NCBI GenBank assembly: GCA_903921455.1
Contig: CAIXPZ010000309.1
Span: forward strand, 1 to 40,454
Length of the DNA: 40,454 nucleotides
Direction of reading: 5' to 3'
Source of the DNA: an uncultured Verrucomicrobia subdivision 3 bacterium
GTDB taxonomy: Bacteria; Verrucomicrobiota; Verrucomicrobiae; Limisphaerales; UBA11358
The position numbers and the translations under genes are program-made. The notes beneath the pieces are model-generated. The model was given only the letters and a program-made list of their open reading frames with translations, was not told the origin of the DNA and did not search any database. Shown here piece by piece: positions 1-40,454 of the stretch (positions are counted from its first letter, which is position 1; each line of letters begins with the position of its first letter).

Positions 1-115
1 CCCCCTCCTGCTGCTTCTACCTCGAAGCGGAATCAACAGCTTGACGGAGACCTGAAAATCCAGTTCCCTTTGCTCGGAAGGTGAGGCACTTTTCGAGCGC
101 CACCCGCCGCACTTT

Positions 116-946
116 TCAACCGCCGTTTACAAGCCGCACTTTGCCGACGGTGCCCTCGAATTGTCGCCCCGGAAAAGCATCGCAGGTGAAGGTCGCCGGC
201 GCTCCGGGTGTAATCCGCCCCACATCCGCTTCGTTCACCGCCACCCAGATTTGCATTTTGGTCAAATCCCTGGCGATGAGAAAAAGGCTGGGAGCATTAA
301 AACTGGACACCACGGTCTGGCCGATGTTGACCCGCCGGTCGATGATCACGCCTTTGACCGGAGACTTAATGATGCAGAAATCCAAGTTTCGCTGCGCTTT
401 TTCGATGGCGGCATGCGCCTCGGCAATGGCCGAACTGGCAACGGAGACATTGGCCTTGGCAACCTCATAATTCGCCTTGGCGGTATCGTAATCCACCTGG
501 GAAATCAGTTTGTTATTGAACAACTCCTGCGACCGCCGCCACTCCGCTCCGGCCTGATCTAGTTTCGCGTTCATCTGGGCGAGAACGGCCGTGGCGCTCA
601 ATTCACCCGCCTTGGCGACCGAGAGATCAGCGGCATAAACCGACTCGTCAATTTTTGCCAGCACGGCGCCATCCGCAATCACCGAGCCGTAGTCAATCGT
701 CTTGCCGTTGATGTCGGCGCCGAACGACTGGATCTGCCCGGCAACCTGTGCGCCCACATCCACGACTTCCTCTGGTTCAATGGTTCCGCTGGCGCTGATG
801 ATGGCGGCCACCTCACCACGTTTGACAGCCGCCGTGCGCAAGGACAACGGCGCATGATCTCGATGATGCCACCACCAAGTTCCAGCCCCGCCACCCAAAA
901 CAAGGATGGCCAACACGAAAACCGGGGTCTTGAGAACGTGTTGCAT
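116..946 (-). CDS. HlyD/MacA-family periplasmic adaptor, C-terminally truncated
   Basis: This is the periplasmic adaptor (membrane fusion) subunit of a tripartite efflux or ABC export system, anchored in the inner membrane by one N-terminal helix (PVFVLAILVLGGGAG). Visible parts are the first biotinyl-lipoyl half (ISASGTIEPEEVVDVGAQVA), a long alpha-helical hairpin rich in Ala/Lys/Glu, the second lipoyl half (IIKSPVKGVIIDRRVNIGQT) and the start of the beta-barrel (IWVAVNEADVGRI). The start at 946 is chosen because the TM segment follows directly; an in-frame extension to 1012 looks non-native. The product is about 276 aa, whereas family members are usually 350-420 aa. The reading ends just after GTVGKVRL, where the rest of the barrel and the membrane-proximal domain should follow. 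No MacB-type partner is visible before the window edge, so it may be a decayed gene. Confidence 0.8.
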   Translation of the reverse strand: MQHVLKTPVFVLAILVLGGGAGTWWWHHRDHAPLSLRTAAVKRGEVAAIISASGTIEPEEVVDVGAQVAGQIQSFGADINGKTIDYGSVIADGAVLAKIDESVYAADLSVAKAGELSATAVLAQMNAKLDQAGAEWRRSQELFNNKLISQVDYDTAKANYEVAKANVSVASSAIAEAHAAIEKAQRNLDFCIIKSPVKGVIIDRRVNIGQTVVSSFNAPSLFLIARDLTKMQIWVAVNEADVGRITPGAPATFTCDAFPGRQFEGTVGKVRLVNGG

Positions 947-1099
947 CGGATGAGAGACGATAGTCGAAACGTGGAAGAAAACGATGAATATTTGACGAGC
1001 ATTGCCAGCCAATTATTATGGGCGCGCCTTGCTTCTGCGCCGCGAATGGGATCGTTCCCGGTCCGTATACCCAGGAGATGTCGGATTCCGCTTGGAAGT

Positions 1100-1462
1100 T
1101 TAAAAAGTCATAAACGTTGCGTTTGTCTCGAGGGCACCCGGTTTAATCAGGGTGCCTTTTGCTTTTGGCGTCGGTGTCAGCTTCAAAACCTCTGCGGCCA
1201 TTTCTTTGCCGGCCTTGAATTTCACCGTAACGCGTGCAGGAATGGGCACTTCAATTTCAGGAACTTTAGGATTTCTGCCTACCTTCGCTTTGGTCGTTTT
1301 TACAGCGAACACACCAAAGTTGCGCAGTTCTACCTTGCCGCCTTTCGCCAGTGATTCAGCGATGTAGTCCAAAGTTTTCTGCACCACCTCAATTACCTGG
1401 GCTTGAATCAGTCCGGTTTCTTCGCTGATTCGCATTACCAGATCTCGTTTCGTCAGTGTCAT
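1100..1462 (-). CDS. HU/IHF-family DNA-binding protein
   Basis: This is a small histone-like nucleoid protein that binds and bends DNA as a dimer. The N-terminal helices (TKRDLVMRISEETG, then IQAQVIEVVQKTLDYIAESL), the turn KVELRNFGVFAVK and the arm motif GRNPK...IPARVTVKFKAGKEM are diagnostic of the HU/IHF fold. The start at 1462 (MTLTKRDL) matches the family N-terminus; an upstream in-frame ATG at 1513 would add 17 unrelated residues. The protein is 120 aa, about 20-25 aa longer than usual HU, with a tail after EVLKLTPTPKAKG that has no obvious function. It is probably monocistronic. Confidence 0.92.
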   Translation of the reverse strand: MTLTKRDLVMRISEETGLIQAQVIEVVQKTLDYIAESLAKGGKVELRNFGVFAVKTTKAKVGRNPKVPEIEVPIPARVTVKFKAGKEMAAEVLKLTPTPKAKGTLIKPGALETNATFMTF

Positions 1463-1739
1463 ATGAGTAAACCTAGGCCTGAAGCCGATTCTTCGCAATG
1501 GGGTGAAACCCAACCATGACCGAGTAGATCATGGCCTCTTTGACTGGTTGAGAGGCGGGGCTGGTTCGGCTAAAAGAAAAGGACGGCGGAAGTATTTTCG
1601 GACTCACTGCTCAAGCGCCGGACCGCTTAACCAACACGCGCCTTCTTGAAATCTGGTTAAAAATATAACAGGTCATTCATTCGTTCCTGGCTGATCTCCA
1701 AAACCCTTCCATGACGATCTTTGATGAGCTTTTCCATGG

Positions 1740-1970
1740 CTATGCGTTACGGATGATTTGTTCCCGCTTCTGGTCAATCAATTCCAGCGCCTCTTCATGC
1801 TTCGCCTTTTTCCGGTCAAATTGTTCACTGGCCGAATCGGGATCCAGGGTTTTGTCTCCTCTCAGAACTTTCTTGAATGACTCCCATCTCCCTTTTAATT
1901 TTCTTTCCCGAACCGCCAAGACCCTCAATGCCTGATCGAAGTCGCCTTTGTGTTGATCATGGGGCTTCAT
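1740..1970 (-). CDS. Small charged helical hypothetical protein
   Basis: This 76-aa ORF starts 35 bp downstream of the dinB stop on the same strand. It is rich in Lys, Glu, Asp and Arg and is predicted by eye to be almost wholly helical (for example ALRVLAVRERKLKGRWESF and KKAKHEEALELIDQKREQI). There is no signal peptide, TM segment or cysteine pair. It could be the last gene of a TauE-dinB transcript. I do not recognise a family. The amphipathic helix pattern makes it more believable than a random ORF, but no clear ribosome-binding site precedes its ATG. Confidence 0.4.
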   Translation of the reverse strand: MKPHDQHKGDFDQALRVLAVRERKLKGRWESFKKVLRGDKTLDPDSASEQFDRKKAKHEEALELIDQKREQIIRNA

Positions 1971-2005
1971 ATCGTTGCCGGGTTCGTTTCATTTTTGCCA
2001 CGGGT

Positions 2006-3079
2006 TTAAAACCAAGCCAATTGCTGCGTCGTTGGCTCGCGCAAATTGCTGACGCCGAGCCCGAGCAGGCGCAGTGGCCGATGCACCAACTTTTCCCTGG
2101 CTAACAGAAAGCAGGCGAGCCGGTAAACTTCCCTGGCTTCAACCATCGGCTCTTCCAGCGAAATCTGGCGGGTGAGGGTAGTGAAGTCGCTGTAACGGAC
2201 TTTGACTTGAACGGTATGGGCTGCCAGTTGCCGGTGCTTGAGCCGCTTTTCAATGTCCGCCGCCTGTTCTTTCAAGCAGCGTCGTAAAATTTTCCGGTCA
2301 TCGGTGTCCTCTAAAAATGTTTCTTCGCCACTGATGCTTTTGATTTCATCGCCCATCTCCAAAGGCCGGTCATCTTCACCAAACGCAAACCGCTTCAGCG
2401 TCGGACCAAAAGAACCGACCAGCGCCCGCAAATCACCGGAGTAGGTTTGCAGATCTCCAATCGTGCTGATGCCGGCTTGGTTCAAAACCTGTTCCGTGAC
2501 CTTGCCCACCCCATAAAGGGTTCGGACGGGCAGAGGTCTCAAAAACTGCACCCTTTGCTCGTCTGTGATCACCGTTATCCCATCCGGTTTTTGATGGTCG
2601 CTCGCGATCTTGGCCAGGAGTTTGTTGGAAGCGATGCCGATGGTTGCTGTTAATCCCCGTCCAGTTTTTATCCGGTGCTTTAATGTCACCGCCAATGCCC
2701 GGGCTATAGCCAATGCGGCACCCATGGTTTCAGCCTGGCAAAGGCCGGACATGTCGAGATACGCCTCATCCACGGACATCTGCTCCACGATCGCTCCGGT
2801 GCCGGCAATAATTTCCATGATCTGCTGCGACTCTTCGCGGTAGGCATCCATCCGGGGGCGAACGAAGATGCCTTTGGGACAGAGCCTCGCCGCCGTTGCG
2901 CTCGGCAGAGCAGAGCGGACACCAAATTTTCTAGCTTCGTAACTCGCGGCACACACCACCCCGCGCTGGGTTGGCGGCGAACCCACGATCACCGGTCTGC
3001 CCCGCAAATTCGGATCATCCCGCTGCTCTACCGAAGCGTAGAAGGCGTCCATGTCGAGATGGCAGATGATCCGGAACAT
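2006..3079 (-). CDS. dinB: DNA polymerase IV (Y-family translesion polymerase)
   Basis: This is an error-prone Y-family polymerase that replicates past damaged bases, usually under stress or SOS control. Catalytic-site motifs are intact: HLDMDAFYASVEQ near the N-terminus (first metal-binding Asp), SVDEAYLDMS around residue 105 (catalytic Asp-Glu pair), and TATIGIASNKLLAKIASDHQ. Next come a helix-hairpin-helix-like segment (LYGVGKVTEQVLNQAGISTI) and a little-finger domain to the C-terminus. Length (357 aa) is normal for DinB. The ATG at 3079 is preferred to a TTG at 3082. It shares one base with the upstream stop (TGATG), so translation is coupled to the TauE/SafE-like gene. No LexA box was recognised. 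Confidence 0.95.
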   Translation of the reverse strand: MFRIICHLDMDAFYASVEQRDDPNLRGRPVIVGSPPTQRGVVCAASYEARKFGVRSALPSATAARLCPKGIFVRPRMDAYREESQQIMEIIAGTGAIVEQMSVDEAYLDMSGLCQAETMGAALAIARALAVTLKHRIKTGRGLTATIGIASNKLLAKIASDHQKPDGITVITDEQRVQFLRPLPVRTLYGVGKVTEQVLNQAGISTIGDLQTYSGDLRALVGSFGPTLKRFAFGEDDRPLEMGDEIKSISGEETFLEDTDDRKILRRCLKEQAADIEKRLKHRQLAAHTVQVKVRYSDFTTLTRQISLEEPMVEAREVYRLACFLLAREKLVHRPLRLLGLGVSNLREPTTQQLAWF

Positions 3080-3852
3080 CAACGCACAAATTGTTTGTAA
3101 AACGTCACCCCGGAGATGATGAAACCGATGGCGGTGATGATCCGCCGGACGCCGGCCTGTGAAATGCGCTGGGAATAATGCGAGCCCAAATAATATCCCG
3201 TCACGGCGCCCACAGTCATGACGGCGGCGCGGGGCCAGTCAATCAGCCCGGCGCCGATGAACCACACCGCCGCCACCAAGTTGATGAGCGACCCCAAAAC
3301 CGTCTTGAGCGTGTTCATCTCGTAAATGTTGTGCATCCCGACAAATCCCAGCGTAGCCAGCATCAATATGCCGATACCCGCCCCGAAATAGCCGCCGTAG
3401 ATCGCAACTAGAAATTGAAAGAAAATGGCGCCCCCGATGTGAACTGGATTGGCCTTGGCCTCCAGGTGCGAACCGGCAAAACGTCGCAAGAGCCCCTGGG
3501 CAAGAAAGAGCAACGTCGCGAACAGAATCAGGAAGGGAATGAGTTGGGCAAAAATCTGGTTGCCGGTATGCGTCAACAACGCGCTGCCAATCAACCCGCC
3601 CAGCAGGCTCACCGGCAGGAAGCGTTTCAGCCAGGGCCTGATGGGTTTGATGTGTTGCCGGTTTCCAAACATGCCGCCGCTCGTGCCGATCACCAAAGCC
3701 AGTGTGCTGGTGGCGTTGGCCGTGACCGGTGAGGTGCCAAAGGCGAGCAAGGTCGGAAAGGTGAGGAGTGTTCCGCCGCCGGCCACGGCATTGATCATTC
3801 CGGCTCCGACCGCGGAACCCGCCAAACCGGCTATTTCCCAACCAGAAATCAT
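3079..3852 (-). CDS. TauE/SafE-family membrane transporter
   Basis: This is an inner-membrane permease of the TauE/SafE (DUF81) family; members export or import small organic or sulfur anions such as sulfite, sulfoacetate or taurine. The first helix region carries the family signature (GSAVGAGMINAVAGGGTLLT, then FPTLLAFGTSPVTANATS). A second copy of the glycine-rich re-entrant pattern appears later (YGGYFGAGIGILMLATLG). About eight hydrophobic segments are visible in 257 aa, which is usual for the family. The start at 3852 (MISGWEIAGLAG) puts the first TM segment at the N-terminus; an in-frame extension to 3990 has no membrane character. It overlaps dinB by one base, but the pairing does not reveal the substrate. 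Confidence 0.88.
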   Translation of the reverse strand: MISGWEIAGLAGSAVGAGMINAVAGGGTLLTFPTLLAFGTSPVTANATSTLALVIGTSGGMFGNRQHIKPIRPWLKRFLPVSLLGGLIGSALLTHTGNQIFAQLIPFLILFATLLFLAQGLLRRFAGSHLEAKANPVHIGGAIFFQFLVAIYGGYFGAGIGILMLATLGFVGMHNIYEMNTLKTVLGSLINLVAAVWFIGAGLIDWPRAAVMTVGAVTGYYLGSHYSQRISQAGVRRIITAIGFIISGVTFYKQFVR

Positions 3853-4444
3853 GTGCCCAAAGTTTAGTCTGATTCCACTCTGACTCAAGCCGGCAAAGCC
3901 GCGCTGAGCATTGCGGATGGAATTTCGGTTGTGGGAAAAAATGACGGGCGCGGGTGGATCGACTCCCTGACCGGCTTCCGCCGCCGGCAACTACTTCCGC
4001 CTCACCTCAGCCATGATTGATGGTAGGGTAATACCCCATGGCCTTTTGTTTTAGGAAATTCTACAAGTGTGACTGCGATTCAATTCCATTCTGAAAATAA
4101 CTGTTATGGCCTCAATTTACGATGAAACATTTGTCCCGGCGAATCAGCTGTTGCTGACCGAGAAATCTTCAGCCACGGATCAACTCGACACACCCAGCGA
4201 GTCAGAAGAGCCGCCAACCGATCGCGCCCTCCACGTTAGCTCGATTCTCAAAAGTATACCGGGCTACAATCACGGCGGACTGAACGATTAATGGCCAGGG
4301 CAGCGCGCCACGGAATCATTTGTGGAGCCGCCAGTAACCTGTTCGCACTGAGACTTGCGCGGACGGCAGACAGCAACGCCTTCCAACGGGCATGTGTCAC
4401 TTATATTCGTTGCAGCGGCCCGGGTGCCGGAGTATTTTCCCGCC
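3853..4444. other. 592-bp divergent intergenic region
   Basis: This region separates the - strand TauE/dinB unit from the + strand DUF1080 gene and should hold promoters for both. The only ORF of note is the doubtful 61-aa ORF at 4106-4291. No tRNA, clear terminator or repeat array was recognised. The stretch around 4020-4110 is more AT-rich than its surroundings, as expected of a promoter region, but no convincing -35/-10 pair was assigned. Confidence 0.4.
4106..4291 (+). CDS. Doubtful small hypothetical ORF
   Basis: A 61-aa ORF within the divergent intergenic region. The product is polar, acidic in the middle (SESEEPPTD) and has no signal peptide, TM segment or recognisable motif. There is no Shine-Dalgarno sequence before the ATG. 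It could be a small regulatory peptide or, equally well, a chance ORF. It is listed because it is the only candidate gene in this gap. Confidence 0.2.
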   Translation: MASIYDETFVPANQLLLTEKSSATDQLDTPSESEEPPTDRALHVSSILKSIPGYNHGGLND

Positions 4445-5170
4445 ATGAAATCCCCTCGCTGGTTTGCTCTTATTTTGGTGCTGGGCCTCGCTCAGGTGTC
4501 TCCGGCTGAAGTTGTTGCTCCCAACACCCTGACGGACGCCGAAAAAGCAGCCGGCTGGCAGTTGCTCTTCGACGGCCAGACGCTCGGCGGCTGGCATAAT
4601 TTCAAAAAAGACGGCGTGCGTCCCGGCTGGCAGGTGCAGGATGGCGCGCTGGTGTGCGCCGACCCGCACAACGCCGGCGATATCGTGACGACGAATAAAT
4701 ACGGCGCCTTCGAGCTGCAGCTGGACTACAACATTTCCGCGGGGGGCAACAGCGGGATCATCTTCCACGTCACGGATGAAGGCGGCGCCGTGTGGGCCAC
4801 CGGTCCGGAATTTCAACTCGAGGACAATGCCAAGGCGGTGGACAAGCAACGCTGCGGCTGGCTCTACGCCCTCTATCAGCCGCCGGTGGACCCGCAGACC
4901 GGCGCGCCGCTCGACGCCACCAAGCCCGCCGGTGAGTGGAACCATGTCCGCCTGCTCGTCACCCCGGAGCAATGCGTCCATGAAATCAACGGCGTGAAAT
5001 ATTTTGAATACGTCATCGGCAGCGACGATTTCAACGCGCGCGTCGCGAAAACCAAGTTCGCTAAAATGCCCTTGTTCGCCAAATCCGCCAGCGGCTACCT
5101 GGCGCTGCAAGGCGATCACGGCAGCGTCTCTTTCCGCAACCTCAAGATCCGCCCCCTTGCTGCGAAATAA
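4445..5170 (+). CDS. Secreted DUF1080 / 3-keto-disaccharide hydrolase-domain protein
   Basis: This is a secreted beta-jelly-roll protein of the DUF1080 family (Pfam 3-keto-disaccharide_hydrolase), common in Verrucomicrobiota and Planctomycetota and linked to carbohydrate processing. The start at 4445 gives a clear Sec signal peptide (MKSPRWFALILVLGLAQVSPA). The mature part shows family hallmarks: WQLLFDGQTLGGWHNF at the start, WQVQDGALVC, then YGAFELQLDYNISAGGNSGI, GPEFQLEDN, and GEWNHVRLLV near the middle. It ends with GYLALQGDHGSVSFRNLKIRP. Length is 241 aa, normal for a single-domain member. It is convergent with the DUF455/ATP-grasp gene, only 12 bp away. Whether it works with the polysaccharide cluster 6 kb downstream is unknown. 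Confidence 0.9.
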   Translation: MKSPRWFALILVLGLAQVSPAEVVAPNTLTDAEKAAGWQLLFDGQTLGGWHNFKKDGVRPGWQVQDGALVCADPHNAGDIVTTNKYGAFELQLDYNISAGGNSGIIFHVTDEGGAVWATGPEFQLEDNAKAVDKQRCGWLYALYQPPVDPQTGAPLDATKPAGEWNHVRLLVTPEQCVHEINGVKYFEYVIGSDDFNARVAKTKFAKMPLFAKSASGYLALQGDHGSVSFRNLKIRPLAAK

Positions 5171-5182
5171 ATTCCGGTTCCG

Positions 5183-7273
5183 TCACACGTCCGCCGTTGC
5201 TGTGCGGCTCACTTGAAAAACCGCCAGACAAACCTGCGCCGTGGCCGGATCATTCAGGCACAGCGCGCCGGAGCGGATGCGCGGCTGCGGCTCGCCTTCG
5301 AGTTGCAGGGGAAATTTTTCCGTCAGCGCCGCCGCGTAGTCCGCAAAGTTTTCAAAACCTTCCGCGCGCAATTGCGCCGCGTTCACCAGCCGGAACGTGC
5401 CGAAACTGTTTTGGAACGTCTGCCGCATCAGCTCCACCAGCACGCGGCCCATCGTATAGCGCGGGTTGATTTCCACCACCGGCTTTAACCGCGTTGCACC
5501 CATGGCGTCACGATAAACCAGGGCATCAATGCCGATTGGCCCGGTGAAAGCCGCGCGGCGCAATTCCGTTTCGAGCGCGGCCAAAACCTCCGCGTATAAA
5601 TCCAGCAGCCGCTGGGATATGTCCGGCAGCTCGCGGAACTGCGCAATGACTTTAGCCGGAATCCGCTTGTGGTGGTGCGACTCCGCAAAATTCGCCTGGA
5701 ACTGACCGCGCGCATCGTTAAGCAAGCCGGTGTAGCCGCCGAGTTTCAAGCCGTGCGCCGTCATTTCCAGTTGCACGGAAAAATCCATTTCCCGCTCCAG
5801 CCACGGCTCGACCACGAGTTCGCGTTTGTGCGCGAAGGTCTGGCTCATCCAGCGCATTTGCGCTTCCTGCAGGTGCGGCTCGAACAGCCGCAGGGCGTTG
5901 CTGCCCGCGACGCCGTAGGCGGCTTTCACCACGATCTTGTGGTGGCCGCGCGCCCGGATTTTGGCGATGGCCGTCAGCGCTTCGTCCAGCGAATGCGCGG
6001 CGGTCCCGATTTCGTTTTCGCCGCAAAGCCAGGGGGTTTCCGGTTTTTCCGAAATAATCTTTCGCAGAAAATTGGCGCTCCAGGCTTTTGAATACAGCTG
6101 GGCGATGCCGGCGTTGAAGCGCTGTTCGTCGGCGCGCTGCTCGCCGGTGACGCTGGCAAATACCGGCTTCAACAAGTCCAGGCTGTCCGGCCCCCACGCC
6201 CAGGGCCGCAGGCTGCCGAGCTTGCGCGATTGCAGGCTGCGCACCGCGTCGAGCGCCACAAATTCCGGCAGCGGAAAGCCCGCCTGCTTGATGCCGCTCA
6301 GGAATTCCACCGACGGTTTTTGTATCACCAGCACGATGTCGTCCTGGCGGCAGAGGAACTGCGGCAGATTTTCCAGGTCGCGCGCGAGCTGCGCCTGATG
6401 CTTCGCGGGATTGAAGGTTTTGCCCTCGGCGAGGCGGCCCTCGGCGAACGGGTTGAACACAAAAACGCTCGGCGTGCGGCCTTTGGACTGCGCATAGACG
6501 TTCAGTTCCGCGATGAAGTGTTCGTCTAGCCCGGCGGCCTGGCGCCCCGCCACGTTCAGCGTAAATCCCTTGGCGCGCTGGGGCGAGAGCGGGAATTTCA
6601 GCGTGCGGCAGAAGGCGTCCCAGTCGGACTCGTCCGGGTTTTTCCAGCGGCGAAACCATTTGAGGCCGTAGGCGACGTGCCCGATCTCGTCGTGGTAAAT
6701 CTTTTCCAGCAGCTGCGCCGAGGCCGTGTCCCCCACGGTGGCGAAGTTGCGGCCGTAGTGGCCGGCAAAATCCAGGTTGGCCTGCTCGAAGGTGAGGCAG
6801 AGGCCGGCGACATAGTCAATTGGGTGTTCCATCGGCGCGACGCAGCGCCAGAAATAGCCGCTCACCGGGAAATCGCCCAGCGCCACGCCGCAGGACTTCA
6901 TGCGCTCCATGTAGAGCCGCGTGTGTTCCTGCTCGTCCCGGAGCGTCTGGAACACGCCCTTGCGGAACGCGGCCGGCGCCTCCGGAAATTTCAGCAGCAC
7001 CAGCGCCATGAGTTCGGTGGCGAGCAGCTCGTGGTTGCCGAAAAAATGGAGCAGCTTGCCGCGCTCGGTGGTTGCCTCTAGCCGGTGCAGGCCGGGGAAT
7101 TCGCTTTTGCCCGTCGCGTGCGGCTTGAAGGCCAGGTTCGGCGGTCGGCCGGGCGCTGCGGGCGTGCTGAGCGCGGTGCCGGGCCGCTCGTCGGTGATGT
7201 GGTCCGGCGCGCGCAGCTTTTCCTCGAGCGACGTCGCAAACAGGACCGATTCGGCAAATTCACGCAGTTCCAT
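5183..7273 (-). CDS. DUF455 ferritin-like diiron domain fused to an ATP-grasp domain
   Basis: This is a cytoplasmic two-domain protein with no signal peptide. Residues about 60-260 form a ferritin-like DUF455 domain with two ExxH metal motifs (E114-x-x-H117 in RDEQEHTRLY; E196-x-x-H199 in YHDEIGHVAYG) plus further Glu residues (HELLATE; FEQANLDF), which fits a carboxylate-bridged diiron site. Residues about 330-680 look like an ATP-grasp ligase: a lysine and glycine-rich loop (IVVKAAYGVAGSNALRLFE), an acidic strand (LVVEPWLEREMDFSVQLEM) and a C-terminal Mg-binding VVEINPRYT. The start at 7273 is chosen because DUF455 proteins begin close to this point; in-frame sequence to 7381 overlaps the divergent kinase gene. 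The substrate is unknown. One possible reading is activation of a carboxylate followed by diiron oxidation in one polypeptide. Confidence 0.8.
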   Translation of the reverse strand: MELREFAESVLFATSLEEKLRAPDHITDERPGTALSTPAAPGRPPNLAFKPHATGKSEFPGLHRLEATTERGKLLHFFGNHELLATELMALVLLKFPEAPAAFRKGVFQTLRDEQEHTRLYMERMKSCGVALGDFPVSGYFWRCVAPMEHPIDYVAGLCLTFEQANLDFAGHYGRNFATVGDTASAQLLEKIYHDEIGHVAYGLKWFRRWKNPDESDWDAFCRTLKFPLSPQRAKGFTLNVAGRQAAGLDEHFIAELNVYAQSKGRTPSVFVFNPFAEGRLAEGKTFNPAKHQAQLARDLENLPQFLCRQDDIVLVIQKPSVEFLSGIKQAGFPLPEFVALDAVRSLQSRKLGSLRPWAWGPDSLDLLKPVFASVTGEQRADEQRFNAGIAQLYSKAWSANFLRKIISEKPETPWLCGENEIGTAAHSLDEALTAIAKIRARGHHKIVVKAAYGVAGSNALRLFEPHLQEAQMRWMSQTFAHKRELVVEPWLEREMDFSVQLEMTAHGLKLGGYTGLLNDARGQFQANFAESHHHKRIPAKVIAQFRELPDISQRLLDLYAEVLAALETELRRAAFTGPIGIDALVYRDAMGATRLKPVVEINPRYTMGRVLVELMRQTFQNSFGTFRLVNAAQLRAEGFENFADYAAALTEKFPLQLEGEPQPRIRSGALCLNDPATAQVCLAVFQVSRTATADV

Positions 7274-7357
7274 CGCAGCAGAGCTATCAATTGCGGCGGC
7301 CGCTGGCGACGAAATTTTGTCGCCGGCTTTCCATTGGCAATTCGGGCGGGACGCGAT
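7274..7357. promoter_or_regulatory. Short divergent promoter region
   Basis: These 84 bp separate two divergent starts: the DUF455/ATP-grasp gene (start 7273, -) and the sensor kinase (start 7358, +). Both promoters must lie here or inside the opposing gene. No confident -35/-10 boxes were assigned. Confidence 0.35.
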
Positions 7358-10300
7358 ATGTTGGCGGCAGTGTCTCCCCAAAAACTTTCAGCGCGCACCC
7401 GGCGGGCGGCTGGCTTCTGGCTGGTGCTGGTCTGCTTGTTCTTCGCGCGGGGCCGGGTCTCGGCGGATTCGGCGGATTATCTGGTGGACGGCTGGGACAC
7501 GGAAAATAATCTGCCGAGCAGCACGGTCACCTCCATCGCCCAGACGCCGGACGGCTATCTGTGGGTCGGCACTTACAACGGGCTGGCGCGGTTTGACGGC
7601 GCGCGGTTCGTGACGTTCGACCCGGTCAATACGCCGGAGCTGACGCAGACGCGGATTCAGGGTCTGTTTCTCGATGCCGGCGGCACGCTCTGGATCAACA
7701 CCTTTCGCGGCGGCCTCACGTCGTATCGCGGCGGTGTATTTCGCAATGAATTGCCGGACCGGCCCCAGTATGACCTCCACAACAACCTGGTTTATTCCTC
7801 GACCAATCAGGTCCTGTTCGTGACCCAGTTCGGCGACGTGCTTGGGCGCGATCCTGCCGCCACCAACACCGCCTGGAAGACGGTCATGCCGCCGGCGGGC
7901 TCCCGCCCGATTTTCCACTGCGTGGATGCGGCCGGGACGCTGTGGTTTTTGACGCGCGACGGGCACATCCTGCAGTTCCGCCGCGGCGCGTTTCAGGAAT
8001 TGCCGGATGATGGCGGCTTGGCGGGCAGCCGGATTTACACGCTGGTGGCCGATGCGCAGGGCCGGGTCTGGGCCGGCGCGGAAAATGAGATCGCCCGCTG
8101 GAATGGGACGCAGTTTGAAGCGATGACCCCCACGAATGGCGTGGCGGATGTGCAGCCGTTGCTGTTGTTCCCGACCCGGGCAGGCGCCTTGTGGGTGCTG
8201 GACGGCGACCGGCTGCGCCAGATGGTCGGCCGCGCCTGGGTGACGGAGGCGGTGCCGTGGCGCGGATTGCTGGGCTCGGCCTCGGGGCGCGCGATGGGTG
8301 TGCATGAGGATCGCGCGGGCGGTCTGTGGTTTAATCACTACGGCAACGGCCTGTTCCACATCACGCCGGACGGGCGTTACGAGCGCATCACCACGCAGAA
8401 CCACCTGCCCGGCGACCGCGTGGGCGCGTGGTTTGAGAGCCGGGATGGCGGCATCTGGGCGGGTGTGGATCACGGCGGCCTGGCGCGGTTGCGGGACCGG
8501 TGGTTTCACGTCGTCGGCTCCGCGGAAGGCTTGCCGGCGCGGACGGCGCTGTCGGTCAGCGGCGACACCAACGGGGCGGTCTGGATCGGCACGGCTGGCG
8601 GCGGCTTGTGCCGGTGGAGTGAGGGGAAAATCTCCCGTTACACCGTGGGCAATAGCGCCTCCGCCAACTTTATTTTTTCCATCGCGCCCCGGGCGGATGG
8701 CGGCGCCTGGCTGAGCGCGTCGGAGGGCGAGGATTTGTTTCAATTGCTGGACGGCCGCATCCAGCGGGTGTCGTGGGATGTGCACGGGATCAAATCCATT
8801 CTGCTGGACCGGCAGAACCGCCTGTGGATGGGGCTCAAGACGGGCCTGGCCCGGTGGGTGGGCAATGACCGGCAGGTCTGGAATGTCAGCGGTACGGGCG
8901 TCATGCCCGCGATCCGGGCGCTGGCGGAAACGCCGGACGGCGATGTCTGGGCGGGCGCGGATGACGGCTCGATTTTCCGTTGCACCCCCGAAAAACTGGA
9001 AGCCTTCCGCGCGACCGATGTGCTGGCCGGCCAGCCGATTTATGCGCTCCACGCGGATGCCTCGGGTGCGCTCTGGGCGGGGACGTTTCGCGGCGGGCTG
9101 CTGCGGTTCAAGCATGGCAAATTTTCCCGCATCACGGCCGCGCAGGGCCTGACGGCGGATGTCATCAGCCAGATTCAGGAGGATGATCAGGGCCGGCTTT
9201 GGCTGGGCACGCATCAGGGGATTTTTTGCGTGAGCATGACCGCGCTGAACGACTGCGCGGACGGGCTGGCCACCTCGGTGGATTACGTTGCCTACGGCCG
9301 GCATGACGGACTGCCGGCGCTGGAATGTTCCGACGGCTATCAGCCGGCGAGCTGGCGCGGGCCGGATGGTAAATTGTGGTTCACCACCGTGCGCGGTGCG
9401 GTGTGGGTGATCCCGGATGAGGTGAAGGTGAAGTCGGCCCCGCCCCCGGTCTTGGTCGAGGAGTTCCGCGTGGACGGCGAACCGGTGCCATTGGCCGCCG
9501 GCGACCCTGTCGTGCCGCCGGGTCATGGACAATATGACTTCCGTTTTACCGCGCTTAATTTCGACGCCGGCGAGCGGGCCCGGTTCCGCTATCAGTTGGA
9601 GGGTTTTGATTCCGGCTGGGTGGACGCGGAGACGTTGCGCACGGCGCATTACGCTCATTTGCCGCCGCGCGATTATCGTTTTCATGTGATCGCCTGCAAC
9701 AAGGAGGGCGTCTGGAACAACATCGGGGCCACCGTGGCTTTTTCCGTGAAGCCGTATTTTTACCAGACCAACTGGTTTTTGTTCCTCGCCGGTGCGTTGG
9801 TGATCGGCGGCGTGTCCGTTGCCGTCCGCCGCGCGGCCACGCGGAAATACCGCCGCAAGCTGGCGCTGCTGGAGAAGCAGCACGCGATTGAGCGCGATCG
9901 CGCTCGCATCGCCAAGGACATCCATGACGACATCGGTGCGGGGCTGACGCAGATCACGCTGCTGACCGAGCTCGCGCGGCGCGAGCCGGCGCAGACGGAC
10001 GCGAATCTGGAGCGCATCACCCATTCGGCGCGCCTGCTGACCAAGGCCATGGATGAAATCGTGTGGGCCGTGGATCCGCAGCACGACACGATCGCGGGGC
10101 TGATGGACTATGTGTCCGCCTACGCGGAGGATTATTTGCGCGTGGCGAACGTGCGCTGCCGCATGGATCTGCCCATGGAGCTGCCGGCCACGCGGGTGGA
10201 CGCGGAGTTGCGCTATAATTTGTTTCTCGCGTTGAAGGAGGTGTTGAACAACATTGTCAAGCATGCTCAGGCCACGGAGGTTTGGTTGCGGCTGCGGCTC

Positions 10301-10552
10301 GCGCCGGGTCGGCTCACGCTGGCGATCGAGGACAACGGTCGGGGCTTGCGGGCGCCGGCCGGCGCTGCGGGCGCGGAACGCCTCTCCTCCGGCTCCGGTT
10401 TGGGCAATCTGGAGAAACGGCTCGCGGCGGTGGGCGGCCGGTGCGAGATTCACAGTGATGCCGGCCGGGGCACGCGGGTGGAGTTGACGGTGTTTCTCAA
10501 AAAGGCCGCATCGCCAGTTGTGGCGATTGGCACGGACGCACCGGTGGTCTAG
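7358..10552 (+). CDS. Propeller-type membrane sensor histidine kinase (HisKA_3)
   Basis: This is a transmembrane sensor kinase of 1064 aa. After an N-terminal export/anchor segment (FWLVLVCLFFARG), residues about 40-690 form a periplasmic seven-bladed-type two-component propeller. It has many repeats of the DGYLWVGTYNGLARFDG kind (GRVWAGAENEIARW, GGIWAGVDHGGLARL, GDVWAGADDGSIFRC, GRLWLGTHQGIFCV). A Y_Y_Y domain follows (RFRYQLEGFDSGWVDAE; about 690-800), then one TM helix (about 805-825). The cytoplasmic part has HisKA_3 with the phospho-acceptor H856 in RIAKDIHDDIGAGLTQ, and an HATPase domain with the N-box LKEVLNNIVKHAQ, IEDNGRGL and GSGLGNLEKRL. The start at 7358 directly precedes the signal segment. 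A response-regulator gene follows after 20 bp. Propellers of this type in Bacteroidetes bind glycan fragments; here the ligand is inferred to be a pectin fragment. Confidence 0.93.
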   Translation: MLAAVSPQKLSARTRRAAGFWLVLVCLFFARGRVSADSADYLVDGWDTENNLPSSTVTSIAQTPDGYLWVGTYNGLARFDGARFVTFDPVNTPELTQTRIQGLFLDAGGTLWINTFRGGLTSYRGGVFRNELPDRPQYDLHNNLVYSSTNQVLFVTQFGDVLGRDPAATNTAWKTVMPPAGSRPIFHCVDAAGTLWFLTRDGHILQFRRGAFQELPDDGGLAGSRIYTLVADAQGRVWAGAENEIARWNGTQFEAMTPTNGVADVQPLLLFPTRAGALWVLDGDRLRQMVGRAWVTEAVPWRGLLGSASGRAMGVHEDRAGGLWFNHYGNGLFHITPDGRYERITTQNHLPGDRVGAWFESRDGGIWAGVDHGGLARLRDRWFHVVGSAEGLPARTALSVSGDTNGAVWIGTAGGGLCRWSEGKISRYTVGNSASANFIFSIAPRADGGAWLSASEGEDLFQLLDGRIQRVSWDVHGIKSILLDRQNRLWMGLKTGLARWVGNDRQVWNVSGTGVMPAIRALAETPDGDVWAGADDGSIFRCTPEKLEAFRATDVLAGQPIYALHADASGALWAGTFRGGLLRFKHGKFSRITAAQGLTADVISQIQEDDQGRLWLGTHQGIFCVSMTALNDCADGLATSVDYVAYGRHDGLPALECSDGYQPASWRGPDGKLWFTTVRGAVWVIPDEVKVKSAPPPVLVEEFRVDGEPVPLAAGDPVVPPGHGQYDFRFTALNFDAGERARFRYQLEGFDSGWVDAETLRTAHYAHLPPRDYRFHVIACNKEGVWNNIGATVAFSVKPYFYQTNWFLFLAGALVIGGVSVAVRRAATRKYRRKLALLEKQHAIERDRARIAKDIHDDIGAGLTQITLLTELARREPAQTDANLERITHSARLLTKAMDEIVWAVDPQHDTIAGLMDYVSAYAEDYLRVANVRCRMDLPMELPATRVDAELRYNLFLALKEVLNNIVKHAQATEVWLRLRLAPGRLTLAIEDNGRGLRAPAGAAGAERLSSGSGLGNLEKRLAAVGGRCEIHSDAGRGTRVELTVFLKKAASPVVAIGTDAPVV

Positions 10553-10572
10553 TTTGCTGGATAACCAATTTC

Positions 10573-11232
10573 ATGAGCATTGCCGTTTCCATAGTTGAGG
10601 ACGATCCGCAGGTGCGGAGCAGTCTGGCCAGGCTGATTGACGGCGCCCCGGGCTTCCGGTGCGTGAGCCGCCATGGCAGCGCGGAGGACGCCCTGGCGGA
10701 AATCCCCAAGGTGAAGCCGGAGGTGGTGTTGATGGACATCAACCTGCCGGGCATGAACGGCGTCGAATGCGTGCGGCGCTTGAAGCCGCAGTTGCCGGGT
10801 GCCCAGCTGATCATGCTCACCGTGTATCAGAATACGGAGCACATCTTTAACGCGCTGACGGCGGGGGCCACGGGCTACATGCTCAAGCAGACGCCGCCGG
10901 CGGAATTGCTGGCGGCCATCAAGGAGGTTCATGGCGGCGGTTCGCCCATGAGCAGTCATATCGCCCGGAAGATCGTGCAGTCGTTCCAGCAATCGGCCCC
11001 GGCTTCGGCCGAGGCGCAGAGCCTGTCGCCGCGCGAGGCGGAGGTGCTGGATCTGCTGGCGAAGGGTTTTCTCTACAAGGAGATCGCCGAGCAGATGAAG
11101 GTGAGCTATGCCACCGTGCATACGCACATCCGGCACATCTACGAAAAACTCCACGTCCGTTCCCGCACCGAGGCGGTGGCCAAGCATCTCGGCCAGAACC
11201 GCCCCCGCCGCGAGTTGGAGCCGAGCCGTTAG
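10573..11232 (+). CDS. NarL/LuxR-type response regulator
   Basis: This is a DNA-binding response regulator and the likely partner of the preceding HisKA_3 kinase (20-bp gap, same strand). The receiver domain occupies residues about 3-120, with the acidic pocket E9-D10-D11, phospho-acceptor D55 in VVLMDINLPGMNG, conserved T83 (MLTVYQ) and K105 (GYMLKQT). The C-terminal LuxR helix-turn-helix (about 148-205) shows LSPREAEVLDLLAKGFLYKE and SYATVHTHIRHIYEKLHVRS. Length (219 aa) is typical. The gene is convergent with the end of the polysaccharide-degradation cluster, which makes that cluster its most likely target. Confidence 0.95.
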   Translation: MSIAVSIVEDDPQVRSSLARLIDGAPGFRCVSRHGSAEDALAEIPKVKPEVVLMDINLPGMNGVECVRRLKPQLPGAQLIMLTVYQNTEHIFNALTAGATGYMLKQTPPAELLAAIKEVHGGGSPMSSHIARKIVQSFQQSAPASAEAQSLSPREAEVLDLLAKGFLYKEIAEQMKVSYATVHTHIRHIYEKLHVRSRTEAVAKHLGQNRPRRELEPSR

Positions 11233-11242
11233 TCTGGCTCGG
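11221..11242 (+). terminator. Hairpin at the end of the response-regulator gene
   Basis: A perfect 7-bp inverted repeat (CCGAGCC / GGCTCGG) with an 8-nt loop spans the response-regulator stop codon and lies in the 26-bp space before the convergent DUF4450 gene end. There is no T-tract, so intrinsic termination is uncertain. The symmetrical position between converging genes makes a shared transcription block plausible. Confidence 0.35.
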
Positions 11243-11258
11243 GCGCCCCGGTGTGGTG

Positions 11259-14200
11259 TTAGCGCGCCAGCGTCGCGCTCATCAGCCCGATCACCACTTC
11301 ATTCGCCAGCGCCCGCACTGTGAGTGATTTCAATTCTTTCGCCTGATCCAGCGGCAACTCCAGCACGGTCGCCGCACCGCCGTCCACCTTGCCGCCGTAG
11401 CCTTTGGACTCGAGTCGCTCGGCGCCGGCCGCTTTGATTCCATGGTTTTTGACCTCCGCGACCGCCTGGAGGCGCACCTTGCCGGTCTTTAAATCCACCC
11501 GGGGCGGGATCGGCTCCGGGCGCCGGAAGGCGTAGTCATCGATGAAATAATCCTGGTCAATCGGCCACCAGGTCGTCGGGTTGCGCAAGGGGAGCCGCGC
11601 GGTCGCGCCGTCCGTGTAGGTGACGATTACTTCGCCGTTGTCGAACTGGCTTTGCATGGCGCTGGTCGAGCCGGCCATCAGCAAATAGACCTGCGCGGCC
11701 TTCCCGCTCAAAGGCACCGTGAGCTCGCGCGGGTAGTTGTCCCATTGCGAGGTGAACGCGATGTTTTTTGCGTCACCCGCACCCGGAGTCTGCAGCGGGA
11801 TGCCGTTGGGCAATACGAGTCGATCATGGTTTTTAGCGGCCACCTTCCGCAATCCGGTATCATCCACCAAGAAAGTCTCCTGGGGATGGCACCAGCTGCC
11901 CAAGCCTTGGCTCGGCATCGCCAGCGAACAAAAAGGCGAGCGGGGCGAGCGATATTCATTTTTAAAGATTTGGGTGACTTTGTCGTTGAAGAACGGCGAG
12001 AGATTGATGGGTTCACATTGATCGGGGGAAGAGATTTTTTTGTTCCAGTCAATGGCCTTGGCCGGTGGCGCTTCCTGTTTCGCGGCGATGGCCTGCAAAT
12101 CCGCCGGGAAAATGGGCGCCGGCTCGCCGCCCTGCCAGGTCACGACGATTTCCGTTCGCGCCGCCGGCGCAGATCCGACTTCCAGTCTCCTCCAGCCGAT
12201 TCCGTTCCAGGTTGATTTCGCTTCCTGCCCGTTGACGGTCACGCTCGCCACGCCGTCCCGCCACGCGGCCATTTGCAAACGCAACTGCATCGGCTTGGAA
12301 AATTTTTGTTCGATGACGTAAGTCTCTTTCCCGCCGTCGCGCTGGAATGACAAATTAAAATCCGGATGCTGGAGGCTTGCGTGTTCCCATGTCGCGGGGA
12401 AGTTGGGTTGCACGATGAGTTCGCCGGCCAGGGCATCGGGTTTGACTCCGAATAGTCCTTCGATCAGTGCGCGCGCCGTGGCGCCGACCCCGTCGGCAAA
12501 GTCCCGCTGCGCTTCGCGCCGGGCGATGTCGAACTGCGTGCACATGCCCACGTTGCCGGGACATAACCCCATGAACATGCTGTCGAGCAGGCAGCCTTTG
12601 AACAGGCGCATCGCGTCGTCGCGGCTGCCGGCCTGCCAAAGCGCCAGCGCCGTGTGCGCCGATTCCGCCATCACCACATTGTTAAGCGACCAGGTATAGG
12701 GCATCCAGCTCGTCGTCGGCATGGTGAAAAGCTGCTCATCCGGCACGTGGTCGCCCTGGATCGGGATATGCACCATCTGCGTGCTGACGTAGCGGCTCAT
12801 CTGCCACGCCTCGAGCGGGGTCGGGACTTCGGAATCCACCGTGTGATAGAACGTCCACAGCGCCGGATTGGGATGCACGGCCTGGCGGCCGAGCAGGTCC
12901 TTCGCTTCGGCGAACGTTCCCTGGTCGGGCAGCCACAGGTATTGACGCATCGCTTGGGCGATCAGGCCGGCTTCGCGCTCATAGGGCTTCGGGTCTTCAC
13001 CGAGCAGCTTCGCCACGCGGGCGGCCATCCGGTTATGGTAAAGATTCAGCGCGGTGGCATGCGTGGCTCCGCCCCCGTTGTAAGCCAGATCGTCGCTCGC
13101 CCAGATGCAGCAATAAGCCTCGTAAAGCGGCAGTTTGTCCGGGCCGAATTCGCGGCGGAACAGTCTCCGTTCCCACGCGAGGTGCCGCTCGATCGCCGGC
13201 CACATTTGTCGCGCATAATTCGTGTCGCCGGTCCACCGCAGGTGGCGGAACAAAATGTCCACCGCCAGCAGGTTCATGTCGTAGTGCGAGTTGCTGAGGT
13301 CGCCGTTGGAATGCAGCGCCGGCTCGTTGCGTGCCAGTCGCGCTTTGTCGCTGTTGTCTGGCGGGACCCGGGCCGGCTCGCCGGTCTGCGCGGCGGGAAC
13401 CGGGTTGGTGTTTTGTTTGGGAAACCAGTTCGTCAGATGTTCGCGGGTGCGCTCGTGCCAGCCGAGCGCATCGCCCGAATAGCCGCCGCGCCAGCCGAGC
13501 AGCTTGACGCGCCACGCGACCGCGCCGTGCATGAATGACTTTTCTTTGGTGTCCCAGACGGCATCCGCCGCGATACACAGCGCGGCGGCGGCGGCGTTGA
13601 GGAACGGGTCGGGGGTGTCCACGACGATCTTCCCGGCAATGTTCTGGCGGTGACGTTCGGCTTTTTCGAAAAGCGCCGGCCCATCGAAGGTTGCTGGTTC
13701 TGCCGTGCGGAGCAGCGCGAAATACACCGGCTCGCCCGGCTTCAGCGGAGCTTCCGTCACGGCCACCGGCAGCTTCGGGGCCGATTTGCCGGCCCCGGCC
13801 AGCAGCCCGGCCAGCGAGTTCCAGTTCGCCCCCTCGGCCAGCGATATTTTCGCGCGGGCGGACGACACGCTGCCGCTAACCGTGCCGGGTTTGCTGCGCA
13901 ATGTGAAAGCGCCGTCGTGAACGGTGATTTCATTGCCCCGGCAAAACTCCGGCTGGAACTGGAAGAATTGGCTCACCGGCACTTTTTCGCAGCCGATGTC
14001 GCCCCACCGGTCGCCCTTGTCACCCTTGGCTCCGCCGTAAACGAAAATGAGTTCAAGTCCGCTCGCATCTCCCTGAATCTCGGCGCGGAGGATCAGGCCC
14101 GGGGGTTCACTGGCGGGAATCGCCGTGAGTTGCAGCATCGCCTTGTCGCCGAGCATCGGATCACGGATTTCGTAAATCATTGAGCCGGGGCGATAGCGCG

Positions 14201-14552
14201 TGGTGATGTGCGCCGCGTCAAAGAGCCACTTCGCGCTGCTGTCTTTTTTCAAAGCCACGCGGAGATTTCCGCCCCGCCCCGGCAGATACAGCACAAACTC
14301 CGGCCGGTCGCCTGTGTCCACGCGGAACGCGCTGTTGTTGCCGTAAAGCGGCCGGTTGAAAAATTCGCCGCCGTTTGTGATCACGAAGTCCGTTCCCTCG
14401 GGATGATAGCGTAGCGGTCGCGCGATGTTGCTCTCGAGATTCGGCGTCGCTGCTGGGAGCGCGGTGTTCAGCCCGGCGCAGAGGGCGAAGACGGTTAGGA
14501 GTCGCCGCCGGCTTCGTGACCCGCTGCCGATTTTACCTTTGCGTTTTCTCAT
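11259..14552 (-). CDS. Secreted DUF4450-domain protein (probable glycoside hydrolase)
   Basis: This is a large exported protein (1097 aa) of the DUF4450 type found in polysaccharide-utilisation loci; the catalytic activity is not known to me. The N-terminus has a basic region and hydrophobic core (SRRRLLTVFALCAGL), which resembles a Tat-type or a long Sec signal. The DUF4450 beta-sandwich follows (LRYHPEGTDFVITNGGEFFN, RPEFVLYLPGRGGNLRVAL). The middle (about 320-760) looks like an alpha/alpha-barrel related to six-hairpin glycosidases: AVAWRVKLLGWRGGYSGDAL, DMNLLAVDILFRHLRWTGDT, YEAYCCIWASDDLAYNGGGA, MPTTSWMPYTWSLNNVVMAE. Beta-rich C-terminal domains follow. It is the last gene of the cluster, 63 bp after the GH43-like gene. 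Its position suggests removal of a side-chain sugar from pectic fragments; this is inference. Confidence 0.8.
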   Translation of the reverse strand: MRKRKGKIGSGSRSRRRLLTVFALCAGLNTALPAATPNLESNIARPLRYHPEGTDFVITNGGEFFNRPLYGNNSAFRVDTGDRPEFVLYLPGRGGNLRVALKKDSSAKWLFDAAHITTRYRPGSMIYEIRDPMLGDKAMLQLTAIPASEPPGLILRAEIQGDASGLELIFVYGGAKGDKGDRWGDIGCEKVPVSQFFQFQPEFCRGNEITVHDGAFTLRSKPGTVSGSVSSARAKISLAEGANWNSLAGLLAGAGKSAPKLPVAVTEAPLKPGEPVYFALLRTAEPATFDGPALFEKAERHRQNIAGKIVVDTPDPFLNAAAAALCIAADAVWDTKEKSFMHGAVAWRVKLLGWRGGYSGDALGWHERTREHLTNWFPKQNTNPVPAAQTGEPARVPPDNSDKARLARNEPALHSNGDLSNSHYDMNLLAVDILFRHLRWTGDTNYARQMWPAIERHLAWERRLFRREFGPDKLPLYEAYCCIWASDDLAYNGGGATHATALNLYHNRMAARVAKLLGEDPKPYEREAGLIAQAMRQYLWLPDQGTFAEAKDLLGRQAVHPNPALWTFYHTVDSEVPTPLEAWQMSRYVSTQMVHIPIQGDHVPDEQLFTMPTTSWMPYTWSLNNVVMAESAHTALALWQAGSRDDAMRLFKGCLLDSMFMGLCPGNVGMCTQFDIARREAQRDFADGVGATARALIEGLFGVKPDALAGELIVQPNFPATWEHASLQHPDFNLSFQRDGGKETYVIEQKFSKPMQLRLQMAAWRDGVASVTVNGQEAKSTWNGIGWRRLEVGSAPAARTEIVVTWQGGEPAPIFPADLQAIAAKQEAPPAKAIDWNKKISSPDQCEPINLSPFFNDKVTQIFKNEYRSPRSPFCSLAMPSQGLGSWCHPQETFLVDDTGLRKVAAKNHDRLVLPNGIPLQTPGAGDAKNIAFTSQWDNYPRELTVPLSGKAAQVYLLMAGSTSAMQSQFDNGEVIVTYTDGATARLPLRNPTTWWPIDQDYFIDDYAFRRPEPIPPRVDLKTGKVRLQAVAEVKNHGIKAAGAERLESKGYGGKVDGGAATVLELPLDQAKELKSLTVRALANEVVIGLMSATLAR

Positions 14553-14615
14553 AAATTGTCTTGGCCCTTTTCCCCGGTCAGCCTGCGGGCCGCCGCGGCC
14601 GGGCCCGGGGTCTTG

Positions 14616-15575
14616 TCAGTAACGGGCTTTGAGTTGTTTTAGCTCCGCCGTCGTGATCGGCAGGATGGAGCCGTGCCGGAAGCGGAAGGGAAAAGTGAAT
14701 CCTTCGCCCGGCCGGAATTGTCCGCCGCCCAAATCGTCCGTCACGAACGGCTCGTAGCCGGTGCCTTGGCGGTAATGGTCCAGGATCAGGCACCACGCCG
14801 CGGGTTTGCCCTCGGCTGCGGGCTTGATCGGATAACACTCCGGCCCCTCATAGCCCTGCATCTTGCCGAGCGAGAAATTCGTCACGCTGGTCCACGGCCC
14901 TAGCAGATTCGTGCTGACTTCCTGGGTGATGGCCTTGTTCTGCTCGTCTTTGGCGAAACGGAAATAGTTCTCCCCTTCGCGCACGATGTCGGCGTCGATG
15001 ACGTGCCACGGTTTTTCGTTGTAGATGAACGGCTGGCCGAACGCGACAAAATCCTTCGTCCAGGCGGCCCAGATGCGCTGTTTGCTGAAATCATCCCTGC
15101 CGGTCGTGGAGGCCCAGAAGACCAGGTATGCGTTCCGGCTTGCGTCAAACACGGCCTCGGGTGCCCAGGTGCAACCGGCGTCGTCCGGCGCGACTTTGAC
15201 GCGTCGGGGCGGCGTCCATTGCACCAGGTTCGTGGATTCCCAGATGACGATGGCCTGGCTGCCCGCGCGCACATGGCGCTTCCAGTCGGAATTGAAATGC
15301 ACGGAAAGGTCGGTGGCGAGCAGGTAAAACTTTTTCCCGTCGGGCGCGCGCAGCAGATAGGGATCGCGCACCCCCTGCTCGCCGAGCGTGCTGGTGAGCA
15401 CCGGCTGCGCGTGGTTGAGCGCCTCCCACTGGCGGCCGTCGGCGCTCACCGCGAAATAGATCTGTTCGCTCATCGGGGTCTGTTCGCCCTTGAAGGTGAC
15501 AAATAGAAATCCGCCGTCGGCCGCGAACGCGGCCGCGGTGTATGTGGTCAGCAGGCAAAGGAGCAGGCGGTGCAT
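14616..15575 (-). CDS. Secreted GH43-like five-bladed propeller glycosidase
   Basis: This is an exported enzyme of the GH43 clan, whose members are mostly alpha-L-arabinofuranosidases, arabinanases, beta-xylosidases or galactosidases. The start at 15575 gives a signal peptide (MHRLLLCLLTTYTAAAFA). The propeller shows the expected acidic residues at blade starts: D71 in GVRDPYLLR (candidate catalytic base), E140 in CTWAPEAVFD, D194/D196 in HVIDADIV, and E246 in GYEGPECYPI (candidate acid). Length is 319 aa, usual for a single-domain GH43. The likely role is trimming arabinose or galactose side chains of rhamnogalacturonan I. It sits between a 405-bp gap holding a broken gene and the DUF4450 gene, and may have its own promoter. 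Confidence 0.85.
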   Translation of the reverse strand: MHRLLLCLLTTYTAAAFAADGGFLFVTFKGEQTPMSEQIYFAVSADGRQWEALNHAQPVLTSTLGEQGVRDPYLLRAPDGKKFYLLATDLSVHFNSDWKRHVRAGSQAIVIWESTNLVQWTPPRRVKVAPDDAGCTWAPEAVFDASRNAYLVFWASTTGRDDFSKQRIWAAWTKDFVAFGQPFIYNEKPWHVIDADIVREGENYFRFAKDEQNKAITQEVSTNLLGPWTSVTNFSLGKMQGYEGPECYPIKPAAEGKPAAWCLILDHYRQGTGYEPFVTDDLGGGQFRPGEGFTFPFRFRHGSILPITTAELKQLKARY

Positions 15576-15980
15576 GTTGTTACAATGGGTGGTGGATGTT
15601 TTATGTGGTTTGGTCTCGCGCGACAAGCCTCAAACCCGCTCACGGTTTGGCGCGGTATTCCAGGTTTTTGGACCTTGCCTCTCCGGGACCGGTTGCTATC
15701 GGGGCAGGGGAGTCTTGGTGCCGGTTCGGCGCTCTGGTCAAAGACGGGGCACTTGGCCGATTTCGCCGAAAAGGGTTTCCCGTTCCCTCTCATGTTTTTC
15801 GTCGCGAGGTTGTCCATTCGGCCGGCTTCCGGCTTTCCATTGATCAGCGTCACGTCGATGTTCTCCAGGGCGATGTCGCTGAGGGTGGTCTGCCCCGGAT
15901 TTCCCCGGATCGAGCCGATAGCGCCCCGGCCATGGCCAGTGACCGGCCTGTGCGATGCAGAACTTTGGCTGGGTTTACGT
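15576..15980. other. 405-bp gap with a broken gene remnant
   Basis: The gap between the GH106-like gene and the GH43-like gene is the longest inside the cluster. It contains a - strand coding remnant (about 15700-15960, listed separately). The rest, about 15576-15700, shows nothing recognisable except that it must carry the leader of the GH43-like gene. Several ORFs on the + strand here look like chance ORFs. Confidence 0.5.
15700..15960 (-). pseudogene. Remnant resembling a GH28-type beta-helix C-terminus
   Basis: In one - strand frame this stretch reads as a protein fragment with no start codon of its own: GHGRGAIGSIRGNPG, then a beta-helix coil pattern TLSDIALENIDVTLINGK, then RMDNLATKNMRGNGKPFSA. 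Alternating SDIALENIDV-type coils and the GxIGSIRGNP phrase resemble the last turns of GH28 polygalacturonase or rhamnogalacturonan hydrolase proteins. After KPFSA the reading loses protein character. The upstream part runs into the GH106 gene in a different frame, so the N-terminal bulk of the gene is missing. A GH28 would fit the pathway, so this looks like the tail left after a deletion. Confidence 0.5.
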
Positions 15981-18900
15981 TCAATGGCTGCTGGTTGGCG
16001 GCGTTGTCCGCAACTGGACCGGGCCGAGCAATCCCGATGGCAAGAGGCGGTCGCCGGGTTTGTAAGGATTATAGGTTGCCCACGCTACGCGTTTCGCTGC
16101 GGGCAACCCCGCATCCGCAATCAAGCGGTTGGCCCAGACATTGGCCACCTTCACTTCGAGCCGGTTTTTTCCGGGGCGGAGTGCTTGGCCCGCTTCCACT
16201 GCGAACGGGGCTTTCCAAAGCGACCCGCAATCCACGCCGTTCAAAGTGACCGCGGCCACCACTTCCACGTTGCCCAAGTCGAGCATGATTTTCCCGGTGG
16301 GCATCGCCGGCAGGTCAAACTCCTGCATATACGTCGCCGTGCCGGAATAATTTTGGATCCCGGGATCCGGATGTTCCGTCCAGGAGATGAGTTCGGGGAA
16401 GGTCAGTTGCGCCGGGGCGCCGGAGTTCGGCTGGAATTCGACCTGCCAGGGACCGGAAAGTTGTTTCCAGACCGGCATCTCCCCGACCAGACCGGGAGCC
16501 GCCGTCGTCGGCGCCGGTTCGTCCCGAAACACGATGAAGCGAGACCCGTTGGCTTCTAACTGGAGCGGCACTTCGCTGCGATCTTGCTTCGCGCTGAATC
16601 CGGGCAATGCGGTGATCTCACCCGTCTCCGGATTCCATGTCTGCGGGATTTTACCCTGCACGCGGAAGACGCCGGTAAAGGTCGCGGGCTCGGCGAGATG
16701 ATTAGCCACAAAATAAATGTCGTCAGTTCCACTCCGGCGGTGGGCGAATAAAATCTTTTGTTTGGTGTCCACCGCTTGAAAGTCTTTCGGCAGACCCAGC
16801 CCTGCCAGGACCTCCGCCGGTGTCCGCCCCCAGATCACCTTGCCTTGACCGGTCGCGTGTTCACCGGAGTTACCCGGCTCACCTTGTCCCCAGAGTTCAT
16901 CGGCAATCTTTCGGACCTCGGCGTCTCCCTCGGCCCCGTTGGCGAGGCTGCGTGATCCGACCGGCTTTTTTGATGCGAGCACCACCGCCCCTTGCATCAC
17001 CAACTCGCGCAGTTGGCGCGCGGCGGCGAGCGTCAGGTGATCGCCGCCCGCCAGCACCAGCACGCGGTAGCTCATGCCGCCCGGCAGCACCACGCGTCCA
17101 TCTTTCACGCTGGCTCGGGTCAGGTTTTCATCGCCGCCCACGTCGAAATCATAGCCCTCCGGCGGCGCGGGCCGCATGCGGGCCGGGGCAATTTTCTGCG
17201 GCACATCATTTCCCAAGTGATAGAGCAGATCCATCACGGGCTGGCCTTGCTGCATCATATAGGCCGACCGGGCGAGCGTGTTCCAGAAGCCGCCGCTGTA
17301 TTCCCACCAGGTGTTGTGGCGTTGATAAGGGAGATAGAAGCGTTCCTCGGTCACGCCCGGTTTCCGGTCGTCCCAAGGTTGGTGGACATAGGCGAGCACT
17401 ACAAATCGGTTCACGCCCAAGGCCAGTGCGTTGTCGGCCAGGGGTTTTATTTTTGCCGGTGTCACATCGGCGGGACTGCCGGTGAATGACTCGGCCGCGA
17501 CGATGGGAAGTCCGTAAACATGGGCGGCCGAGGAAGTCTCTTTGCTTTCGAGCGTCCCGTCGGGCTGGCTGAACCAGAATTCACACATGGGAATATCGAC
17601 ATGGCCCTTGGCTTGGACGTCGTCCATCGGCATGGGGGTTGCGATGCCGGTTTGCGCCATCACGGTCATGTTGTTGGCATGGCAAAGCCGCTGGAACTCA
17701 CCGTAGTAAAGATCCGCGATCAAATCCGCGCAGGTGCGCCGCACATCGGTTAGAAAACGATCGGACTGTTCGGGGCTTTCCACCACGCGTCCGGCCATCG
17801 TCGGCAAAAAACGGCGCAGATCGTAACCCCGCCGTTTCTGGAATTGTTCCGCAAAATCGGCGGTCCAGTTTTGCGAGCCCATCTCGGCGCTGTCGATGTT
17901 GATGCCCGCGAGGCGCGCCCCCGGAACCTTTTTTACTTCTTTCAAGATCCGGCCGACATAATTTTCGAACTGCACCTCTGCGGCCTTGGCGCTCATCTTG
18001 TCGCATTCCAATCCTTTGCTTTCGGGGCGACCATGTTTTACGTAGGCGCCGGTCGCGGTGCGGCCAAAGCGCAGAATCGTCCATCGACCGGGCGGCGCAT
18101 CCCACTCCAATGTTCCATCGGTGCCAAGCCGTGCCGTCAAATCAACGATCGTCGCCGGATCAATCACTTCGCTCTTAGAATAAGTCGGCGTGTGATCCGG
18201 ATTGGCAAAATCAATATGGTTCGCCGACTTCACCTCCCATTGATCCATGCGCGCTTCGCCGCTCAACTCGATAATGCCCAGATACAAGTCGTCGTCCTTG
18301 TATTGCGCATTGCGGCCCCAGTCATGCAGGTTCAAACGAAAATACCGTGCTGTCCGCGCGGGAAACGCCAGCGTCTGTCGTTCACGTCCATCCATCTGAA
18401 AACCGAGTTGCGGCAGCGTGCAAACAGATTCCCATTTCACTCCATCATCACTCGCTTCCAACTGACCGAGTGGAGGATGCGGGCGGACACCTTGGCCGTA
18501 ATTGTCATCGCTCCAATTTCCGGGAACTTGCGTGGCGACGATGAGCCCCTTGGAATTCGGGCGTTGCGAAAACGCCAGGCTGCGCGCGGTGAAGGGTTTG
18601 CCGTAGTCCATTTGGATTAACGTGGACTGGCCTTTCGGCGCCGGCGGAATCCGGACTTTTTTTCCATCGCAAGCGAACATCACGGACAATTCAAGCCCCG
18701 CCGGTTCGCAGGTGAGAGTCGGCGGGTGAACGGCTTCCGAACCCGCCCGCGACGGAAAGGCCAGCACCGCGACCTCGCGGTAGAATCCAAGTTTCGTCGG
18801 CGGTTGGGGCAATTTCTTAGAAAACTTTTGTCCGCCTTCAATCTGAAGTTCACTCGAGACCAATCGCTGCTGGCCCAGCTCCGGCGTGATCCACGGCCCC

Positions 18901-19256
18901 CCGGCCACGTAGCCCGGCCCCACATTCACTTCCAGGGACATTCCCAGTCGCGCACACTCGGCGGCGGCAAAGCGGACGCGCGCCATGAACTCCGGCGAAA
19001 GGCTCTTGTAAGCATCGGGCGCATCGCTGAAGACCTGCTCGTAGAGCACCACACCGCCCCAGCCGACGCGTTTCATCGCCTCGAGATCCTGCGTGATGCC
19101 ATGCTCCGTCGTCACGGACTCGCCCCAGAACCACCAGCAGGCGGGCTTGGCCGCCGCCGGCGGAGTTTTGAAGGAGCTTGGTTCTAAAGCTCCAGCGGTC
19201 ATTGCTCCAACCAGGGCCAGCAGGCAAGCTAGCAACGCAGTTGTGTTCATTTTCAT
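15981..19256 (-). CDS. GH106-type alpha-L-rhamnosidase
   Basis: This is an exported glycosidase (1091 aa) of the GH106 family, which removes alpha-L-rhamnose from pectic oligosaccharides. A signal peptide (LLACLLALVGAMTAGALEP) is followed by the characteristic opening CWWFWGESVTTEHGITQDL at residues 40-58 and VGWGGVVLYEQVF. Later landmarks are VKHGRPESKGLECDKMS (407-422), GINIDSAEMGSQNW (451-464, with E458) and IVAAESFTG (585-593, with E589). E458 and E589 are the acidic candidates for catalysis, judged by motif only. The C-terminal beta-sandwich (LDLGNVEVVAAVTLNGVDCG, then ANRLIADAG, NPYKPGD, LLPSGLLGPVQL) is also typical. The ATG at 19256 is chosen; one at 19250 is equally possible. It lies 20 bp after GH78-1, probably in the same operon. 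Confidence 0.88.
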   Translation of the reverse strand: MKMNTTALLACLLALVGAMTAGALEPSSFKTPPAAAKPACWWFWGESVTTEHGITQDLEAMKRVGWGGVVLYEQVFSDAPDAYKSLSPEFMARVRFAAAECARLGMSLEVNVGPGYVAGGPWITPELGQQRLVSSELQIEGGQKFSKKLPQPPTKLGFYREVAVLAFPSRAGSEAVHPPTLTCEPAGLELSVMFACDGKKVRIPPAPKGQSTLIQMDYGKPFTARSLAFSQRPNSKGLIVATQVPGNWSDDNYGQGVRPHPPLGQLEASDDGVKWESVCTLPQLGFQMDGRERQTLAFPARTARYFRLNLHDWGRNAQYKDDDLYLGIIELSGEARMDQWEVKSANHIDFANPDHTPTYSKSEVIDPATIVDLTARLGTDGTLEWDAPPGRWTILRFGRTATGAYVKHGRPESKGLECDKMSAKAAEVQFENYVGRILKEVKKVPGARLAGINIDSAEMGSQNWTADFAEQFQKRRGYDLRRFLPTMAGRVVESPEQSDRFLTDVRRTCADLIADLYYGEFQRLCHANNMTVMAQTGIATPMPMDDVQAKGHVDIPMCEFWFSQPDGTLESKETSSAAHVYGLPIVAAESFTGSPADVTPAKIKPLADNALALGVNRFVVLAYVHQPWDDRKPGVTEERFYLPYQRHNTWWEYSGGFWNTLARSAYMMQQGQPVMDLLYHLGNDVPQKIAPARMRPAPPEGYDFDVGGDENLTRASVKDGRVVLPGGMSYRVLVLAGGDHLTLAAARQLRELVMQGAVVLASKKPVGSRSLANGAEGDAEVRKIADELWGQGEPGNSGEHATGQGKVIWGRTPAEVLAGLGLPKDFQAVDTKQKILFAHRRSGTDDIYFVANHLAEPATFTGVFRVQGKIPQTWNPETGEITALPGFSAKQDRSEVPLQLEANGSRFIVFRDEPAPTTAAPGLVGEMPVWKQLSGPWQVEFQPNSGAPAQLTFPELISWTEHPDPGIQNYSGTATYMQEFDLPAMPTGKIMLDLGNVEVVAAVTLNGVDCGSLWKAPFAVEAGQALRPGKNRLEVKVANVWANRLIADAGLPAAKRVAWATYNPYKPGDRLLPSGLLGPVQLRTTPPTSSH

Positions 19257-19276
19257 TTGCTTCGAAAACGGACGCC

Positions 19277-22012
19277 TTATTTTAGCGGTGATTTAAATTC
19301 ATAGCGGCCTGAGGCAACCTTCAGGACTGCGTGCCCGTTTTCCCAACGCACCGATTGGACGCCGGAAACACGCCCGAGGTTGCGACCGCTTTCGCGGATT
19401 GAATCCATCGTTGCCGCCGGGAGATAAACCGTGGCGGTGGTGTTCACGGGGATCACCAGGCGCAGATTAAATTGGTCGCCATGCCTTTCCCACGCCGAGC
19501 TGATTTTGCCGCGCACGGAATCATAGCTGCCTTTGGCCCACGTCAGGTCGCCGACAATCTGCGGCTTGATGATGATGCGCTGGAAGCCTGGGCCCGCAGG
19601 ATCGCACTGGATTCCGGCTAGGTCGTGATAGAACCATTCAATGATATGCCCCAGCATGAAATGGTTCTGGGAGGAGGTTCGCTGAGCATCCCACGCCTCC
19701 GTCAGGCTGGTGGCGCCCTGCGCAAGCTGGTAACCGTAACCCGGCTTGTCCGACTGGTTGTTCATCGCGTAGATGAGGTCCGACCGTCCGCCTTCCGCCA
19801 GCGCTCGCAGCAAGTAGCGATAGCCAACGTCGCCGGCGGTGAGGCCGTTTCCGCGCGACTCGACGTCCGTCACCAGCGCCTGCAGAACCGCCGCGCGATT
19901 CGTCTCCTCCACCAAGCCCATGGCCAGCGGGATGGCATTGGCGCATTGCGAACCCGTCGAATAGCCACCGGTGGCGGGGTTGTAGAACTTTCCGTTGAAA
20001 CTGCTGCGGATGCGGTCCGCCTGGGCGGCAAACATCTTGGCGTCATCCGTCTTGCCCAATGATTCTGCGGCCTGCGCCAGGACCCGGGTATCGAGGTAAT
20101 AGAAGGCCGTGGCGGTCAGCTCCTTGGGGGTGAGTTGGGCGCTCCCCGGGTGTTTCGGTCCAAGGTCATACCAATCGCCCAGGCCGAAGTTCAGAATATC
20201 GTTCTTTGCCCGCGATTCGAGGTAGGCCGCATAGCGCTTCATCTCATCGTAATGGCGCCGCATCAATCCCGTGTCGCCGGTAAACTCATACTGCTGCCAC
20301 GGCACGAGCACCATGGCGCTGCCCCACTCAGGCGAGTTGCGAAATCCATTGGATTCATCCTCCGGCGTTTTGCCGAACACCGTGTATTCCGGGGCAATGC
20401 TGGGCACCATGCCCGTCGGCAACTGCGAGTCGCGCATGTCATCCATCACCTTGGCGAACAGCCGGTCGAGGTTGAACTCGTAACGCAACGACGGCCCGTT
20501 CAAATGATATTGCTCCAGCCAGCCGAGCCGTTCCCGATGCGGGCAATCGGTGATGACGCTGACCAGGTTGGCGCGCTGGGCCCAGCGAATGAGCGTATGA
20601 ATGCGGTTGAACAACCCGTTCGAACATTGAAATTCCCCGACGGGCTCAGACGCGGTATGAATCACCTCGCCCGCCAATGACTGAACCACCGGAAGTTCTC
20701 CACCGGTCTCAGCCGGGCGACACTCAACTTGAAGATAGCGGCAGCCTTGGTAATGAAATTTTGGCAACCATGATTCTTTACCCTGACCGGCTAAGGTGTA
20801 TTGCCAATAGGATTTTCCCTGCCCCGCCGAATTCCGGTCCACGGTGCCATCCGCATTGATCAATTCCGCCGGTGTCAGACGCACTATGGATCCTGCCGGG
20901 CCTTTCACCTGTATCCGTGGCATGATGGGGGCGTTCTGGCCCAGATCATATACCTCGACGCCAGCCTTCAGTGGGCGACGGTTTATGGGTTGAATGGTTT
21001 CAATGATTCGCAGCGGTGGCGCCGCCGCCGATTGCCCGCGAAGCACCCCGCCCGGCCCGCTCATCTCCACCGCCGCCGTCCAATTCATCGAGTCAAACCC
21101 GGCCCTGTCCCAGCCCGGCTCGACTTTGCGGGCGTCAAAATCTTCGCCTCCATAGATGCAGCTGAAAGTGATCGGGCCGGGACTCACCCGCCAACTTGCA
21201 TCCGAACCGAGCGTTTGCACCGAGCCATCGGCATATTCCAGCCGCACCTGCGCGATGGCCTTGAGCGGCCCGAAACTTCCTTTGAACTTCGCATAGCGTC
21301 CGCCCGTCACCCGATACATTCCGCTGCCCAGCACCAAGCCGACCGCATTCGCACCCGGCTTGAGCATCCGGGTCACGTCATGCGTGTCGTAGAGACAGGT
21401 CTTGTCATACTTTGTCCAGCCGGGCGAGAGCAGGTCTTTCCCGGACTTTCTGCCGTTAAGCGAAAGCTCATATTGACCCAGTCCGCAGACCGACACGAGG
21501 GCGCGTTTCAAACCCCGCTTCACCGCAAATTCACGGCGCAGCCGCAGGCTCGGAAAATTGGTGTCCGGCGCGCCAATCCATTTCGCCTGCCAATCTTCCG
21601 GGGGGAGGATACCCATGGTCCATTCCGCGGGGGCACTCCAGGCGGATGCCTTTCCATCCCGATCCCACAAGCGCACTTTCCAATGGCAGCGTTCAAAAGT
21701 TCCCAACTCTTTTCCGCCATAAGACACCTGCACCGACTGATCCGAGGAAACGTTACCACTGTCCCAGAGATCGGCGTCACCCTTCGCGAGCAGCTTGGCC
21801 GAGCTGGCGACGAGCACTTGATATGCCGTCTGCTTTTGTCCGCGCTCTTCGGATATAATTTTCCAGGACAGCTTGGGATGTGCGGTATCAATACCCAGGG
21901 GGTTTTCCAGGCGGTCGCAGCGCAATTGCTCGACCTTGACCGCCGCCCGTGAAATGTCGGCGGTCATCCAGGTTGCGAGGGCCAGCCAGAAGCTGAGTGC
22001 TTTGTTGATCAT
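19277..22012 (-). CDS. GH78 alpha-L-rhamnosidase, canonical-type core (GH78-1)
   Basis: This is an exported alpha-L-rhamnosidase of GH78 (911 aa), inverting by family mechanism. After a signal peptide (ALSFWLALATWMTADISRA) come the N-terminal beta-sandwich (VEQLRCDRLENPLGID), two further beta domains, the six-hairpin catalytic barrel (about 460-810) and a C-terminal beta-sandwich. The GH78 signature is present at 489-500 (DCPHRERLGWLE), where acidic residues of this loop bind substrate or act in catalysis. GDWYDLG at 612-618 is another family landmark. It follows the second GH78 after 16 bp and precedes GH106 by 20 bp. Its N- and C-terminal domains are strikingly similar to those of the neighbouring GH78-2. 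Confidence 0.92.
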   Translation of the reverse strand: MINKALSFWLALATWMTADISRAAVKVEQLRCDRLENPLGIDTAHPKLSWKIISEERGQKQTAYQVLVASSAKLLAKGDADLWDSGNVSSDQSVQVSYGGKELGTFERCHWKVRLWDRDGKASAWSAPAEWTMGILPPEDWQAKWIGAPDTNFPSLRLRREFAVKRGLKRALVSVCGLGQYELSLNGRKSGKDLLSPGWTKYDKTCLYDTHDVTRMLKPGANAVGLVLGSGMYRVTGGRYAKFKGSFGPLKAIAQVRLEYADGSVQTLGSDASWRVSPGPITFSCIYGGEDFDARKVEPGWDRAGFDSMNWTAAVEMSGPGGVLRGQSAAAPPLRIIETIQPINRRPLKAGVEVYDLGQNAPIMPRIQVKGPAGSIVRLTPAELINADGTVDRNSAGQGKSYWQYTLAGQGKESWLPKFHYQGCRYLQVECRPAETGGELPVVQSLAGEVIHTASEPVGEFQCSNGLFNRIHTLIRWAQRANLVSVITDCPHRERLGWLEQYHLNGPSLRYEFNLDRLFAKVMDDMRDSQLPTGMVPSIAPEYTVFGKTPEDESNGFRNSPEWGSAMVLVPWQQYEFTGDTGLMRRHYDEMKRYAAYLESRAKNDILNFGLGDWYDLGPKHPGSAQLTPKELTATAFYYLDTRVLAQAAESLGKTDDAKMFAAQADRIRSSFNGKFYNPATGGYSTGSQCANAIPLAMGLVEETNRAAVLQALVTDVESRGNGLTAGDVGYRYLLRALAEGGRSDLIYAMNNQSDKPGYGYQLAQGATSLTEAWDAQRTSSQNHFMLGHIIEWFYHDLAGIQCDPAGPGFQRIIIKPQIVGDLTWAKGSYDSVRGKISSAWERHGDQFNLRLVIPVNTTATVYLPAATMDSIRESGRNLGRVSGVQSVRWENGHAVLKVASGRYEFKSPLK
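19441..19604. repeat. Long direct repeat, copy 1 (GH78-1 C-terminal coding region)
   Basis: These 164 bp align without gaps to 22211-22374 inside the neighbouring GH78 gene. By hand count about 136 of 164 positions are identical (83%). This is a coding paralogue repeat covering the start of the C-terminal beta-sandwich (AGPGFQRIIIKPQIVG, TWAKGSYDSVRGKI). It is a possible site for recombination or gene conversion between the two genes. Confidence 0.85.
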
Positions 22013-22028
22013 GGTCGTTCTGTTGTCA

Positions 22029-24773
22029 TTATTTCAGGGGCTCCGATGAACTGAGCATGGATTCAAAGCGATAGCGTCCGGACGCCACCGCATAAACCGC
22101 AGCACCCTTTTCAAAGCGCAGAAAATTGACGCCCGATGTTTTACCCGCTGGCTGGCCGGCTTCGCTGACACTCTGTGCGTCCTTGGCGGGAATGAAAACT
22201 GTCGCTGTCGTATTCACGGGAATCTCGACGCGTAAATTGAATCGCTCGCCGTGCTTTTCCCACGCCGAATCGATCTTTCCATGCACGGAATCGTAGCTGC
22301 CTTTCGCCCACGTCAGGCCGCCGACAATTTCCGGCTTGATGATGATGCGCTTGAAGCCCGGGCCGGCCGGATCGGGGCGGATGCCAAGGAGGGACTGGTA
22401 AAACCACGCGCCGACCGACCCGCCCAGCGACGGCATCATTGCGTGTTCGCCGCGCCAGTTCTCCTTGAAAACACCTTCGTTCATCAGCGTGCCCCAGCCG
22501 GGAAAATCGCGCTGGCTCACGATCTCGGCGGCGAGGTCGGCGCGGCCAACGTCCGTCAGGCATTGCAGCAGAAACGGCGTGCCGACAAAGCCGGTGTTCA
22601 AATGATTTGTCGCCCCGTGCACGGCTTCCACCAACCGTGCGATGGCCAGCGATTGTTTGTCCTCCGGCACAAGGCCAAGGCTCAACGGCACAACATACGC
22701 GCTCTGGCTGTTCTTCGATTTGGCATAAAGCCCGGTGGCGGGATCAAAGAATTTCCGGTTGAAGCGTGAGGTGATTTCATCAGCAAGCTTCGCATAGGCC
22801 TGCGAGTCATCTTCCCGACCGAGAATCGCCGCCGTCCGGCTCACGATGCCTGCGTAGTAAGCCCATGCCGCCGTCGAGGTGAGCGCCACTGGCGGTTTCG
22901 CCAGTCCTTGCCAGTCGCCCGTGCCCCATGCCAGTAAGCCGTCGCGAATCGAGTCTTCATCCACTCTCTCTGTGGGCCGACCGCGCCGCGCGCCGGTGTT
23001 CGCTCCAACGCCATCCTGCGCGCGGCGACCCAGAAAGTTCACATACCGCTTCATCGGCTCATAAGCTTCGGCGAGGAACTGCCGGTCGCCATAGTAGTCG
23101 TAAAATTTCCACGGCAGATAAACGATCATGCCGCTCCACCAGGGACAATTCCATCCCTGCGTCTGCAATCCCGCGATCGGAGCAATCGCGCCGAGGTAGC
23201 CATCGGGTGTCTGGTTCGCCGCGAAGTCGCGCCACCAGTTGCGATAATAGGTCGGCACGTCGGTGAGATAGACCGCCGCGTCCATCATGTTTTCCGCGTC
23301 CTGCGTCCACGCCTCCTTTTCGCGTGAAGCATCCATCGGCTGGCCGAAGTTGTAGCTCAAATGCGTGCGCCACAAAGCGCGGTGGAGATCGTTGAAAAAC
23401 TCATTCGAACACTTGAACTCGCCGACGTGTTTCAGATCCGTGTGCGCCGCCTGCCAGCTGATTTGTTCCGGTTTCAATGGCTCACTCAATCCCGTGATTT
23501 CTAACTCACGCGGCCCGACATTGATATAGAACTTCGGCTCCAGCACCTCCGTTCCACCACCGCGCAATATGAATTCCAGCGGCGGCAACGTGAATTCGGC
23601 GCCCACTTTCCCGGCAATCGAAATTTTCTGTCCCGGCTTTCCTTTCACCACGAGCCGAGGCCAGCCGGCGGCCACGACGTCGAAAAACGCTTTGTTACCC
23701 GCGACCCGCGACGGCGCGAGGCACTGCTGCCGACGCACCGGCGGTATCGCCGAGGCTTCCATGCGCCCCGCTGGTGCTTGAGATATTGCGACCGAATTCC
23801 AGTTGGTTGGCGCGAGGCGTAAATCCTGTTTTTCACCGCGCCAGAGGTCGTTATATGTAATCGGGCCTGCGGCCCACTGCCACGTTTCGTCTGTGCCGAA
23901 AAATCCCCGCGATCCGTCAACGTATTCAACTTCCAGTTCCAGCAACAACTTTGGACCGCCGAAACGTCCCCAGCGATTGTGATACCCGGTGCCTTTGCCC
24001 CCCGGCACGACGATGTTGTCCGCTTCGTCCGCGCCGATGTGCTCCACGGGACTGTGCTGCCCGTTGCCCAAGACCGCATCCAACGTGTGACCCCCTTGGG
24101 AGAGCAGCGACGTGACATCCTGCGAGATGTAGAGCACGCGGCGGTTCAGATCAGAAAACTCCGGCGACAGCACCGCATCGCCGACCTTGCGACCATCCAT
24201 CGTCAACTCCACCCAGCCCAGCGCCGAGTAACGGGCGATGGCGCGGTGAACGCGCTTCGGCACAGCGATTTGCTTTTGTAGATAAACCGCCGGCCCGGCG
24301 ATGTATTGGTTAGTCGGCGAAGAAATCCATTTTGCGTTCCATTTGTCCGGCGCCAGCACCCCCATCGTCCAGCTTGCGGGCAAACTCCACGCCGCCGGTT
24401 CGCCCGCCGCATCCCAAACCCGCACTTTCCAAAATACCTGCTGTCGCGACATCAGCGGCTTGCCGGCGTAAAGCACCCCGACGTTTTCCTCGGATACTAC
24501 CTTGCCGCTGTCCCATAGATCGGCGTCATCTTTCGCTAGCAGCGTAACGGAGCTGGCGACCAGCACTTGATACGCCGTTTGTTTCTGACCGCGTTCGCCT
24601 GACTCCATTCGCCAGCTCAACTGCGGTTGCGTGGCATCCACTCCGGGCGGGTTCTCGCGGTAGTCGCAGGTCATGCGCGTGACGCGCAGTTCGCCAGCCA
24701 AACTGTCTGGCGCAACCAACGCCGCCATGAAAACGGCGATTAGCCAGATGAGGTTGGCGGGTAAATACTTCAT
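22029..24773 (-). CDS. GH78-like alpha-L-rhamnosidase, divergent core (GH78-2)
   Basis: This is an exported GH78-family protein (914 aa) with a signal peptide (LIWLIAVFMAALVAPDSLAG) and the same domain order as GH78-1. The N-terminal domain (SWRMESGERGQKQTAYQVLV) and C-terminal domain (PAGPGFKRIIIKPEIVGGLT) closely match the neighbour. The catalytic loop differs: where GH78-1 has DCPHRERLGW, this protein has MDASREKEAWTQDAENM (480-496), keeping D481, R484, E485 and E487 but not the Cys-Pro. Active residues therefore seem retained in a different subfamily, with a likely different linkage or substrate. Its start overlaps the GH27 stop by 4 bp (ATGA), indicating translational coupling. Confidence 0.85.
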   Translation of the reverse strand: MKYLPANLIWLIAVFMAALVAPDSLAGELRVTRMTCDYRENPPGVDATQPQLSWRMESGERGQKQTAYQVLVASSVTLLAKDDADLWDSGKVVSEENVGVLYAGKPLMSRQQVFWKVRVWDAAGEPAAWSLPASWTMGVLAPDKWNAKWISSPTNQYIAGPAVYLQKQIAVPKRVHRAIARYSALGWVELTMDGRKVGDAVLSPEFSDLNRRVLYISQDVTSLLSQGGHTLDAVLGNGQHSPVEHIGADEADNIVVPGGKGTGYHNRWGRFGGPKLLLELEVEYVDGSRGFFGTDETWQWAAGPITYNDLWRGEKQDLRLAPTNWNSVAISQAPAGRMEASAIPPVRRQQCLAPSRVAGNKAFFDVVAAGWPRLVVKGKPGQKISIAGKVGAEFTLPPLEFILRGGGTEVLEPKFYINVGPRELEITGLSEPLKPEQISWQAAHTDLKHVGEFKCSNEFFNDLHRALWRTHLSYNFGQPMDASREKEAWTQDAENMMDAAVYLTDVPTYYRNWWRDFAANQTPDGYLGAIAPIAGLQTQGWNCPWWSGMIVYLPWKFYDYYGDRQFLAEAYEPMKRYVNFLGRRAQDGVGANTGARRGRPTERVDEDSIRDGLLAWGTGDWQGLAKPPVALTSTAAWAYYAGIVSRTAAILGREDDSQAYAKLADEITSRFNRKFFDPATGLYAKSKNSQSAYVVPLSLGLVPEDKQSLAIARLVEAVHGATNHLNTGFVGTPFLLQCLTDVGRADLAAEIVSQRDFPGWGTLMNEGVFKENWRGEHAMMPSLGGSVGAWFYQSLLGIRPDPAGPGFKRIIIKPEIVGGLTWAKGSYDSVHGKIDSAWEKHGERFNLRVEIPVNTTATVFIPAKDAQSVSEAGQPAGKTSGVNFLRFEKGAAVYAVASGRYRFESMLSSSEPLK
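22211..22374. repeat. Long direct repeat, copy 2 (GH78-2 C-terminal coding region)
   Basis: This is the partner of 19441-19604, offset by exactly 2770 bp and ungapped, with about 83% identity by hand count. The region covers TWAKGSYDSVHGKI and the preceding pro-gly-rich segment of the C-terminal domain. Confidence 0.85.
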
Positions 24774-26332
24774 GGCTTGGCTTGAACTCGGATTAATTCC
24801 ACGCCATGCGCGGGAACGGTGGCGGTGAATTCATTCGTGAAAACGCCAAGATTCTTCTGCCGCCACAAATCGCGCACGGTCTGCGCGTCTTGAAGCTGAA
24901 GCGCGCTCCAGGTCACTGTCACGCTCGCCGGCTGTTCAGAGCGATTGAACAACCCCACGGCGCGCGCGCCATCTTCCCTGCGCTTGGCCCAGACTTCGGT
25001 TTGCGCTTTGGCGTCCTGCGCGACGCGCGATGCCTGCTGGCCGAGCGGGTCTTGATTCACTGCGATCACTTCGTCATTCGACAGCAGGCCGAGTGTGAAA
25101 TCATCCACCTTCCGCAAATCACCGCCGATGAGCAGCGGCGCGTTCAGCAGACACCACAGGCTGACCTGCGTGTATTGTTCATCGGGCGTGAGCCGCGACG
25201 GCGTGTTGCGCGCCATCACGCCCACCATCAGCATGTCGGGATCATTCCAGCGGCCCGGCCCGGAAAACTTTTCCAGGCCCGCCTGACCGAAGCCATAACG
25301 CGCCACGGTTTCCCACTTATCAATGATGTCACGCGTCGTGCGCCAGGTGTTCGCGCCAGCATCGGCCGCCCATTCGGCTGAATTGCCCATGCCGTATTGA
25401 CAGAAGCTGAACACCATGTCGCGCCGGGTTTTTCGCAGAGCGCGTGCCATCAATTCATACGGCTTGCGCGCTTCGGTCACGCTGTCGTCCCTGGCGATCT
25501 GCTGGTAGGAGCACCAATCGTATTTAAGAAAATCAAAGCCCCAGTCCGCGTAAGACTGTGCGTCTTGTTCTTCATGCTGGTAACTGCCGGCAAAGCCGCC
25601 GCAATTCAGCGGGCCGGGCGAGGAATACAAACCAATCCGCAATCCCAGACCGTGAACGTAACTGCACAACGCCGGCATATCCGGGAAACGTCCGTTGGCG
25701 CGGATGCGACCATCCGCTTCACGCGGCGCGCCGTTCAGCAACGGATCTTTCGCCGCCGGATTCATCGTCCAGCCCTCGTCGAGATTGAGGTAGCTCCAGC
25801 CGTGATCGGCGAGGCCGGACTTCACCATCGCGTCCGCCTGCTCGCGGATGAGTTTGTCGCTGATCGCGAGGCGAAAGCCGTAATAGGTGTTCCACCCCAT
25901 CGGCGGCGTGAGCGCGATGCGGTCGCCGACTTCGATGCGGAAATCGCGCTTCGCCACGCCCAGCGCATTGGACGCCACCAGCGTGACGGCAAACGTGCCT
26001 CGCTCTTTCAGCGTGCCGGTGACGATTCCCGAATCAGCATCGAGCAAAAGTCCGTCGGGAAGATTCTCCACGGCAAAAGCCATCGGACGTTCCCCCGTGG
26101 CCGGGATGCGGAACCGGAATGGACTGCCCGGACGCACGCCAAAGTTTTTTGGCCCATTGATGCGTGGCGTGATCGGCGGCTTGGGCGTACGGATGGCAAT
26201 CATGGAATTTGTCATCGTGACGCGGTCTGCGACGACATCACGTTGACTACGAGAAGTGTCTTGGGAATATCCGCCGACCGCAGCGAGCAGGCACAGCGCC
26301 CCGATGGATGTCTTCTTCAAGTCCGTTTCCAT
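24770..26332 (-). CDS. GH27 alpha-galactosidase / beta-L-arabinopyranosidase-type enzyme
   Basis: This is an exported retaining glycosidase of GH27 (520 aa). The N-terminus has a hydrophobic export segment (SIGALCLLAAVGGYS). An Ig-like module follows (about 50-135; FRFRIPATGERPMAFAVENL, LLLDADSGIVTGTLKERGTF). The TIM barrel begins at LTPPMGWNTYYGF. Catalytic landmarks are intact: nucleophile D272 in FLKYDWCSY and the acid/base in WNDPDMLMVG (D364 or D366). A C-terminal beta-sandwich with AVGLFNRSEQPASVTVTW is normal for the family. Alpha-galactosidase is the default activity; some relatives act on beta-L-arabinopyranose, which would also fit pectin side chains. The gene lies 3 bp after the preceding propeller gene and overlaps GH78-2 by 4 bp. 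Confidence 0.9.
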   Translation of the reverse strand: METDLKKTSIGALCLLAAVGGYSQDTSRSQRDVVADRVTMTNSMIAIRTPKPPITPRINGPKNFGVRPGSPFRFRIPATGERPMAFAVENLPDGLLLDADSGIVTGTLKERGTFAVTLVASNALGVAKRDFRIEVGDRIALTPPMGWNTYYGFRLAISDKLIREQADAMVKSGLADHGWSYLNLDEGWTMNPAAKDPLLNGAPREADGRIRANGRFPDMPALCSYVHGLGLRIGLYSSPGPLNCGGFAGSYQHEEQDAQSYADWGFDFLKYDWCSYQQIARDDSVTEARKPYELMARALRKTRRDMVFSFCQYGMGNSAEWAADAGANTWRTTRDIIDKWETVARYGFGQAGLEKFSGPGRWNDPDMLMVGVMARNTPSRLTPDEQYTQVSLWCLLNAPLLIGGDLRKVDDFTLGLLSNDEVIAVNQDPLGQQASRVAQDAKAQTEVWAKRREDGARAVGLFNRSEQPASVTVTWSALQLQDAQTVRDLWRQKNLGVFTNEFTATVPAHGVELIRVQAKP

Positions 26333-26335
26333 CGG

Positions 26336-27541
26336 CTATTTCAAGTTGATTTTCATCACGTAGCTTTCGGGCGTTTCGCCGCCGTTGAGATTGAAGCCCG
26401 CCGCGCCGTAGAAATACGCCGGCTTGCCGCCGAGCATCAAAATGCCGGGACGCTCAAACTTGAAGTCACGTCCGTAAAGCTGGCGCACTTTGGACAAATC
26501 CACATTGCGGTTGTAGTTCGTCGAATAGAAAAAACCAATTTCAGCATCCGCCAGCGTGAAGTTGGTTGGCGAATCCGAGCGCCACAACAGTCCGCCGCCG
26601 GGAATGCCGGTGTGCGTTCCGTAATTGTCATCGGTCAGCAGACAGATTTTCTTGTCCCAGACGAACGCCGTCGCGTCTTCAATCTTGGCGACGTTTTCGG
26701 TGCACCAACGATCACCCAGCCGATACGGGCCTTCCGGCTGGTCCGCCACGGCGTAGGCGTAGGCGTAGCTTTTGATTTTGCCGTTGTGTTTTCCGCCGTG
26801 GAAATAGACGTAATATTTTCCACCGTAAGCCAGGAACGTCGGATTCGTGCACTGCCAGTCGCCAAACGACCAGTGGTTTGTGTCCGACGATGGCATGAAA
26901 AGTGGCTCATCGGCGGTCAAATTTTTCCACGGGCCATTGGGTGAATCGGCGACGCACAAGCCGATGTAATTCGGAGTTTTGCCGGCGGCCAAAAAGGCGC
27001 TTGGGCGACGATCAAACGAAATGTAGAGCAGCAGATACTTGTTCCCCGCTCGCGCAATGGCCGGATTGTGAATGGTGTTGTTCCAAAGCGCGTCGGGATT
27101 GGCCGGAATGGCGACGTCATGAAATTTGAACGGGCCCTCCGGTTGATCGCCGACGTAATGCGCAACTTCGCAATGCGTCCGCCAGCCGCCCATCTTATAA
27201 ATTTTCGGCCAGCGCGAACAGTAGAGGTGGATTTTGCCGTCTGCTCCAGCGATTGGCGACGTGCACCAGACATAATAATCCGGCTCGCTGACGGCGGCAC
27301 CGACCCATTGCATCGCCTTCGCCAACTCGGAAATCCGTGTCACCGGCGGCGTTCGTTTGGCGGGTGCGGCAGACTTTTCGGCAGCGACTCCGGTAGGCCG
27401 CGAGCGCAACGGCTCGTTGGTGGCGGCAAAAATTTGCAGGCTGTACAGGCCAATCAGAATGATGCAGACAATGTTGGGTCTTGTTTCAGCCCCCGCCCTG
27501 CCACCCGCCGGGAGGCACGCCAGCCATATGGTATTTTTCAT
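26336..27541 (-). CDS. GH43/GH117-like propeller glycosidase, family uncertain
   Basis: This is an exported protein of 401 aa with a five-bladed beta-propeller pattern: DYYVWCTSPIAGADGKIHLY, NNTIHNPAIARAGNKYLLLY, WQCTNPTFLAYGGKYYVYFH, VAKIEDATAFVWDKKICLLT, FERPGILMLGGKPAYFYGAA. This places it in or near the GH43/GH117 clan, but I cannot assign a family or substrate. The candidate signal peptide core (IVCIILIGLYSLQIFA) begins only at about residue 25. The preceding 24 residues include a Gly/Ala/Pro-rich segment (CLPAGGRAGA) encoded by a DNA palindrome, so the N-terminus may have been altered by insertion. It lies 39 bp after the deleted GH43 gene and 3 bp before GH27, inside the operon. Confidence 0.75.
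   Translation of the reverse strand: MKNTIWLACLPAGGRAGAETRPNIVCIILIGLYSLQIFAATNEPLRSRPTGVAAEKSAAPAKRTPPVTRISELAKAMQWVGAAVSEPDYYVWCTSPIAGADGKIHLYCSRWPKIYKMGGWRTHCEVAHYVGDQPEGPFKFHDVAIPANPDALWNNTIHNPAIARAGNKYLLLYISFDRRPSAFLAAGKTPNYIGLCVADSPNGPWKNLTADEPLFMPSSDTNHWSFGDWQCTNPTFLAYGGKYYVYFHGGKHNGKIKSYAYAYAVADQPEGPYRLGDRWCTENVAKIEDATAFVWDKKICLLTDDNYGTHTGIPGGGLLWRSDSPTNFTLADAEIGFFYSTNYNRNVDLSKVRQLYGRDFKFERPGILMLGGKPAYFYGAAGFNLNGGETPESYVMKINLK
27499..27517. repeat. Palindrome inside a signal-peptide coding region
   Basis: The sequence TGCCACCCGCCGGGAGGCA is a near-perfect palindrome: arms TGCC/GGCA and CCCG/CGGG, one A-A mismatch, and a central C. It encodes the odd LPAGG stretch in the long N-region of the downstream protein. 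It resembles small inserted palindromic (REP-like) elements. Only one copy was noticed in the window. Confidence 0.45.
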
Positions 27542-27580
27542 TTTTATTTATGGGTGGGGCGTAAGTTATGTCATGCGGAT

Positions 27581-28045
27581 TTATGGTTCGACGGTGACAG
27601 CACCATTCTTTACGTCTGGCGTCCACTCGCGGGGTTCCGGAAGCCAGAGCTTGCCGGCGCCAATCTCCAACGGTATCCAGAGGGAACGGCTGTCCCATTG
27701 GGCCTTGGGTTTCCCTTGGTCACCCATGAAGATGACGGTCGTTTTGTTAGTGCCGACGACCTTCAAAAGCAGCGTGGATTGGGAATGGTAGGTCTTCGTC
27801 TCGGGCGGGGCGATGTCCTTGAACTCGCTCCACGGACCTTTCAGATCTTTGGCTGCGGCGTATTTATTTGCATTCGGCTTCCAACCGGTGAGCGCGGAGC
27901 CGCCGTGGGCAGTGATATGCTCGCCGCGATCGTCAGGCCGGCTCGCGCCGGGCTTGATGGTCGTAGCCGGATTGACCGTAGCAGCCGACACGCAGACCGT
28001 AAATAATGCAGCCAATGATGTGGGCCAATTCATGAAATATTTCAT
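27581..28045 (-). pseudogene. GH43-type propeller with a large in-frame internal deletion
   Basis: The 154-aa product starts with a signal peptide (SLAALFTVCVSAATV) and the normal mature N-terminus of a GH43 subgroup (IKPGASRPDDRGEHITAHGG). It then jumps at once to the family C-terminal blade (LTGWKPNANKYAAAKDLKGP, STLLLKVVGTNKTTVIFMGD, WIPLEIGAGKLWLPEPREWT). Full-length relatives are about 350 aa, so roughly 200 residues are missing, including most of the propeller and its catalytic acids. The junction lies at about 27895-27910. The frame is intact and no stop interrupts it, so a stable secreted fragment could still be made, but glycosidase activity is not expected. Spacing is 15 bp after PL4 and 39 bp before the next gene, so the operon stays contiguous. 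Confidence 0.75.
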
Positions 28046-28060
28046 CGTGGCAATGGTGGC

Positions 28061-31000
28061 TCAAGGCGAAACCAGAATCCGGTAAAAGTTTTGGTTCCCG
28101 CTCGTGGTGTCGGCAAAGGTGAGCACCGCGTCCACGCCGTCCTGCGCCGGGCCGATGTTCTGCCAGCTCGTGCTCTTTAAGGTGGCGCTCCGTTGCAGCT
28201 GGTAGGTGTGTCCGTCATAGCCTTGGATGGTGAGCGTGAACGTCCCCCCGGCTTGGGCGGCGGAACTGACGACGATGTTGGTGGCCAGCAGCACCGTGCC
28301 GTTATTGATGAAATTCACCGGTAACGTTTGCGCGCCGGTGAGCAGGTCGAGCCGGCCGTTGTTGACGAAGGTGCCGGTGACGGCCAGGCCGGAGCCGTTG
28401 AGAAATTGCATCGTCCCGTTGTTCGTGACGTTGCCGGTGATCGCCAGCGTCGCGCCGCAGTCCGCCACCACCGTGCCGTTGTTCAATAAATTTCCGGTGA
28501 GCGCTCCGCAGCCGGTCAGCGTGCCGCCGGCATTGATCTGCACGAGGCCGGCCGTGATGCTGCCGGGCAGGTCCAGTGTGGCGGTGTTGGAGACGATGAC
28601 AAAATTCGTCGTCATGATGCTCCCGGCAATTCGCAGCGTGCCGGCGGCGACGGCCGTGATGCCGCTGTGTGTGCTGGCGCCGCTCAGGGTCCACACGCCC
28701 GAACCGGTTTTGATGATGCCGGTCTGCTCGGTGATGTTGCCGGCATATTCCGCGCTGGTGTTCCGTCCGCCCACGCGCCAGATCACGGGCTGTCCTCCGG
28801 AGTTGCCGGCGGTGGTGCTCAACCAGGATCGTCCGGTGCCGGCCAATTCGCCGATGTCCACTGTCGGCCGGCCGCCGGCCTGGCAATACATGTTCACATT
28901 GGAGGCAAGATTGATGGCCGCGTTGCCAAAACCCAAGGCGTTCTTGATCCGGAAATCGTTGGTGCCGCTGCGCGGTGCGACGTTGATCTGGCCGGTGAAT
29001 CCCGACCAGTCGCCGCTGACCAGGCCGCGCACGTAATCCACCGTCAGGTTCAGCACGCCGCCGCCGCTCAATTGTCCCATCAAGCCATTGCCGGCAAAAC
29101 GCGGTGGGCAAAGAATGGTTCCGGATTGGCCGAGCGGCACGATCAGATTGTTGGGTAGATTGTCATAGGAGATGCCGGTGTTGCCGCGATAGCCATTGAG
29201 TTGCAATGTGCCGCCGGCAAACGTTATGGAACCGCCGCCAATGCCGGCATTGCTCAATTCGCCGCTGCCGAGTTGGATTGTGCCGTCGTCAATCGTGGTG
29301 CCGCCGCCGAAGTTGTTGGTGCCGTTCAGTATCAGCAGGTTCGTGCCGGTTTTATAGAGCGCCATCGTGCCCTCAAGCGTGCCGGCGCCGCCGATGGTCC
29401 AGATTTTCTTTCCCTGCACGGTGATGAAGCCGGGCAACATTGACCCCGATTTTGTGACGGTGGAAGAGTTGTTTCCCGTGTCGTCGAACGTCACGTTGTC
29501 GCCGTTGGTGAACATGGTGGCGATGCTGTTCGAGCTGATGACCCAGTTCGTTGTCGTCGTGATGTCCCACGCGTTGGCATTGTTGCCGCCGCGCCAGATG
29601 AGGTTGCGGCCGGGCGGCGGCGCGGGCGGGCCGGGCGGCAGTTCGAGGGCGAGGTAGTCATACATCACATGATCAAACGCCCAGTTCACCGAGCGCTCGA
29701 CCAGCGTGATGGTGTTCGTGCCGAGGCGTAGCGCGGAGAGCGGCACGGCTTGATAGCCCAGCCCGTATTTGGCGTGGATGCCCTCGCGGATCAGGGCATT
29801 GCCTCCGGAACCGCCGCCCGGGAAGTTGATGTTCACTTCACCGACCATTGCGGATTCGTCGTTGACGTAAACATCCACCGCGCCGTAATACATGCTTGCA
29901 ATGGAAAAGACCATCATCGCGCTGCCGCTGGTCGGCAGGTTGGTGAGCGTGAAATGAATCCGCCACTTCCACTGCACCCAGTTCGTGCTGCCGACGCCGG
30001 GTTCGTAGCCGGACTGCACATAATTCCAATCCGTCGCCCAGTTGTTCGAGCCGACGGTGTATTCAAGCGGGTTTGGCAGCTCCTGGCAGTATTGATCCCA
30101 TAGATACGGATACCAGTAATTCGTGCCGTGCTTGAACTCGGCGGCGCTGCGGTCGGGCACGCCGATTTCCCAGGCGATTTGCGCGCCGGGATGCGTATTC
30201 GTCCAGTTCAAATTTCCCAGCGCATTCGTCGCGCCCGCCGTGACGAGTATGTTCGTCAAAGTAAATTCGCCCACCGCGCCGGGCGTCCACGCGGAAAGCG
30301 TGAACGCGCCGGGACGCAGATGCGCGAGCGAAAAATTTCCGTTCGTGTCCGGGTGGACCCAATCCTGATAATGCTTGGAATCAAACTGCCAATTTCCACC
30401 GGGATCAGGCTGCGCGACGCCCAACCAGGTGTTCGTGCCTGCCGCGAGCGACGGCTTGAGCGGATCGGTCAAAATAATTTTCCCCGCGACCGTGCCCCGC
30501 GCGGAGTCCGCCGGATAATCGGAATTCGTCAGCCACGAGTAGGGCCACGCCGCGACTTCCGCCTGCACTTGCGCCTTCGCGTCGGCCCACAGCGCATCGC
30601 CTTGATGACTCGTGGCGGTGGTCTTGTTGCAGTAAAGCAGAAAGGGCCCAAAAATTTTCGACCACGTCTCGCCGGCCGCCACGCTCGTGCTCGAACCGCC
30701 AAAATGGTCGCGTCCGAAATGCTGGAGCAGATACGACTCGGCCACGGTGAGGTCGGTCATGTTTGGCCCGTCGTTCAGATAATCGTAGCCGCCGAGCACG
30801 AACCACACGCCGATTTTATTCGTGTCGCTCGCATGACCCCAGCAACCGATTTTCTGATACTCGGCGGCGTATTCATATTTGCAGTCCATCTGCCCCGCGC
30901 GGGCGCCGGTGGTGAGGGTCTTGATCTCTGCGATGCCGGTGGCCGCCTCGTTCAAAAAATCCGAATAGGTTCCCCAATACCAGTTGCGCAGCGCGTCCAC

Positions 31001-31537
31001 GTAAATCCGCTCAAACGTCCAGTCCGTCGCGGTGTGCGGCAGTTTCCACACGATGCGCCATTCGCCGACGCCCGTGTCGGGATAGCTCGCCGGATGGGCC
31101 AGGATCGCGTAGGCGTAGAGCCCCGTGTCGCCGCGCCGGAGCACGTAATGGCAGTCAATGTCAAAGGCGTGAACCCGGTTCGTGTTGTTCGCCCAGATCA
31201 CCTTGCAGGAGATGTCCACCATGTCGGCATTGCTGGTCGTGACCGAATAGACGCAGTTGCCGGGATTCTCGTAGCTCGTGCCGCCGTCCATGCTGTAATA
31301 AATCCGGCCGGAGGTGTCGAGCATCTGCGTGCCATTGAACAGATACGACGTGACCTGCGCCGAACTCGTGGCGATCACCGCGGTGATGACGCCGTTGCCG
31401 AGCGTGGCATTGCCGCCGGCGTAGGCCAGCGTCACGTTCGCGCCCGCGCCGTTCGTGCCGCCGCCTGCGTCATTTGCCCACGATACCGTGGTGAACGCCA
31501 GCCACCCCAGGTAGAAAATGATTCGCGCAAAGCTCAT
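28061..31537 (-). CDS. PL4 rhamnogalacturonan endolyase fused to beta-strand repeats
   Basis: This is a secreted 1158-aa protein. After a signal peptide (IIFYLGWLAFTTVSWA), residues about 35-635 form a complete PL4 rhamnogalacturonan lyase, which cuts the GalA-Rha backbone by beta-elimination. They comprise the N-terminal catalytic sandwich, a fibronectin-like module (AHLRPGAFTLSAWTPGAVGE) and a carbohydrate-binding-like domain (AWEIGVPDRSAAEF, NYWYPYLWDQY). K220 (DCKYEYA) and H273 or H278 (LQHFGRDHFGG) are candidate catalytic Lys/His by spacing. A Pro-rich linker (PPGPPAPPPG) leads to autotransporter-associated beta-strand repeats (LYKTGTNLLILNGTNNFGGG; WTLSGASTHSGITAVAAGTL). A terminal domain (TYQLQRSATLKSTSWQNIG ... 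FYRILVSP), common in Verrucomicrobiota, ends the protein. The fusion suggests that the lyase is held on the cell surface. Confidence 0.9.
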   Translation of the reverse strand: MSFARIIFYLGWLAFTTVSWANDAGGGTNGAGANVTLAYAGGNATLGNGVITAVIATSSAQVTSYLFNGTQMLDTSGRIYYSMDGGTSYENPGNCVYSVTTSNADMVDISCKVIWANNTNRVHAFDIDCHYVLRRGDTGLYAYAILAHPASYPDTGVGEWRIVWKLPHTATDWTFERIYVDALRNWYWGTYSDFLNEAATGIAEIKTLTTGARAGQMDCKYEYAAEYQKIGCWGHASDTNKIGVWFVLGGYDYLNDGPNMTDLTVAESYLLQHFGRDHFGGSSTSVAAGETWSKIFGPFLLYCNKTTATSHQGDALWADAKAQVQAEVAAWPYSWLTNSDYPADSARGTVAGKIILTDPLKPSLAAGTNTWLGVAQPDPGGNWQFDSKHYQDWVHPDTNGNFSLAHLRPGAFTLSAWTPGAVGEFTLTNILVTAGATNALGNLNWTNTHPGAQIAWEIGVPDRSAAEFKHGTNYWYPYLWDQYCQELPNPLEYTVGSNNWATDWNYVQSGYEPGVGSTNWVQWKWRIHFTLTNLPTSGSAMMVFSIASMYYGAVDVYVNDESAMVGEVNINFPGGGSGGNALIREGIHAKYGLGYQAVPLSALRLGTNTITLVERSVNWAFDHVMYDYLALELPPGPPAPPPGRNLIWRGGNNANAWDITTTTNWVISSNSIATMFTNGDNVTFDDTGNNSSTVTKSGSMLPGFITVQGKKIWTIGGAGTLEGTMALYKTGTNLLILNGTNNFGGGTTIDDGTIQLGSGELSNAGIGGGSITFAGGTLQLNGYRGNTGISYDNLPNNLIVPLGQSGTILCPPRFAGNGLMGQLSGGGVLNLTVDYVRGLVSGDWSGFTGQINVAPRSGTNDFRIKNALGFGNAAINLASNVNMYCQAGGRPTVDIGELAGTGRSWLSTTAGNSGGQPVIWRVGGRNTSAEYAGNITEQTGIIKTGSGVWTLSGASTHSGITAVAAGTLRIAGSIMTTNFVIVSNTATLDLPGSITAGLVQINAGGTLTGCGALTGNLLNNGTVVADCGATLAITGNVTNNGTMQFLNGSGLAVTGTFVNNGRLDLLTGAQTLPVNFINNGTVLLATNIVVSSAAQAGGTFTLTIQGYDGHTYQLQRSATLKSTSWQNIGPAQDGVDAVLTFADTTSGNQNFYRILVSP

Positions 31538-31561
31538 CCTATGATGGAATTGTATTGTTCA

Positions 31562-31606
31562 AAAATAGATCATACCCTGCCGTCCGGCCATCGCAATAAC
31601 TGGTGA
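31562..31606 (-). promoter_or_regulatory. Conserved upstream element, copy 1 (before PL4)
   Basis: This 45-bp non-coding segment lies 25-69 bp upstream of the PL4 start. It matches 34843-34887 upstream of GH2 at 37 of 45 positions by hand alignment, without gaps. The core on the - strand reads TCACCAGTTAT, then one variable base, then GCGATGGC, with an AT-rich end (CTATTTT) nearest the gene. Conservation outside coding sequence suggests a promoter or operator used by both transcription units, possibly bound by the cluster's response regulator. Confidence 0.55.
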
Positions 31607-31661
31607 TGGCGCGGGCTGGCCACCACAATCACTGCCCCTGAAAAGGATAATCGGCGGGCAT

Positions 31662-34652
31662 TCATTGTCGGGTCTGCTTCGGCGCAAGGGCCGCGGGTTC
31701 ATAGATTTCGGCTTCGATGATCTCCAGCGCGCCGGGCTTCCCGGATTCGGCATTTCCCGGCGGCTGCTTGTCCGCCACTTCCACCAGGCCGAAGCCGTCC
31801 TTGTCCTCAATCGCCCCGACCAGTTCGATGCGCACGGTCTTGCCTGCCGTCGCCTGGAGCGGCAGGGTGACATAGCCCAGGCTCTTCGGCGTCACGCCCG
31901 TCCACGCTTCTTTGCCGTCCACCGTGACGCGCAGCGGATAGGATTTTCTGCGCCAGCCTCCCAGTTTCAACTCTACTTCGTTGACGGTCGCCGGACGCTC
32001 CAACTCGAATTGGATCCAGGCCGTCGTGCGTTTGCCGTCGTTCTTCCAGCCGGTGCTTTCGTTGTCATCAAAGGCTGCTGTGACCTGTCCGGTATGCGCG
32101 CCCGCCGTGGCGCTGGCAATGCGCAGGCTGTTGCGCGTGGGCGTGACGGAATCTCCCGCCGGCGTCGGCCCGCGATCTAAACGCGGGCGTAGCCCGGCGT
32201 CGGGCATGGTTTTGGCCAGCCCATCGGTCGCGGAAAAGGACCTGGATACCAGCTCGAGGGTCGCCGGTTTCAAGCCTTTGGCTCTGGCGCTCAGCGTGAT
32301 TTCCCCGGCTTTTGGTAGTGAGCGGAGAATGACCCGATTAACACCACCCTCCACCGGCAGTTCCTTCGCGAGAATATAGTTATTCGTTCCCACCGCGATG
32401 CCGCCGCGCCACTCGGCGGGGCCGGCGAGTTCAAACTGGATCAGGTTCAACGCCGTCGGGCAGCGCTGGTCTTGCGCATCCACTACTTCGACATCCACCA
32501 AGGCCATGTCCGCCCCGTCCGCGCACAGACCATTGGGTCCGGTGTGTGATGTCAGCCGGATCGCCGCGGGCTCGCCCGCCGTTTTGATCGCCGTCTCGCA
32601 CAGTTTTTTTCCGCCGGCGTCATAACCCACGGCCTTGATTTCACCCGCAGTGAACGCCACTTCCTTCCACGTGTGGAGAAAATGCGAACTCGGTTCGCCG
32701 AAGCCTTTCGACTGGCCGTTGATGAACAGTTCCACCTTTTCCGCGGAAGCGACGACATAGACCGGTTTCTTGACCCCCGCCTCGTAGTTCCAGTGGCCGA
32801 TGATGTGGATCGCCGGCTGCGGATTCACCCAATCATTCCACATGACCTGATGCGCATAGAAGCCCTCTTTCGGCAGGCGCATCGCGTCCACCTCGCCGCT
32901 GCACCGGTAGTCTGCCGCGCCGCGATAGTGCGTTTGCGAGTCCGAGAAATAGATGTTCACCCCGCCGGCATTCACGCGCGCGCCGGTGCCGGGGCGTTCG
33001 TTCCAGTAATCAAACCAGCGCACCACGTTTTCGACCGCGTGCGTGTCCTGGTTGCGGTTGTAGGGGGCGGGGTTCTCGCCTTTCGGCGCCGGCGGGCCGT
33101 CGCCGTCCTTGTGATACGGCGGCGACCAGTCATCCCAATATTTGCGCAGCCCCTCGTCGCGCGAATATTCCATCATCCACAGCGGCTTGCCCGCGCTCTT
33201 GTTGAGGTAAAGCATCTCGCCGCCATATTCGGCCGACTGGCTGGCCAGCATGTTCCGGCTGCCGATGGCCCGGCCGCCGTGCGGATCGTATCGGTCGCGC
33301 ACGGCCTTCATCTCGGCCATGTGTGCCTCGCTGATCTGGTTGTTCCCGCATTCGTAGAATACCACGCTCGGGTTGTTGCGGTTGTAGATGATCGCGTCGC
33401 GCATGAGTTCCACGCGTTGCTCCCAGCGGCGTCCGTCCACGTCTTTTTCCGAATCGCCCGCTGGCAGGGCTTGCATCAAGCCCGCCCGGTCGCAGGCTTC
33501 CACGTTTTGTTTTCCCGGGGTCACGTGCATCCAGCGGACGAGATTGGCGCCGCTCTCAACCATGAGATGCTCGCTGAAGTCGCTCAGCCACGGCGGCACG
33601 GCCGATCCGACTCCCGGCCACTCGTCCGTCGAGCGCTGCGCGTAACCTTTCAGCTGAATCGTGCGGCCGTTGAGTTTCAAGACGCCGTTCCCGAATTCCG
33701 TTTGGCGAAAGCCCGTGCGCGTCACGACGGTGTCCACCGGCATCCCCCCAACCTTGAGCGTCGTGGTCGCGTTGTAAAGATAGCCGTAGCCCCAGCTCCA
33801 GAAGTTGAGGTTGGCAACCGGCGTGGTGACGGAGACGGTGGTGCTTTCGCCCGCGGCGAGCGTGATGTCGTGCAGGCTGCCAAAAGCGGCCACCGGTTTT
33901 CCGTCCGCGTCGGTGATCGTGACGTCGCAGCTGAATTGCTTCGTCTCGGCGTATTCGTTTTTCACCTGGGCTTCGACTGTGACGTTCGCGGTGCGGCCCT
34001 GGATGTCAAAATCCTGCCCGTAGACATAGACCCCGAGCGTGCCGAGATTGGCATACAGCGGCAGCGTCTGATGCAGCTTGTCGGTGACATGGAGAAGGAC
34101 GTTTTTGTTGATGCCGCCATAGTTCGCGTAAAAATTGCTGTCGTTCCATTCAAACCCCGATCCGGTGTCCTTCTCCCGGTAGCGCCAGCTATTGTCAATG
34201 CGGGCGGCCAGCACGTTCTCCGCCGGCGCCAGCTTAAGTTTGTCCGTAATGTCGAAGCCGAACGCCATCACGCCGTTCTCGCTGCGCCCGATCCATTCGC
34301 CGTTGAGATAAAATTCGCCGCCCTGCCGGATGCCTTGGAATTCCAGAAACACTTTTTTTCCCGCCGTCTCCGGCGGCAGCTTGAAATGCTTGCGATACCA
34401 GGCGATGCCCGTCGGCAAGTCGTGGATGCTGACCTTGAAGGCGCTGTCCTCGTTCCACGCGTGTGGCAAGGTCACGGGTTGCCACGACGCATCGTCGAAC
34501 TCCCTCGTCGCCGCGTTGGTCGGATTCCCCGCGAACAACTTCCAGTCGGAGTTGAAATTGTAGGTGGCGCGCGGCGCCGCCTCGACGGCTGCCTTCACCT
34601 GCCCGACTGCCAGGGCGGCGAGCAGGCTTGGCAGTATAATCTGTTTCATCAT
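31662..34652 (-). CDS. GH2-family glycosidase with an atypical acid/base position
   Basis: This is an exported GH2 protein of about 996 aa from the ATG at 34652 (34649 is also possible); GH2 includes beta-galactosidases and beta-glucuronidases. The signal peptide is IILPSLLAALAVGQVKA. It has a jelly-roll N-domain (WQPVTLPHAWNEDSAF, GIAWYRKHFKLP), an Ig-like domain, then the TIM barrel (IQLKGYAQRSTDEWPGVG, GANLVRWMHVTPGKQNVEAC). The nucleophile is probably E495 (LWMMEYSRDE). Where GH2 enzymes usually have GNE for the acid/base, this one reads FYECGNNQIS (432-441), so Asn438 replaces Glu and E434 lies four residues before it. C-terminal beta domains end with a galactose-binding-like module (FDDNESTGWKNDG, AWIQFELERPATVNEVELKL). 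It is the first gene of the cluster. A role on galactan side chains is inferred. Confidence 0.85.
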   Translation of the reverse strand: MMKQIILPSLLAALAVGQVKAAVEAAPRATYNFNSDWKLFAGNPTNAATREFDDASWQPVTLPHAWNEDSAFKVSIHDLPTGIAWYRKHFKLPPETAGKKVFLEFQGIRQGGEFYLNGEWIGRSENGVMAFGFDITDKLKLAPAENVLAARIDNSWRYREKDTGSGFEWNDSNFYANYGGINKNVLLHVTDKLHQTLPLYANLGTLGVYVYGQDFDIQGRTANVTVEAQVKNEYAETKQFSCDVTITDADGKPVAAFGSLHDITLAAGESTTVSVTTPVANLNFWSWGYGYLYNATTTLKVGGMPVDTVVTRTGFRQTEFGNGVLKLNGRTIQLKGYAQRSTDEWPGVGSAVPPWLSDFSEHLMVESGANLVRWMHVTPGKQNVEACDRAGLMQALPAGDSEKDVDGRRWEQRVELMRDAIIYNRNNPSVVFYECGNNQISEAHMAEMKAVRDRYDPHGGRAIGSRNMLASQSAEYGGEMLYLNKSAGKPLWMMEYSRDEGLRKYWDDWSPPYHKDGDGPPAPKGENPAPYNRNQDTHAVENVVRWFDYWNERPGTGARVNAGGVNIYFSDSQTHYRGAADYRCSGEVDAMRLPKEGFYAHQVMWNDWVNPQPAIHIIGHWNYEAGVKKPVYVVASAEKVELFINGQSKGFGEPSSHFLHTWKEVAFTAGEIKAVGYDAGGKKLCETAIKTAGEPAAIRLTSHTGPNGLCADGADMALVDVEVVDAQDQRCPTALNLIQFELAGPAEWRGGIAVGTNNYILAKELPVEGGVNRVILRSLPKAGEITLSARAKGLKPATLELVSRSFSATDGLAKTMPDAGLRPRLDRGPTPAGDSVTPTRNSLRIASATAGAHTGQVTAAFDDNESTGWKNDGKRTTAWIQFELERPATVNEVELKLGGWRRKSYPLRVTVDGKEAWTGVTPKSLGYVTLPLQATAGKTVRIELVGAIEDKDGFGLVEVADKQPPGNAESGKPGALEIIEAEIYEPAALAPKQTRQ

Positions 34653-34842
34653 GAAATGTGTCTGTTGCTCGCGGCTCCCCATTGCCCGCGGCTGCGGATT
34701 TTGCTTCATCCGGACGCTCGTGTCAGATGCGTGGCGGACAACCGGCCGCATCTGGGCTCCACCTTTGCGCCGCTGTGGTAAAGCATGCCGCCTCGAGACA
34801 AGCAGCGGGTCCGCGTAAAATAAATTCAACGGTGGTGTGGGG

Positions 34843-34887
34843 AAAATAATTCATCCCCCTCCCTCCAGCCATCGCCATAACTGGTGA
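34843..34887 (-). promoter_or_regulatory. Conserved upstream element, copy 2 (before GH2)
   Basis: This is the partner of 31562-31606 (37 of 45 positions identical). Here it lies 191-235 bp upstream of the chosen GH2 start, implying a long leader if it is a promoter. The core on the - strand is again TCACCAGTTAT, one variable base, GCGATGGC, followed by an AT-rich TTATTTTCCCC. Confidence 0.55.
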
Positions 34888-35110
34888 CGCGGTGAGTGAG
34901 CGCACCGGCTTCCAGTTGGTTGCCGGTTCTATGGGGATTCACTTGACCTTGGCGCACATTGTCCTGCTGCCGGACCGCGAGTTGTCCCAACTCACGGCTC
35001 TAGCTGTAGGTCAGACCACTGAAACCTCATAAACGCGCAAATGTATTGTAAATAAAAGGCATTTAGCAGTTGCTGCACTTCGCTTTCAGGTCGGATTCAG
35101 GTCTTGAAAA

Positions 35111-35158
35111 GTAGTTCAACGGAGCCGTTTTTGACTTATGTAGTTCAACATATAGTCA
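35111..35158 (+). promoter_or_regulatory. Operator-like short direct repeats upstream of the RM gene
   Basis: GTAGTTCAAC occurs at 35111-35120 and again at 35140-35149, 29 bp apart, with a shorter related TAGTCAAC ending near 35160. The stretch also holds TTGACT (35131-35136) and TATAGT (35151-35156), which look like -35 and -10 boxes but with only 14 bp between them. It may be the promoter/operator of the restriction-modification operon, about 180 bp before the start codon. Confidence 0.35.
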
Positions 35159-35340
35159 ACAAAACTGTTTTTTTATCGCCAAACGCGCATCGCGTTTCGT
35201 TGAAATCGGCGCTGTCGGCATTTGTTTTGATCCTCAATCATCGTCCACTTTGCCCCGGATTTATTCATGCCTTTGTGACCCGTTCCAAAAATCCGCTTTC
35301 TGCTTTCCGCCGCCTCAATTTTTTTGCTATCGTCCGCACC

Positions 35341-38300
35341 ATGCCGAAGCGGGAAGTTCAGGATTTTATTTCGCATTGGTCAGCGGCCAGTCCATCCGAA
35401 CGGGCAAATTCACAGCCGTTCCTGATTGAGCTTTGCGATCTGCTGGACGTGCCGCGTCCCGACCCGCACCCGGCCAACGGCTATTTTTTCGAGTTTCCCG
35501 TCGAGGAACATCATCCCGACGGCACCACCAGCATTGGCCGAATTGACCTTTATCGGCGTGCCTGTTTCGTCCTTGAATCCAAACAGTTTCAGGAGGCCAA
35601 GGCCAAAGCCTCACAGCTTGAACTCGCCGCCGAGGAAACCGGATTGTTCAGCCGCAAAAAATCTTCCCAACCCGTGCGCGGCACCGATGCCTGGGATGAA
35701 GCGATGATCAAGGCGCGTGGACAGGCCGAGCGCTACATCCGCGCTATTCCCGATGACAACCCGCCGTTCATCATCGTCGTGGATGTCGGCCACTCGTTCG
35801 AGTTGTTTGAAGATTTCTCGCAGGCCGGCAAAACCTACCGCCCGTTTCCCGACCCGCGCACGTTCCGCATCCGGCTTGCCGATCTCGCCGACGAAAAAAT
35901 CCGCGAACGGCTCCGCCTCATCTGGACGAATCCCGCCGCGCTCGACCCGTCGAAACATTCCGCCGATGTCACCCGCGAAGTGTCCGGCCATCTCGCCGAA
36001 CTCGCCAAGTCGTTGGAACTCGCCGGCCACGAACCCGACATCGTCGCGCAATTTCTCACGCGCTGTTTGTTCTGCATGTTCGCCGAGGATGTCGAGTTAT
36101 TGCCCAAAAACAGTTTCACGGAACTGCTCGAATCACTTCCGGCGACCGGCGAAGGCTTCGTGCAAAAAATCCGCACCTTGTTCGAGGAAATGCAGAAAGG
36201 CACGGATTATTCCGTTGTTTTGAATCGCAAACTGCTTCGATTCAACGGCGGTCTTTTTGAAAACTGCTCCGTCCTGCCCATTAACGGCCTGCAATTGAGC
36301 CTGCTCAAAGAAGCCGCCCGCCAGAATTGGGGCAACGTCGAACCCGCCATTTTCGGCACGCTGCTTGAACGCGCCTTGAATCCCGACGAACGCCACCAAC
36401 TTGGCGCGCACTTCACCCCGCGCGCCTATGTCGAGCGCCTCGTTTTGCCGACCGTCATTGAACCGCTCCGCGCCGAGTGGGAACACGTCCGCGCCGCCGC
36501 CCTCACGCAAGCCCGCGCCGGCAACCTGAAAAAAGCCCGCGCCGAGGTGAATACGTTTCACGAAAAATTATGCCGGTTGGTAGTGCTTGATCCCGCGTGC
36601 GGCGTTGGCAATTTCCTTTACGTCTCCTTGCAGCATCTAAAAATTCTGGAAGGTGAAGTCCTCGATTTCGCCGCGCAGTTTGGCGACACCTTCAAACTTG
36701 AACTTGCCACCAACACCATTGACCCGCACCAATTTCTTGGCTTGGAAATCAATCCTCGCGCCGCCGCCATCGCGGAACTGGTTTTGTGGATTGGCTACCT
36801 GCAATGGCATTTCCGTTTGCACGGCAAACGCACGCCGCCCGAACCGATTTTGCGGGCGTTCAAAAATATCCAGTGCCGCGACGCCGTGCTCAAATACGAC
36901 GGCGAACCGCAGCCCGCGCGTGACCAGGCCGGAAAGGTAATAACTGTGTGGGATCGGCGCAGCCAAAAAACCGACATGGTGACAGGCCGCAAAGTGCCAG
37001 ACGAAACCAAGCGCGTGCCGTTGCTCACCTACGCCAACCCAAAGCCCGCCGAATGGCCGCAGGCCGATTTCATCGTCGGCAATCCGCCGTTTATCGGCAC
37101 GGCGCGAATGCGGGAAGATTTGGGCGACGGTTACGCCGAAACGCTCCGCGCCACTTATCCCGACGTGCCGGAATCCGCCGACTTCGTTTTGTATTGGTGG
37201 CACAAGGCGGCGGAGCTTGTCCGCACCGGCAAGGCGCGGCGCTTTGGCCTCATCACCACGAACAGCTTGCGCCAGACTTTTGCGCGCCGCGTGGTGCAGG
37301 CGCAATTGTCCGCCCAGCCGCCGCTGTCGCTGCTCTTTGCCATTCCCGATCATCCGTGGGTGGACACGGCGGAAGGTGCTGCCGTGCGGATTGCCATGAC
37401 CGTCGGCGCGGCGGGCAAATGCCCCGGCGAACTGTTGGAAGTGACCGGCGAGGAACCGCAGCCCGACGGTTCGGAAAAAGTTTCGTTCAAGTCCCATCCC
37501 GGAATAATTTCTGCCGACCTCACCACCGGCGCAGACGTTAGCAGTGCGGTTTCGCTAAATGCAAATGACGGCTTGAGTTGTCCCGGCGTGAAACTTCACG
37601 GCTCTGGCTTCATAATCACGCCAGACGAAGCCAAAGGACTTGGCCTTGGAAAAATTCGCGGTTTGGAAAAGCACATTCGCCCATATCGCAACGGCAAAGA
37701 CCTCACAGACGAACCGCGCGGCTCGATGGTGATTGATTTGTTTGGCCTGACAGTTGATGTAGTGCGCGAGAAATTCCCGGCAGTTTATCAGCACGTTCTG
37801 ACTCGCGTGAAGCCAGAGCGTGATGCAAATAACCGCGCCACTTATCGAGATAATTGGTGGATTTTCGGCGAGCCGCGCAAAGATTTAAGACCAGCTCTTA
37901 TTGGTTTGCATCGCTACGTCACAACGGTTGAAACTGCAAAACACCGTTGGTTTGAATTTCTTGGCGAAGAAATTTTGCCCGACAACCGCTTGATTGTTTT
38001 TGCGACAGAGGATGCTTTTCATCATGGCGTATTGAGCAGCCGGATTCACGTCACATTCGCTTTGGCCGCAGGCGGCACGTTGGAAGACCGACCCGTTTAC
38101 AACAAATCACGCTGCTTCGATCCGTTTCCATTCCCGCTTTGCGGCGAGGTAGAGAAAAATTCAGTCCGCAAACTGGCGGAGGAATTGGACGCCCACCGCA
38201 AGCGCGTCCAAGCCCAGCACGGACTCACGCTCACCGGCCTTTACAACGTCCTGGAAAAAATCCGCGCTGGTGAAAAACTCACCGACAAGGAAAAAATCAT

Positions 38301-38781
38301 TCACGACGCCGGCCTCGTCTCCGTCTTGAAACAGTTGCACGACGACCTCGACGCCGCCGTGTTCGCCGCCTACGGCTGGCCGGCCACATTGACCGACGCG
38401 GAAATTCTTGAACGGCTCGTCGCCTTGAACGCCGAGCGCGCCGCCGAGGAAAAGCGCGGCATCGTCCATTGGTTGCGCCCGGAGTATCAGGCCAAAGGCC
38501 AGGCGGAAATGATTCTGCCCGCCGGTCAGGACAAGCCGGCGAAAAAGACCAAGACAAAAAACGCCGCGCCCGCCCGCGCCGCAAAATCTGCATGGCCGAA
38601 AAAAATGGCCGAGCGCGTGCAGGCGGTGGAAACCGCCTTGCATCATTTCGGCGCAGCCGCGACGCCCGGCGACTTGGCAAAGTTATTCAAACGCGCCGAA
38701 CCCGCCGACGTGGCGGAAATCCTCGAAACGCTGGTGACGCTTGGCCGAGCGCGCAAACAGGGTGAAAAATTTTCGCGATGA
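35341..38781 (+). CDS. MmeI-like single-protein restriction-modification enzyme
   Basis: This 1146-aa protein combines an endonuclease, an adenine-type DNA methylase and a specificity domain, as in MmeI-like (type IIL/IIG) enzymes. A PD-(D/E)xK nuclease motif is visible near the N-terminus (D69 and E79-S-K81 in RIDLYRRACFVLESK). A helical spacer follows (AGHEPDIVAQFLTRCLFCMF; FGTLLERALNPDERHQLGAH). The methylase has SAM motif I at D417 (LDPACGVGNFLY) and the catalytic N581-P-P-F (FIVGNPPFIG). Residues about 735-940 should be the target-recognition domain, and a Lys-rich linker leads to a C-terminal winged-helix-like segment. The start at 35341 is chosen because family similarity begins there; in-frame sequence from 35104 looks non-coding. 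No Shine-Dalgarno is visible. It is a stand-alone phage-defence enzyme with two small genes following. Confidence 0.9.
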   Translation: MPKREVQDFISHWSAASPSERANSQPFLIELCDLLDVPRPDPHPANGYFFEFPVEEHHPDGTTSIGRIDLYRRACFVLESKQFQEAKAKASQLELAAEETGLFSRKKSSQPVRGTDAWDEAMIKARGQAERYIRAIPDDNPPFIIVVDVGHSFELFEDFSQAGKTYRPFPDPRTFRIRLADLADEKIRERLRLIWTNPAALDPSKHSADVTREVSGHLAELAKSLELAGHEPDIVAQFLTRCLFCMFAEDVELLPKNSFTELLESLPATGEGFVQKIRTLFEEMQKGTDYSVVLNRKLLRFNGGLFENCSVLPINGLQLSLLKEAARQNWGNVEPAIFGTLLERALNPDERHQLGAHFTPRAYVERLVLPTVIEPLRAEWEHVRAAALTQARAGNLKKARAEVNTFHEKLCRLVVLDPACGVGNFLYVSLQHLKILEGEVLDFAAQFGDTFKLELATNTIDPHQFLGLEINPRAAAIAELVLWIGYLQWHFRLHGKRTPPEPILRAFKNIQCRDAVLKYDGEPQPARDQAGKVITVWDRRSQKTDMVTGRKVPDETKRVPLLTYANPKPAEWPQADFIVGNPPFIGTARMREDLGDGYAETLRATYPDVPESADFVLYWWHKAAELVRTGKARRFGLITTNSLRQTFARRVVQAQLSAQPPLSLLFAIPDHPWVDTAEGAAVRIAMTVGAAGKCPGELLEVTGEEPQPDGSEKVSFKSHPGIISADLTTGADVSSAVSLNANDGLSCPGVKLHGSGFIITPDEAKGLGLGKIRGLEKHIRPYRNGKDLTDEPRGSMVIDLFGLTVDVVREKFPAVYQHVLTRVKPERDANNRATYRDNWWIFGEPRKDLRPALIGLHRYVTTVETAKHRWFEFLGEEILPDNRLIVFATEDAFHHGVLSSRIHVTFALAAGGTLEDRPVYNKSRCFDPFPFPLCGEVEKNSVRKLAEELDAHRKRVQAQHGLTLTGLYNVLEKIRAGEKLTDKEKIIHDAGLVSVLKQLHDDLDAAVFAAYGWPATLTDAEILERLVALNAERAAEEKRGIVHWLRPEYQAKGQAEMILPAGQDKPAKKTKTKNAAPARAAKSAWPKKMAERVQAVETALHHFGAAATPGDLAKLFKRAEPADVAEILETLVTLGRARKQGEKFSR

Positions 38782-38814
38782 AAGCGTAGGTTGATTGCCA
38801 AAGTTCTTAAAAAT

Positions 38815-39672
38815 ATGAGAATCCCTGAAGATGTAAAAAAATGCGTCGTTTATTTTGGGTTTGAAGTCAGTGAAGGCGCAAACCGTAAAAGAAAATACGG
38901 GGGGACCGGGTTTTTGATTGTTATGCCTTCAAAAATCCAAGGTGCGAGCTTTTTGTTTTTGGTAACGGCCAAGCATGTTGTTGATAAATTAAGTGGCAGG
39001 AATGTCTATATCCGAGCGAATACCAAAGATGGAAAATCACAGGAACTCAAGATTTTGGACAATCAGAAATGGTATTTTCATCCAACTGACAATGCCGCCG
39101 ACGTTGCTCTAATTCCTGTTTTTTTACCTCAAGAATTTGATTTTTTACCGATTCCATCAAGCATGCTTTTGGCAGAAAAGGTTAGGTTGGACAGCGGGAT
39201 CGGTATCGGAGATGAAGTTTTTATCACAGGGCTTTTTGTTCATCATGTCGGCCATGCAAAAAATCTTCCAATCGTAAGAACTGGCAATATTGCCATGACC
39301 CCAGATGAAAGGATTCCAATAAAGGATTTTGGGATGATGGAAACTTACTTGATTGAAGCTCGGTCAATAGGTGGTTTGAGCGGTTCTCCAGTATTCGTAA
39401 TAGAGCATAAAGAAAAGCAAAGGACTTTGTTTTTAATGGGGTTGATACATGGCCATTGGGATATTCCTTCTGAAAGTCTTATTGATGATATTTCGCACGA
39501 TGCCGGCGCAAGGGCGGGAGTAAATGTTGGGATTGCAATTGTTACGCCAGCTTCAAAAATCTTGGATATTCTAACCAGTGATGAAATGCGAAAAATGATT
39601 GAAGAACTCGAAGCGGCAGACATCGCCAAAAGTTCGCCAGCCTCTGACAAAAAAAACGTGCGCGATTTATGA
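38815..39672 (+). CDS. Trypsin-like serine protease
   Basis: This is a 285-aa cytoplasmic protein with a chymotrypsin-fold protease pattern. The N-terminal barrel begins with YGGTGFLIVMPSK and the catalytic triad candidates are H54 (LVTAKHVVDKL), D96 (NAADVALIPV) and S189 (SIGGLSGSPVFV, the GxSGSP equivalent of GDSGGP). There is no signal peptide or PDZ domain, and the C-terminal 30 residues are helical and charged. The ATG at 38815 is preferred to a TTG at 38791. The gene begins 33 bp after the RM gene and overlaps the HNH gene by 4 bp. Base composition is clearly more AT-rich than the RM gene. Stand-alone cytosolic proteases of this type occur in anti-phage systems as effectors or activators; that role is inferred here. 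Confidence 0.8.
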   Translation: MRIPEDVKKCVVYFGFEVSEGANRKRKYGGTGFLIVMPSKIQGASFLFLVTAKHVVDKLSGRNVYIRANTKDGKSQELKILDNQKWYFHPTDNAADVALIPVFLPQEFDFLPIPSSMLLAEKVRLDSGIGIGDEVFITGLFVHHVGHAKNLPIVRTGNIAMTPDERIPIKDFGMMETYLIEARSIGGLSGSPVFVIEHKEKQRTLFLMGLIHGHWDIPSESLIDDISHDAGARAGVNVGIAIVTPASKILDILTSDEMRKMIEELEAADIAKSSPASDKKNVRDL

Positions 39673-40325
39673 CTAACCAATGCGCTTATTGTGGTGATGC
39701 CGGAATCGTCACAAGAGATCACGTTCCTCCAAAGGGCATCTTTCCAAAACCTCGGCCAGCCAACCTTATTACTGTCCCGGCTTGTCCGAAATGTCACAGT
39801 CAACAAACTTCAAGGGATGATGAATACTTCCGCAATACTCTGAATGTCCGTGAAGACCTTTCCCAACACCCAGGAGTATTAAAGGTTCAACCTATTGTGT
39901 TGCGCTCGTTTTCCAAACCGAACAAATCAGGAATGCTCGCCGATTTTTTGAAAAGCATTCGTCTTATGGAGCAAGTTACGCCCGCTGGAATCATCGCTAA
40001 AAACAAATTGGGTTTTGAAGCGGACATGGTCAGGATAAGGCGAGTTGTTCAGCGCATTGTAATTGGTCTTTTCTACCATCACAGACAACACAGAATTCCT
40101 GCCGGCTATGACGCGCTCGTTTTTAACGAAGAAAGCCTTGAGGCATGGCCTGCCGATTATTTGAACTATGTTACCAAGACCTTAATACAACCATTGCTGG
40201 CGACCAAAGCTGAAATGCGCGGCAATGGTGTATTCTCTTACAGATTCGCATTTCATCCAGCAGACCCGGATTCTACATTTTGGATTTTGGATTTTTATGA
40301 GCGCGCTCGTTTTGTATGCGGCTGA
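39669..40325 (+). CDS. HNH-nuclease-like zinc protein
   Basis: This 218-aa protein starts with a compact HNH-type module: C5-x2-C8 (CAYC), D17-H18 (TRDHVPPKG), N32-L33 (ANLITV) and C39-x2-C42-H43 (CPKCHS). This matches the DH...NL...CxxCH pattern of HNH endonucleases with a structural zinc. The remaining 160 residues are unrecognised and may bind the target or a partner; they include basic stretches (MVRIRRVVQRIVIGLFYHH). The start codon lies within the stop of the protease gene (ATGA), so the two are translationally coupled and probably act together. Like the protease gene it is AT-rich. Loss of nuclease function cannot be excluded, since some HNH-like zinc modules only bind nucleic acid. 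Confidence 0.75.
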   Translation: MTNQCAYCGDAGIVTRDHVPPKGIFPKPRPANLITVPACPKCHSQQTSRDDEYFRNTLNVREDLSQHPGVLKVQPIVLRSFSKPNKSGMLADFLKSIRLMEQVTPAGIIAKNKLGFEADMVRIRRVVQRIVIGLFYHHRQHRIPAGYDALVFNEESLEAWPADYLNYVTKTLIQPLLATKAEMRGNGVFSYRFAFHPADPDSTFWILDFYERARFVCG

Positions 40326-40371
40326 CGGTCCACGCCTAGTTTCCGCCGATGGCCTATGAGACCATGGCCAG

Positions 40372-40454
40372 ATGGAAACATCAAAAACTGAAACCGGCCA
40401 GCGACGTTTAACTTCTAAACAGCGGCAGCGATTGCTGGCAAAATTTTACCAAAG
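40372..40454 (+). CDS. Probable IS66-type transposase orfA, N-terminal fragment
   Basis: A reading frame starts at 40372 and runs off the window end. The visible 27 residues, METSKTETGQRRLTSKQRQ followed by RLLAKFYQ, match the opening of IS66-type TnpA (helix-turn-helix) proteins, which typically read RRRFTxxQRQQLLAxF. Only the first part of the DNA-binding region is visible. The left inverted repeat of the element should lie within 40326-40371, but I could not identify it. It marks a mobile element directly next to the putative defence cassette. Confidence 0.55.
   Translation, partial: METSKTETGQRRLTSKQRQRLLAKFYQ

Follow-up and report, generated by a model that had tools for sequence, protein, structure and literature searches.

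Judging from the available part of Tuck et al. (2025, Science, PMC12799240), trypsin-like proteases are paired with nucleases in Hachiman (HamM/HamA), AVAST, Lamassu and DRT systems, and caspases are paired with nucleases in the canu loci. In the pairs covered by that part of the report, control of the nuclease by its protease was experimentally established for nucleases of the MBL class. Moreover, CapP is presented in the accessible portion of PMC13373217 as a protease that is activated by ssDNA and switches on immune operons. Here we analyzed a stretch of DNA of 40,454 nucleotides (the window), in which a restriction-modification (RM) gene, a protease gene and a gene for a predicted HNH nuclease follow one another on the plus strand. 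We tentatively propose that the last two genes, an AT-rich and overlapping pair behind a probably separate RM gene, form a two-part phage-defence switch in which the predicted protease would control the predicted HNH nuclease.

The restriction gene and the overlapping pair

The first gene (35341..38781, plus strand) encodes a complete MmeI-like type IIG restriction enzyme-methyltransferase of 1146 aa. PDLC03627, the PADLOC model for type IIG enzymes, matched the protein over its full length (residues 5-1142, 1520 bits), and Pfam placed MmeI_N, MmeI_hel and MmeI_Mtase above cut-off, with MmeI_TRD just short of it (24.9 bits vs a cut-off of 27); an MmeI-type N-terminus, a helical spacer, a methyltransferase and a target-recognition region are combined in this single chain. 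Its stop codon is followed by a spacer of 33 bp (38782..38814, plus strand), in which repeat, TIR and attC scans detected neither an IS1595-type terminal repeat nor an attC site. The protease gene (38815..39672, plus strand) then begins with the ATG at 38815, the same start as that of the identical public protein P0001. In turn, the ATG of the HNH gene (39669..40325, plus strand) lies at 39669, inside the protease stop codon, as an ATGA overlap of 4 bp (39669-39672). The gene layout, gap and overlap given by the initial annotation were thus borne out by the sequence, PADLOC and Pfam, and so was the AT-richness of the last two genes: GC content is 0.579 for the RM gene, 0.41 for the protease gene and 0.455 for the HNH gene, against 0.595 for the window. 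The RM value lies near that of the window as a whole, and only the protease and HNH genes stand out as AT-rich.

The protease (285 aa, 41% GC) is predicted to be a cytosolic, trypsin-like enzyme: its model has the double beta-barrel of the trypsin fold, and no signal peptide was seen by eye at its N-terminus. The triad proposed initially, H54 (codon 38974-38976), D96 (39100-39102) and S189 (39379-39381, all on the plus strand), is conserved without exception across alignment A2 (34 sequences); numbered from an alternative TTG start, these residues would be H62/D104/S197. By Pfam and PADLOC, the chain consists of the protease domain only, without fusion to a defence enzyme such as HamA, Avs1a or LmuA. 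PADLOC matched it to the candidate-defence model PDC-S45 (62.8 bits, residues 14-208, approximately two-thirds of the model) and to LmuA (31 bits).

The third gene encodes a protein of 218 aa (45.5% GC). In its structure model (pLDDT 92), a strand-strand-helix unit (strands at residues 15-19 and 34-38, helix at 45-60) combines the zinc Cys pairs C5/C8 and C39/C42 with H18, N32 and H43, which by our own reading are the H-N-H residues, as in HNH nucleases. In alignment A1 (48 sequences), D17, H18, C39 and C42 are invariant, and C5 and C8 are at least 90% conserved. Pfam HNH scored 18.9 bits, below its curated cut-off of 21.4, and the PADLOC match to PtuB (14.6 bits) is marginal. Beyond the nuclease unit, no usable match was obtained in PDB or BFVD, a result that does not point to a new fold. 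No residue of the model falls below a pLDDT of 50, hence it has no disordered gating loop, although this is a monomer model with which other types of gate are compatible. By eye, no insertion peculiar to the window's protein was seen in alignment A1, which sets it apart from the pro-nucleases that Tuck et al. describe.

Comparison with P0121-P0124 and P0134 placed the point at which the HNH gene departs from its homologues at the start of the segment 40314..40454 (plus strand), which continues into a tail and is a probable insertion-element end. The window ORF terminates in FVCG*, whereas close relatives run on: P0134 is identical to the window protein over approximately 127 aa and then reads GQTVPPVKTV, and P0121-P0124 are alike. 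Because close relatives continue past this point, the 3' end of the window gene was probably cut by the downstream sequence, and the protein made from it may have a damaged C-terminus. The IS66 element initially placed beside the pair could not be confirmed, as the 145-bp tail had no match in plasmid records and its 27-aa reading matched no NCBIfam model.

Relatives of the three genes and their neighbourhoods

The initial annotation took the three genes as a candidate defence operon, to be checked by the co-occurrence of homologues next to each other and to RM genes. No such co-occurrence was observed in the loci reached. Neither this protease nor the RM gene was present in the 71 HNH-family genome loci, no HNH-family or RM gene was in view of the 12 protease relatives scoring at least 100 bits, and the protease was absent from the 12 HNH-carrying genomes. 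In addition, as an indirect indication, no contig, compared by size in bp, was common to 50 HNH clusters (contigs of at least 4 kb) and the 120 listed protease clusters; the size comparison covered 120 of 2675 protease clusters and 116 of 129 HNH clusters. Two contig sizes, 1067 and 1803 bp, occur in both the protease and HNH lists, which we take as chance. Homologues of 82-96% identity from metagenome sources are P0002 and P0003 for the protease (96% and 89%) and P0121-P0124 for the HNH protein; P0121-P0124 and P0128 have 64-87% identity to the HNH protein. Closer HNH homologues were not among the 71 loci, so that the co-occurrence test is strong yet incomplete. Within the loci reached, protease relatives occur without HNH and HNH relatives without protease; the three-gene operon is not conserved there, and the protease-HNH pairing itself is represented by a single case. 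The three close RM orthologues (L157-L159, 53-56% identity; the fragments L160 and L161, in which the gene caller gave no RM gene, were left out) likewise have no protease or HNH gene beside them, and in L159 HicAB follows, a different insert on the corresponding side. The RM gene is therefore probably a unit separate from the pair.

Searches at E 1e-5 against 50,697 phage records gave no match to either protein. Matches in plasmid records were distant and partial only (two for the protease, four for the HNH protein), and viral contigs yielded three loci for the protease, one of them a 55.6-bit fragment, and one for the HNH protein; the protease of L091, used as query, found none in viral contigs.

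Among the 66 called HNH genes, 21 have a same-strand upstream ORF that overlaps them or ends at most 20 bp away, with the earliest possible start codon as the reference for spacing. In 37 loci, every operon-like neighbour (45 in total) was scanned without selection, and Pfam (best 25 of 34 families) listed M78 peptidase three times, AAA_21 and Ymh twice each, and TIR, ThiF, HsdS and HNH once each, besides others. In 3 of 71 loci (L041, L043 and L048), the gene immediately before the HNH-family gene encodes a CapP-type (M78) protease. PADLOC capP matched two of these proteins, those of L041 and L048, over their full length (206 and 217 bits); PADLOC (best 25 of 179 families) counted capP in 3 of the 45 neighbours, the third in all likelihood being that of L043, and whether the CapP and HNH genes overlap depends on the start codon chosen. 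Genes that we picked ourselves were scanned as well, among them genes in L006, L012, L014, L037, L040, L058, L060, L061 and L066. HNH is preceded by E2 and E1 genes in L058, by a TIR gene in L012, by an AAA_21 ATPase gene in L066 (PtuA match of 34.5 bits, AbiLi far higher) and by a gene matching the candidate PDC-S42 in L037 (360 bits). Plain genes are also found among the neighbours (dihydroxy-acid dehydratase, GatB, ABC-F ATPase and desaturase), and tightly coupled neighbours had no match in L061 and L040 (PADLOC) or in L006 (Pfam). Overall, the HNH family behaves as a portable downstream module, often just 3' of varied defence-type genes. The Sel1-trypsin gene behind HNH in L060 was rejected as a window-type protease (E 0.076, not significant; signal-like N-terminus by eye), and this lone trypsin among the 45 neighbours may be due to chance. 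A serpin gene lies near HNH in L014.

The protease relatives have a different habit, as 4 of the 12 scoring at least 100 bits are cargo of IS1595-family transposons (L091, L092, L095 and L162) and one is an integron cassette (L094). All four elements have terminal repeats and a perfect 8-bp target duplication (8/8); transposase NF033547 scored 203.5 bits in L162 and 213.2 bits in L091 (cut-off 75), and DDE_Tnp_IS1595 was found in L091, L092 and L095. The protease is the only cargo in three of the transposons and is accompanied by an NYN gene in L092. In L094, the integron integrase TIGR02249 scored 442 bits (cut-off 265), and attC-like sites at 8312-8385 and 9232-9307, located with a pattern of our own, flank the ORF at 8401-9210. 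PDC-S45 was detected by PADLOC in the two mobile relatives scanned (L091, 50.4 bits; L094, 46.7 bits). By simple pattern, the Ser motif is present in all five mobile relatives, the His motif in four (not caught in L092) and the DVA motif in four, L095 having NVA. On the protease tree, the four IS1595-borne members account for two changes, not fewer than with shuffled labels; their single origin is possible, with L092 and L095 as long branches. IS1595-borne protease genes occur in genomes of two phyla, namely those of L003 (Chloroflexi MAG) and L011 (Terriglobia MAG), which, whatever their function, points to a set of mobile genes whose putative role would be selectable. The window protease itself was rejected as IS1595 cargo (best TIR score of 15/25, as elsewhere in the window, and transposase absent among the called genes) and as an integron cassette, there being no convincing attC nearby: the lone attC-like match, inside the protease gene, has -19.4 kcal/mol vs -47.3 and -52.0 in L094 and was taken as chance.

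Possible readings of the locus

Under the reading we tentatively favour, the predicted cytosolic trypsin-like protease would control the predicted HNH nuclease encoded with it, releasing or restraining the nuclease on infection, and the outcome would be phage defence. The pair is taken as a module because the two genes share, unlike the RM gene, a 4-bp overlap and AT-richness; because the triad is invariant and the protease family matches PDC-S45 and LmuA and occurs as an integron cassette; because the HNH family recurs directly behind defence-type genes, CapP included; and because the available part of PMC12799240 offers a precedent, in which a trypsin-like protease activates its partner, an MBL nuclease. 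We further infer an arrival of the pair independent of the RM gene, a coupling of its two proteins and defence as the result. The module reading is weakened by the single case of pairing, the absence of a gating loop from the model, the altered HNH C-terminus, and the plain or unmatched genes among the HNH neighbours; a sensor gene is not evident in the window. It may quite possibly be, instead, that a mobile cargo protease and a solitary defence-type HNH gene gathered by accident 3' of the RM gene, each acting alone and their overlap being incidental. This would agree with the co-occurrence counts (0/71 and 0/12), with the protease travelling alone in three IS1595 transposons, with NYN in another and in one integron cassette, with HicAB on the corresponding side of an RM orthologue, and with the insertion-like sequence directly 3' of HNH. 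However, the ATGA overlap and the similarly low GC of both genes argue against accident, as do the 21 of 66 HNH relatives lying tightly behind an upstream gene, which is a CapP-type protease in three loci.

The common strand and the spacings of 33 bp and -4 bp would also suit a single three-gene restriction system, in which RM cuts first and protease-HNH serves as a backup effector when restriction fails. Nevertheless, we consider this very improbable, given that the RM orthologues lack both genes, that RM GC is unlike that of the pair, and that no second locus with all three genes was met among 71 HNH loci and 12 protease relatives. Of the effector module initially thought to be added to the RM gene, a protease-controlled nuclease remains plausible (the Tuck et al. 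precedent and CapP-HNH in 3 of 71 loci), but RM as its partner finds no support in the loci reached. An antagonistic protease, degrading a toxic HNH nuclease or its target within a toxin-antidote (addiction) module on mobile DNA, would fit the habitual mobility of the protease relatives and the gene order. In many toxin-antitoxin pairs, the antidote gene comes first and the toxin gene second, overlapping. Such a role seems improbable, though somewhat less so than the three-gene system: the protease family has members beside which no HNH-family gene is in view and so is no dedicated antidote, and HNH relatives without protease are evidently tolerated.

A broader idea, which we regard as rather unlikely, is that of a new class of defence pairs, with the HNH module repeatedly placed under proteases of unrelated type (CapP-type in Bacteroidota, trypsin-like here) and the serine protease being free-ranging IS1595/integron immune cargo able to plug into different nucleases. 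Were this true, the gating of nucleases by proteases would be a general principle in bacterial immunity, extending beyond MBL nucleases, and its parts list would gain a protease family moving as transposon and integron cargo.

Comparison with described systems

PDC-S45, a candidate defined by a single gene, is matched by the window protease, whereas no HNH gene belongs to it; in the literature searched, one paper names PDC-S45 and no tested function of it was found. The IS1595-family transposons with passenger genes (tIS) carry relatives of the protease, but neither such repeats nor a transposase are in view around the window copy. PtuAB (Septu) combines an ATPase with HNH, as does L066, while the window unit is without an ATPase. 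Similarly, Lamassu has an LmuB-type SMC ATPase beside LmuA, whereas Pfam found an ATPase domain in none of the three window genes and the LmuA match reaches 31 bits only. CapP, with CapH, resembles the window in that its gene directly precedes an HNH-family gene (in the three loci above); as far as the accessible portion of PMC13373217 goes, however, CapP belongs to the M78 (IrrE-type) peptidases and acts by cleaving a repressor, while the serine protease of the window is unrelated to it and a repressor gene was not seen there. The pairs in the available part of Tuck et al. share more with the window: a trypsin-like protease gene adjoins a nuclease gene, proteolytic control is proposed, and the parts are horizontally mobile. 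They differ in that their nuclease has the MBL fold and is typically encoded upstream, whereas that of the window is HNH and downstream; in that their protease forms part of a fusion with HamA, Avs1a or LmuA, whereas that of the window stands alone; and in that their pro-nucleases have a disordered loop near the active site, whereas none was seen in the HNH model. As far as that part of the report allows, the window pair would best be read as an analogue of the Tuck et al. pairs, built with another nuclease.

Composition and co-occurrence of the three genes

The initial annotation described the gene composition soundly, with an MmeI-type restriction-modification (RM) gene (35341-38781), a trypsin-like protease gene (38815-39672) and a gene for a predicted HNH nuclease (39669-40325), all on the forward strand, and the 3' end of the HNH gene requires correction. 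There, the reading stops at FVCG*, while the homologous proteins P0121-P0124 and P0134 run on into a conserved tail, P0134 being identical to the window protein across approximately 127 residues ahead of the divergence point. As judged from the sequence, about 10 final residues were probably lost through an insertion at about 40314. The identity of the element beside the HNH gene as IS66 could not be shown. Elsewhere in the window, a long gene run on the reverse strand (11259-34829) has by eye a polysaccharide-degrading look, with rhamnosidase-, glycosidase- and beta-galactosidase-like genes, a content that would fit a host of Verrucomicrobiota type.

Scanning the HNH alignment against species genomes yielded 71 loci, none of which holds a protease or RM relative within flanks reaching at most 8 kb in either direction; the HNH relatives in these loci share at most 39% identity where the match covers most of the protein, closer homologues not being among them. 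The protease alignment matched few genomes at E 0.001 in each of eight group samples (6/387, 4/350, 5/247, 6/246, 7/197, 1/64, 11/171 and 6/169; class samples share some genomes with phylum samples), and none of the 12 genomes carrying the HNH family. Besides the window, 12 distinct protease loci reached at least 100 bits, two viral contigs included, and the called genes in view around them comprise no RM gene and no HNH-family member, the view being limited in four (L163, L164, L165 and L096), where the gene lies at most 0.8 kb from a contig end, and the profile match being only partial in L163 and L096. Moreover, the RM protein search matched 34 of 145 genomes from the phylum of a Verrucomicrobia MAG (L044), with only three full-length orthologues (L127-L129, 53-56% identity), and neither a protease nor an HNH gene was found in the 11-18 kb regions around these three or in the other RM-matching loci fetched. 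In one such region (L159:9873-10627), a HicA-HicB toxin-antitoxin pair begins about 24 bp past the RM stop if its first possible start codon is used, in the position taken by the protease-HNH pair in the window. The best reading is therefore that the RM gene forms a unit of its own, able to take in different cargo on its 3' side. Homologues of the partner genes were thus never found together in the loci examined, which leaves the proposal of one operon comprising all three genes unsupported.

Protease relatives as mobile cargo

Four of the 12 protease loci are IS1595-family transposons of about 2-3 kb (L091:7563-9606, L092:8115-11127, L095:8604-10804 and L162:6964-8907), in which the transposase gene is convergent with the protease gene and both lie between terminal inverted repeats that match GGTAATTATCCC exactly or closely. 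All four elements have perfect 8-bp target duplications (TTCGTCTA, CCGATTGG, AATTCGCT and AAGACCCG); with equal freedom, 8 of 8 was reached in 4 of 2000 random placements. An NYN-domain gene sits between transposase and protease genes in L092. Pairwise identity is 47-60% for the transposases and 26-37% for the proteases, so the cargo either changes faster or was captured more than once, and the tree does not decide between the two. A fifth locus (L094:6523-9307) is an integron with its integrase (TIGR02249, 442 bits), in which two attC-type sites flank the protease ORF. No IS1595 or integron element was in view at the other seven loci or at weaker relatives below 100 bits, and a search of the window revealed neither terminal repeats nor a transposase for its own protease copy. 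Just outside the L095 element, a protein that is HNH-like by eye (CVFC...EHIW...CRACNN; L095:11158-11913) matches neither Pfam at E 0.01 nor NCBIfam.

Elements of the IS1595 type are generally known to carry passenger genes (PMC5704250, which cites Siguier et al. 2009), and no protease was named as such cargo in the titles and abstract openings of the literature searched. The best defence label of the window protease is the PADLOC phage-defence candidate PDC-S45 (62.8 bits), which is also matched by both mobile relatives scanned (L091 and L094); one paper lists PDC-S45 among components of prophages with a hypothetical role in defence (PMC12429752).

Neighbours of the HNH family

Of the 71 loci, 66 had their HNH gene picked up by a simple gene caller, and in 21 of these a same-strand ORF overlaps that gene or ends within 20 bp upstream, with the distance measured from the first possible start codon. 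Operon-like neighbours (same strand, within 100 bp, at least 100 aa) numbered 45 in 37 loci, and all were scanned. As raw counts among the first 25 families listed (of 34 in Pfam and 179 in PADLOC), Pfam gave M78 peptidase 3, AAA_21 2 and Hypoth_Ymh 2, with one each of TIR, ThiF, HsdS, HNH, DUF6161, trypsin-with-Sel1 and serpin, and PADLOC gave capP 3, AbiLi 3, mad3 3 and PD-Lambda-3_B 2, AbiLi and mad3 being ATPase models that ordinary ATPases may also match. Plain genes occur there too (dihydroxy-acid dehydratase, GatB, ABC-F ATPase and fatty-acid desaturase). In a Terriglobia MAG, a full serpin (protease inhibitor) gene lies 39 bp behind an HNH-family gene (L014:8700-10067).

Full-length matches to capP came from the M78 peptidases of L041 and L048 (206 and 217 bits), and HExxH is kept in these and in that of L043. 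The HNH gene directly follows the CapP-type gene, from overlapping to 8 bp apart depending on the choice of start codon. Since L041 and L043 are near relatives, the arrangement represents two lineages, not three. CapP is described as an ssDNA-activated protease that cleaves CapH, a repressor of immune operons (PMC13373217). The runs (L041:6197-9137, L043:6197-8609 and L048:1460-3895) consist of a 195-219-aa gene, a short gene, the CapP-type protease and HNH, to which L041 adds a 164-aa gene; the first gene has weak HTH and sigma-type hits under the cut-off in L041 and none in L048. In L058, an E2-E1 pair precedes a similar HNH gene, which is followed by a near-identical 164-aa gene. These runs may represent a defence operon that is new to the literature and whose front end can be exchanged.

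Proposed control of the nuclease by the protease

The window shares the protease-then-HNH order of the CapP-HNH loci, but its protease is an unrelated serine protease, whose gene overlaps that of HNH. The protease could occupy the place held elsewhere by TIR, ATPase, E1-E2 or CapP genes, where it would restrain or release the HNH nuclease, which, once released, would cut DNA. Such control, already put forward in the initial annotation, is plausible by analogy, yet its basis is one locus and the parallel CapP arrangement. An equally probable alternative is that two mobile genes simply landed side by side, which the co-occurrence data favour, while the gene overlap and the common base composition of protease and HNH speak against it. 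In the titles and abstract openings searched, among which most subscription papers are missing, no trypsin-like protease standing alone was described as the partner of an HNH gene.

As for protease-nuclease control, the nearest comparison is with the protease-controlled MBL nuclease pairs of Tuck et al. 2025 (PMC12799240). Unlike in those pairs, the HNH model of the window has no disordered loop, HNH has by eye no insertion that is absent from protease-free relatives, and the protease is not fused to a sensor. For these reasons, the window pair is not placed in that family, and it may nevertheless work in a similar way.
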